A stretch of 46,348 nt of DNA from Planctomycetes bacterium RIFCSPLOWO2_12_FULL_50_35 (GTDB lineage: Bacteria; Planctomycetota; Brocadiia; Brocadiales; Bathyanammoxibiaceae). A program made the translations under genes and the position numbers. How positions within the stretch are numbered: the stretch's first letter is position 1; each line of letters starts with the position of its first letter. Shown here one piece after another: positions 1 to 46,348 of this stretch. The stretch is from assembly GCA_001828605.1 (NCBI GenBank), contig MHZB01000092.1, forward strand, positions 1-46,348. Reading direction: 5' to 3'. The notes under the pieces are model-generated. The model saw only the letters and a program-made list of their open reading frames with translations. It searched no databases and was not told where the DNA came from.

Positions 1-729
1 GATGACCCAAACAACCTCAACATTATGGAGAAGGCCGGAATAAGCGTAGGGGTTAACGCCTGCTACACCATCAGGAGGTCTGCGACCTTCCTGGTGGACA
101 GTGGAGACTTGAGGGAGGTTGTTGACCTCCTTGCGGTGGGTTATAAGGCGGCAGATGTCTGGGAGCACTGGCTCCAGGACGCCAGACGTAAACTGATACA
201 CGTCTTTGCAGCGGCGGTGCCTTTTGCAGCCGGGCTAGCGCCTACGCTTATCCTGGTTTCCTTATGTGTAGCCATTGCAATCTACTCTATTTCGGAATGG
301 ATAAGACTCAACGGCAAGATATTCCCCCTTGTGGGCCATATAACGGTTTCATGCATACGCAGCGAGGAGAAACGATACTTTGTTTTAGCGCCCATTACAC
401 TTACACTGGGCATAATAATTTCTCTTATCCTTTTTTCTTATGAGGTGTCCGTCGCCGTTATACTGATACTTGCGTTTGCGGACAGCGCCGCGGCACTGGC
501 TGGGAGGGCCTGGGGGACGAGGCGCATACCGTATAATAGGTCTAAGAGTCTTCAGGGGTCTATGGCGGCCTTTATGGTTGCGTGCTTATGTACCGCGATT
601 TATTTTCCCATCGTAGTGTCCATAGCTGCCGCCTTTGTATCCACTTTCATTGAGTCGCTGCCGATAGGCGACGACAATATCACCATTCCCGTCGGAACGG
701 GGATTGTGCTTACAACAATGGTCGGGTAA
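1..729 (+). CDS. Partial CDS: C-terminal end of a HAD/phosphoserine-phosphatase-like domain fused to a dolichol/phytol kinase-like (SEC59/VTE5-type) membrane domain
   Basis: Frame is open to base 1 (DDPNNLNIMEKAGISVGVNACYTIRRSATFLV, HAD motif IV-like), followed by RRKLIHV, FADSAAALAGRAWG, KSLQGS and DDNITIPVGTG motifs and multiple TM segments. The ORF track start at 25 is an internal Met. Confidence 0.6.
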   Translation, partial: DDPNNLNIMEKAGISVGVNACYTIRRSATFLVDSGDLREVVDLLAVGYKAADVWEHWLQDARRKLIHVFAAAVPFAAGLAPTLILVSLCVAIAIYSISEWIRLNGKIFPLVGHITVSCIRSEEKRYFVLAPITLTLGIIISLILFSYEVSVAVILILAFADSAAALAGRAWGTRRIPYNRSKSLQGSMAAFMVACLCTAIYFPIVVSIAAAFVSTFIESLPIGDDNITIPVGTGIVLTTMVG

Positions 730-732
730 CAT

Positions 733-1173
733 ATGCGAATCCTTGGGGTAGATTACGGTAAAAAGAGACTGGGCCTGGCGATAAGCGATCCCCTGTGTAT
801 TACGGCTCAGGGATTGCCGACCCTTGAGCGCAGGGACATTGCGCACGACATGGAGGCGCTTGCCGGGATTATCCAAGAATGGGGAATAGATGAGATAGTC
901 GTGGGTCTCCCCAAGAGAATGGATAACACCCTTGGGGAGGCCGCGCAGGAAGCGCTCGCCTTCGCCGAGGAACTCAGGGGACGTTTCCCGCTGACTGTGC
1001 ACCTGATGGACGAGCGCCTGAGCACGGTAAGGGCCCACAGGGCCATGAAGGAAGGCGGACTCTCCAGAAAGAAGCGGACGGAGAGGGCTGATATGGTCTC
1101 TGCGCAGCTTATCTTGCAGGACTATCTTGACCAAAAAAGCAGGAGGAGCCGTGAAGGAAAAGATAATAATTGA
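733..1173 (+). CDS. ruvX: YqgF/RuvX family putative pre-16S rRNA nuclease / Holliday junction resolvase
   Basis: MRILGVDYGKKRLGLAISDP, VVGLPKRMD, DERLST motifs. Confidence 0.9.
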   Translation: MRILGVDYGKKRLGLAISDPLCITAQGLPTLERRDIAHDMEALAGIIQEWGIDEIVVGLPKRMDNTLGEAAQEALAFAEELRGRFPLTVHLMDERLSTVRAHRAMKEGGLSRKKRTERADMVSAQLILQDYLDQKSRRSREGKDNN

Positions 1174-1666
1174 ACAAGGCGACCTTACAGAAATGGACGT
1201 TGACGCCATCGTGAACGCCGCAAACAACGACCTAATACTTGGCGGCGGTGTAGCCGGCGCAATCAGACGGAAGGGCGGCCCCTCTATCCAGGAAGAATGT
1301 AACAAAATTGGTCCCATACCCATCGGGGAGGCGGTCATTACCAGCGGTGGTAATCTGAAGGCCCGATACGTGATACATGCGGCAAGTATGGCGCTCAGGG
1401 GCCCCCTTACTACCAGTGAAGCACTCGTTGAGTCTACAAGGAATTCGCTCTTGAGGGCCGACGAGAAGAAGCTGAAGACAATTGCCTTTCCGGCCATTGG
1501 CACCGGCGTGGCCGGTTTCCCCGTAGGTAAGTGTGCGGAGCTGATGATAGCAACCGTGCTTAAGCATCTTAAAAGCGGAAAGAGCAGTCTGGAAAAGGTC
1601 TACTTTGTCCTCTTTGACAAAGCCGCCTGCGACACCTTTAAGCAGTACTTGGCAGGCGTCAGGTAG
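1151..1666 (+). CDS. Macro domain protein (ADP-ribose/O-acetyl-ADP-ribose hydrolase-like)
   Basis: GDLTEMDVDAIVNAANNDLILGGGVAGAIRRKGG and AIGTGVAGFP. Likely GTG start at 1151 preceded by AGGAGG; overlaps the ruvX 3' end. Confidence 0.88.
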   Translation: MKEKIIIEQGDLTEMDVDAIVNAANNDLILGGGVAGAIRRKGGPSIQEECNKIGPIPIGEAVITSGGNLKARYVIHAASMALRGPLTTSEALVESTRNSLLRADEKKLKTIAFPAIGTGVAGFPVGKCAELMIATVLKHLKSGKSSLEKVYFVLFDKAACDTFKQYLAGVR

Positions 1667-1887
1667 TTTGCACGAAGGGCAATGACTTACTGGAGGCGTA
1701 GGACGCACCTGGACGTACCGTAGCTGCATTGTAGCACACAATGATGCCTAGTTATCGGCCTCCCCCTTTCCATAGGATGACAGGTTCGCTATGGGCGGGT
1801 CTGCCTGCGGTATGGCCTCTGATACGAGGGTAAGGGGAGGGTATGCCGTATTAGCCTTGATAAATGGAGTTTTGCAGAGGTTCCAAC

Positions 1888-2349
1888 GTGATAAGGAAAG
1901 CAATTATATCCGACACGGAAAACATCCTCAAACTGGTCAATCGCTTTGCGGAAAAAGACCTGATGCTGCCGCGCTCACCCCAGGAGATATACGAGAATAT
2001 CAGGGACTACTCTGTCTGTGTTGAAGACGGACGGCTGGTTGGCTGCGTTGCACTGCACGTTTTCTGGAAGGACCTTTCTGAAATAAAGTCTCTGGCGGTG
2101 GAAGAATCCTCTCAGGGAAAGGGCATAGGCAAAAAACTGGTAAAAAAATGTCTGGAAGAGGCGACTGCGCTAGGGGTAAGCAAGCTCTTTGTGCTCACCT
2201 ATCTGCCGGAATTATTCCAGCGTCTCGGCTTCCGTATTGCAGAGAAAGAAAGCCTGCCTCATAAAATATGGACAGAATGCGTGAAGTGTCACAAGTTCCC
2301 GAGCTGCAAAGAGATTGCCCTAATATTGGATATTCCTACCCCCTCCTAG
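1888..2349 (+). CDS. GNAT N-acetyltransferase, short ArgA/N-acetylglutamate synthase-like
   Basis: IRKAIISDTENILKLV, EIKSLAVEESSQGKGIGKKLV, FQRLGFR. GTG start at 1888 preferred over the upstream ATG at 1864. Confidence 0.8.
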   Translation: MIRKAIISDTENILKLVNRFAEKDLMLPRSPQEIYENIRDYSVCVEDGRLVGCVALHVFWKDLSEIKSLAVEESSQGKGIGKKLVKKCLEEATALGVSKLFVLTYLPELFQRLGFRIAEKESLPHKIWTECVKCHKFPSCKEIALILDIPTPS

Positions 2350-2375
2350 ACCGGCCTGCGACTTCGCTAATGTCT

Positions 2376-3785
2376 TTATTCCTGTACGCCCGTCTGCTCT
2401 CGTAACTTAAGTTCCTTTATCTTCTGCTGCAGGGCCTGGCGGTGCATACCGAGCGCGCTCGCAGTCCGCGTTACGTTGCCGTTGTGAGTGTCCAGACTTC
2501 TGGCTATAAACCCTCTTTCAAAGGACTCCACCACCCTCCTCTTCGCCTCTTTAAAGGGGAGGTCATAATCTATGTCCAATATGTTAGCAGGTGGTATCTT
2601 ACCCATCTCCGGCAGATTAAGTTCACCTGAAAGGTCCTCCATCGTAAGAACAGAATCTCCCGCCAGCACAACCGAACTTTCTATCACGTTGGCCAATTGC
2701 CGCACGTTACCGGGCCAGTCATAGGACATCAGCAACTGCATGACATCCCTCGATACGTTCCGTACATCCTTATTGTGCTTCCTGGAAAAAAGCCCCAGAA
2801 AATGGTGCACCAGCAGCGGTATATCGCCCCGACGCTGCCGCAGCGGGGGCACCGTTATCTCGACAACCTTCAGCCTGTAGTAAAGGTCTTCACGAAAGTT
2901 ACCTGCCTTTATTTCGTCACGAAGATTTTTATTGGTGGCGCTGATCACCCGCACATCCACGCTCAACGTTTCTTCACCACCCAGCCTCTCAAACCTCTGT
3001 TCCTCAATCGCCCTGAGTAACTTGGCCTGGGTGTTAGTGCTCATGTCCCCCACCTCGTCAAGGAATAAGGTGCCGCCGTGGGCCTGTTCCAACTTGCCGA
3101 TGCGCCTGCCCGCCGCTCCGGTAAAGGCCCCCTTTTCGTGACCAAAGAGCTCGCTCTCTATCAGGGTATCGGGCAGGGCGGCGCAGTTCATCACCACGAG
3201 AGACCCCAGTGAACGTTTGCCTCTCTTATGTATCTCGCGCGCCACCAGCTCCTTCCCACTGCCGCTCTCGCCCAATATAAGCACGGTAACATCCGTTGCC
3301 GAGACCTTGTCTATCTTTGCAAATACGTCCTTTATGGCCTCCGCCTGACCAAGAATCTCACCCATGGAGTCGAGGCTGCCCAGCTGCGACCTCAAACGCC
3401 TGTTTTCGTCCCTAAGGGCAAGGTTCTCCATGGCGTTCTTGGCAATAAGCCTCAGCTCATCTATCTCGAAGGGCTTGGCTATGTAGTCGTAAGCGCCCTT
3501 TTTCATAGCCTCTACGGCTATTTTCTCAGAGCCGTGGGCCGTCACCATAACCACTAAAGGCGGAGACTCTACATCCCGCACCTTCTCTAACACCGCAAAC
3601 CCATCCATCTCAGGCATGTTTATATCCAAAAAGACGAGTCCGGGAGACTTCGTGTCTATAATACGCAGCGCCTCTGGACCACTTGCAGCCTCATGGATGA
3701 TATACCCATCCTTTTCCAGGGTCATCTTCATTCCAAACCTGGCGCCCTTTTCATCGTCTACAATTAGTATTGAAGTGCTGCTCAC
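2376..3785 (-). CDS. Sigma-54-dependent NtrC-family response regulator
   Basis: REC domain (ILIVDDEKGARFG...FLDINMPEMDG), AAA+ with ELFGHEKGAFTGA, C-terminal Fis-type HTH. Confidence 0.93.
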   Translation of the reverse strand: MSSTSILIVDDEKGARFGMKMTLEKDGYIIHEAASGPEALRIIDTKSPGLVFLDINMPEMDGFAVLEKVRDVESPPLVVMVTAHGSEKIAVEAMKKGAYDYIAKPFEIDELRLIAKNAMENLALRDENRRLRSQLGSLDSMGEILGQAEAIKDVFAKIDKVSATDVTVLILGESGSGKELVAREIHKRGKRSLGSLVVMNCAALPDTLIESELFGHEKGAFTGAAGRRIGKLEQAHGGTLFLDEVGDMSTNTQAKLLRAIEEQRFERLGGEETLSVDVRVISATNKNLRDEIKAGNFREDLYYRLKVVEITVPPLRQRRGDIPLLVHHFLGLFSRKHNKDVRNVSRDVMQLLMSYDWPGNVRQLANVIESSVVLAGDSVLTMEDLSGELNLPEMGKIPPANILDIDYDLPFKEAKRRVVESFERGFIARSLDTHNGNVTRTASALGMHRQALQQKIKELKLREQTGVQE

Positions 3786-3789
3786 TCTT

Positions 3790-5928
3790 TCACCCTCTTG
3801 CCCATTCGGCGGCCTCTGACAGGGAACCTTCTTGAATCGGCAGCTTTATCACAAAACTCGTCCCCGCTGGGCCGCTCTCAACCTCCACGCTCCCGCCCAT
3901 CTCTTCCAGACGTTTCTTCACGATGGAGAGTCCTAGGCCCGTGCCTGTTTGCTTAGTGGTATAAAATGGTTCAAATATCTTATCTACGGATTCGGCAGAT
4001 ATGCCGGGCCCGGTATCTGTCACCCTTACCTTCAATCTGTTGTCCTTGTCAACGTCGGTAGTTATAGACAGCGTCCCGCCCTTTGGCATGACCTGTATGC
4101 CGTTGTGTATGAGGTTAAAAAACACCTCTTGTAATGCCCCCTCCTCTGCATTAATAAGAGGAATATCCTCAGGGATATCCTGGTGAATGGTCACACCGTT
4201 CTTTCCGGCCTCGTGTCTTAGCACAAGTAATACACCGGAGAGTACGTCAGAAAGCCTGTGGTTCTGTCTCCTGCCTCCCGCCGGTTTTGCAAACTGCAAG
4301 AGCTGATTAACCACCTTGGCGAGCCTGTCTATCTCACCCACAATAATAGAGAGTGCCTCTCCGCTTTTCTCATTCCACTTGATGTCTTCTTTAAGCACCT
4401 GAACGATTGACTTTATCGAACTTAAGGGGTTCTTGACCTCGTGGGCCACGCTGGCGGAGAGCCTCCCCAAACTGAGGAGCTTCTCACTCTCCATTATTCT
4501 CCTTTCCAGCTGAAGCTTCTCATCTATTACCTTGGCCTTGTCCAGTGCGGAGGATATCTGGCTGGCAATTATCAATAGCTGCTCAAGATTATCGGCAGGC
4601 AGGGGGAAACCTCGTATAGACTTGTCGAGACACAGGAGCCCAACCAAGTTCCTCTCCTCAAATATCGGAAACACATACTGGACATCGAGCGACTTCATCT
4701 CGCCTACGATATTAACGTCCTTGGTCTCAGGTCTTTCCAATACCGTAAGTTCCCCCGTAACAAAATACTTGGCAATGTTGCCCACGTCCCTCGGCAGAAG
4801 CGCCCGGTTGTTGTCGTCTCCAAACACCTGGACGTTACTCCCCTTGAAGAGTATAAGTTTTGTCTTTTTTGCGCCCGTAGCGTTCTTTATGGCCTTCATC
4901 ACATAGTTAAGGAGTTTCGGAAGGTTGACCAGCGAATCTTCCGTTATAGTATGACTCAGGTCGGTCAACAGGTATTCGCTGTCGGCAACCCTCCTGAACA
5001 AAAGCGTTCTCATGAGGTCCTGCAATTTTTCCTTAACCTTAGGGAACCAATACACCAGGGCGATAACAAGGGTGGCCTCCAGCACCTTGGGGTTTACGTC
5101 GTAGTATCTTTCCATATATTTTGAGAACTGCTTTATACCAAAGTAATATAGACAAATGAGTATCAGTGTAAGAAATGAATAAAAGACACTCCTCCTAAGC
5201 ACAAATTCCATGTAGTTAAAGCGGTACACAAAATATGAGAATATTATGCTGGGAAATATAGATGACAGCATGGCGGCCAGCACAAAGTAGTCGCCAACGT
5301 AAGAGAGGTGTCTGCCCTCCAGAAGTACTATAAACCCTATAAAGGTGGCGATAGAAACAAGCACCCAGGATATATAGACGTGAAACCGCTGGTCCTCCGG
5401 ATCGTCTGCAAGCCTGGAGACCTTGTAGGATATAAGCGCCGTAACGCCCAGGGCAATCATCAGCCACACCACGAAGGGCTTTACAAAGGGCGTTATAGCC
5501 GTGAACAGATAGGCCTCTTTAGAAAAGACCATCTCTCTAACGGCCACGGAAAAGGGTAGTACCGGCAGGTACACTACAACGGTTATAAAGCCTTGGAGCC
5601 TCTTGCTCATGTGCAGGCCCCTCTCAGTCAGATAAAGGGTCGCCGTGTGGAGGAGCAGGCTGGGGATAAGACCAACGCCGATGTACGCAACGGCATCCGC
5701 AACATAATTAATCGGTGAAACACTCCTGCCGAACAGCATCAGGCTGAAAATACTTATCGTATTGCCCACATTCCACATAGCCACCGTTACCACCAGGAAG
5801 AAGAAGGCTAGTTCGCTTGGGGTCTTGTTCTTCCTCTGATAGATCAGGGCCAAAAGGACTACGTGGAGGACACTTCCAGCCAGGAATCCCGTAAGGGAGA
5901 CTATTTCGTACAGCTGCATATATAACAC
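3790..5928 (-). CDS. Membrane sensor histidine kinase (multi-TM N-terminus, GAF-like region, HisKA/HATPase)
   Basis: N-terminal hydrophobic helices, SASVAHEVKNPLSSIKSIVQ H-box, NLIHNGIQ, DTGPGIS, GTGLGLSIVKK. Directly precedes its response regulator. Confidence 0.92.
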   Translation of the reverse strand: MLYMQLYEIVSLTGFLAGSVLHVVLLALIYQRKNKTPSELAFFFLVVTVAMWNVGNTISIFSLMLFGRSVSPINYVADAVAYIGVGLIPSLLLHTATLYLTERGLHMSKRLQGFITVVVYLPVLPFSVAVREMVFSKEAYLFTAITPFVKPFVVWLMIALGVTALISYKVSRLADDPEDQRFHVYISWVLVSIATFIGFIVLLEGRHLSYVGDYFVLAAMLSSIFPSIIFSYFVYRFNYMEFVLRRSVFYSFLTLILICLYYFGIKQFSKYMERYYDVNPKVLEATLVIALVYWFPKVKEKLQDLMRTLLFRRVADSEYLLTDLSHTITEDSLVNLPKLLNYVMKAIKNATGAKKTKLILFKGSNVQVFGDDNNRALLPRDVGNIAKYFVTGELTVLERPETKDVNIVGEMKSLDVQYVFPIFEERNLVGLLCLDKSIRGFPLPADNLEQLLIIASQISSALDKAKVIDEKLQLERRIMESEKLLSLGRLSASVAHEVKNPLSSIKSIVQVLKEDIKWNEKSGEALSIIVGEIDRLAKVVNQLLQFAKPAGGRRQNHRLSDVLSGVLLVLRHEAGKNGVTIHQDIPEDIPLINAEEGALQEVFFNLIHNGIQVMPKGGTLSITTDVDKDNRLKVRVTDTGPGISAESVDKIFEPFYTTKQTGTGLGLSIVKKRLEEMGGSVEVESGPAGTSFVIKLPIQEGSLSEAAEWARG

Positions 5929-6086
5929 CTTTCTTTAAGGAGTTAAGATAAAATGATAGTTCGAGGTATCCTGCCTGTCAACAGGGAAAAACCTTGTAAA
6001 AATATGCTAATTTCTGATATTATCTGAGGTTACCTACTTTACGGGCTTATGCCCTGCAGTATATTCTTAATTAGGAAGGTTTAAGT

Positions 6087-7022
6087 ATGTATAGTATTAC
6101 AAAGAAGTTAGAGAAACTAAAAAAGAGTCGAAATGCCGTTATCCTCGCCCACAATTATCAAAGGGGTGAGATACAGGATATTGCGGATTTCACTGGCGAT
6201 TCCTTGGGTCTTTCTCAGCAGGCCGCGAAGACGGATGCGGATGTAATAGTCTTTTGCGGGGTTCACTTTATGGCGGAAACGGCAGCCATCCTGTGCCCCG
6301 GCAAGACCGTCCTTTTGCCAGACCCGCAGTCCGGCTGCCCAATGGCCGATATGATAGATGCCGAGGGGCTCAAAAAGAAAAAGGCCGAAAAACCTGACAC
6401 AAAGGTAGTCTGCTACGTCAACACCACTGCCGCCGTAAAGGCGGAGAGCGATATATGTTGCACATCTTCCAATGCCGTGAAGATTGTCTCATCCATCCCG
6501 GAAGATGAGGAAATCCTCTTCGTTCCGGATAAGAGCCTTGGGGCATATGTCTCCTCAAAACTGGGCCGGAAGATGACCTTCTGGCCGGGGTTTTGCCCCA
6601 CACACCACCGCATCCTGGCACAGGACATCAAGAGACGCAAACGGGAATACCCCAACGCAAAGGTAGTGGTCCACCCTGAGTGCACGGGAGACGTTATTGA
6701 ACTGGCCGACCACGTGGCAAGCACCACCGGCATTGCCAAATACTGCAGGGAATCAAACGTCAAAGAAATAATCGTGGGTACGGAAAACGGGATAATACAC
6801 CGCCTCCAAAAGGAAAGTCCTGACAAGAGGTTTATACCGGCCACCGAACTGGCAATATGTCCCAACATGAAAAAGAACACCCTTGAGAAGGTACTGTGGT
6901 GCCTTGAGGACATGGACGCAGAAAATGAGGTCACCGTGCCGGAGGACGTTGCGGAAAGGGCAAGACTGGCGATAGAAAGGATGTTGGAGCTTTCGGAACC
7001 CAGCCCAGCCCTGAAGACTTAG
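6087..7022 (+). CDS. nadA: Quinolinate synthase A
   Basis: AVILAHNYQRGEIQDIADFTGDSLGLS, VYCGVHFMAETAAIL-type segment, HPECTGDVIELADHVAST, GTENGIIHRL. Confidence 0.95.
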   Translation: MYSITKKLEKLKKSRNAVILAHNYQRGEIQDIADFTGDSLGLSQQAAKTDADVIVFCGVHFMAETAAILCPGKTVLLPDPQSGCPMADMIDAEGLKKKKAEKPDTKVVCYVNTTAAVKAESDICCTSSNAVKIVSSIPEDEEILFVPDKSLGAYVSSKLGRKMTFWPGFCPTHHRILAQDIKRRKREYPNAKVVVHPECTGDVIELADHVASTTGIAKYCRESNVKEIIVGTENGIIHRLQKESPDKRFIPATELAICPNMKKNTLEKVLWCLEDMDAENEVTVPEDVAERARLAIERMLELSEPSPALKT

Positions 7023-7081
7023 GAACAAATAAATTTATAAAATATACTTTTACCGCCGTCTACTGCAGGAAACTTACACCG

Positions 7082-7894
7082 GTGAAGACAAATAAACCAA
7101 ACGGAAAATTGGAGACGCTCAAAGGCATTATCCGTGACCTGGACAGCGTTGTGGTGGCGTTCTCCGGGGGCGTAGACAGCACCCTCCTGGCCAAACTGAG
7201 TCACGACCTGCTGGGAGAAAAGGCGCTGGCAGTAACCGCAAGCTCAGAGACATACCCCGCCCACGAACTCGAGTCGGCCAAGAGACTGGCCAGGGAAATC
7301 GGCATTACCCACCTGATAATCGAAACAAAAGAACTGGAGATAAAGGGCTTCAGCGGTAACCCCCCCGACAGGTGCTACTTTTGCAAGTCAGAACTCTTTG
7401 AAAAATTGAAAGATATGGCCGCTGAGGAAGGTTACGCCAACGTGGTGGACGGCGCCAACCTGGACGATACAAAGGACTACCGGCCCGGCTCCAAGGCCGC
7501 GAAGGAACTGGGCGTGCGCAGCCCGCTCAAGGAGGCCGGACTGACCAAGGAGGACATACGCAGGGTCTCGGAGGAACTCGGCCTTTCAACCTGGGACAAA
7601 CCCTCTTACGCATGCATGTCCAGTCGCTTCCCATATGGGGAGGAAATAACACTGGAAAACCTCGCCAAGGTCTCCGCCGCCGAGGATTTTCTCAGACAAA
7701 CAGGTTTCAGGCAGTTCCGGGTACGCCACCATGGAACCATCGCCAGGCTGGAGCTTACGCCAGAAGACTTCCCTCTGGCGCTGGAGAAGCGCAAGGCCAT
7801 AACAGACAGGCTGAAGGAGATAGGCTACATCTACGTCACCCTCGACCTCCAGGGCTATCGCACCGGCAGCATGAATGAGGTGTTAAAAATGTAG
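7082..7894 (+). CDS. larE: ATP-dependent sacrificial sulfur transferase LarE
   Basis: VVAFSGGVDSTLLAKL PP-loop, DRCYFCKSELF, DGANLDDTKDYRPG, WDKPSYACMSSRFPYG. Confidence 0.88.
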   Translation: MKTNKPNGKLETLKGIIRDLDSVVVAFSGGVDSTLLAKLSHDLLGEKALAVTASSETYPAHELESAKRLAREIGITHLIIETKELEIKGFSGNPPDRCYFCKSELFEKLKDMAAEEGYANVVDGANLDDTKDYRPGSKAAKELGVRSPLKEAGLTKEDIRRVSEELGLSTWDKPSYACMSSRFPYGEEITLENLAKVSAAEDFLRQTGFRQFRVRHHGTIARLELTPEDFPLALEKRKAITDRLKEIGYIYVTLDLQGYRTGSMNEVLKM

Positions 7895-7984
7895 CGTGCG
7901 AGTTTATCTCGCACGTTTAACATGTCATACAAGTCGTGTCGGAGGTGTAACTTCGCTTTGCTCAGAATGACTTACGCGGTAGTA

Positions 7985-8118
7985 GGTAGACAACGACCTT
8001 TAGGTCGTTGATGTTATACCCAACGAAGTAGAACTTCGTTGTCTACCATTGGTTTTCATAGATGGGTATTGATGCACCACCTTCAAGCGTGTAGGGGCAC
8101 GGTATGCCGTGCCCCTAC
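7985..8118. repeat. Nested extragenic palindromes
   Basis: GGTAGACAACGA (7985-7996)/TCGTTGTCTACC (8036-8047) enclosing CAACGACC-TTTA-GGTCGTTG and CAACGAAGT-AGA-ACTTCGTTG. A separate GTAGGGGCACGG-TATG-CCGTGCCCCTAC lies at 8091-8118. Confidence 0.88.
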
Positions 8119-8164
8119 AAGACGGGCATCGCAGGGCCTCTCGCCCGGCGATACAATAACGATA

Positions 8165-9613
8165 ATGGCCTACAAAGACCTTAGAGAATTCATAGCGAAA
8201 CTTGAACAATCCGGTCAACTGCACCGCGTTAAAATCGAAGTTGACCCGGAGCTGGAGATAACGGAGATCACCGACAGGGTGACCAAGGCCGGCGGGCCTG
8301 CCCTTCTATTTGAAAAGGTAAAGGGCTCCAACATCCCCCTGCTTATCAACGCCATGGGCTCGTATGAGAGGATGTCCATGGCCCTCGGCGGGCGAAGCCT
8401 GGACGAAATAGCCCATGAGATAGAAGAGCTGACCAGGCCAAAACCCCCCAAGTCTTTTATGGATAAGCTGAAGTTCATCCCCACCTTAATGAAACTCTCC
8501 AATTTCCCACCTAAAATGGTAAGCCATGCACACTGCCAGGAGGTGGTGATAACGGATAACCCCTCTCTCTACAAATTCCCCATAATAAAGTGTTGGCCCA
8601 AGGACGGAGGCAGGTTTATCACCCTCCCCGCGGTCTTCACCAAGAATCCGAAAACGGGCACCAGAAACGCAGGCATGTACCGACTCCAGGTCTATGACGA
8701 GAGGACAACGGGCATGCACTGGCACATGCATCACGATGGCGCCCGGCACTACCGCATGTATCGGGAAGAGGGTAAAAGGACGGAGGTAGCCGCCGCCCTG
8801 GGAGGTGACCCGGCCATCACATACGCCGCCACCGCACCCATGCCCCCGGACATAGACGAGATGATGCTGGCAGGACTCCTGAGAAATCATCCCGTGGAGA
8901 TGGTAAAGTGCAAGACTATAGACATGGAGGTGCCGGCGGATGCAGAAATCGTGCTGGAGGGATACGTCGAGCCTGCTGAGACCCGACTTGAAGGACCCTT
9001 CGGAGACCACACGGGCTACTACTCCCTGGCAGACCAATTCCCGGTCTTCCACATAACCTGCATCACCCACCGTAGGAATCCCATTTACCCCACAACCATA
9101 GTGGGACAGCCGCCCCAGGAGGACTACTTCATGGGCAAGGCCACGGAGCGTATTTTTCTGCCCCTCCTCAAGCTGACCATACCGGAGATAGTTGATTTCA
9201 ACATGCCCATGTTCGGCGTTTTCCACAACTGCGTCTTCGTCTCCATAGACAAGCAGTACCCCTTCCATGCAAAGAAGGTGATGAGCTCCATCTGGGGCAT
9301 GGGGCAGATGATGTTCAGCAAGATAATCGTGGTGGTGGACAAGGACGTTAACGTCCAGAACCAGGACGAGGTACTCTGGCGGATGTCAAACAACATAGAC
9401 CCCAGACGCGACATAGTCTTTGTAGACGGCCCGCTTGACGAGTTGGACCACGCCTGCCCCATACCCAAGGCAGGCTCGAAGATGGGCATAGACGCTACCC
9501 GGAAATGGCCCTCAGAGGGCTTTACTCGCGACTGGCCCGAAGACATAGTAATGACCCCCGAGATAAAAGCCCTGGTAGACAAGCGCTGGAAGGAGTACGG
9601 AATAAACCTATAA
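8165..9613 (+). CDS. UbiD family (prenyl-FMN-dependent) decarboxylase
   Basis: MAYKDLREFIAKLEQSGQLHRVKIEVDPELEITEI...; GRFITLPAVFTKNPKTGTRNAGMYR; EGPFGDHTGYYS. The ORF-track N-terminus 8039-8164 lies in palindromic intergenic DNA, so the start is placed at 8165. Confidence 0.9.
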   Translation: MAYKDLREFIAKLEQSGQLHRVKIEVDPELEITEITDRVTKAGGPALLFEKVKGSNIPLLINAMGSYERMSMALGGRSLDEIAHEIEELTRPKPPKSFMDKLKFIPTLMKLSNFPPKMVSHAHCQEVVITDNPSLYKFPIIKCWPKDGGRFITLPAVFTKNPKTGTRNAGMYRLQVYDERTTGMHWHMHHDGARHYRMYREEGKRTEVAAALGGDPAITYAATAPMPPDIDEMMLAGLLRNHPVEMVKCKTIDMEVPADAEIVLEGYVEPAETRLEGPFGDHTGYYSLADQFPVFHITCITHRRNPIYPTTIVGQPPQEDYFMGKATERIFLPLLKLTIPEIVDFNMPMFGVFHNCVFVSIDKQYPFHAKKVMSSIWGMGQMMFSKIIVVVDKDVNVQNQDEVLWRMSNNIDPRRDIVFVDGPLDELDHACPIPKAGSKMGIDATRKWPSEGFTRDWPEDIVMTPEIKALVDKRWKEYGINL

Positions 9614-9620
9614 AATGATT

Positions 9621-9767
9621 TTGTAGTGGTCGAACTTGTCCGCCAGAGGCGGACCTGCCTATGGCACGGCTCGACTACAAGCAGAGTAAACTCTGCCGCT
9701 ACAATACGATTTCGTAGGGGCAACCCCCCGTGGTTGCCCTTGAACAGGTACAGAGACCTGCCCCTAC
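9621..9767. repeat. Cluster of extragenic palindromes
   Basis: GTCCGCC-AGA-GGCGGAC (9638-9654), GCAGAGT-AA-ACTCTGC (9681-9696), GTAGGGGC...GCCCCTAC (9714-9767). Confidence 0.85.
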
Positions 9768-9872
9768 AATTTAATTATTTATAGCATGGGTGCTCGGCCA
9801 CTCATGTTTAATGATATATGACTGTTTGCTCAAGTTAAGTCATAAAGTAGCTGGCACACCGATACGACATAC

Positions 9873-10685
9873 ATGAACAATATCAAAGAACCACCTCCCA
9901 CTGAAAAACTGCTGGAAAAGGAAGGCCGCGACATCCGCCGGATGTTTGCCTCCATCGCCCCCACCTATGACCTCTTGAACCGACTCCTGAGCCTTGGGTT
10001 TGACCAGAAGTGGCGGGAGAGGGCCGTTGAACTAAGCAAGCTACCAGAAGCAGGGCAACCATCCGCCTTCGGCGGAGTTACTCCTACAAAAGGCATAAAG
10101 GTGCTGGACATCTGCACAGGCACTGCTGACCTGGCAATCGCGTACTCCCAGAAGATAGGACAGGGCGGGCTGGTGGTAGGCTCGGATTTCTGCTGGGAGA
10201 TGCTTGCGCGCGCCCCCCAGAAACGGAAGACACTGAAAAACGGCTGCCCAATAACACTGGTTCAGGCCGATGCCCTCCACCTGCCGTTTGCCGATAACTC
10301 CTTTGACGTAGTATCCGTTGCGTTCGGCATCAGAAACGTCTCTGACCTGAAAGAAGGTCTAAAGGAGATGGCGAGGGTCGTTTCGCCGGGCGGCAGGGTG
10401 GTTATACTTGAGTTCGGCCTGCCGGAGAGCCGCGTATTTAAGGGACTCTACAACTTCTACTTCAACCAGGTACTCCCAAAGGTAGGTAATCTCATAGCGG
10501 CCATCGGCTCATCTGAACGCACCCGCGCCTACACATATCTCTCCGCATCCGTAGGCAAGTTCCCAGACGCAAGGGGACTGAGGGAACTCATGGAGTCCCT
10601 CGGCCTCACGCAAGTAAAGTCTCACCCCCTCAGCCTGGGCATCGCCAATGTGCATGTAGGAAAAAAACCCTTGAGGGAAGCTTAG
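9873..10685 (+). CDS. ubiE: Ubiquinone/menaquinone biosynthesis C-methyltransferase
   Basis: MFASIAPTYDLLNRLLSLGFDQKWR, VLDICTGTADLAIA, NSFDVVSVAFGIRNVSDLKEGLKEMARV. Confidence 0.92.
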   Translation: MNNIKEPPPTEKLLEKEGRDIRRMFASIAPTYDLLNRLLSLGFDQKWRERAVELSKLPEAGQPSAFGGVTPTKGIKVLDICTGTADLAIAYSQKIGQGGLVVGSDFCWEMLARAPQKRKTLKNGCPITLVQADALHLPFADNSFDVVSVAFGIRNVSDLKEGLKEMARVVSPGGRVVILEFGLPESRVFKGLYNFYFNQVLPKVGNLIAAIGSSERTRAYTYLSASVGKFPDARGLRELMESLGLTQVKSHPLSLGIANVHVGKKPLREA

Positions 10686-10771
10686 ATTTGTAAAGAAAGT
10701 TCTAACGTCGTCCACCAGGATCCACCCTTCTAAATCTGACAGTATCTTAACCAAAATAAAAGGAGAGAAAT

Positions 10772-10942
10772 ATGGTCGAGGGTGGAAGTAAATTAGGGGG
10801 CAAATACTGGAAAGAGCCTAAGCCTGATGGAATGATTGAAATAGACTGTCCTGATTGTGGAAATACCGTAGAGTTTATGAGTGATGAGAAGAGCAGAAAG
10901 TGCAACTGTGGGAAAATCATCGAAAGACCGCTAGAAACATAG
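10772..10942 (+). CDS. Small zinc-ribbon-like protein (56 aa), not in the supplied ORF track
   Basis: AGGAGAG just upstream of ATG at 10772; MVEGGSKLGGKYWKEPKPDGMIEIDCPDCGNTVEFMSDEKSRKCNCGKIIERPLET with CxxC...CxC. Confidence 0.65.
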   Translation: MVEGGSKLGGKYWKEPKPDGMIEIDCPDCGNTVEFMSDEKSRKCNCGKIIERPLET

Positions 10943-11106
10943 GGAAAATCATAATGGCATTTAAGAACTGCCCAGGCAGTGCTTCAACCTCTACAGAGAT
11001 CGCAGAAAGAAATGTTACGGCAGTCGGTCAATCGCACAGTAGACCTTCTATAAATAAAGACGCCAAGAAGAAACCCTGTACTTCGGGATATTCAACAACA
11101 CTAATT

Positions 11107-11349
11107 AAGAAAGACGAACACTTCGGGGTCGGTCAGACGTGAATTGGTCATATGGGACTGCACGGCGCTGCACCCGTCAAAATCCTTACCGGCGCCCGTG
11201 CCGCCCGCCAAGGTCTCATAGTACTGGAAGTGTTCGTTACCGAAACTGAAGTTGTTCATAGTTCCCTGCGAGGCGGCCATAATTCCCAATGCACCGTACA
11301 GGGCATTGACAATGGCCTGCGAGGTCTCTACGTTACCGCCCGCAACCGC
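11107..11349 (-). pseudogene. C-terminal fragment of hydantoinase B/5-oxoprolinase-like protein
   Basis: Minus-strand reading [77 protein letters not shown] matches the HyuB C-terminal signature. An in-frame TAG lies upstream (11350-11352) and similarity ends after DPEV. Confidence 0.7.
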
Positions 11350-11530
11350 CTACCCAAAGAGGGATTCTACAGAAAGTCTTCGAGACCGTGCAAGGAGTAA
11401 TCTGGCCACGCATTTACAGGTCAGTAAAAGTGTTATAGCAAGTAAAGTTTTGGATTGACTTTTAGCAGGGGCAGGCTTAATTTGTGAAGAGATTTTGCCC
11501 GCTGTTCGGAACCCTCTGTGGAGCACACAA

Positions 11531-13900
11531 ATGAGCAAGACAGGATCAGTTCGTAGGTTATTTACCTTCTTTACATCCTTCATTATCCTCTGCCCCATTA
11601 TTATATCTCTCTTGCTGCTGCCGTCTGCGGGACATGCAGGGATATTCGACAAGGAGAAAAGGCCCGGGGAAATAGCAAAAAAATATGGTGCAGCCGTGGT
11701 CTTTATAACCTCCTTTGATAAAGAGAGTAAGGCACTCGGTGCGGGTAATGGATTCATAATTGACCCCAAGGGTATCGTGGTCACCAATTACCACTATATA
11801 AATGGCGCTGCTACTGCCTGGGTGAAACTTATGGACGGGGCGCACTACCAGGTTGAGGGGATACTGGGTGCCGACCGAGACCGAGACGTTGTCGTGTTAA
11901 AGGTAAAGGCCAAGAATCTTCCCAGCACACCTATCGGAGACTCGGATGAGTTATCGTGGGGTGAGCGGATAGTGGTTTTTGACGAGAATACGGTGTCAGA
12001 GGGATTAATACTTGCCCTGATGGGTCACGAGGGTGCTATGCAGTTTACATCCCAGATTCCCCTGAGTTCCAGCGGCGGGCCAATATTTAATACAAAGGGC
12101 CAGGTAGCAGGGGTAGTTACCTCTCTAGACAAAAAAGGACAGAACCTTAACTTTGCGGCACCTATAAATATTGTAAAGCCACTCCTGAATGGGAAACTCG
12201 TAGCATTAGCAGAGGCGGCTAAAGAGACAGAGGGCAAGCCCGATTCAGTAATAAGTCAATTCCAGGAGGCCGTCAGACTAAGACCCGATGATGCAGAGAC
12301 CCACTATAACCTTGGCGTGGCGTACAGCGAGGAGGACCTGAATGACCTGGCAATAAACGAATTTCAGGAGGCCTTAAGGCTAAAGCCCGATTATGCAGAG
12401 GCCCATCTTGGCCTTGGCATAGAGTACGGTTTAAAGGGCATGTATGATATGGAAGTAAACAAACTCCAGGAGGCCGTCAGGCTAAGCCCTGATTTTGCAG
12501 AGGCTCACGCCAGCCTTGGCGCAGTGTATAGTATAAAGGGCCAGTACGATCTGGCAGTTAACGAACTTCAGGAGGCTTTAAGGCTAAAACCGGATTATGC
12601 GGTGGCCCACTTTGGCCTTAGCTCAGTGTACCACAAGCAAGGCCAGTATGACCTGGTAGTTAACGAACTTCAGGAGGCCCTAAAACTAGACCCAGATTAT
12701 ATAGAGGCTCGCGAATTATTAGATGAAATACATCAGTTGCGGGGGGAGCAGACGCCCCTAGCCAATACTGCCCGTCTCTCCATTACAGGAGGGGAAGATA
12801 CTACCACTGAAGCTAAACTCCATCTTGAAAAGGGATCCTCTTTCCTACAAGAGGACAAGCACGATTTAGCAATCGGCGAATATCAGGCGGCCATCAGGCT
12901 AAAACCAGATTACGCAGAGGCCTATCTCGGCCTTGGCGCAGCGTACGGCATGAAAGGTATGCATGACCTGGAGATAAGCCAATACAAGGAAGCCATCAAG
13001 CTAAGGCCTGATTACGCACAAGCCCACTTTGGTCTTGGTTCGGTGTACCGCGAGCAGGGCCAGCTCGACCTGTCAATGGAGCAGTATCAGGAGACAGTAA
13101 GATTAAAGCCCGATTACGCAGAGGCCCATTTTGGTCTCGGAGTGGTGTACGGCAAGAAAGGTCTATATGACCTCGCCATAAAGGAGCTGGAAGAGACTAT
13201 AAAGCTAATGCCCGATGATGCAGATGCCCACTATAATCTTGGTGCGGCTTACGGCTTAAAAGGCCAGTACGACCTGGCGAAAAAGCAGTTTGAGGAGACC
13301 TTAAGGCTATACCCTAATTACGCAGATGCACAAAAGGCATTATATAGGCTTTACAAATTGGGGGAGACGCAAGCACCTTCAGCCAGTACTGCCCAGCCAT
13401 CCATCCCAACGGAGGCAGATAATTTCTCTGAGGCCCAGCGGCACCTTGAACTGGGCAATTCCTACCGCTCGGAGCAGAAGTATGACTCGGCGATAAGTGA
13501 ATTTCAGGAGGCAGTAAGACTAAAGCCTGATTATGCAGAGGCCCACTATGATCTTGGCATAGCTTACGGTGTGGTTGGTAAGAAAGACTTGGCAATAACG
13601 CAGTACAAGGAGGCCCTCCGGCTGAAGCCTGATTATCAACGTGCCCACTTCAGCCTGGCTGTGGAGTACAGCATGGGAGGCCAGCACGACCTTGCAATAA
13701 GCGAATATCAGGAGGCTATCAGACTGAGACCCGACGATGCGATGGCCCACTTTAATCTTAGCTATGTGTACGACCAAAAGGGGTTGTACGACCTCGCAAT
13801 AGAGGAATGCGAGGAGGCCCTGAGGCTGAGGCCTAATTGGATAGAAGCCCTTGAAGTGTTAGATGAACTCGCCATAAAACATAAGATGATGGGTAATTAA
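11531..13900 (+). CDS. Secreted trypsin-like serine protease domain followed by a long TPR array
   Basis: Signal peptide-like N-terminus; H (TNYHYINGA), D (DRDRDVVVLKV), S (SSSGGPIF) positions; many copies of EFQEALRLKPDYAEAHxGLG. Confidence 0.85.
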   Translation: MSKTGSVRRLFTFFTSFIILCPIIISLLLLPSAGHAGIFDKEKRPGEIAKKYGAAVVFITSFDKESKALGAGNGFIIDPKGIVVTNYHYINGAATAWVKLMDGAHYQVEGILGADRDRDVVVLKVKAKNLPSTPIGDSDELSWGERIVVFDENTVSEGLILALMGHEGAMQFTSQIPLSSSGGPIFNTKGQVAGVVTSLDKKGQNLNFAAPINIVKPLLNGKLVALAEAAKETEGKPDSVISQFQEAVRLRPDDAETHYNLGVAYSEEDLNDLAINEFQEALRLKPDYAEAHLGLGIEYGLKGMYDMEVNKLQEAVRLSPDFAEAHASLGAVYSIKGQYDLAVNELQEALRLKPDYAVAHFGLSSVYHKQGQYDLVVNELQEALKLDPDYIEARELLDEIHQLRGEQTPLANTARLSITGGEDTTTEAKLHLEKGSSFLQEDKHDLAIGEYQAAIRLKPDYAEAYLGLGAAYGMKGMHDLEISQYKEAIKLRPDYAQAHFGLGSVYREQGQLDLSMEQYQETVRLKPDYAEAHFGLGVVYGKKGLYDLAIKELEETIKLMPDDADAHYNLGAAYGLKGQYDLAKKQFEETLRLYPNYADAQKALYRLYKLGETQAPSASTAQPSIPTEADNFSEAQRHLELGNSYRSEQKYDSAISEFQEAVRLKPDYAEAHYDLGIAYGVVGKKDLAITQYKEALRLKPDYQRAHFSLAVEYSMGGQHDLAISEYQEAIRLRPDDAMAHFNLSYVYDQKGLYDLAIEECEEALRLRPNWIEALEVLDELAIKHKMMGN
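12240..13880 (+). repeat. Intragenic TPR-coding tandem repeat (34-aa units) in blocks separated by related linkers
   Basis: Recurrent ...AEAHFGLGxVYxxKGxYDLAIxEyQEAIRLKPDY... units. Confidence 0.9.
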
Positions 13901-14116
13901 AGGGTGTTTTTAACGAGGGTCTTCAGCCTTTCTATCGGCCTGTGGTTGCGCACACAATCCCTAAGAAGAGGGAACTGAAAGAGGTATTACTCACCCCGCA
14001 ATCTGGTTAAGTCAGGGCTGTGCAGGTTCTGCCCATCTTTTGCCCACCCGCGCAAATTCGAGATTGAAGGAAGCCACTGCCTGTGATAAACTGCTACCAA
14101 GTACAAAGATACAAAA

Positions 14117-14189
14117 GGGCCCGTAGCTCAGCCGGTAGAGCAGTGGACTCATAATCCATTGGTCCCAGGTTCGAACCCTGGCGGGCCCA
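14117..14189 (+). tRNA. tRNA with CAU anticodon (elongator Met or Ile2)
   Basis: Cloverleaf by eye: GGGCCCG/CGGGCCC acceptor, GCTC/GAGC D stem, GTGGA-CTCATAA-TCCAT anticodon arm, CCAGG-TTCGAAC-CCTGG T arm. CCA not encoded. Confidence 0.93.
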
Positions 14190-14252
14190 CTCATGCCGCG
14201 AGCGCTTACAAAAAACGCGGGCATGTAATTGTCAAACAATTATGGGGAAAAG

Positions 14253-14319
14253 ATGTAGCGTCGGAGCTTGCTCTCTGCCTAAGGCGGATTGAACGTGGCA
14301 GCGAGCTGCCACGCTACAT
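14253..14319. repeat. Palindromic element with ATGTAGCGT...ACGCTACAT ends
   Basis: Outer inverted repeat 14253-14261/14311-14319; inner CGTGGCAGC-GA-GCTGCCACG hairpin. Confidence 0.8.
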
Positions 14320-14328
14320 ACAAATCCT

Positions 14329-14691
14329 TCACTTCACCTCAAAGATATATACCCTCTGGACGTGCTGCCCGAACGTATGATTTCTTATAATGGCATCCAG
14401 CGCACCGAACTGTTCCCGATTATTTTTGAGGTCAATCGGCTGACCCGACTTCATGGCCGGGAAGAAAAATTCCTGATACATGGCGTAATTTAGATTAGTC
14501 GTCGTATATTTGAAGTAGTTTAGGCTTCGTCTGACCAGGGCATCCTTCTCAAATTTTGCGAATAAAAACCCCACACCGACGCTTACTGCAGATATTACAA
14601 GGAAGCTGGTCAGGGTGTAATAGAACAGGAGGTTAAACTTCTCCGGCTTAAAGGAGAGGGAAAGCTTATTAAACCTTAATTTCATGGCCAT
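14329..14691 (-). pseudogene. Truncated membrane-anchored sensor domain (N-terminal part of a probable sensor kinase)
   Basis: TM segment then periplasmic-sensor-like sequence ending abruptly at ...VQRVYIFEVK*. A palindromic element lies about 10 bp past the stop. Confidence 0.45.
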
Positions 14692-14955
14692 AGTTCTTTT
14701 GAGACCTCTGCAAAAGCCGCTTCAGCGCCCCATGTCATTCTGAGGTCTCCTTTTATATCCGTTTTCGGAATTTGGGCGAAGAATCCCCCGTAGTTTACTA
14801 CAACTGGGGAGAATCTCAAGGGGTGTCGGGTTCTATAAGCTGAGTTTGAACCCTGCAGAGCAACATTTTTTGGGGGTCTTCACTTGAAAATAAGCGGTAA
14901 AACTGCTAGCCTTTTACTAAAGTCTATGAAGCCGCGATGACATGGAGGTATTCCA

Positions 14956-15552
14956 ATGGCATTATTGAATAAAATTACTTTAATCTCAACTTTAGCAATA
15001 TTTTTATTATCCTTATCCCTAAACGTATCTTCCGCCCTGGCAATACCGCCCGGCAATCCCTTCAACTCCCTTAGCGAGGAAGACAAGGGGCGCATCGTAA
15101 AGATACTGCAGGACATCTCTAAAAAGAAAGATCAGCCCACACGGGAGACGTTCCGAGAATTCTGGATTATCTGGGAGAAGCAGGGACGCTGGCCGGAGGC
15201 GGACATTCAGGACCTGCGGGACTACCTGGTGGGCCCGTCTCTTATCTATATGACCTACGTCTGGCAGGATGCGTTAAACTCACTTCAGACCAGCACGCCA
15301 CAAAAGAACGCCGAAAGGGCCAAATACGAGAAGAGGCTCCTGGCCCTTGGAATCATCAAAAAAGAAGAGATCGAGAAGAATGATAAAATGATTGAGAAGA
15401 TTTCACACCAGGAACCCCTTGCCACCGAAGACGGGCGGGAATACGTGGTCACCGAGGCCGGCATAGAACTGGTGCTCACCAGCCTCCTTGACGCCGACAA
15501 GCGGGTACAGCGCCTGTTCAGTAAGGAATACATCGAGCCACCACAACAATAG
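14956..15552 (+). CDS. Exported protein of unknown function
   Basis: Signal peptide-like MALLNKITLISTLAIFLLSLSLNVSSALA; no family recognised. Confidence 0.6.
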   Translation: MALLNKITLISTLAIFLLSLSLNVSSALAIPPGNPFNSLSEEDKGRIVKILQDISKKKDQPTRETFREFWIIWEKQGRWPEADIQDLRDYLVGPSLIYMTYVWQDALNSLQTSTPQKNAERAKYEKRLLALGIIKKEEIEKNDKMIEKISHQEPLATEDGREYVVTEAGIELVLTSLLDADKRVQRLFSKEYIEPPQQ

Positions 15553-15726
15553 CCATCGAACATAATCTCAAAAATTCGACCCCTGTCCACCAACAGGACA
15601 AGATAACTTGAACAAGGATGCTTGCCAATACAAGTTTTGGGTCCGAAATAAATCCTGCCCACAACCACCCTTTGAGGGTTACAAATATGATTTACGCATC
15701 CTCCACTCCAGAAGGGAGCCCTTACT

Positions 15727-16908
15727 GTGCGGAAGAGAAAGATTCTCCTCATAGGAGGCACCGGTGTAGTTGGTAGCGCTCTTGGATGGGAGTTATTTAA
15801 GAACGGTCACCATATTTGGTTTTTAGCCCGGAGGGGTAGAGACGGACGGTCGGCCAAGGAAAGGGTTGTAAGAGCCCTTTCTTTTTATGGGAACAATGTC
15901 AATTTATCCACGCCTCAGGTCTTTGAGGGTGATATTACTCTGCCCAATTGCGGCCTATCCGAGACTAACTGCCAAGCGCTGAATGGTATAGAAGAGATGG
16001 TGAACTGCGCTGCCGATTTGGGTTTTGGTCAAACACGACGGCAGTCCTGGCAAACTAATGTTGGCGGCACTAAAAATGTTATGCGCCTTGCTTGTAAGTT
16101 AGGAGTGGAAAGACTTCACCATTTTAGTTCTGCCTATGTTTGTGGGAAGAGACAAGGAGTGATCAGGGAAGATGACCTGAGTTTTATAAAGGATGGTTTT
16201 CATAACGTATATGAGCGGACGAAATGCGAAGCCGAAATCCTGCTGCGAGACAAATCCAATAACCACTTTGACACCGTAATTTATAGGTTAGGCGTAGTCA
16301 TCGGTAACTCACTTACCGGCGCTATACCGGGGTTTGCAGGTTACTATGCCTTTGCCCAGGCCTTTTCCCTTTTACGCAGACGTCTTGTGGCGCAAGTAAA
16401 AAAAGATACAGAGCCATTCAAACAAGTTGGTATTAAGCTCGAGGGAAACAACCTTATCCTGCCGATAAGGTTTCCCTGTGATGAAAAAGCCAATCTCAGT
16501 ATGATGCCTCTGGATAAGTTTGTAAAAATTTTTGTTCAGATCAGCGCGAAAGACAGCAGTAAAGGATTGACCTTTAACCTTACCAGTAAAGCCGTTTCAT
16601 GCCGAAGACTATTTGAGCTAATTCTTGAGGTACTCGACATCCGCGGAGTTAGCTTTATTGGGAAAAGGGATTATAAAAAATCGGAAGGTATCAAACATCA
16701 GGTCCTTCTTAAGCTGGAAGATGACATTTATAAGATGGCCCAAAATTATCTCCCCTATGTGTTTGAACAGAGGGAATTTGATGTGAGTAATGTAAAGTCC
16801 GTTCTTAGTAAGTATCGTTCTCCGGAGATAAATGAGAACCAGGTTCGCAAAACCTTAAGGTACGCAATGAGGCAGCGAAAGAACAGAAGAACTGGGGAAA
16901 TGGAATGA
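15727..16908 (+). CDS. NAD(P)-binding SDR / thioester-reductase-like protein
   Basis: ILLIGGTGVVGSALGWELF Rossmann motif, HHFSSAYVCG, YERTKCEAE (YxxxK). Confidence 0.8.
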   Translation: MRKRKILLIGGTGVVGSALGWELFKNGHHIWFLARRGRDGRSAKERVVRALSFYGNNVNLSTPQVFEGDITLPNCGLSETNCQALNGIEEMVNCAADLGFGQTRRQSWQTNVGGTKNVMRLACKLGVERLHHFSSAYVCGKRQGVIREDDLSFIKDGFHNVYERTKCEAEILLRDKSNNHFDTVIYRLGVVIGNSLTGAIPGFAGYYAFAQAFSLLRRRLVAQVKKDTEPFKQVGIKLEGNNLILPIRFPCDEKANLSMMPLDKFVKIFVQISAKDSSKGLTFNLTSKAVSCRRLFELILEVLDIRGVSFIGKRDYKKSEGIKHQVLLKLEDDIYKMAQNYLPYVFEQREFDVSNVKSVLSKYRSPEINENQVRKTLRYAMRQRKNRRTGEME

Positions 16909-16932
16909 GACCTATGCAAAACTCACAAAGCC

Positions 16933-17020
16933 GTCATTGCGAGGAGTGAAAGCTGCGAAGCAATCTCATGCTTTTTAGTAAAAGCCACTTATGAGATTAC
17001 TTCGCTTCGCCCGCAATGAC
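16933..17020. repeat. Dispersed palindromic element (GTCATTGCGAGGAGTGAAA.../...CGCAATGAC)
   Basis: GTCATTGC...GAAGCAATCTCAT and ATGAGATTACTTCG...GCAATGAC form an imperfect inverted repeat. Confidence 0.75.
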
Positions 17021-17165
17021 AATGTGAGACTGTTGACGAACTCTGTAGGGATAGCTTTTGCGGCTGTCCGCTACGTTATATATACCGGTGTTGCCATATG
17101 GCTTTAGCTCTGTGGTGCAACAAGTTATGAAAAACGGTGCATCTGCGTTATGAGAAGATAAAGAT

Positions 17166-18149
17166 ATGCCACAAGGAATCCTGGTTATAACAGAGCAGCG
17201 GGGCGGGGGGCTTAAGAATGTCAACCTTGAGGTTATCGGGGAGGCTCAGCGTCTGTCGGATGCCTGTGGGCTGGGTTTTAGTATATTCGTACTGGGCCAT
17301 AAGATGGAAACTATAACTAAGTCTTTGCTCAATTACGGTGCCGACGAGATCTTCGTGGCTGATTCCGAGATACTAAAAGAATACAACAGCCAGGTATATG
17401 TCCATGTCTTGGTAGATACTGTAGCTGGCAAAAAATCTGTGGCCATATTTCTTCCGGCCACTGCGATGGGTAAGGACTTGGGACCCAGGCTGGCAGCTCG
17501 GCTGGGAGGGGCATATATCGCCGACTGTATCTGGCTTAGTATGGCTGATTTTTTGCTGGAGGCTAGGCGGCTTGTGTATGGGGGCAAGGTTATAGCCACC
17601 GTTAAGAGCAGCCACCCTGAATTCCAGGTCGTTACACTGAAGCCGAATACCTTTAGTAAGGCAAAAGAGATTTTTGGAAAGGAGACCGCCGTTACAAGTG
17701 TAGCGACCCAGTCTCCACCCGGTTTGCGCACCGTATTGAAAGAGATTATCTACGAAAAGGAATACGGCATGGACATTGCTGAGGCCAGGGTAGTTGTCTC
17801 AGGTGGAAGGGGTATGAAGGGTTCGGAGAACTATGGGATGCTTGAGGAATTGGCAGGTCTCCTTGGCGGTGCGGTGGGTGCCTCAAGGGCAGCGGTGGAT
17901 GCAGGCTGGAGGCCCGCCGATACACAAGTAGGTCTCACCGGCAAGACGGTCGCACCCGAATTGTATATAGCCTGCGGTATCTCCGGCTCTCCCCAGCACC
18001 TTGCAGGGATGATGTCATCCGGATGCATCGTTGCTATCAACAAGGACCCCGATGCCCCGATCTTCAAGGTCTCCGATTATGGTATAGTAGGCGACCTCTT
18101 CCAGGTAGTGCCCAGGATGATAGAGGGACTGAAAAAGGCACCTCAGTAA
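17166..18149 (+). CDS. etfA: Electron transfer flavoprotein alpha subunit
   Basis: VVSGGRGMKGSENYGMLEELAGLLGGAVGASRAAVDAGW and TGKTVAPELYIACGISGSPQHLAGM...VAINKDPDAPIF. Confidence 0.93.
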   Translation: MPQGILVITEQRGGGLKNVNLEVIGEAQRLSDACGLGFSIFVLGHKMETITKSLLNYGADEIFVADSEILKEYNSQVYVHVLVDTVAGKKSVAIFLPATAMGKDLGPRLAARLGGAYIADCIWLSMADFLLEARRLVYGGKVIATVKSSHPEFQVVTLKPNTFSKAKEIFGKETAVTSVATQSPPGLRTVLKEIIYEKEYGMDIAEARVVVSGGRGMKGSENYGMLEELAGLLGGAVGASRAAVDAGWRPADTQVGLTGKTVAPELYIACGISGSPQHLAGMMSSGCIVAINKDPDAPIFKVSDYGIVGDLFQVVPRMIEGLKKAPQ

Positions 18150-18282
18150 GTAAGCTGCTTCAAACGTATTCTACTAAACTATAATTTTCTCCAGGAAGAT
18201 ATCCTTTTTAAAAATCTCTAGTTTTTCAGAGGTATCATTCATAGTATTATCATAATTATGAATGGAGGTAGAGGCATGACCA

Positions 18283-18325
18283 TGTCAAAGGTTCGCCCAG
18301 CAACGTGGCGAATCCACCTTTGGCA
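18283..18325 (+). other. Stem-loop in the murQ upstream leader
   Basis: TGTCAAAGG-TTCGCC-loop-GGCGAA-tcca-CCTTTGGCA pairing. Confidence 0.5.
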
Positions 18326-18379
18326 TGACAGGTCCGTCTTGGCGGGCATGCCGCGCCTCCGCCTTCAAGGAGAAACACG

Positions 18380-19405
18380 ATGCCCAGGATGAAGAAAGTG
18401 AGAAATTTTATCTCGAAGCGTAAAATTAAAGACCTGAAGAATCTTGTCTCAAGGCGCAAGATAGAAAGCGTCAAGAACCTTCTTTCAAAAGTAGGGCACA
18501 CCGTCATTGATAGGTCGAAATTGTTAACAGAGAAGATACTTCACGAAACAAAGGACATAGACTCTAAGGGCACTCTGGATATAGTGGACATAATAAACAA
18601 AGAAGATGCAAAGGTGGCTTCAGCCGTTCACAAGGAACGCAAGAACATCGCCCGCGCAGTAGAGTTGATAGTAAAGTCGTTCAGAAGCGGGGGCCGTTTG
18701 TTCTACGTCGGGGCAGGCACCAGCGGCCGACTGGGCATACTGGACGCATCAGAGATGCCGCCGACCTTCGGTACGCCGCCCGGGCTGGTACGGGGCATCA
18801 TCGCCGGCGGCAGGAGGGCCGTATTCCGCTCCGTGGAAGGGGCGGAGGACAGACGCCCAGAAGGCGAAAGGGCCATATACAAGGTAGGTATAAAAGATAC
18901 CGATACGGTGGTTGGTATTGCCGCCGGGGGTACAACTCCATTTGTACAATCGGCTATAAAGGCGGCAAAGAGGATGGGGGCCAAGACCGTCTTCCTAACC
19001 TGCAACCCGGGCACCAAACCGGAAACACCCACTGACGTAATCATACGGCCGGTCACGGGCCCAGAGGTAATTACAGGTTCCACGCGGATGAAGGCAGGGA
19101 CGGCTACGAAACTCGTCCTCAATACTTTAACCACAGCCGCAATGATAAAGACTGGCCGGGTTTACGGGAATCTGATGGTTGACCTGAACGCCACAAACGA
19201 CAAACTGACTGACCGCAGCGAGCGTATAGTCATGCAAGTCACCGGTCAATCAAGACGGGCAGCAAAAAGGCTCCTAAAGAAGGCCCGTGGAAGGACAAAG
19301 ACCGCCATATTAATGCACCTGCGTGGCATCTCCTACGGAGACGCACAGAAAAGACTCTCCCGCTCAAATGGCTTCGTAAGGGATGCGCTGGAGAGTTCTT
19401 CTTGA
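18380..19405 (+). CDS. murQ: N-acetylmuramic acid 6-phosphate etherase with basic N-terminal extension
   Basis: FYVGAGTSGRLGILDASEMPPTFG, TGSTRMKAGTATKLVLN, GNLMVDLNATNDKL. AAGGAG upstream of ATG 18380. Confidence 0.93.
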   Translation: MPRMKKVRNFISKRKIKDLKNLVSRRKIESVKNLLSKVGHTVIDRSKLLTEKILHETKDIDSKGTLDIVDIINKEDAKVASAVHKERKNIARAVELIVKSFRSGGRLFYVGAGTSGRLGILDASEMPPTFGTPPGLVRGIIAGGRRAVFRSVEGAEDRRPEGERAIYKVGIKDTDTVVGIAAGGTTPFVQSAIKAAKRMGAKTVFLTCNPGTKPETPTDVIIRPVTGPEVITGSTRMKAGTATKLVLNTLTTAAMIKTGRVYGNLMVDLNATNDKLTDRSERIVMQVTGQSRRAAKRLLKKARGRTKTAILMHLRGISYGDAQKRLSRSNGFVRDALESSS

Positions 19406-19535
19406 CAAAAATGAAGATTGGCCTTATCATCTGGAAATGAGTATTTATGCTCGTTAAACCTCTCTTTTCTTGTTATTAACGAGCCCAATCCCATATATAT
19501 AAACAGCGCTATGCTGAACAAACGGAATAAAACCG

Positions 19536-22500
19536 ATGTATCCTTCTCCTAGAAATTCCCCAAGAACCCTTCCAATAACCATTTTTCTCTTAGTCGTCCT
19601 GTCCCTTGCAATAATTGTTAATCCGTGCGATGCATTTCTTCTGGACTGGTACAGCGACGACGCCGTAGCCAAGTACAGGCTGTCCGGGGCCGTGTGTTCA
19701 TACGTCGAGAGGTTCTACGTAGACCACGACAGGATACATCCCCGACAGATGCTGACGGAGGCGTTGTCCTGGACAGAAAGACTCCTACCCAGCGTATTAG
19801 TGCAGACCTCCGAATCATCCGACATGGTAGACATTTTCACCGGTGGCGCAAAAAGAACGCTGTCCACCAGCCGCATAGAAACCCTTGACGATATGTTGAC
19901 ACTCCTCAAGGATTCGCTGCTCTTTATCCAGACAAACCGCCCCGAACCGAACGAACCGAAACCAAGCGACATTGAGTACGCCGCCATAAACGGCATCCTA
20001 TCCGACCTTGACCCGCACTCCGTACTATTCCCGCCGAAAGAATACAAGGAATTCAAGATAGGAACGTCAGGAAGATTCGGTGGACTTGGCATGGTGGTTG
20101 GAATAAGGGACATGCATCTCACGGTAATATCAACCATTGAGGGTACCCCCGCCCATAAGACAGGCCTAAAAAGTGGTGACAAGATTATGCAGATAGACAA
20201 TGAGTCGACCGTTAACATGTCCCTGTTCGACGCCGTGAATAAGTTGAGAGGCGCGCCGGATACAAAGGTTACCCTCTTATTGCACAGAGATAAGACGGCA
20301 AAAGAAGAGACCATCCAGCTCAAAAGGGAAATAATAGCCTTGCCAAGCGTGGAATCTCAATCCCTCGGAGAGGGTTACGGATATATAAGAATCAGAAACT
20401 TCCAGGAGGACACCGCAGATGACTTGGACAGACAAATCAAGCACCTGAGTTCGGAAACCGGCAAGATCAAAGGCATTGTCCTGGATATGAGAAACAATTC
20501 GGGTGGACTGCTTGACCAGGCCATAAAGGTGTCTGACAAGTTCCTCGACAACGGGATAATCGTAGTAACCACCGGACCCGGGAAAAGACGCCGCGAAGTA
20601 GAGGTTGCGAAGGAGTCGGAAGACGACCTCCTTACGTGCCCCATAATAATACTTATAGACTCCAACAGCGCATCCGGTGCAGAGATAGTAGCGGCCGCCC
20701 TTAAGGAAAACAACAGGGCCGTTCTGGTGGGCGACAGGACCTTCGGAAAAGGCACGGTTCAACAGCTCATAGACATGGCAGACGGTTCAGCGCTGAAACT
20801 TACAGTCGCAAAGTATCTCACCCCTTTATACAGAGACATTCAAACGATAGGAGTATCCCCCGACATCTCACTTGTACCGGTGATCGTCGGCAAGAAGGAC
20901 ATATACCTTGTCAAGGGCAACTCAGGCGCATTGAGGGAATCTGACATGGAGGGGCATCTGTACGGTTCCCCCGGCGTCCAGGAAGAACCATTGGATACGC
21001 TAAGGTACCTAAAAGCCTCTGAGGAACCGTCCGAGGGTGAAGGCGAAACTGAGGATGTAAAGCCGGATGACCCCTATAAGTCAACGGACCTGTCAAAGGA
21101 TCCCCAGATCCAGTTAGTTAAGAGACTCATTAAGAGCACAACCTCCTCCAGAAGCGAGGAAATGCTGGAAGACATGAGAGCTACCCTCGAGGAACTCAAG
21201 AAAAGTGAAGAAGAGCGAATCGTTGCAGCCCTTAATGAGCACGGGATTGATTGGTCAGAGGGAAAGAGCCCGGCTGCGCCTAAGCCGGTAGCCACACTAT
21301 CCCTTAACCCAGCCAGCGAAAAAGTAACGGCTGGAGAAAAGGCCACCGTCACCATCAATGTAACCAACGAAAGTAACGGAACGCTGTACAGGATGTTTGC
21401 CATTTCCGAGTCGAAAAACCCCCTTCTCGATAAACTAGAGTTTCCACTGGGAAGGATTGAGGGAGGAACATCCAAAAGTTATTCACATGAGGTAGAGATA
21501 CCCAAGAGTGCACTTGACAGAAGCGACGAGTTCGTCGTTAAATTCAGTGAAGCAAACGGCCATATCCCGAAAGACCTACATGGCAACCTTATCACGGAGG
21601 CACTGAAGAGACCGGAGTTCGCCTACACATACCAAATTACAGAGAGCGGTGTAGATGGTTACAAACCCAGTGACGATGGCCTTATACAGAGGGGCGAACA
21701 CATAGACCTCCTGGTAACCGTAAAAAACGTTGGGGAGGGCAAGAGCACAAAAAACGTCGTTACACTAAGGGAACTCAGCGATAAGGAGGTTTTTGTAGAA
21801 AAGGGATCGCAAGAGATAGGCGAACTGGCACCCGGGGAGAGCAAGACCGTATCCTTGCGTTTACATGTCAGAGACAGTATAGAGGCAAATGAGTTCACCG
21901 TAAAACTTGTGGTAACGGACTTGACCCTTGGCGTCTACCTTACTGACAAACTCACATTTCCCGTATTGGAGACCAAGGAGTCCCCGGCACTGACTGATAT
22001 GTCTAAAGACTTACTCGTTATTCGAGACGAAACCCCTGTGTACGGGGGAAGGTCTACGGATTCACCCGTAATGAACGTCATGAAAAAAGGTAATGTCTTC
22101 AAGGCAAATGGTTGGGTACCGGGCTGGTACAGGATAAAACTCTCAAACGACGGCTGGGGCTGGGTGCTCGCCAGGGACGTACATGAAACAGACGAATCTG
22201 CGTATGGGGCGGTTACGCCGGAACTTCACGTTCAACGCACACCTCCTATCATAAAAATGGAACATCCCCCATATCTTTCAAACACGTTGAGAACGGTTGT
22301 ATCCGGCAGTGTTACGGACGAAAGTGGAGTAAAGTACGTTTACATTATGGTAAATAATGACAAGGTCTATCTAAATACTCCTGAGAAGGCTGGAGAAATC
22401 AGGAAACTCAATTTCAAGGCCGAAATACCTCTTGAGGAAGGTCCAAATACCGTGACCATTATTGCCAGAGATGCCTCAGATTTAGTAACCACCAGGAGCT

Positions 22501-22568
22501 TTATTACCAGCGCAAAGACCGCCCTTGTAAAAGGAGTGGGAGAAGACTACGCGCCGGAGATACGCTGA
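19536..22568 (+). CDS. S41 family (CtpA-like) processing protease with PDZ, CARDB-like, SH3-like and C-terminal Ig-like segments
   Basis: LSDLDPHSVLFPPKE, FGGLGMVVG, DSNSASGAEIVAAAL, DRTFGKGTVQ; long extra C-terminal region including VYGGRSTDSPVMNVMKKGNVFKANGWVPGWYRIKLSNDGWGWV. Confidence 0.88.
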   Translation: MYPSPRNSPRTLPITIFLLVVLSLAIIVNPCDAFLLDWYSDDAVAKYRLSGAVCSYVERFYVDHDRIHPRQMLTEALSWTERLLPSVLVQTSESSDMVDIFTGGAKRTLSTSRIETLDDMLTLLKDSLLFIQTNRPEPNEPKPSDIEYAAINGILSDLDPHSVLFPPKEYKEFKIGTSGRFGGLGMVVGIRDMHLTVISTIEGTPAHKTGLKSGDKIMQIDNESTVNMSLFDAVNKLRGAPDTKVTLLLHRDKTAKEETIQLKREIIALPSVESQSLGEGYGYIRIRNFQEDTADDLDRQIKHLSSETGKIKGIVLDMRNNSGGLLDQAIKVSDKFLDNGIIVVTTGPGKRRREVEVAKESEDDLLTCPIIILIDSNSASGAEIVAAALKENNRAVLVGDRTFGKGTVQQLIDMADGSALKLTVAKYLTPLYRDIQTIGVSPDISLVPVIVGKKDIYLVKGNSGALRESDMEGHLYGSPGVQEEPLDTLRYLKASEEPSEGEGETEDVKPDDPYKSTDLSKDPQIQLVKRLIKSTTSSRSEEMLEDMRATLEELKKSEEERIVAALNEHGIDWSEGKSPAAPKPVATLSLNPASEKVTAGEKATVTINVTNESNGTLYRMFAISESKNPLLDKLEFPLGRIEGGTSKSYSHEVEIPKSALDRSDEFVVKFSEANGHIPKDLHGNLITEALKRPEFAYTYQITESGVDGYKPSDDGLIQRGEHIDLLVTVKNVGEGKSTKNVVTLRELSDKEVFVEKGSQEIGELAPGESKTVSLRLHVRDSIEANEFTVKLVVTDLTLGVYLTDKLTFPVLETKESPALTDMSKDLLVIRDETPVYGGRSTDSPVMNVMKKGNVFKANGWVPGWYRIKLSNDGWGWVLARDVHETDESAYGAVTPELHVQRTPPIIKMEHPPYLSNTLRTVVSGSVTDESGVKYVYIMVNNDKVYLNTPEKAGEIRKLNFKAEIPLEEGPNTVTIIARDASDLVTTRSFITSAKTALVKGVGEDYAPEIR

Positions 22569-22639
22569 CCACCATCCTAAGGGGGTAAATACACCCGTGT
22601 TGACAAACGCCCTGCCGCTTGCGTTCCGGTCCGGCTGGG

Positions 22640-23812
22640 TTATTTATGCTGTTCCGATTCACACCTGTAATGTGCACTGAGTATCTTGGCAATCTCCGGC
22701 CTGGTAAACGACGACGGCGGCATCTGACCCTCCACAAGCATCTTTCTCACCTCCGTGCCGCTCAGGGCAACGTGGTGCTCTGAGCCATGGGGACAGGTCT
22801 TAAAAGAAGCCATCCCATAACAGCTCTTGCAATAAAAGGTGTGGTCAAAGAACAACGGTACGATGCCTATATCATCCCTGTCAAACTCATCAAAGATGTA
22901 GTGGGCGTCGAAGCTGCCGTAATAACTCCCCACCCCGGCGTGGTCCCGCCCCACTATGAAGTGCGTGCACCCATAGTTCTTTCTCACAATGGCATGAAAT
23001 ATGGCCTCCTTAGGCCCGGCATAACGCATGGCCGCGGGGAAGACAGACAAGGCTACCCTGTCTCTTGGATAATAGTTCTCCAGTAAGACCTCGTAACAGG
23101 ACATCCTTACATCGGCTGGGATATCATCCTTTTTCGTCTCACCCACCAGAGGGTGCAGCAACAGCGCATCTACCACCTCGAGCGCGCACTTCTGGATGTA
23201 CTCATGCGCCCTGTGCACGGGATTGCGGGTCTGGAAGCCTACCACTCGCCTCCAGCCCTTTTTGTGAAAGAGTTCTCTGGTGTCCGCCGGATCCAGCCTG
23301 TATTTGATGAAGTCGTTGTGCTTGGGACGATTGACCACGCTTACCTTACCGCCGAGAAGCACGTCACCACTATTATAAAGACGATTCACCCCGGGGTGCT
23401 TATCGTCCTTTGTACCGTACACCTCCAGGGCCTCCTTCTCCTTGTCATAATGAAATTTCTCCTGAAGGTGCAGTACGGCAAGCACCGTACCGGAGCCGTC
23501 CTCCAGCGCAATGTCTTCACCCTCTTTAAGATTATCTGCCTCTTTATTACCGGCAGCAAGGACGACCGGAAGGCTCCAAACAACTCCGTTCTCCAGCCGC
23601 ATCGTGTCCACAACGCTGTCGTAGTCCGCCTTACACATAAAACCTTCAAGAGGACTAAAGGCCCCGGTAGCAATCAACTCAATGTCATATACCTCCTGAG
23701 GGGTTAGCTTCAGTCGCTGCAGCTTCTTTGCGGCTCTATCCAACAACTCAACTTTGGCAGCCCCGTGAACAACCCTGTCTATAAGTCTTCCACCATGCGG
23801 TTCTATTGTCAT
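22640..23812 (-). CDS. sat: Sulfate adenylyltransferase (ATP sulfurylase)
   Basis: [43 protein letters not shown]. Confidence 0.95.
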
Positions 23813-23831
23813 CGCCTCTTAGTCCCTCCTC

Positions 23832-24161
23832 TTAAGAAACATTCTTCCTCACAGCCTCTAGTGTAAACTCTTCTTTTTCCCCTTTGCGATCTGTTATAGT
23901 CCAAAAGGTCTTGTCGCCTCTGGCGCTTGCCTTTAACGATGCGCCTGCATCCTGTTCTATCTGAAACGGCAGCCGCAGGCTTATTGCCGCTACCGGACAG
24001 TCCTTAACGCAAGACGTACAGGCCCAGCAATCCTCCAGCGGTCTCACCACGGGCCACCCGCCCTCATCCTGCGTGATAAGGTCGCCGGGGCATATCCGCT
24101 CACAACGCTTTTCTTTAGCATCGCCACAGCGGTTACAAACGTTATAGTCTATCGTTACCAT
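23832..24161 (-). CDS. aprB: Adenylylsulfate (APS) reductase beta subunit, ferredoxin-like
   Basis: CNRCGDAKEKRCERICPGDLI and CWACTSCVKDCPVAAI 4Fe-4S motifs; adjacent to aprA. Confidence 0.92.
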   Translation of the reverse strand: MVTIDYNVCNRCGDAKEKRCERICPGDLITQDEGGWPVVRPLEDCWACTSCVKDCPVAAISLRLPFQIEQDAGASLKASARGDKTFWTITDRKGEKEEFTLEAVRKNVS

Positions 24162-25872
24162 TCAACCCTCGCTCAATTATCTTTATAGCCCCGGTTTTTG
24201 TGTCCATCATGGAGTTTACGAATCTCAACCAACGGTCGTCATCCCTCTCTGGATAATCAAGGCGGCTCTGCGAACACGGCCAGCGGGTCTCCTTTCTGTA
24301 CAACAGGTGCTCTACCACCACGCGGGCTACGTCTATGCGGTCCAGCACCTCCAAGGCGGATACAAGCTCGTGATAGCCGCCCGCCGTAAGTAAGTCGGCA
24401 TGGCTGCGCAGCCCGGGCAAAAGGTCTCTGGCAATAAGGAGCCTTTCCTCGTTCAATTCATAACGAGTAGAAAGCCCTCCCGCATACTCGTCCATGAGCT
24501 TCTGAAGCCTCTCCTCCATATCCTGCGGGCGGATGCCTGTGTCCCTCTTCAGGGGTGCCGTTACCCGCTCTTTCTCCCTCTCCACAATATCGGCGTCAAT
24601 ATCCGGGGTTTCAACCGACCCCATCTCTTCAAGCGCAGTCCTGGCGGCAATACGACCCTCCACCCACGAACCGCTTGCGTATTTCTTCGGCGCACCACCC
24701 GCAACATCGCCCGCCGCATAGAGACCGGGCAAAGACGTCCGGCGCCTTACGTCTATCCAATACCCCGCCTCACCGTGCCCACCCACTATATAGGGTTCGC
24801 TGCCGGATATCTCGAGACGGCCGCCGCTGCCTTTACGTCCTGCCCACAGGAGCGCCGCCGTGGGGCTCATATGAAGCAGGTCTTCTTTGAACTGCCTCTC
24901 CTCTTTGGTGCCCCTACCGAGATGACTCAGATCCAGATAGCAGGGGCCGCGTCCCGCAGCATTCTCCAGCATGGTGGTCAGCAGCCTGAAGTACGTACTG
25001 CTGTTCCTGATAGGATGGTCCGCATAATATTTGTCCAGATAAGGCTCGCCTCGCGCATTTATCTGTTTTGCGCCTGCACCAAGCGCCAGCGTTCCCGTAG
25101 GGGCCTGGACATCCTTTACCCTCAGGGCAACAAAGCGGTTTTCAAAACTGGTCATCTCAGCGCCTGCGCGGATTCCAAGGGCATAGCCCGTACCAACGTT
25201 CCAAGGACAATACCAGATGAGGTGTCTGCCGTTTCCCGAGTTGGCAGGTCTGTAGAGGCCCGATGCGCCGCCGGCGGCTACAATCACACCTCTCGCCTTT
25301 ACCACATAAAGCTGCCCGTCCCTCACACCCAGGCCAAAAGCGCCCGTAACTCTGCCGTCAGAAACTATCAAGTTAGTGGCTGCCACACGGTTAAGCACAT
25401 TTACCTTGCTCCTGCGCACGGCCTCGGCAAGGATGGGCTTTAGTCGCTCGCCGTGCACCCTTACACCTCGCTTACCCCTTGGTTTGTAATTACCATCATT
25501 GGTCTTCTCTATAGGCAGCCCCCATTTCTCTACCTTTCTAACCACATCGTTCAGTCCCTCCGCAATGCTGAGCACCAAGTCCTCTCTCAATACATCCATA
25601 AACTCCTTTTTTACATAGTTAAGATACGACCCAGGGTCTTGTCCGGGGTGCAAGTAAGCGTTTATTGAATTAAGCCCCATGGCCAGACAACCACTTCTGT
25701 CAATATGGGCCTTCTCCATAATGAGACAGCGGACCCCAGGCTCCAGCGTCTTGGCCTCCACGGCAGCGTAACAGCCCGCGGCCCCGCCGCCAATAATCAG
25801 TATATCGGTATCTATATTAACCACTTTCGTTGTCATACGGTATCTTTCAGGAGCTAGTTGGCCCACCTTCAT
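24142..25872 (-). CDS. aprA: Adenylylsulfate (APS) reductase alpha subunit (FAD)
   Basis: TDILIIGGGAAGCYAAVEAK, MEKAHIDRSGCLAMGLNSINAYL, LYAAGDVAGGAPKKYASGSWVEGRIAA. Confidence 0.93.
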   Translation of the reverse strand: MKVGQLAPERYRMTTKVVNIDTDILIIGGGAAGCYAAVEAKTLEPGVRCLIMEKAHIDRSGCLAMGLNSINAYLHPGQDPGSYLNYVKKEFMDVLREDLVLSIAEGLNDVVRKVEKWGLPIEKTNDGNYKPRGKRGVRVHGERLKPILAEAVRRSKVNVLNRVAATNLIVSDGRVTGAFGLGVRDGQLYVVKARGVIVAAGGASGLYRPANSGNGRHLIWYCPWNVGTGYALGIRAGAEMTSFENRFVALRVKDVQAPTGTLALGAGAKQINARGEPYLDKYYADHPIRNSSTYFRLLTTMLENAAGRGPCYLDLSHLGRGTKEERQFKEDLLHMSPTAALLWAGRKGSGGRLEISGSEPYIVGGHGEAGYWIDVRRRTSLPGLYAAGDVAGGAPKKYASGSWVEGRIAARTALEEMGSVETPDIDADIVEREKERVTAPLKRDTGIRPQDMEERLQKLMDEYAGGLSTRYELNEERLLIARDLLPGLRSHADLLTAGGYHELVSALEVLDRIDVARVVVEHLLYRKETRWPCSQSRLDYPERDDDRWLRFVNSMMDTKTGAIKIIERGLNGNDRL

Positions 25873-25914
25873 AACTTTGTTGCAAACTAAGTCAAGAATG
25901 TTGGAAATAAAAAA

Positions 25915-26394
25915 TCAGATATAATACATGGTCGCCTCTTGACCCCGCTTTTCCTGTAGGACAAGGTTGTTAAGTGTCACATTTTCAATACTTTCCAGCA
26001 TGGCATCGTACATGTTCTGCCACAGGTCTTTTATCACACAGCAGGCGGCGACATGACACATTGGCATCTGAGAACGTTCATTTACACAATCGGCAGGTGC
26101 CAGAGAACCCTCAAAGATTTCTATAACCTCTCTAATGCTAATATCTTTTGGGTCTACTGCCAGGCAGTGACCTCCGTTTGCACCCCTATGACTCATAACA
26201 ATGCCCGCGTTCCTAAGGTTAAGGAGTATCCTTTCCAGAAACGAAGGGGGGATGTCCCTGGAACGCGCTATTTCACGTGAATGAACGTAACCCCTTCCGT
26301 ATCTTTGCCCTAGCTCCATGAGTGCCAGGATGGCGTATTCTGTTTTGTTAGATAGCTTCACTATTCTTGACCAAACCTTAGAGAAAGTAAACAA
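25915..26394 (-). CDS. Rrf2/IscR-family transcriptional regulator, probably Fe-S binding
   Basis: LSNKTEYAILALMELGQRYGRGYVHSREIARSRDIPPSFLERILLNLRNAGIVMSHRGANGGHCLA; C-terminal Cys cluster DCVNERSQMPMCHVAACC. Confidence 0.9.
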   Translation of the reverse strand: MFTFSKVWSRIVKLSNKTEYAILALMELGQRYGRGYVHSREIARSRDIPPSFLERILLNLRNAGIVMSHRGANGGHCLAVDPKDISIREVIEIFEGSLAPADCVNERSQMPMCHVAACCVIKDLWQNMYDAMLESIENVTLNNLVLQEKRGQEATMYYI

Positions 26395-26509
26395 ATTCTA
26401 CGGATTTACCAAAGATTGTCAAATAGATTTTTCCGCCTCTAAGGGCAGAGACTCCCGGGAGACCCTACATAATTATCATGCGAGTTCTCCAAAAGTGCTC
26501 CAGTGCCCT

Positions 26510-26907
26510 ATGTCATTCTGAGCAAAGCCGAGAATCTAGCTTTTTTATGACATCATCCTTTCCGCCGAGATGGATTTCACTCCCTCAGAACGACTGCGAT
26601 ACAGGGTTTTCTAAGCCCTCGATAAATCCAGGTAGTATAAACTAACTTGATACGACATGAGAAACCTGCTAGTCTTCTATCGGAGAGCTCTGCAAAATTG
26701 TCTTCTTTGGAGTCCAGTCCACCTCAGGCGGGTCGCTGGCCACTGTAGGGGCGTAATATATTACACCCCCGCACCAAAATTTTGTATTTTTCAGAGGTCT
26801 CTATCGTTAAGTATCTTATTTTCTTTCACGGTTTGAACCCTTTCTTGCATTGAGGGCTCCGAAAAAGTCTGTGTAATTGTCATTCTTCACTTCGCTCAGA
26901 ATGACAT
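26510..26907. repeat. Inverted pair of a dispersed repeat (ATGTCATTCTGAGC ... GCTCAGAATGACAT)
   Basis: 14-bp perfect inverted repeat at 26510-26523 and 26894-26907. Confidence 0.7.
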
Positions 26908-26982
26908 CATGGTATCGAGTAGCTTTTTTAGAGGTCTCGTATTATAAGCCTCCGGAAAACGTTTGTGTGGCAATAAACAAGA

Positions 26983-27834
26983 GTGGATGCGCTTCTAATC
27001 CAGTTTGCTGACCTGAAACTTCTTTTCGGGGCTATAGTTGGTTTAATAATCGGTGTACTTGCCGGAGTCACCGGCCTGCCCCTTGGTGCGTTGAGGTTGC
27101 CTGTCGTTTATTCAATAGTGCCTACCCCCCACATAGCGGCCGGCACCAATCTTGGCATAGATACGTTGACGGCCGTCACGGCCTCCTATTGGTACTGGAA
27201 GGGTGGATTTGTGAATATCTCTATTCTCATTTTCATGGGCGGTTCTTCCTGTATTGGGGCATTTCTTGGCGGGTATTCGAGCAAATTTGTCTCGTATAAA
27301 TGGCTTCTTATTTTTATTGGCCTTATGTACTTTTGTGTGGGTCTTGATATGCTGCGCGGTGCAGTCAACGAAAAGGTTGGGACGGGTCCGCTAAATGAGG
27401 GGCAGCCGGATAGGGAAGGTCCTTCTGTACCCACCTCGCAACCGGACTGTATGACAAGGGTCAAGGAAAATAGCGAGGTGTTGGCGGCGCTGAGTGGGTT
27501 CGTTCTGGGTTTTGTCGGGGGTATGGCCGGGCTGCTGATGGGAAGCCTTCGGGTGCCCGCCATGATAAAGGCAATGGGGTTGGCGCCTGTCACAGCCGCC
27601 GGCACCAACATGGTCATCAGCTTATTTACGGCCATATCAGGGTTTGGGGGCCATATAGTCCATAGAAATCTTGACCTATCCGTCTTCCTCACCATGGGTG
27701 TGGCCTCTATGGCCGGCGCGTATGTGGGCGCTAAGCTAGGCGTTACTTTAAGCCCTTCCACTACAAAGAAACTGATAGGCATGGCAATTGTCCTTATGGC
27801 CACAGCCCTTTTTATAAACGGCATCAGATTGTAA
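26983..27834 (+). CDS. TauE/SafE family sulfite exporter-like permease
   Basis: Two repeated halves (GLIIGVLAGVTGLPLGALRLPVV...AGTNLGIDTLTAV / GFVGGMAGLLMGSLRVPAM...AGTNMVISLFTA). GTG start. Confidence 0.87.
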   Translation: MDALLIQFADLKLLFGAIVGLIIGVLAGVTGLPLGALRLPVVYSIVPTPHIAAGTNLGIDTLTAVTASYWYWKGGFVNISILIFMGGSSCIGAFLGGYSSKFVSYKWLLIFIGLMYFCVGLDMLRGAVNEKVGTGPLNEGQPDREGPSVPTSQPDCMTRVKENSEVLAALSGFVLGFVGGMAGLLMGSLRVPAMIKAMGLAPVTAAGTNMVISLFTAISGFGGHIVHRNLDLSVFLTMGVASMAGAYVGAKLGVTLSPSTTKKLIGMAIVLMATALFINGIRL

Positions 27835-28048
27835 GGGTTTCCAAACCCGGTCTCACACCTAAATCCAGCACTAATTAGGCCCGGATTTTTCCATACACAT
27901 AGGTAAAGTCTATATATAGTGTCACTAGAGGGTAAACCTGCTACATATGGAATAACTTATTAGTTTTTTGGTTGACAACCCTGTACGGTTGCAAATATAA
28001 TCGCGCCTTGGGCAAGAGATGCCCTAGAACATCATCCCTGTCAGAATA

Positions 28049-30823
28049 ATGAAAATACTGCGCCGCCTGCTAATTCTCCTCATAGTGATGCCCACATGTA
28101 TAGGGTTTGGGGCAACTGCCTATTCTAAGGGCATAATCACAGTAAACATATCACAGTATCCGATCAGAATTATTGCTGACGGCGTGAGCAGCTGGCAGAT
28201 GGAAGGGGTGCGGGTCTTTTCCGCCGGCGGTAACGTGAAGATAACCCAGGGGAAAATGCAGTTAAGCGCCAATAACGTGGTCTGCTGGTTCTATGAGCTG
28301 GAGGCTGGACAGAAGCCGGAGGCCCGGGTGGAAATCCTGTCTCAGGGTGATGTGGTTTTAATACAGGGACGAGACTATGAAAAATATGAAGAGGTCTATC
28401 TGCAACTGGAAACGATTGCCGGTGTTATGGTAAATACCTACAGCGGAGCGCCTGTGCAGACATTTGGCGAAGAGCAGCTGGTGGGTAACCATTTAAAGCT
28501 GAAGAAAATAAAGGAGCTGGACTTGCCTGAGTTTGCCTATAAGGAGCCGCTTGAACTCGAATTGGAGGGTGGCCCGCCTGGCGTGCCGGGAGTGGTAGAT
28601 GTTGTAGCCAATGACATTGACAGCTGGGAAGAGGGCGGTAAGAGGGTAATAGTGGCTGTCGGCGACGTAGAGATTAGACGCGGCGAGCAGTTGATGACGG
28701 CGGACAACGCCATATTGTGGTTTGACCAAGAGGAGAAGGAAGGTAAGAAGACGCCGAGTCTTAAGGAGTTTTATGCCGAAGGCAACGTAACCATCGCTGC
28801 CAGTGAGAAAGCGAAGGAAATAAAGCATGCGGACAAGGTATTTGAAAATTTTAAGGAGTCCAAAGGTTTTTATGTAAACCCCAAGATTAAAACGACGGTG
28901 AAGAACTTCCCATTACCCATATATATGGGTGGTAGGGAGATGAAGCAAATAGACCCAGATTCATACGAAGTAAAGGATGGCTATTTAACTACGTGTTCTT
29001 TTGGCCACCCGCATTTTCACGTTAAGAGTCCGAAGATAAGAATAAAAAGACGGGTTGAGGACGGAGAGACCTACACAGAGGCTAAGGCGTACGATAACGT
29101 CTTCTACTTTGGTCAGATACCCACTGCCTATCTGCCGGTTTACAAATACGATACCCAGAAAAAGGAATCCCTCTTAATAGGTTACGGTGTCGGGTCATCT
29201 CAGCGTTTCGGGACCTTCCTCCGCACGGCTTGGAACCCATATGCACTGGCGTTTGTCCCCTCCAGCCTGAGTGATTGGAGCTCATTGGTTACAAAGTTAG
29301 AATATCTCAATAAAAGAGGGCCTGCGGGTGGCTTCGAGTTTGAATACGATCGTGATGATACAGGGACAGAAGGTTTTCTCGAGACATACTACGTTAAAGA
29401 CAAACTGCTTAGGGATGAAGTACCCCCGCGCCTGCCAATTACAGATAAAAACAGGGGAAGGGTCCTCTGGCGCAACAGACAGGAAGTTACGGAAGAATTG
29501 CGCGCGGACACGGAGCTTTCCTACCTCAGCGACAGGGGCTTTTTAAAAGAATACTTCGAAGAGGAGTTCCAAGAGGGCAAGAAACAGGAAACGTATTTGA
29601 ACCTCAGGAGACTTAAGGACAATCGGGGTGCTACCTTCCTTGCGAAAGACGAAATAAATAAATTCCAGACGGGCTTCGAGGCATGGCCGCAAGTGACCTA
29701 CCACGCCATAGGGCAGCCACTGTGGGAAAATAGGCTCAATATGACCTCCGAATCTAACTTCGGATACCTCAACATGCAAATAGGTAATGAACTGGAATCC
29801 TCCAATAACGACGTGTTCAATAGGCTCAGGTCGACTACCGGGAAATCCTTCCGGTTCGACTCGGATAATACCCTCAGCGCCCCGTTTAAGTGGTGGATCC
29901 TAAAGGCTAATCCCTTTGTGGGCGGGAGGCTGACTGGCTACAGTAAGAGCCTAGAAAATAACGGACCTAACGGTGACGCTACAGGGAGATTTATTGGCAG
30001 CCTTGGCTTTGAAGGAAGCACCCAGTTATGGAGGGCTTATGCCCTGGAGAACAAGCTCCTCAGGATAAATGGGTTACGGCACATAATCACTCCGGAAGTC
30101 CGATGGATAGCGGCTCCAATCGTAACAAAAAAGCCTGAAGACCTCCTCCAGTACGAGAGGTCAGACGCACTGAACGACTATAACACGGCAACCATCAGCT
30201 TAAGGAACCGCATGCAGACACGTCGTGGACCGCCTTGGGCGCTGACGACTGTGGACCTGCTTGAGTTTGATATCGGAGCGCATCTCCTTAACTCGCCGAA
30301 GAAGACGGCAACTAATTTAGTAGTTCCCACACTGATGACCCCGGAAGGCGTCATTATACCCCGGCGGGACAGTTATCTGCAATTCGACCTTAGAACGCCA
30401 ATTACCAACAGAATAACCCTGGAATCTGTAGGCAACGAGTTTAATTTGAGCAACAAGACTTTCGATGTGTTAAACATAGGCACTACGTTTAAGAGGTCTG
30501 AAGACTGGGACTATTTTGTCGGTTTCAGGCACATAGACAAGACCAGCAATACTGTAACGCTTAGTACGAATACGCTGATCGGCAAAAAGTGGCGTTTGAA
30601 CGTTGCGGAGGCCTTTGATCTTGGAGCCAGAACCGAAAGCGGCGACACAACTTCAAAAAATCTTTTCAGTAATTTCTCCTTTACCAGAGAATCCCACGAT
30701 TGGATTGCCGGTTTCAACGTGTTTTTCGACGTCGTAGATCGCAATAAGGTCTTCAGTTTTGTATTCCAGCCCAAGGGTATTGCGAAAAGTATAGGGCAAA
30801 GCTATTCCTTGGCAGGGAGATAA
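28049..30823 (+). CDS. LptD/OstA-like LPS-assembly outer-membrane protein
   Basis: OstA-type N-terminus with repeated ADNAILWFDQEE / AEGNVTI segments followed by a long beta-barrel-like C-terminal region. Confidence 0.8.
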   Translation: MKILRRLLILLIVMPTCIGFGATAYSKGIITVNISQYPIRIIADGVSSWQMEGVRVFSAGGNVKITQGKMQLSANNVVCWFYELEAGQKPEARVEILSQGDVVLIQGRDYEKYEEVYLQLETIAGVMVNTYSGAPVQTFGEEQLVGNHLKLKKIKELDLPEFAYKEPLELELEGGPPGVPGVVDVVANDIDSWEEGGKRVIVAVGDVEIRRGEQLMTADNAILWFDQEEKEGKKTPSLKEFYAEGNVTIAASEKAKEIKHADKVFENFKESKGFYVNPKIKTTVKNFPLPIYMGGREMKQIDPDSYEVKDGYLTTCSFGHPHFHVKSPKIRIKRRVEDGETYTEAKAYDNVFYFGQIPTAYLPVYKYDTQKKESLLIGYGVGSSQRFGTFLRTAWNPYALAFVPSSLSDWSSLVTKLEYLNKRGPAGGFEFEYDRDDTGTEGFLETYYVKDKLLRDEVPPRLPITDKNRGRVLWRNRQEVTEELRADTELSYLSDRGFLKEYFEEEFQEGKKQETYLNLRRLKDNRGATFLAKDEINKFQTGFEAWPQVTYHAIGQPLWENRLNMTSESNFGYLNMQIGNELESSNNDVFNRLRSTTGKSFRFDSDNTLSAPFKWWILKANPFVGGRLTGYSKSLENNGPNGDATGRFIGSLGFEGSTQLWRAYALENKLLRINGLRHIITPEVRWIAAPIVTKKPEDLLQYERSDALNDYNTATISLRNRMQTRRGPPWALTTVDLLEFDIGAHLLNSPKKTATNLVVPTLMTPEGVIIPRRDSYLQFDLRTPITNRITLESVGNEFNLSNKTFDVLNIGTTFKRSEDWDYFVGFRHIDKTSNTVTLSTNTLIGKKWRLNVAEAFDLGARTESGDTTSKNLFSNFSFTRESHDWIAGFNVFFDVVDRNKVFSFVFQPKGIAKSIGQSYSLAGR

Positions 30824-30825
30824 CG

Positions 30826-31314
30826 ATGACGAAAGCGGTCTATCCGGGCACCTTTGATCCACTTACCTTCGGACACCTGGACGTAGTTGAAAGGGGCAGT
30901 AAGGTATTTGACGAAGTAATTGTGGCAATAGGCATCAATCCCATTAAAGAGCCGTTGTTTAGCGTTGAAGAACGAAAGCAGATGATAGCCGACCACATAA
31001 AGCACCTTAAGAACGTAAAGGTGGACAGCTTTGAAGGTATGCTTGTTGATTACCTTCGTAAGAAGAACATTCATATCATCTTAAGGGGCATACGAACCGT
31101 ATCAGATTTTGAATATGAATTTCAGATGGCTCTCACCAACCGTGCCGTTAGAAAGGATATAGAGACGATTTTCATAATGACCAGCGAGCAGTATTCTTTC
31201 TTAAATTCCACCCTTATAAAGGAAGCGGCCAGCCTTGGGGGGGACGTGAGTGCCTTCGTCCCTGCGGACATCGAAAAGTCGCTGAAAAAACGGCTTAGAC
31301 GGAAAACCAACTAA
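30826..31314 (+). CDS. coaD: Phosphopantetheine adenylyltransferase
   Basis: KAVYPGTFDPLTFGHLDVVERGSKVFDEVIVAIG, RGIRTVSDFEYEFQMALTNR. Confidence 0.96.
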   Translation: MTKAVYPGTFDPLTFGHLDVVERGSKVFDEVIVAIGINPIKEPLFSVEERKQMIADHIKHLKNVKVDSFEGMLVDYLRKKNIHIILRGIRTVSDFEYEFQMALTNRAVRKDIETIFIMTSEQYSFLNSTLIKEAASLGGDVSAFVPADIEKSLKKRLRRKTN

Positions 31315-31370
31315 TCCCCTGTAAGGGCGCAGCGGCACCTAATCAATCTTGAATAGCAGATCGGCTGGAA

Positions 31371-32168
31371 ATGAAACTTAATATCCTGGTCTTGGGCGAC
31401 ATCGTGGGGCAACCGGGGCGGGCCATTGTGGAAAATAGGCTCCCCGCTCTTATAAAGGAGAAAAATATAGATTTTGCCATTGCCAACGCGGAAAATGCCG
31501 CTGATGGTTCGGGCATAACCCCGGATGTGGTCAAGGGGCTGTTCGCCTCAGGACTCGACGCCATTACCACGGGAGACCACGTGTGGAGAAAAAAGGAGGC
31601 GATACAGGTCTTGGAGACGGATACAAGGGTCCTCAGACCTGCAAACTACTCACCGCTGGCCAAGGGCAGAGGATGGGTGGTGATAAAAAACCATTTACAG
31701 CCCGATATAGCCGTTATAAACCTGTTGGGACGGGTGTACATGTCTCCCATAGATTGCCCATTCCGCGTGGTTGACCGCATACTTGAGGACGTTTCAAGGA
31801 AGACGCAAATAATCATAGTTGATATTCATGCTGAGGCGACCTCTGAAAAGGTTGCCATGGGCTGGTATCTGGATGGCAGGGTAAGCGCCGTTGTGGGGAC
31901 TCATACCCACGTACAAACGGCAGATGAGAGGGTCTTGCCGGGCAGCACCGCCTACATAACCGACCTGGGAATGACCGGGCCCTATCATTCTGTATTGGGC
32001 AGGAACAAGGACCATGTCCTAAAGTTCATGGTTACGCAAATGCCGACGCGTTTCGAGGTGGCAGAAAAGGACGTGAGGATGAGCGGCGCTATCATAACGG
32101 TTGATGCCTCCACAGGCAAGGCGCTGGGTATTGAAAGACTGGTGGTCTGCGAGAATAACGGGATATGA
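31371..32168 (+). CDS. YmdB-like / TIGR00282 family metallophosphoesterase
   Basis: NILVLGDIVGQPGR, IANAENAADGSGI, DIHAEATSEKVAMGWYLDGRVSAVVGTHTHVQTAD. Confidence 0.92.
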   Translation: MKLNILVLGDIVGQPGRAIVENRLPALIKEKNIDFAIANAENAADGSGITPDVVKGLFASGLDAITTGDHVWRKKEAIQVLETDTRVLRPANYSPLAKGRGWVVIKNHLQPDIAVINLLGRVYMSPIDCPFRVVDRILEDVSRKTQIIIVDIHAEATSEKVAMGWYLDGRVSAVVGTHTHVQTADERVLPGSTAYITDLGMTGPYHSVLGRNKDHVLKFMVTQMPTRFEVAEKDVRMSGAIITVDASTGKALGIERLVVCENNGI

Positions 32169-33445
32169 ACGGTTTCGACACAATAACCCTTGTCAAAGAA
32201 CCAAGGCATACGGCAAAAAGGGTCTACACGGTCTCCGAAGTCACCCAGAAGGTTAAAGATTCTGTAGAAAGGGAATTCTGCGGGGTATGGATAGGAGGGG
32301 AGGCGTCCAATATAAGAAGGCCGGATTCTGGTCATGTCTACATGACCTTAAAGGATGAAGGGGCGCAGCTTCAAGCCGTGATGTTTCGTGCCGCTGCCTC
32401 CAAAATACCTTTTAGTCTGAAAGACGGAATGCAGGTTATCGCCTTCGGTTCGATCTCCGTTTACCCCCCGAGAGGCCAGTATCAGCTCATAATCGAGGTC
32501 GTAGAGCCAAGGGGTATAGGCCCGCTTCAGCTGGCATTTTTGCAGCTAAAGGACCGCCTGGAAAAAGAGGGCCTTTTTGACCCTGCCCGCAAGAAGCCGC
32601 TGCCGTTTTTGCCACAGCGAGTGGCTATAGTAAGTTCTCTAAGCGGCGCCGCCCTGATGGATATGTTAAAAATCATGCACACGAGATCACCCCAGATAGA
32701 GACCGTTATCTACCCCGTAAAAGTTCAAGGAGACGGGGCAGGCGAGGAAATAGCCTTGGCGGTAACCGACATTAACAACAACGTCTCCAATTACCCCGTA
32801 GATGTCATCATAATCGGCAGGGGCGGCGGCAGTATAGAGGACCTTTGGGCCTTTAACGAGGAAGTAGTGGCGAGGAGCATATATTCCTCCCAAATACCTG
32901 TGGTATCGGCAGTGGGCCATGAAATTGACTTCACCATTTCTGATTTTGTGGCCGACATGAGGGCACCGACACCCTCTGCGGCTGCACAGATGGTAGCCCC
33001 CGTAAGGGACGAACTCCTGGAGAGAGTGAATACGCTCGCCTCCAGGATGCGGCGAGCAGTGTGCGGTAAGCTGGAGGACGCAAGAGACAGACTGTTGGAG
33101 TTTCCGCGCAGGTACGGCTTTCGCCAGCCGCTCGACATGGTCCTCCGGTACAGGGCCAGGGTTGAAGAGCTTTTATACGGGTTTAGTAAGGGTATGGGCC
33201 ATTTGCTTGCATTGAACAGGGAGCGCCTTATCGGGATGGGCAGCAAGATTGAAGGCCTTAGCCCCTTGAAGGTGCTGACCAGGGGTTATTCCATCACCAC
33301 CAAAAACGGCAAGGCGCTTACTACAACAAAAGGCTTGAGGCGTGGAGACAGGATTGAGACCCGCTTCCATAGAGGTACCGCCGTTTCAGTTATAGAGGAG
33401 ACAGCGCGGTGGACAAACTGCAAGGGCAGAGAACATGAAGTTTGA
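32165..33445 (+). CDS. xseA: Exodeoxyribonuclease VII large subunit
   Basis: FCGVWIGGEASNIRRPDSGHVYMTLKDEGAQLQAVMF, IIGRGGGSIEDLWAFNEE, VSAVGHEIDFTISDFVADMRAPTPSAAA. Confidence 0.95.
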   Translation: MNGFDTITLVKEPRHTAKRVYTVSEVTQKVKDSVEREFCGVWIGGEASNIRRPDSGHVYMTLKDEGAQLQAVMFRAAASKIPFSLKDGMQVIAFGSISVYPPRGQYQLIIEVVEPRGIGPLQLAFLQLKDRLEKEGLFDPARKKPLPFLPQRVAIVSSLSGAALMDMLKIMHTRSPQIETVIYPVKVQGDGAGEEIALAVTDINNNVSNYPVDVIIIGRGGGSIEDLWAFNEEVVARSIYSSQIPVVSAVGHEIDFTISDFVADMRAPTPSAAAQMVAPVRDELLERVNTLASRMRRAVCGKLEDARDRLLEFPRRYGFRQPLDMVLRYRARVEELLYGFSKGMGHLLALNRERLIGMGSKIEGLSPLKVLTRGYSITTKNGKALTTTKGLRRGDRIETRFHRGTAVSVIEETARWTNCKGREHEV

Positions 33446-33677
33446 GGCGGCCTTGAAGCGGCTGGAGGAAATAGTGGGAGAATTGGAAAAAGGCGAACTT
33501 AGCCTGGATGAATCTCTTGCAAAATACGAAGACGGCATTAAAATATACCGAAAGTGTTTGGAACTGCTGGAGGGCGCTGAGAAGAGGTTAAAGATATTTG
33601 CAAGGGATGAGAACGGCCGACTCCTGGTGAAAGACATATCGCAAGTACCGTTGTCCGAGGCCGGTAATAAACAATGA
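33435..33677 (+). CDS. xseB: Exodeoxyribonuclease VII small subunit
   Basis: FEAALKRLEEIVGELEKGELSLDESLAKYEDGIKI; overlaps xseA. Confidence 0.94.
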   Translation: MKFEAALKRLEEIVGELEKGELSLDESLAKYEDGIKIYRKCLELLEGAEKRLKIFARDENGRLLVKDISQVPLSEAGNKQ

Positions 33678-33696
33678 TGCCTTAAAGGGAGAAAAG

Positions 33697-35625
33697 ATGC
33701 CCAAGTTGGTAGATTCTATTAATAATCCGGAAGATTTGAAGAATATGCCCATAGAGGATCTTCCCCAGCTGGCCGAGGAGATACGTGAGCTAATCATAGA
33801 CGTCGTCTCGAAGAATCCCGGCCATCTGTCATCCAACCTTGGAGTGGTTGAGCTGACGATGGCATTACATTACTGCTTTGACTTTAAGACAGACCGTCTG
33901 GTGTGGGACGTGGGCCATCAATGCTACGTACACAAGATCCTCACGGGGAGGAGGACGGCCTTCCAGACCCTTCGGCAATACAAGGGCTTGAGCGGCTTCC
34001 CGGACAAAAAAGAGAGCCCGGTCTACGACCCGTTCACCTCCGGCCACAGCGGTGATGCCATATCTTCCGCCCTTGGGTTGGCTTGTGCCAACGACATACT
34101 GGACATGGACAGAAAGATAGTCGCCGTGGTGGGAGACGGTGCAATTGGTGCCGGCATGTCATTTGAGGCCCTGAACCACGCCGGGGGCATGAAAAAGAAC
34201 ATACTTATAGTATTAAACGATAATGAAATGGCCATATCCCCGACAGTTGGGGCCGTGTCAAAATATCTGACCGAGATACGGATTCTTCCCCTTTACAAAG
34301 ACCTTAAGAAAGAGATTCACCACGTTCTAAACATACTACCCATCTTTGGAAAGCCTGTGGAGAATATCCTGGAGCAGCTTACCGAGGCCGTAAAAAGGGG
34401 TATGACTCCCGGTCAGATCTTTGAGGACCTGGGGATTAAATACTACGGCCCTGTAGACGGGCACAATATCCCACTTCTCATCAATACAATTAATCGGCTG
34501 AAGCCCATTAAGGGACCCATACTATTCCACGTCATTACAAAAAAGGGAAAGGGTTTTGAGCCGGCATCTGAGAATCCGACGCAGTATCACGGTGCAGGCC
34601 CATTCAAGCTTCACAACGGCAAGATAGTGAAGTCCTCGCAGGCAAAAAAGACCTCGTACACCAAGGTCTTTGGGGATGCATTGGCCGAGATAGCCGAAAA
34701 GAACAAGAAGGTAATTGCTGTTACCGCCGCCATGCCGGACGGTACGGGGTTAACAGCCTTCAGGGATAAATTTCCGGACAGGTATTTCGACGTAGGCATT
34801 TGCGAACAGCACGCCGTGGGGCTGGCGAACGGGTTGGCAGCGTCCGGACTTAGGCCGGTGGCCGCCATATACTCCACTTTCCTGCAGCGCGCCTTTGATC
34901 AGGTGTTCCATGACGTATGTCTTCAGATGAGGGAGAACAGCGTGGTGTTTGCCATGGACAGAGGCGGACTTGTAGGGAATGACGGGCCTACCCACCACGG
35001 GACGTTTGACATAGCGTACCTCAGACATCTGCCGGGGATGAAGTTAATGGCTCCGAAGGATGGCCGTGAGTTGAAATTGATGCTTAAACTGGCCGTAGAC
35101 ACGGAAGGGCCAAGCTGTGTCCGTTACCCAAGGGCAGACATACCCGACGAAGAGCTTGACCTTCCCTCTCAATCATTCTCCTGGGGTGAGGCAGAGGTCT
35201 TGAGAGAGGGTAATGATGGAGCCATAATTGCCTATGGCGCCATGGTTTATCCTTCTTTTAGGGCGGCGGAGATTCTCGGCAGGGATGGGATGGAAGTGGC
35301 CGTTATCAATGCGCGCTTCGCCAAGCCGTTAGATAAGGAACTCATTCTGGAGATAGTCAGGACCCACCCCATTGTTTTTACCGTTGAAGACCACGCCCTG
35401 GCAGGAGGATTTGGTTCCGCCGTGTTGGAGATGCTTTCTGACGAGGGTGCGGACGTCAAAAAGATACGAAGGCTTGGCATTCCAGACAAGTTTATTGAGC
35501 AAGGCTCCAGGGAGGAGCTGTTGAGAGACCTGGGACTGGATGAAGGCGGCATATCGGGACGTTTTATGATGGAAATCGAGAAGTTAGGTATCCCCATGCC
35601 GGTAAGGGCAGCCAGACACCGATAG
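33697..35625 (+). CDS. dxs: 1-deoxy-D-xylulose-5-phosphate synthase
   Basis: GHLSSNLGVVELTMALHYCFD, GHSGDAISSALGLA, GDGAIGAGMSFEALNHAG, DRGGLVGNDGPTHHGTFD. Confidence 0.96.
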   Translation: MPKLVDSINNPEDLKNMPIEDLPQLAEEIRELIIDVVSKNPGHLSSNLGVVELTMALHYCFDFKTDRLVWDVGHQCYVHKILTGRRTAFQTLRQYKGLSGFPDKKESPVYDPFTSGHSGDAISSALGLACANDILDMDRKIVAVVGDGAIGAGMSFEALNHAGGMKKNILIVLNDNEMAISPTVGAVSKYLTEIRILPLYKDLKKEIHHVLNILPIFGKPVENILEQLTEAVKRGMTPGQIFEDLGIKYYGPVDGHNIPLLINTINRLKPIKGPILFHVITKKGKGFEPASENPTQYHGAGPFKLHNGKIVKSSQAKKTSYTKVFGDALAEIAEKNKKVIAVTAAMPDGTGLTAFRDKFPDRYFDVGICEQHAVGLANGLAASGLRPVAAIYSTFLQRAFDQVFHDVCLQMRENSVVFAMDRGGLVGNDGPTHHGTFDIAYLRHLPGMKLMAPKDGRELKLMLKLAVDTEGPSCVRYPRADIPDEELDLPSQSFSWGEAEVLREGNDGAIIAYGAMVYPSFRAAEILGRDGMEVAVINARFAKPLDKELILEIVRTHPIVFTVEDHALAGGFGSAVLEMLSDEGADVKKIRRLGIPDKFIEQGSREELLRDLGLDEGGISGRFMMEIEKLGIPMPVRAARHR

Positions 35626-35630
35626 ATTGA

Positions 35631-36473
35631 ATGAAGAAGGTATTGATCATTGGAGATACTAGCAGGGACAAGATTAAGAATACCCTCACGGAGTTGGACT
35701 CGTGGCTGCAGAAAAGGGTCCGGACTTTTCCTATAGACATAGTTCAGGCGGAGAAGACGCATCCTCTAGAAGGCGACTTCGCCATAGCCCTGGGCGGCGA
35801 CGGGACTTTCCTTAGGGTTTCGAGGGCAGTAAGCCCGTACGGAATCCCTATTATAGGGGTTCATCTAGGACTCTTCGGCTTTTTGGCCGAGTTGACCCCG
35901 AAAGATATGTATAGTTACTTAGACAAGATATTTAGAGACGAGTACAAAATAGATACTCGAATGTTGCTGAAATGCCGATTGGAGCGCAGCGGTACGGTGA
36001 TAAATGAATCTTTGGGAGTTAACGACGCCGTGATATCGAGGGCATCCCTATCCAGACTGGTATCCGTAAAACTCTTCATCGATGATGAAGACGTAACCAC
36101 TTATAGTAGCGACGGCCTTATCGTATCCACCCCGCTAGGCTCAACTGCCCATTCCCTCGCGGCGGGAGGACCTATACTCTCACCGGAGCTGGACGCCTTT
36201 ATTATATCTCCCATATGCCCGCACACCTTAACGAACAGGCCGTTGGTAATCTCGGGGGAATCGAAGGTAGAGATGGAGGTTGGAAGTGAGGGTGTTGGGA
36301 GGGGGCTGACCGTTGATGGGCAGGTCTATGAGGAGCTGGTACCGGGAGACGTGGTAGTGGTGGAGAGGTCTTCTACGCGGTTAAAACTTGTGAATGCCGG
36401 GATAAGGAGTTTTTATACAGTGCTGAGGGAGAAGCTATCGTGGGGAGGCAGTCCTAGATATGGTGACAGTTAA
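35631..36473 (+). CDS. nadK: NAD kinase
   Basis: ALGGDGTFLRVSRA, GVHLGLFGFLAELTP, NDAVISR, YSSDGLIVSTPLGSTAHSLAAGGPIL. Confidence 0.94.
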   Translation: MKKVLIIGDTSRDKIKNTLTELDSWLQKRVRTFPIDIVQAEKTHPLEGDFAIALGGDGTFLRVSRAVSPYGIPIIGVHLGLFGFLAELTPKDMYSYLDKIFRDEYKIDTRMLLKCRLERSGTVINESLGVNDAVISRASLSRLVSVKLFIDDEDVTTYSSDGLIVSTPLGSTAHSLAAGGPILSPELDAFIISPICPHTLTNRPLVISGESKVEMEVGSEGVGRGLTVDGQVYEELVPGDVVVVERSSTRLKLVNAGIRSFYTVLREKLSWGGSPRYGDS

Positions 36474-36669
36474 AATAAACAAGAATCTTTGCAAGGGTTG
36501 TGAACTCTGTATACCCTTTTGCCCTTATGACTCTTTGGCCATGGATGATACCCTTAACGCCTACGGTCTTCAACCCGTTTATTTTAAAGAGGGCCATCCT
36601 TGTAATGGGTGTCGGAATTGCGCAATAATGTGTCCGGAGGCTGCGATTGAAATCGTCACTGCACAATAA
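36460..36669 (+). CDS. korD: 2-oxoacid:ferredoxin oxidoreductase delta-type 4Fe-4S subunit
   Basis: CKGCELCIPFCPYDSL and CNGCRNCAIMCPEAAI; overlaps nadK and korA. Confidence 0.88.
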   Translation: MVTVKINKNLCKGCELCIPFCPYDSLAMDDTLNAYGLQPVYFKEGHPCNGCRNCAIMCPEAAIEIVTAQ

Positions 36670-37750
36670 ACAGTTAATGACCGGTAATGAGGCTGCGGCA
36701 GAGGCTGCCATACAGGCAGGCTGCAGGTTCTACTACGGTTACCCCATTACTCCTCAGAACGAGATTATTAACCACATGGCCATGAGGATGCCTCAGGTCG
36801 GCGGGACCTTTATACAGGCGGAGAGCGAAATAGCCGCGATCAACATGCTTCACGGCAGCGCCGCTGCGGGTGCAAGGGTCATGACCTCGTCATCGGGTCC
36901 GGGCATAAGTCTAAAGCAAGAAGGTATATCCTATCTTGCAGGCAGCGAGCTCCCGTGCGTTATTGTAAACGTACAAAGGGGTGGGCCGGGTCTTGGGGAC
37001 ATCTCTCCATCACAAGCCGATTACTTCCAAGCGGTTAAGGGAGGCGGCCACGGCGACTACCGGATGATCGTCCTGGCGCCAAGTTCAGTGCAGGAGATTG
37101 CGGACCTTGTGTACGATGCCTTTGACCTGGCAGACAAGTATCGTAACCCGGTCATGATATTGGGGGATGCACAGTTAGGTCAGATGATGGAACCGGTGGA
37201 GTTCTATAAGCCGGCGAAGACATACCTTCCCCCTAAGAAATGGGCGCTCACGGGGGCAGACGGGCGGCCGAAAAACGTCATAAAGTCTTTCTATCCGGTA
37301 AAGGGAGAATTGGAGAAATTTAACCGTCGGCTGCAGAAGAAATATAGAAAGATTGAAGAGACTGAGGTTCGTTACGAGGAGATAAACACGAAGGATGCAG
37401 ACCTGGTTCTTGTAGCCTACGGAACTTGCGCCAGGATATCAAGAGAGGTTATGAATAAGGCCTCTAAAATTGGATACCGAATCGGACTTTTGAGACCTAT
37501 AACTCTGTGGCCCTTTCCCAAAGATGCCCTTAGACGGCTTTCGCAGAGGGTAAGGACCTTTATGGTGGTGGAGATGAGCGCGGGCCAGATGGTGGAGGAC
37601 GTGAAGTTGTCCATCCTGGGACGGTGCCCGGTGCATTTCTACGGACGCATGGGAGGCGGTGTACCTTCTACAAACGAGATTATCAATAATATACTAGAAG
37701 TATTACCAAAGATTAACGCCGCAGACTCCGTAGAGATGATAGAGATATAA
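36647..37750 (+). CDS. korA: 2-oxoacid (2-oxoglutarate-type):ferredoxin oxidoreductase alpha subunit
   Basis: GNEAAAEAAIQAGCRFYYGYPITPQNEI, SSGPGISLKQEGISYLAGSELPCVIVNVQRGGPGLG. Start may be TTG 36647 (RBS CGGAGG) or ATG 36677. Confidence 0.9.
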   Translation: MKSSLHNKQLMTGNEAAAEAAIQAGCRFYYGYPITPQNEIINHMAMRMPQVGGTFIQAESEIAAINMLHGSAAAGARVMTSSSGPGISLKQEGISYLAGSELPCVIVNVQRGGPGLGDISPSQADYFQAVKGGGHGDYRMIVLAPSSVQEIADLVYDAFDLADKYRNPVMILGDAQLGQMMEPVEFYKPAKTYLPPKKWALTGADGRPKNVIKSFYPVKGELEKFNRRLQKKYRKIEETEVRYEEINTKDADLVLVAYGTCARISREVMNKASKIGYRIGLLRPITLWPFPKDALRRLSQRVRTFMVVEMSAGQMVEDVKLSILGRCPVHFYGRMGGGVPSTNEIINNILEVLPKINAADSVEMIEI

Positions 37751-37825
37751 ATACCTGTCTTTAACGGTTAGGGGATGGAGGGGGGTCTAGCCGCCTTTTT
37801 TACCATAGGAGCTATTTGAATAATT

Positions 37826-38575
37826 ATGGAAACTCTTTATGCACCGCCGAAAACGCTTCATAGGGTAGCTACGCATTACTGCCCAGGTTGTGGGCACGGC
37901 ATCGTACAGCGCCTGATTGCGGAGATAATAGACGAGTGGGATATAAGGGGAAAGACTATAGGGATTGCCCCTGTGGGATGCGCGGTGCTGGCCTATAACT
38001 ATCTCGATATAGACATGAGTGAGGCCGCACATGGGAGGCCACCGGCCGTGGCCACGGGTATAAAGAGAGTCCATCCCGACAACATAGTGTTTGCCTACCA
38101 GGGGGACGGCGACCTGGCCGCGATAGGTCTGGCGGAAACAATACACACGGCGGCCCGAGGGGAGAACATAACCGTAATATTCGTCAACAATGCCGTCTAC
38201 GGGATGACTAACGGGCAAATGGCCCCAACAACCCTTTTGGACCAGAAAACCACGACATGCCCGGAAGGCAGGAGCGCCGACGAGCACGGCTCCCCTCTCC
38301 GCATCTGTGAGCTTCTGGCAACCATAGACAGGTGTAGTTATTTGACCAGGGTTTCCGTCACAAACCCCAGGAACGTGCAAAAGACTAAGGCGGCGATAAA
38401 GAAGGGTTTTAGGACGCAGATGGGGAAAAAAGGCTTCTCTTTGATAGAGGTACTCTCCCCATGCCCTGTCTATTGGAGAATGAGTCCCATTGACTCTATG
38501 AGGTTTATAGACGACGAAATGAGCCGTACCTATCCTTTGGGCACTTTTAAGGATTGGGAAAAGGAGGGGTCATGA
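37826..38575 (+). CDS. korB: 2-oxoacid:ferredoxin oxidoreductase beta subunit (TPP)
   Basis: HYCPGCGHGIVQRLIAE, FAYQGDGDLAAIGLAE, NNAVYGMTNGQMAPTT. Confidence 0.92.
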   Translation: METLYAPPKTLHRVATHYCPGCGHGIVQRLIAEIIDEWDIRGKTIGIAPVGCAVLAYNYLDIDMSEAAHGRPPAVATGIKRVHPDNIVFAYQGDGDLAAIGLAETIHTAARGENITVIFVNNAVYGMTNGQMAPTTLLDQKTTTCPEGRSADEHGSPLRICELLATIDRCSYLTRVSVTNPRNVQKTKAAIKKGFRTQMGKKGFSLIEVLSPCPVYWRMSPIDSMRFIDDEMSRTYPLGTFKDWEKEGS

Positions 38576-39135
38576 CGGAAAAAATTATGCTTGTAGGTTA
38601 TGGGGGACAAGGCATGATGCTTTTCGGGAGACTCCTGGCGCAGGCAGCGATGCTTGACGGCAAGTACGTGACCTTTTTTCCGTCCTATGGCACGGAGGTG
38701 CGGGGAGGGTCGGCATGTTACCACTTAATCGTATCTACGGGGGAGATATACTCTCCGGTGGTGGAAGAAGCCGACACCCTGATAGCCATGAATCAGCCCT
38801 CCTACATAAAGCTTAAGGATTTTATGAAGCCGGACAGCCTGCTTTTATTGAACTCTTCAATGGTGAATGTGGAAGACCCGCCGCAAGTAAAGGTCTATAG
38901 AATTCCGGCCACTGAGATAGCAAATGAATTGGGGAACGTAGTGGCGTCGAATATGGTGATGATGGGAGCCTACAACTACATAAAGGAAATTATACCGACC
39001 CACCTCTTTCTCAACTGTTTGGAGAACGCTTTAAGGGGCAAAAAGGCTGCCCTGTACGAAATAAACAAACTTGCCCTTGAACGAGGAGAAAATTACGTGA
39101 GAAACGGCAACCTCATTAGTCTGCCGGCAGAGTAA
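38572..39135 (+). CDS. korC: 2-oxoacid:ferredoxin oxidoreductase gamma subunit
   Basis: IMLVGYGGQGMMLFGRLLAQAAMLDGKYVTFFPSYGTEVRGGSA. ATG 38572 with AAGGAGG upstream and ATGA overlap with korB. Confidence 0.9.
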   Translation: MTEKIMLVGYGGQGMMLFGRLLAQAAMLDGKYVTFFPSYGTEVRGGSACYHLIVSTGEIYSPVVEEADTLIAMNQPSYIKLKDFMKPDSLLLLNSSMVNVEDPPQVKVYRIPATEIANELGNVVASNMVMMGAYNYIKEIIPTHLFLNCLENALRGKKAALYEINKLALERGENYVRNGNLISLPAE

Positions 39136-39220
39136 CCAATGTTTTGCCAGAATATTTAGTTATCGCCTGCACAGAAAGGTGCTGCGCCAGTCTTTTTCTC
39201 GCTTGGTTCACTTATAAGTC

Positions 39221-39757
39221 ATGAACGGTATGGATAGAAATAATTTTGTGTGTCGGTTTTTCCTTGCGCTTCTGATGCTGTGCTGTCACGGCTGCCTATT
39301 CGGAGGGAATAATAAAAAAGAAGATAAGGCCGTCTATCCAGTAACCACCATGCCGACGCCTACAAAAGAACCGGAAAAAGAACCCGAAGAACAGCCTGCA
39401 AAAAAACAAAAAGAACAGAATTCCTCATTAAAGGTGCTCCAGCAAGAAGTTAGTAAAGAGTTGAACGACCTTTCGAAAGAGATGAAAGAGACCCACGGAG
39501 ACCTTCTTACAAGGACGGCGGCACTCGAAGAAGACTATAAGCAGCTAACGGAAAAGATTTCACTCTTAGAGTTCCTTCAGGGAGAGGCCTCCGGCAAGAC
39601 GGCAAAGATGCAGGAGAGGCTGGAATTCGAACTGGAGACCATCAGACAGCAGATCGAAGACTACAATGCACTCCTGATTAATATTCTAGACAAGATAAGC
39701 GCTTCGCCTGACGCCGCCCAATTGGAAGCCCCTGCTTTCCCAGAAATGCCTAAATAG
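39221..39757 (+). CDS. Putative coiled-coil lipoprotein of unknown function
   Basis: N-terminal hydrophobic segment with LMLCCHGCLFGG; K/E/P-rich linker; coiled-coil-like remainder. Confidence 0.55.
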   Translation: MNGMDRNNFVCRFFLALLMLCCHGCLFGGNNKKEDKAVYPVTTMPTPTKEPEKEPEEQPAKKQKEQNSSLKVLQQEVSKELNDLSKEMKETHGDLLTRTAALEEDYKQLTEKISLLEFLQGEASGKTAKMQERLEFELETIRQQIEDYNALLINILDKISASPDAAQLEAPAFPEMPK

Positions 39758-39883
39758 TAAATGCCGTAAAATTTCTCAAAAAGGCCCCAACTGTCACTCC
39801 CACGAAAGTTTGCCAGCAATTTCACGTCTAGAATAGGTCACTACAATTTAAAATGGCAATTGAATTCTTTCACAGGTCTTATT

Positions 39884-40021
39884 ATGATAAAAAAAAGAAG
39901 GTTAACGAAGTTTCCTAGATTGGAGTGCCCCAGCGAGAAGGTCTTTAAGGACAAGAAGAGGAAGAGGACGAAAAGACCCACGGCCGAAGAGCTTGGGGAC
40001 ACGAAGGATAACTTGCCATGA
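39884..40021 (+). CDS. Small very basic ORF (45 aa) overlapping the next gene by ATGA
   Basis: MIKKRRLTKFPRLECPSEKVFKDKKRKRTKRPTAEELGDTKDNLP; stop TGA 40019-40021 overlaps ATG 40018. Not in the ORF track. Confidence 0.4.
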   Translation: MIKKRRLTKFPRLECPSEKVFKDKKRKRTKRPTAEELGDTKDNLP

Positions 40022-40611
40022 ATAAAAGACTTCTTCCAGTGTTGGTCTCAATGTGGTGTATTTTCTCAGCATCGTTGTCGGAAGCCGTACTTATAAATCT
40101 TACCGGAAAAGACGTCCAACAAGCTATCGAATATGGAGAGAGCAATAAAGGTGCCGATTATTTGGGATTTTTCAAGGACTGGAGGGTGGACCTGGGTTAC
40201 GGCACGGGTTCTGCGCGGATTATCACTCCGTTCTCAAAGATAGCCTTCGAAGCCAAGAACGCCGCATCCGAGGACAAGCGCATTGAACCAGATGACATCA
40301 GTAAGATACTGGAAGAGTCTAAGGGTAAGTTGGCCTTTGGCGTATCAATATACGGTGAGACGCGGGATTTTGGACAAAGTGCAAGCGCGGTTCTTATCCA
40401 GGGAGATAAGACCATCCAGCCCATTGATTCCAGACCGGCCATGAAGGCCGAACCAACCCCCTCCTGGCCCAACCCACCCTCGTACAGGGCCATATGTTAC
40501 TATGATTTTGATGTTAAGGAGATAGACCCTAAAGGTACCGTCACTCTTGTAGTCAGCGTGCCTGAGCAAGTGGATGTGAAGTTTCCGTTCGACCTGTCCG
40601 CAGTAAAGTAA
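40018..40611 (+). CDS. Exported protein of unknown function
   Basis: N-terminal signal-like MNKRLLPVLVSMWCIFSASLSEA; no family recognised. Confidence 0.6.
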   Translation: MNKRLLPVLVSMWCIFSASLSEAVLINLTGKDVQQAIEYGESNKGADYLGFFKDWRVDLGYGTGSARIITPFSKIAFEAKNAASEDKRIEPDDISKILEESKGKLAFGVSIYGETRDFGQSASAVLIQGDKTIQPIDSRPAMKAEPTPSWPNPPSYRAICYYDFDVKEIDPKGTVTLVVSVPEQVDVKFPFDLSAVK

Positions 40612-40808
40612 GTTTTAACCCCCAGTTATCTATACTTGAACTTGTCCGCAGCCAGAATTATAATTTTTCATGGCTTCTGGGAAACACACCTTATCTGTCT
40701 TGGCATCTATAATCTGCTTAACGGTGCATCATGGCGGTCTGTTTGCCACACCTCCCTCCGTTCAGGTCAAATATACATGAAACGTATGTGCCCCTTCGGA
40801 GAACAGCT

Positions 40809-41690
40809 ATGAAAGAGGGGATAAGGTTTGGGGTAGCGGGATGTCCGCCGAATTTCTGGAAGTCTCGATATGGACGCGACAGTGTTAATAATTCCCTATG
40901 GCTGGCGAGTATCGGCCTCGATGCCTACGAGATTCAGTTTACACACGGGATAAGGATGACCAGGGAAAGGGCCCTCTTGGCCAGAAAGAATGCAGACGCA
41001 AGCGGGATAGCGCTCTCCATTCACGCCCCATATTACGTGGTGTTTACCAGTACGAAAAAAGAGGTGGTTGAAAACTCTATTGAGCTCATGCTGAGATGTC
41101 TGGAATTTGCCTCTTATCTCGGAACCCGCAAGGTTGTACTGCATCCCGGACCCTGCCAGGGAAATGCACATGATGCCATGAAGAGGTGTATTGATAACCT
41201 CAAGGTCGTTCACAAGTACACCGACAATAAGGATGCTCTCATCTATGCAGAGACTGTGGGTAGGATGGGATACCTGGGGTCGCTTGACGATGTTATGTAC
41301 ATGTGCGGTGAGCTGGAATTCCTGAGACCTTGCCTGGATTTTGCCCATATATATGCACAGCGGGGAGGTGGACTGGCAGAAAAAGGGGATTTCAGGGAAA
41401 TATTTGACCGCCTTAAAGAGCTGGAGGGGAGACTGCGTCTCGACGAGATTAAGGGGCTGCACTGTCATTTTTATCCCATAGAATACGGTGAAAGCGGCGA
41501 GAAGAGCCACAAGAATTATAAGGAGGGTAACTATGGGCCGAGATTTGAGCCGTTTCTCGAAGTTGTGTTAGAATACGGACTTAGCCCTACGATTATTTGT
41601 GAGAGCAAAGACGCTCAGGATGAAGATGCACTCCGAATGAAGGCTTACTATTATAGTCTGTTGGATAAAGAGATGAGGAAGACAATCTAG
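40809..41690 (+). CDS. Endonuclease IV/AP endonuclease family 2-like TIM-barrel protein
   Basis: MKEGIRFGVAGCPPNFW..., LSIHAPYYV, VVLHPGPCQG, IYAETVGRMGYLGSLDD, PCLDFAHIYAQ. Start placed at 40809. Confidence 0.82.
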   Translation: MKEGIRFGVAGCPPNFWKSRYGRDSVNNSLWLASIGLDAYEIQFTHGIRMTRERALLARKNADASGIALSIHAPYYVVFTSTKKEVVENSIELMLRCLEFASYLGTRKVVLHPGPCQGNAHDAMKRCIDNLKVVHKYTDNKDALIYAETVGRMGYLGSLDDVMYMCGELEFLRPCLDFAHIYAQRGGGLAEKGDFREIFDRLKELEGRLRLDEIKGLHCHFYPIEYGESGEKSHKNYKEGNYGPRFEPFLEVVLEYGLSPTIICESKDAQDEDALRMKAYYYSLLDKEMRKTI

Positions 41691-41722
41691 CTTGGGTCTA
41701 GCCACTGCTCAAACAACAACCT

Positions 41723-41841
41723 CGGCAGCCGGCAAAAGGTCGAAGCTCTTTAAAATCTCCCCTTAGAGCTCTTATGGGAGGTGAAATTCTTATAGAATTT
41801 CTTAGCGTGCATATGCCCGTAGCCTTTTGCCGAGGCTGCCG
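41723..41841. other. Candidate structured RNA or bidirectional terminator: long bulged inverted repeat
   Basis: CGGCAGCC|GGCAAAAGG (41723-41739) pairs with CCTTTTGCC|GA|GGCTGCCG (41823-41841). Internal hairpin GAAATTCT/AGAATTTC. Lies between convergent genes. Confidence 0.5.
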
Positions 41842-41849
41842 CTTGTCCC

Positions 41850-41875
41850 GAGAGGGTACCTACCATAACCCTCTC
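41850..41875. terminator. Hairpin GAGAGGGT-(10 nt)-ACCCTCTC, possible terminator element
   Basis: Perfect 8-bp inverted repeat between convergent CDSs; no strong U-tract. Confidence 0.4.
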
Positions 41876-41929
41876 CATTAGAATTATACCACAACTATGG
41901 CGATTTGGACAGGATTCTGTGCAAACTGG

Positions 41930-43162
41930 CTAATAAAAACAGATGCTGGCAAAGCTGACCATGCCCATAGAGTCCGGCCACTGTTCGTATTTGAGCAGTT
42001 TGCCCCCGGAGGCGTCTATTGTTCTAAGCAGTATGTATATCGGTGAAAGTCCACATATTTTTCTTTTATCGCCGTCTTTTTGGATATTACGGAAGAACCC
42101 CTCTGCGTCTATATTTTCTATAAAGTTTATCATGTTAATGTCTTCTTGGGCTATTTCCTGCAGGTCTTGGTCAGTTAGAGGTGATGGGTCGCCAAAACGT
42201 GGTCCGACATGGCTTAGGTCAGCGCTTGCCAGCAAGAACACCTCACGCCCACAGTTTTTAGTGACATCCTTCAGTGTCTCTACAAAATCGCTTACCTCCG
42301 GCACCGAGGATGGGCTGGTGCCGTTATTCAACATCTCATGGAATGATGAACAAAGAATCGGTACTACGCTAATATCATTCCTGCCGTCGTATAGATAATG
42401 AAGGAATGTGGTCTGAAACTCAATGGAGTGTTCATTCTTATGCGCAAATTCATCCCGGAAGAGTTTTTCCCCGATGTCCCTCTCCAGAGCAGTTACTATT
42501 TCTTTATCAGTATGAAGTGTGCCGAACGGTGTCTCGAAGTCCTTTTTTGTAAGCGTAAAAAGCCCGTCCGTTGCCCCGTGTGAGGTGCCCAGCACGATAA
42601 AGCATTTTGCGCCGGAATATTTTTCTATCTCTCTGTACCCCCATGCGAAGCAGGGACCTCCCCTGCCGAAGTCTATGTGTGGCAGTACGGCCCCTTTTAT
42701 CCCGTTCTTTGGTTCCTTCTCCGATTTTCTTCCGGTATGCTGGCCTGGACCTCCATCGGAGGTGAAAAATGCGTCAAATTGCCGCCGCAGCTTCGCAGGG
42801 TTACTCTCATACCCCTTTCCGGCGAAGGCCGCCTTCCTCAAGTTGGAACGCCGAAATGAATCCTTTAGGTTGTTTAGAAACAGACGGAACCGCTCGTTCT
42901 CCAGCAGCATAGCCTCGTCAAGCCTGCTTATGATTCCTTCGATTTTCTCTCTGAGCAGAATCTCGCCATGCCGCCTTGCGTAAGCCGTCTGTATGTCAAG
43001 TATGGAATGCTGTCCATCAAATAACCTGATTATCTCAATTACATGATAAGGCACAATAACCATCATGTCGGTGAGGTTAGATGAGTCTCTCAGGCACACG
43101 CCTTCCTTCCCCGGTGCGTTATACGAAAATGCCTCTATCGGGCGCAACTTGGGATATTCCAT
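41930..43162 (-). CDS. MEMO1-family (AmmeMemoRadiSam system protein B-like) protein with N-terminal PqqD-like helical extension
   Basis: AVLPHIDFGRGGPCFAWGYREI, FIVLGTSHGATDGLFTLTKKDFETPFGTLHTD, HKNEHSIEFQTTFLHYL, LLASADLSHVGPRFGD. Confidence 0.88.
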   Translation of the reverse strand: MEYPKLRPIEAFSYNAPGKEGVCLRDSSNLTDMMVIVPYHVIEIIRLFDGQHSILDIQTAYARRHGEILLREKIEGIISRLDEAMLLENERFRLFLNNLKDSFRRSNLRKAAFAGKGYESNPAKLRRQFDAFFTSDGGPGQHTGRKSEKEPKNGIKGAVLPHIDFGRGGPCFAWGYREIEKYSGAKCFIVLGTSHGATDGLFTLTKKDFETPFGTLHTDKEIVTALERDIGEKLFRDEFAHKNEHSIEFQTTFLHYLYDGRNDISVVPILCSSFHEMLNNGTSPSSVPEVSDFVETLKDVTKNCGREVFLLASADLSHVGPRFGDPSPLTDQDLQEIAQEDINMINFIENIDAEGFFRNIQKDGDKRKICGLSPIYILLRTIDASGGKLLKYEQWPDSMGMVSFASICFY

Positions 43163-43361
43163 TGTATTATACGATTCGAGTCAGATCTTAGCAGGGTAAA
43201 ATACGGCTTGCCCACTAATGTATGCGACAGGTTGTCAAGTGAGATAACTGTCGCACGTCGCTTTTATAGTGGGTACACATGTATATTGCAAGTGCAATTT
43301 GCCTTGACAGACAACGGTTGTACGGGCAATAATCTTTTTTTCACCGAAAGGAAGATGTCTA

Positions 43362-43850
43362 ATGCCCAAGATGAGATGTATATCCGTAATAGGCGCCAGT
43401 TCTGCTACTAAAGAGGAGTTCAAGATAGCCGAAGAGGTTGGGCGTGAGGTGGCCAGACGTGGTGCGGTGTTGATATGCGGCGGCCTTGGCGGCGTGATGG
43501 AGGCTGCGGCGAAAGGGGCCAAAGAGGCCGGCGGCCTCACGGTCGGCATACTACCTGGAGAAGATACCAGTAAGATGAACCCCTACATTGATATACCTAT
43601 TGTTACCGGCATAGGTTATGCAAGGAATGCCCTTGTGGCCTATTCAGGTGATGCAGTGATTGCTGTGGGAGGAAAACTGGGCACGCTTTCCGAGATAGCG
43701 TACAGTCTGATGATGTACAAACCTGTAGTAGGGATAAATACCTGGGGGCTCGACCTCGACGGAAGGGATCTTGACCGCCCCGGTCCCACCGTTGCCACGA
43801 ACGCCAAGGAAGCGGTTACGAAGGCCTTTGAAGCACTGGGAACTAAATAA
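43362..43850 (+). CDS. TIGR00725/LOG-family (SLOG, lysine-decarboxylase-like) protein
   Basis: ISVIGASSATKEEFKIAEEVGREVARRGAVLICGGLGGVMEAAAKGAKEAGGLTVGILPG; VGGKLGTLSEIAYSLM. Confidence 0.9.
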   Translation: MPKMRCISVIGASSATKEEFKIAEEVGREVARRGAVLICGGLGGVMEAAAKGAKEAGGLTVGILPGEDTSKMNPYIDIPIVTGIGYARNALVAYSGDAVIAVGGKLGTLSEIAYSLMMYKPVVGINTWGLDLDGRDLDRPGPTVATNAKEAVTKAFEALGTK

Positions 43851-43951
43851 ATACACAGTGCGCAACATCCATAAAAACTACGGGCGGGCAAGACATGCTT
43901 GCCCGCCCTGCGGGTTCTAGAAAAACACCTCGTTTTACTTACCTGTTTCGC

Positions 43952-44347
43952 TTAAGCGACTTTCCTTACTGAATAATCTCCTCTGTGTCTGTCCCTTAGT
44001 TCGCCAATCTTGGACTTATTCCAGTTGGATGTCCGGCTGTAATAACCCACTATCCTGGTAATGCCGTAGAGCTTCTCCCTTACGCCCGTCTCAAGGGACC
44101 CTATTACGACATCAAGCTCTTGCTTCAGGATAGCTTCCGGATTGATTGTATAGGACGTCTTCATACGATGGTTGTCAATCTTAAGGGCGTCCTTTTCAAA
44201 CTTTTTACCGGCAAACTCCTGGCCGGCATAAATCACCCCGTCAATCTCCAGATAATCGTGGGCATTAACGGCGTCACAAAAGGCCTGGAGTCTCTCCTCC
44301 AACACAGGGGTCTCACACACTTCTCTTTCGAGTAATGCTGGGGTCAT
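43952..44347 (-). CDS. Small protein with NrdD (class III RNR) C-terminal glycyl-radical-like tail
   Basis: C-terminus YGITRIVGYYSRTSNWNKSKIGELRDRHRG resembles the NrdD R-V-x-G-Y-Y-x-P-V-S-x-W-N-x-G-K...DR tail. AGGAG upstream; promoter and NrdR-like boxes further upstream. Confidence 0.7.
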   Translation of the reverse strand: MTPALLEREVCETPVLEERLQAFCDAVNAHDYLEIDGVIYAGQEFAGKKFEKDALKIDNHRMKTSYTINPEAILKQELDVVIGSLETGVREKLYGITRIVGYYSRTSNWNKSKIGELRDRHRGDYSVRKVA

Positions 44348-44473
44348 GTTGCCGCCTTATCTCCTTTCTGTATCAAAAATATTGTTAAGAAACAAAGATC
44401 GCACTTAACGATAGGGTTAACGTTTTCTTATACCTGCCACCCCCACTACTACTACTAATAGTACATGGGCGGT

Positions 44474-44501
44474 ATTATAGTGCCGTATGTTGAAATGTCA
44501 A
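44474..44501 (-). promoter_or_regulatory. Sigma70-type promoter TTGACA-N16-TATAAT
   Basis: Minus strand TTGACA (44501-44496), 16-nt spacer, TATAAT (44479-44474), upstream of the 43952-44347 ORF. Confidence 0.8.
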
Positions 44502-44509
44502 GCCGAAAA

Positions 44510-44556
44510 ACACAATATTTTGTATGGTTTTCTATTATCTACACAATATGTTGCCA
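44510..44556 (-). promoter_or_regulatory. Tandem NrdR-box-like sites
   Basis: ACACAATATTTTGTAT (44510-44525) and ACACAATATGTTGCCA (44541-44556), starts 31 bp apart. They match consensus acaCwAtATaTwGtgt at 14/16 and 12/16 by eye. Confidence 0.7.
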
Positions 44557-44633
44557 TACAAAGGGATATGGTTTTGTTGTCATCTCCCGCCCTTGACAGG
44601 CTGTCCTCACCGTATAAAATCGGTTCAAACGGC

Positions 44634-45464
44634 TTACCAGGATCGCCGGCTGTGCCTTCTTACGGAGTCGTATGGGTCAAGGACGTTGTGGCCGCGGCCG
44701 ACCTTGATGGAGCACCTCATGCTCTCGCTTAGGAATTCCTTTGCGAAAAGGACGGCCTCTTCAACGGTCTTTCCGCGTGCCAGCCCTGCCGCTACGGCGG
44801 AGGCCAGCGTACAGCCTCCACCGTGTACGCTGCCCACATCCGCCCTTGGCGAAACGAGTTCCCTGAAATTGCTGCCGTCGTAGAACAGGTCCTCAACCAC
44901 CCCCTTTTTGTGTGAGGGCCAGTCTCCGGGTGCATGGCCGCCTTTTATGAGCACGGTTTTTGCCCCCAACTCATATATGGCGATGGCCGCCTTCTTGACG
45001 TCTGCAGGCTGTCTAATCGAGACGCCGGAAAGGACCTCGGCCTCCGGTATGTTCGGTGTGACTATCACGGCAAGGGGTAAGAGTTCCGAAATCAACGTCT
45101 TTAGGGCGTCATTCCCTGCAAGGAGTGCGCTCCCGTCTTTTGCATAGAGGACGGGGTCCACGACCACGTTATCGAGCTGATACTCCCGCATCTTTTTTGA
45201 GACCACGATCGCTATCTCGTCGTTCAGGAGCATTCCGGTCTTAACCGCTTCAGCGCCCACGTCGTTCATTATGGAGTCTATCTGCTCTCCTACGAAGGCG
45301 GGGGGTACGGACTGGATTGACTGCACACCCAGGGTGTTTTGGGCCGTGAGTGCGGCTATAACCGTAGTGCCATAGACCCCAAGGGCAGTTACCGTCTTTA
45401 AATCGGCCTGGATTCCTGCCCCTCCACTCGAATCCGAACCGCCTATTATCATTACCTTGTGCAT
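44634..45464 (-). CDS. thiD: Hydroxymethylpyrimidine/phosphomethylpyrimidine kinase
   Basis: MIIGGSDSSGGAGIQADLKTVTALGVYGTTVIAALTAQNT, DPVLYAKDGSALL, VLIKGGHAPGD, VHGGGCTLASAVAAGLARG. Confidence 0.94.
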   Translation of the reverse strand: MHKVMIIGGSDSSGGAGIQADLKTVTALGVYGTTVIAALTAQNTLGVQSIQSVPPAFVGEQIDSIMNDVGAEAVKTGMLLNDEIAIVVSKKMREYQLDNVVVDPVLYAKDGSALLAGNDALKTLISELLPLAVIVTPNIPEAEVLSGVSIRQPADVKKAAIAIYELGAKTVLIKGGHAPGDWPSHKKGVVEDLFYDGSNFRELVSPRADVGSVHGGGCTLASAVAAGLARGKTVEEAVLFAKEFLSESMRCSIKVGRGHNVLDPYDSVRRHSRRSW

Positions 45465-45686
45465 AATCCGTGAAACCTCTAAAGAATCCTACCTCCGCCT
45501 AAGGCTAATCAGGATGAGTTACCCAGTTGATGCTTTCTTCAACGAAGTGAAATGCACTAGAGGCGCATCTGCCTAGGGCATGACTTCGTTGTCTATAGTG
45601 ACAAATTTTCCAAGCTATTGCCCCTCCCTTTACGGGGGGTGATATTCACCCACACCCCTGCCCTCCCATCAAGGGGGAAGAGAAAC

Positions 45687-45761
45687 GGACAGGTTTAAAA
45701 ACCTGTCCCTACATGTGACCCAATAGTTTCGTAATGTAGGGACAGACCTTTAGGTCTGTCC
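45687..45761. repeat. Extragenic palindromes
   Basis: GGACAGGT-TTAAAA-ACCTGTCC (45687-45708), GGACAGACC-TTTA-GGTCTGTCC (45740-45761), plus outer CTGTCCCTACAT/ATGTAGGGACAG. Confidence 0.85.
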
Positions 45762-45785
45762 GCTTGCGGTTCCAATGTACCCATT

Positions 45786-46348
45786 CTATACGACGCTTGC
45801 CAGTCTTATCCTGCTGGTGTACCTTGCAAGCACGTTTTCCCTCAGCAGCGGATATTCTCTCAGGGTACCATCCTGCTCTATCATCTTAAATGCGTCGTCT
45901 CTGGCCGTTTTGAGGAGTATCAGGTCCTTTGTCAGGTCAGCCACCTTGTAATCGGGGAGTCCGTGCTGTCTGGTGCCGAAGAACTCCCCCGGCCCCCTCA
46001 GCCTTAAATCCTCCTCAGCTATCCTGAATCCGTTGCTGCTGTTGACTATTGTTTGAAGCCTGCTGCGCGCATCGGAGGTCTTGGGGTCGGCAAAGAGGAG
46101 GCAGTAGGACTGGTCGCTGCCCCGCCCAATCCGCCCGCGAAGCTGGTGGAGCTGGGCAAGCCCAAATCTCTCGGCATGTTCGATTACCATCACGGTGGCG
46201 TTGGGTATGTCTATCCCCACCTCTATTACTATGGTAGAGACCAGTATGTCTATCTTTCTTTGGCGGAAATCGTCCATGACGGCGTCTTTAAGCTCTTGAC
46301 GGAGTCGTCCGTGCAGGAGACCTACCTTAAACTCAGGAAAGTTCTCCC
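45786..46348 (-). CDS. recG: ATP-dependent DNA helicase RecG, C-terminal part (truncated by window edge)
   Basis: Frame open to the window end (ENFPEFKVGLLHGRLRQELKDAVM...); VSTIVIEVGIDIPNATVMVIEHAERFGLAQLHQLRGRIGRG. Confidence 0.93.
   Translation of the reverse strand, partial: ENFPEFKVGLLHGRLRQELKDAVMDDFRQRKIDILVSTIVIEVGIDIPNATVMVIEHAERFGLAQLHQLRGRIGRGSDQSYCLLFADPKTSDARSRLQTIVNSSNGFRIAEEDLRLRGPGEFFGTRQHGLPDYKVADLTKDLILLKTARDDAFKMIEQDGTLREYPLLRENVLARYTSRIRLASVV

Follow-up and report, generated by a model that had tools for sequence, protein, structure and literature searches.

A stand-alone glycyl-radical protein of Planctomycetota and Elusimicrobiota, proposed as a separate radical subunit of class III ribonucleotide reductase

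Results

We analysed a stretch of 46,348 nucleotides (the window), contig MHZB01000092.1 of Planctomycetes bacterium RIFCSPLOWO2_12_FULL_50_35. The features considered here are as follows.

43952..44347, minus strand: ORF for a stand-alone glycyl-radical protein of 131 aa (C-terminal PF13597 match, orthologues in 58/61 relatives), proposed separate radical subunit of class III ribonucleotide reductase (RNR)
43973..44062, minus strand: glycyl-radical loop, residues 96-125, ITRIVGYYSRTSNWNKSKIGELRDRHRGDY (invariant residues in 42 sequences; low pLDDT)
44045..44047, minus strand: codon of the proposed radical glycine, Gly101 (invariant in 42/42; aligned to the RxxGY glycine of Prevotella copri NrdD, 8p23)
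44078..44314, minus strand: N-terminal domain, residues 12-90, predicted by AlphaFold2 as a helix, three strands and two helices
44510..44525, no strand assigned: NrdR-type box 1, ACACAATATTTTGTAT, 14/16 to ACACWATATATWGTGT, in the best-scoring tandem pair in the window
44541..44556, no strand assigned: NrdR-type box 2, ACACAATATGTTGCCA, 12/16, 31 bp from box 1

A preliminary description, made by eye, had placed a 131-aa ORF at 43952-44347 without giving a strand. The coordinates are exact and the ORF lies on the minus strand; the plus-strand reading is interrupted by stops. The protein ends in GITRIVGYYSRTSNWNKSKIGELRDRHRGDYSVRKVA. Its only Pfam match is to PF13597 (NRDD), with residues 93-121 aligned to profile positions 533-560 of 562 (E = 8.7e-5), and the TIGR02487 NrdD profile agrees, matching at positions 550-580 of 581. 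Both scores lie below the curated thresholds (21.8 bits against a gathering cut-off of 26.2 for PF13597, and 17.2 against a curated cut-off of 326 for TIGR02487). The preliminary description had seen a likeness to the NrdD C-terminus, glycine included, and would have given it up without a significant profile match; the PF13597 match is significant, though under the curated Pfam cut-off. The end that it quoted did not stand, as the protein runs 11 residues further. It had also found the first ~95 aa unlike the NrdD barrel, in line with the absence of any other Pfam or TIGR02487 match to the first ~90 aa.

The loop (RIVGYYSR..NWNKSK) satisfies the RxxGY criterion of NrdD C-termini, and shares 66-73% identity over ~40 aa with most full-length NrdD of Brocadiaceae. 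In 42 aligned stand-alone sequences R98, G101, Y102, S104, N108, W109, N110, S112, K113, E116, L117, D119, R120, G123 and Y125 are invariant; the proposed radical glycine, whose variation would have counted against the assignment, is thus retained in 42/42. The protein does not meet the criterion of an NrdD barrel with catalytic cysteines (only PF13597 533-560 is matched), nor that of an NrdD-type four-cysteine Zn ribbon (CxxC pairs are absent), nor that of the PFL-type Gly_radical domain of Pfam found in GrcA/YfiD. It does meet the broader GrcA/YfiD criterion of a small stand-alone protein whose loop copies that of a glycyl radical enzyme. No match was found against PHROGs, or with phmmer using the single sequence against the PDB, and neither NCBIfam nor Pfam holds a model for the stand-alone protein. 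A profile of the stand-alone family matched P. copri NrdD in the PDB, but no better than E = 0.12, so that the link to the PDB depends on the loop alone.

AlphaFold2 modelled the N-terminal domain confidently (pLDDT 72-91 over residues 11-90) and the glycyl-radical loop as disordered (pLDDT about 42). Such predicted disorder in a model of the lone protein is as expected if the loop is ordered only within a partner. With the model as query, Foldseek retrieved nothing at E<=0.001 from the PDB or BFVD, leaving the N-terminal domain without a known relative there. Profile comparison of the N-terminal domains of the subfamilies gave weak but consistent likeness (f1f5-f39, E = 3e-4; f39-Elusimicrobiota, E = 6e-5; f1f5-f3f4, E = 1.8e-4), and on this sequence evidence a single origin of the stand-alone family is probable.

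To survey the family, 61 relatives, including the window genome, were searched. Matches were present in 59 and true stand-alone orthologues in 58; Candidatus Brocadia and Jettenia belong to the same order as the window genome. Shorter stand-alone proteins (about 101-119 aa) are found in other Planctomycetota and in Elusimicrobiota, so that the family occurs in at least two phyla. Orthologues in 58/61 relatives and a Gly101 invariant in 42/42 aligned sequences mean that the resemblance to the NrdD loop is not due to chance, which is ruled out by orthology and sequence constraint. The NrdD likeness is confined to the last ~30 residues, as it would be in a decayed fragment or assembly artefact of nrdD. 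That origin can be practically discounted: the N-terminal domain and the upstream boxes are conserved, the gene recurs in 58/61 relatives and at least two phyla, and the orthologues are intact and under constraint, the opposite of the decay that the preliminary description had named as a possible refutation. The 131-aa ORF is real and belongs to a conserved family in which an N-terminal domain of about 80 aa is joined to a canonical glycyl-radical loop of the NrdD type.

A further, divergent paralogue of the stand-alone gene occurs in some Brocadiaceae (L180 3450-3875, L181 3114-3419, and second copies in G017 and G029). A short contig in a record labelled Oscillospiraceae also bears a Planctomycetota-type stand-alone gene (L107 36-362), which is probably binning contamination.

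The NrdR-type box pair lies between the stand-alone gene and thiD, and ends 162 bp upstream of the start codon of the former. Boxes were scored against a 16-bp NrdR consensus that we take to be ACACWATATATWGTGT. The pair at 44510/44541 scores 26/32, and is the only pair of >=25/32 in the 46-kb window at spacings of 17-69 bp. Tandem pairs scoring 21-28, nearly all at 31 bp, precede nearly all orthologues of the order; order-1 shuffles gave means of about 18-20 and maxima of 21-24, and the weakest pairs are not individually significant. Several f39-type stand-alone genes are also preceded by NrdR-type pairs, and in the Elusimicrobiota G066 and G067 a pair of 26 at 32 bp lies upstream of the nrd genes. 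NrdR is encoded in 30/31 relatives, the window genome among them. The published spacing of NrdR boxes is about 31-32 bp (PMC2892513), and the stand-alone gene meets the criterion for an NrdR regulon (two boxes 31-32 bp apart, and nrdR in the genome), in the absence of binding data. In the order nrdR is upstream of nrdD; pairs upstream of nrdR are weak (20-22/32), and none were found directly upstream of nrdD. With the same reservation about binding, the NrdR-type operators tie the stand-alone gene to ribonucleotide reduction independently of its protein sequence.

Elsewhere in the window a single NrdR-like 16-mer (AGTCTATATATAGTGT, 27907-27922, 14/16; pair 23 at 31 bp) sits between two genes of other function. 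Two of the divergent paralogues (L057, the same gene as L180, and L181) were checked and have no NrdR-type box pair. AmmeMemoRadiSam genes occur near the stand-alone gene in the window (41930-43162) and at L048 (5994-7001) and L036 (5953-6966), with AmmeMemoRadiSam protein B in the window's family and an activase-like radical SAM enzyme in two Brocadiaceae loci. This proximity may be due to chance or may reflect a second activase.

The preliminary description had reported no NrdD or NrdG nearby. This holds for the window, and both are encoded on another contig of the same genome (C102), behind nrdR: a complete nrdD (E = 1.6e-118), with nrdR upstream and NrdG2 (TIGR02495, E = 3.2e-58) downstream. 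Comparison of the C-termini of full-length NrdD revealed a canonical RIVGYFSRINNWNKSKIGELADRH in Brocadiaceae (f5). In f1, the window's own family, the loop position reads RTDSY, RSDNY, RLDSY, RLDDY and similar, and the window genome itself has a degraded loop with a glycine, RLDGYKTGLDNWDASK. The loop motif is gone in f2, f3 and f4. In other Planctomycetota with a short stand-alone protein (f39, f45, f71, f88, f101), the NrdD profile match mostly ends at 529-551 of 562, just past the Zn ribbon. Elusimicrobiota NrdD also ends shortly past the Zn ribbon, and the tail gene follows directly; nrdG2 is directly upstream in 2/3 genomes, giving the operon nrdG2-nrdD(no loop)-tail gene, and in the third the contig terminates inside nrdD.

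The canonical R[IV]VGY loop is missing from 46 of the 80 aligned NrdD proteins. Forty-two of these have no glycine at the radical column, and in four the column holds one outside the canonical context (RLDGY in the window genome, RTDGY in G005, and those of G384 and G329). The glycine in RLDGY means that the cis loop of the window genome could still be functional. The YYTNS motif and the CCRL finger loop are kept in 46/46 loop-less NrdD, the beta-A cysteine motif in 45/46 (the remaining protein is truncated there), and the four Zn cysteines in all 80 NrdD. Retention of these active-site motifs and Zn cysteines indicates that the barrel itself has escaped decay. In current annotation the loop-less proteins pass as ordinary NrdD, with scores above the TIGR02487 cut-off. 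In one Brocadiaceae genome (G041, locus L140), in which the stand-alone gene is present, the NrdD loop reads RIGDYFSRIDNWSKSK, with the glycine shifted or replaced, possibly a loss in progress within a loop-bearing family.

Loss of the loop from NrdD is complementary to its presence in the small protein: 43 of the 46 genomes whose NrdD lacks the canonical loop contain the stand-alone gene. A profile search found none in the other three, G004 (96% complete), G009 (77%) and G125 (73%). G004, with a loop-less NrdD and no detectable stand-alone gene, is either a true exception or an assembly gap, and counts against an obligate subunit. Among the 33 typed genomes with an intact loop the stand-alone gene is present in 18 (16 Brocadiaceae, G379 and G447). 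Loop state has to change 7 times on the NrdD tree; well-supported branches supply 3 independent pairs, and the paired test is underpowered. Most of the compared genomes are MAGs.

The genomes that carry both a canonical cis loop and the stand-alone gene (Brocadiaceae, G379, G447) would suit a protein that acts purely as a spare part, rescuing only oxygen-cleaved NrdD as GrcA does PFL, while NrdD normally uses its own glycine. We consider this improbable as a general account, since 46 NrdD lack the canonical loop and in 42 the radical column has no glycine. That absence in the split lineages already opposes it, as does the lack of any other detectable RNR in most of the loop-less genomes checked. 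The latter rests on PF02867, the domain of class I/II catalytic subunits, which was sought in 24 genomes (23 with the tail-gene split and one, G100, with another apparent split). It was found in only 3, and was absent from e.g. G011, G014, G030, G032, G042, G104, G164 and G194 (91-95% complete). PF02867-free genomes with a loop-less NrdD have no detectable RNR unless the loop acts in trans. The window genome has a PF02867 class I/II-type protein, so that this argument is not directly applicable to it.

The pattern of constraint also differs between the two groups. In loop-bearing NrdD the mean pairwise identity of the 24-residue loop exceeds that of the barrel (Brocadiaceae, 0.97 and 0.89; other loop-bearing NrdD, 0.86 and 0.63), so that conservation normally peaks in the loop. 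In the split families the NrdD tail has an identity of 0.51 (f1), 0.64 (f3) and 0.36 (f39), with barrels at 0.84, 0.79 and 0.79. The stand-alone loops reach 0.93, 0.98, 0.92 and 0.89, and their N-domains 0.47-0.66. Judged by these identities, constraint has been transferred from the NrdD tail to the stand-alone gene. A regulator or decoy, modulating activity through a radical-free loop mimic that occupies NrdG or the barrel of NrdD, might be expected to have NrdR-type boxes and an NrdD-like loop. Such a role is nonetheless very unlikely: the radical glycine would not have to be kept in a decoy, and unless the loop works in trans it is difficult to account for a missing NrdD loop in genomes where no RNR other than class III was found.

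Discussion

Textbook accounts of class III RNR describe one catalytic chain that bears its own radical. We propose that the product of 43952-44347 serves the anaerobic (class III) RNR as a separate glycyl-radical subunit, a reading in which we have high confidence, with radical formation, docking, transfer and essentiality inferred. NrdG2, the radical-SAM activase, would place the radical on Gly101 of the small protein, whose N-terminal domain may serve in docking. The C-terminal loop would then enter the NrdD barrel in place of NrdD's own loop and abstract a hydrogen from the cysteine of the CCRL finger loop; the resulting thiyl radical would carry out ribonucleotide reduction. In Brocadiaceae, where the NrdD loop is retained, the small protein would be a spare part like GrcA, and in lineages that have lost the loop it would be obligatory. 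Radical formation by NrdG2, docking, hydrogen transfer to NrdD, activation in trans and essentiality are all inferences.

The preliminary description had left two possibilities, an autonomous GrcA/YfiD-like tail and a split class III RNR component. Each finds its lineages. The former fits Brocadiaceae, where the small protein comes in addition to an intact NrdD loop. The latter fits the window's family, the other families of the order, other Planctomycetota and Elusimicrobiota, and is supported in those genomes by an NrdD loop that is decayed or absent while the small protein keeps its own; in both cases the function is inferred. That description had also asked whether the genomes with orthologues carry a full-length or a C-terminally truncated NrdD; it is full-length but without its loop in the split lineages, and with the loop in Brocadiaceae.

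Structural and genetic precedents exist for parts of this proposal. In P. copri NrdD the loop Gly711 lies beside the catalytic Cys416, and the domain bearing the loop glycine is mobile (PMC11226230); a loop on a separate chain could occupy its place. PflB G734A forms formate in vivo with GrcA and not without it (PMC12338860). GrcA/YfiD of E. coli and Y06I of phage T4 resemble the stand-alone protein in being small, with an N-terminal part and a copied glycyl-radical loop; they supply the radical in trans, and can activate an enzyme without its own glycine (PflB G734A, PMC12338860). They serve PFL, whereas the stand-alone protein is proposed to serve NrdD and matches the NRDD family only. Unlike the host of GrcA/YfiD, the host NrdD has lost its own loop in many lineages, so that the stand-alone protein resembles a subunit rather than a repair part.

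With the NrdD C-terminal domain (PF13597, TIGR02487) the stand-alone protein shares the RxVGY loop followed by NWNxSKxxELxDR, but it has its own gene, a new N-terminal domain, and neither Zn ribbon nor barrel. Class I RNR (alpha with NrdB/NrdF) likewise keeps the radical on a subunit separate from the catalytic one. There is no homology: that radical is a tyrosyl/metal radical in a ferritin-like protein, whereas here a glycyl loop is proposed inside the barrel, with a radical-SAM activase. Phage nrdD can also be in pieces, through introns, inteins and homing endonucleases (PMC3653736), but these are sporadic insertions in single phages, whereas the stand-alone gene encodes a conserved protein across phyla with complementary loss in NrdD.

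Only YfiD and Y06I, both for PFL, have been validated as spare parts, and others may exist (Andorfer et al. 2021, PMC8683613). We found no literature on a separate or spare glycyl-radical part for NrdD in open-access papers, the subscription literature being excluded; the preliminary description, too, had held such a part to be not well described. If the proposal is true, the radical-bearing part of an essential enzyme is a separate subunit, and autonomous glycyl-radical proteins extend beyond PFL for the first time. It is probably an essential subunit missed by annotation, essentiality being inferred without biochemistry.

The lineages form an evolutionary series, from a spare part beside an intact enzyme (Brocadiaceae), through a decaying loop (the window's family), to a complete split (f39, Elusimicrobiota). 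We think it likely, with slightly less assurance than for the subunit itself, that an obligatory two-subunit class III RNR arose repeatedly from a spare-part tail via loss of the cis loop, and that many anaerobic Planctomycetota and some Elusimicrobiota have no other detectable RNR. Against the subunit stand the reliance on mostly MAGs, and the lack of a structure of the complex and of biochemistry.

Related arrangements were seen at other loci. G068, reached via an Oscillospiraceae record, has an 87-aa stand-alone protein (L199 1345-1605) with a different NrdD-type loop, RIRRITGYLVGTLDRFNNAKHAEVEDRVKHSVA; the full-length NrdD of this genome has its loop intact, and the 87-aa protein may be a spare part for another NrdD type. 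In G100 (contig C42, L227 2481-2672) an NrdD of another subtype ends just past the Zn ribbon, followed a few bases beyond by a 60-aa ORF with VYTRVMGYHRPVETFNVGKQGEF and then nrdG2, apparently a split that arose independently in another clade of NrdD, provided that no frameshift is involved. In G298 (contig C23, L226 2434-2634) a loop-less nrdD shares its 3' end with a 67-aa ORF that is read in a different frame and contains CEVYSRVTGYFRPVKNWNIGKQEEF, the result of either a split gene or a frameshift.

Follow-up and report, generated by a model that had tools for sequence, protein, structure and literature searches.

A predicted NrdR operator precedes a small gene for a candidate trans glycyl-radical subunit of class III ribonucleotide reductase in Brocadiales

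Introduction

GrcA (YfiD) of E. coli and Y06I of phage T4 are autonomous glycyl radical cofactors of pyruvate formate-lyase (PFL). No spare parts other than these two PFL proteins have been validated, and others are speculated to exist (PMC8683613). In class III ribonucleotide reductase (RNR), NrdD (TIGR02487; PF13597), the glycyl-radical tail is normally part of the same polypeptide, where it follows the Zn ribbon. In P. copri NrdD the radical resides on Gly711 (PMC11226230) and in T. maritima on Gly621 (PMC4493059), and a search for noncanonical residues found only class III RNRs that encode glycine (PMC11528403). RNRs on two polypeptides are represented by the split class II NrdJa/NrdJb of Pseudomonas aeruginosa (PMC4520616), and introns or inteins have been described within phage nrdD genes (PMC3653736).

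Here, we describe a small gene that is similar to each of these systems in some respects and distinct in others. Like GrcA/YfiD and Y06I, its product is a stand-alone copy of a glycyl-radical domain of ~14 kDa, and both kinds of protein are encoded by bacteria and phages; activation in trans by the radical-SAM activase of the partner enzyme, as in those systems, is predicted for the small protein. In Brocadiaceae, it is found alongside an intact partner enzyme, as is GrcA/YfiD. However, the tail of the small protein is homologous to NrdD and not to PFL, its N-terminal domain is unrelated, the gene is under predicted NrdR control and the partner NrdD is often without a glycine of its own. The small protein did not match GrcA and PFL glycyl-radical models, and gave consistent matches to NrdD models only. 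We propose that it may work like GrcA/YfiD without belonging to the GrcA/YfiD family.

The radical loop and C-terminal helix of the small protein correspond to the glycyl-radical tail of class III NrdD, but are encoded by a separate gene, which is found at another locus in Planctomycetota or directly downstream of nrdD in Elusimicrobiota. NrdJa/NrdJb likewise divides an RNR between two polypeptides, but belongs to another class with another radical, and the split lies in the C-terminal domains of the AdoCbl enzyme and does not involve the radical-bearing residue. The insertion of introns or inteins into phage nrdD is a different phenomenon from a stand-alone tail gene. The predicted operator resembles the NrdR operators of E. 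coli, Streptomyces, Listeria and Streptococcus, which are paired palindromic 16-bp boxes with a 15-bp gap (PMC9110341, PMC12051234, PMC12176259), whereas the target here is a putative stand-alone radical subunit and not an RNR gene named in the literature searched. In the open-access PMC literature, no report was found of a split or truncated NrdD, or of a stand-alone class III glycyl-radical protein.

The predicted NrdR operator

The whole stretch of DNA that was analysed (the window; 46,348 nucleotides) is contig 92 of a 1.99-Mb genome that is 89.6% complete. The relatives of this genome include Candidatus Brocadia, Jettenia and Loosdrechtia as well as further Planctomycetota. Five families (f1–f5) were compared within what we take to be the anammox order Brocadiales; f1 is the family of the window, f5 is Brocadiaceae and f3 is presumably Scalindua-type.

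The original prediction was of tandem NrdR-like boxes at positions 44510–44556, and both 16-mers are indeed located there, with starts 31 bp apart and a 15-bp gap. Its identification of the motif was borne out, as both sequences fit the NrdR-box consensus of Rodionov and Gelfand, acaCwAtATaTwGtg (as quoted in PMC4009431), and the gap lies within the 15–16 bp spacers of characterised NrdR boxes (PMC12051234). Read on the minus strand, the layout is TGGCAACATATTGTGT, 15 bp, ATACAAAATATTGTGT, 8 bp, TTGACA, 16 bp and TATAAT, and the promoter reads, as had been predicted, into a 131-aa NrdD-tail ORF. The leader after the -10 hexamer is ~120 nt in length and contains AGGAG, with the ATG at 44347. 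Features of the locus are listed in Table 1.

Table 1. Features of the predicted operator, promoter and small gene
Feature	Position	Strand	Remarks
NrdR box 1, promoter-distal	44541..44556	-	TGGCAACATATTGTGT in gene direction, ACACAATATGTTGCCA on the forward strand; kept in 49 orthologous promoters
NrdR box 2, promoter-proximal	44510..44525	-	ATACAAAATATTGTGT in gene direction, ACACAATATTTTGTAT on the forward strand; order-wide consensus aTACAAaATaTTGTaT
-35 hexamer TTGACA	44496..44501	-	Perfect match; 8 bp downstream of box 2
-10 hexamer TATAAT	44474..44479	-	Perfect match; 16-bp spacer to -35
Shine-Dalgarno-like AGGAG	44361..44365	-	13 nt before ATG; from sequence
Stand-alone NrdD-tail ORF, 131 aa	43952..44347	-	N-terminal domain (~residues 12-90) and glycyl-radical tail
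Glycyl-radical tail ITRIVGYYSRTSNWNKSKIGELRDRHRGDY, ~residues 95-125	43973..44065	-	Pfam NRDD columns 533-560; invariant in alignments
Radical Gly G101 codon	44047-44045	-	Same loop in Brocadiaceae NrdD aligned with solved NrdDs

The tandem-box pattern has a sole match without mismatches in the 1.99-Mb genome, which is the 44510–44556 site, and allowing up to three mismatches genome-wide added one further match, the same site on the opposite strand. The tandem site is thus unique, and not one of many equally good matches scattered at random. Single half-sites with two or three mismatches are common across the genome, so that the weight of the evidence rests on pairing, position and conservation. 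The pair at 44510 and 44541 was the top-scoring pair of the window (40/46). The runner-up (score 36.5) is an NrdR-like pair at 27907–27953, AGTCTATATATAGTGT and CTGCTACATATGGAAT with a spacing of 31, which is flanked by genes for a TauE-like permease and an LptD-like outer-membrane protein; it could be a promoter-like chance match.

Conservation of the boxes was assessed in 49 promoters (those of the window, L022–L050 and L181–L200), against a background of 313 tiles of 420 bp. A box pair with a spacing of exactly 31 was present in 48/49 orthologous promoters, compared to 0.3% of background tiles. The orthologues are not without boxes, as all 49 promoters scored at least 30, and 98% scored at least 33 (background tiles, 0.3%); the mean pair score over the 49 promoters reached its maximum at a spacing of exactly 31 bp. 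A chance origin of the boxes was rejected on the basis of the unique tandem site together with this conservation. Nearly all Brocadiales orthologues with sufficient upstream sequence have the pair. A near-consensus promoter follows box 2 at 5–8 bp in f1, f4 and most of f5, and at 18 bp in f3, where the shift relative to the others (7 to 18 bp) amounts to about one helical turn. In most f5 promoters (L029–L050), an additional, third box-like motif (for example, GATATACAACATA or GATGTACAATATG) is positioned downstream of the -10 hexamer.

In other Planctomycetota, box pairs were likewise detected a short distance upstream of the starts of eight stand-alone genes (L080, L105, L106, L112, L127, L260, L266 and L267), where 0/200 shuffles scored as high. 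The scored upstream regions of paralogue L075 and of the G388 gene (L273) contained no pair, that of L069 is cut off by the contig end, and none was found at the Elusimicrobiota stand-alone genes, which directly follow nrdD.

The genome encodes NrdR itself (C102:421-888, TIGR00244, 7e-60), in a cluster with a full-length nrdD (798 aa) and, adjoining nrdD, the gene for NrdG2 (TIGR02495). It also encodes a B12-dependent class II RNR (nrdJ). Consistent with the expectation that other RNR-related genes would carry the same boxes, one pair overlaps the nrdR promoter (score 33) and another lies upstream of the class II RNR gene (score 36, spacing 32), with 0/200 shuffles scoring as high at either site. 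Boxes directly upstream of the host nrdD were sought and none were found; nrdD lies downstream of nrdR. The unique tandem site, the presence of nrdR, the 31-bp peak, the conservation across 49 promoters, the constant distance to a near-consensus promoter and the boxes at the genome's own nrdR and nrdJ support the two boxes as a predicted NrdR operator, to which NrdR would bind.

The stand-alone NrdD-tail protein

The small protein matches Pfam NRDD (PF13597) in columns 533–560 of 562 only, with 21.8 bits, which is below the cut-off of 26.2. Covering the last 28 columns of the profile only, it is without the catalytic barrel, finger loop and allosteric sites of NrdD, but does have the glycyl-radical loop RxxGY and the C-terminal segment. 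Alignments of the stand-alone proteins revealed an invariant loop, GITRIVGYYSR..NWNKSK (R98-x-x-G101-Y102 ... N108-W-N-K-S-K113), in which R-[IV]-[VI]-G-Y is kept throughout and which is the most conserved part of the protein. In Brocadiaceae NrdD, the corresponding loop lines up with the radical-Gly segments of solved NrdDs, RITGYL in 8p23 and RIVGYL in T. maritima 4coi.

In a structure model, residues 11–90 form an alpha-beta-beta-beta-alpha-alpha domain (pLDDT 69–88), and the tail has no confident structure alone, as expected of a part that folds into a partner. No PDB structure matched the model at E < 0.001 in a fold search, leaving the N-terminal domain without a fold match, and no usable match to the protein was obtained from NCBIfam (none over cut-off), PHROGs or PDB sequences.

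Relatives of the small gene were found in 57/59 related genomes; in one (G046), the NrdD tail alone matches. This distribution and the invariant radical loop uphold the proposal that the gene is not a random fragment, and its suggested link to dNTP metabolism is supported by the box pair at the promoter, nrdR and the orthologues. A frameshift artefact was rejected, as the proteins have their own N-terminal sequence of 65–100 residues and many genomes are concordant; it is also contradicted by the degenerate NrdD tails, which stay in frame. Some Brocadiaceae carry a second paralogue of 142–155 aa, ~48% identical (L075; G016, G025, G027 and G057).

Partner NrdD and phage copies

In four of the five Brocadiales families, the tail of the full-length NrdD is decayed, and in nearly all members the radical glycine has been replaced or lost, a feature that was not part of the original prediction. 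Among eight f1 genomes, two (the host and G005) have G at the radical position, four have S, and N and D occur once each; the residue is C in f2, and the motif is gone in f3 and f4. The host NrdD keeps the glycine (RLDGY) in a degenerate loop. Identity of the NrdD body and tail, respectively, is 87 and 49% in f1, 88 and 62% in f3, and 92 and 95% in f5, and the stand-alone tails are 89–93% identical in the same three families. Within families the NrdD body is 84–92% identical, the Zn-site cysteines are kept and nrdG is adjoining.

Tail state changes at least three times on the NrdD tree, one of them separately in Elusimicrobiota. Outside Brocadiales, NrdD stops at profile column 531–538 of 562 in genomes with the stand-alone gene; the exception is the G067/L123 bin, which has a full-length, different NrdD and may be mixed. 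In the three Elusimicrobiota genomes that were surveyed, the stand-alone gene is positioned directly after a tail-less nrdD that ends right after the Zn site. The G388 genome, also outside Brocadiales, combines a canonical NrdD tail with a 124-aa stand-alone protein (L273, without boxes). In G098, nrdD is immediately followed by a 64-aa tail ORF (L231), and in G257 the tail is in an overlapping frame (L230); both belong to other NrdD lineages and were excluded, and these arrangements represent either a split of another kind or a frameshift.

In a sample of genomes chosen independently of whether they have the small gene, the stand-alone gene was present in 28/30 genomes with a tail-lost NrdD and in 1/15 with a canonical tail outside f5. 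The Fisher test of this association (1e-8) counts related genomes as independent, and a family-level test gave p = 0.09. In f5, nearly all genomes combine the stand-alone gene with an NrdD whose tail is canonical. Two Brocadiales genomes, G004 (96% complete) and G009 (77%), have a Gly-less NrdD, with no stand-alone gene detected even by profile search.

Relatives of the small protein are encoded by 69 IMG/VR viral contigs (L284–L352), mostly as stand-alone proteins, whilst a tblastn search of INPHARED annotated phage records gave no match. The neighbours in L301, L286, L305 and L321 are portal, capsid, virion or terminase genes, and the L301 protein closely resembles an f3 host protein. Whole-record searches of 40 viral records revealed a tail-less NrdD body in one (G446), where it lies in a 1630-aa frame and is accompanied by a separate tail gene. 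G437 has a very weak partial match besides the tail, G428 gave no match at threshold though its locus has a tail, and the remaining records have the tail only; viral records may be fragments, so that this absence of nrdD is provisional.

Discussion

We put the probability at roughly 80% that the small gene, controlled by the predicted NrdR operator, encodes a trans glycyl-radical subunit of class III RNR. This reading, drawn from comparative sequence analysis, is favoured by the invariant loop, the loss of the NrdD glycine, the relaxed f1 tail, the co-occurrence of gene and tail loss, the Elusimicrobiota pairing of nrdD and stand-alone gene, phage G446 and the position of NrdG2 beside the host nrdD. 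The G004 and G009 exceptions, the N-terminal domain without a PDB fold match and the family-level p = 0.09 count against it.

In the mechanism that we propose, an NrdR tetramer would occupy both boxes when dATP is high and repress the promoter ahead of the 131-aa gene; nrdR and the class II RNR gene would be repressed along with it, and probably the nrdR-nrdD-nrdG cluster too. The N-terminal domain of the small protein would dock on NrdD, and its C-terminal loop would insert into the barrel, immediately past the Zn ribbon that NrdD has kept. NrdG (NrdG2) would then install the radical on Gly101, which would start nucleotide reduction at the NrdD active site. As f5 NrdD keeps its own radical tail, the small protein would serve Brocadiaceae as a spare part after cleavage by O2, like GrcA/YfiD for PFL. 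Elsewhere (f1–f4, other Planctomycetota and some Elusimicrobiota) it is probably obligatory, given that the NrdD radical loop is lost or degraded. The host NrdD likely depends on the small protein, and the glycine retained by the host and G005 counts against regarding dependence in the host genome as proven. As a class II RNR is present, class III may not be essential.

The alternative that deserves most attention, though we regard it as unlikely, is that the small protein is everywhere a spare part that repairs O2-cleaved NrdD, which would normally use its own glycine, including the RLDGY glycine of the host. The f5 genomes with both a canonical tail and the stand-alone gene fit this idea, as do the host and G005 glycines. 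However, there is no radical glycine that could be repaired in f2, f3, f4 and six of the eight f1 tails, constraint on the f1 tail is relaxed and Elusimicrobiota NrdD stops right after the Zn site. The same tails make it highly improbable that NrdDs without the glycine work as aminoacyl-radical enzymes by way of the substituted residue, such as Ser, with another role for the small protein: the residue varies freely (G/S/N/D/C), f3 has lost one residue and the whole motif, Elusimicrobiota NrdD has no tail, and the class III RNRs found in PMC11528403 all encode Gly. Ala, Ser and Thr radical enzymes are, nevertheless, known in the PFL-like branch (PMC11528403), and Ser occupies the radical position in several f1 tails.

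It is also conceivable that NrdD is decaying in f1–f4 whilst class II NrdJ supplies dNTPs, leaving the small gene as a relic or regulator, and the presence of a class II RNR that is itself box-controlled is consistent with this. We consider such decay very improbable, given the conserved NrdD bodies with their Zn-site cysteines and adjoining nrdG, the concentration of conservation in the radical loop of the small protein, and the carriage of the gene by phages. Little credence, likewise, can be given to the idea that another regulator uses the boxes as a generic AT-rich palindrome, or that they arose by chance. The frequency of half-sites with two or three mismatches and the weaker pair at 27907 are in line with that idea, but the 31-bp periodicity, order-wide conservation, boxes at nrdR and nrdJ, and pairs at stand-alone genes of other Planctomycetota families argue against it.

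Returning to the trans-subunit reading, we lean towards an extended version in which most Brocadiales, other Planctomycetota and some Elusimicrobiota have an obligate split class III RNR, with NrdD dependent on a radical subunit that is encoded separately under NrdR regulation, and phages that carry this subunit but no nrdD re-arm the host NrdD. The gene family is without a name in current annotation (none in NCBIfam or PHROG, and below cut-off in Pfam). The YfiD literature has raised the question of spare parts for non-PFL glycyl radical enzymes (PMC8683613), and the small protein is a candidate for such a part in an essential DNA-precursor enzyme. The Gly-less NrdDs represent an exception to the report that class III RNRs all encode Gly (PMC11528403). 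Phages are suggested to supply the host RNR with a replaceable, oxygen-sensitive part, and the locus shows how a repair part could turn into an obligatory subunit.
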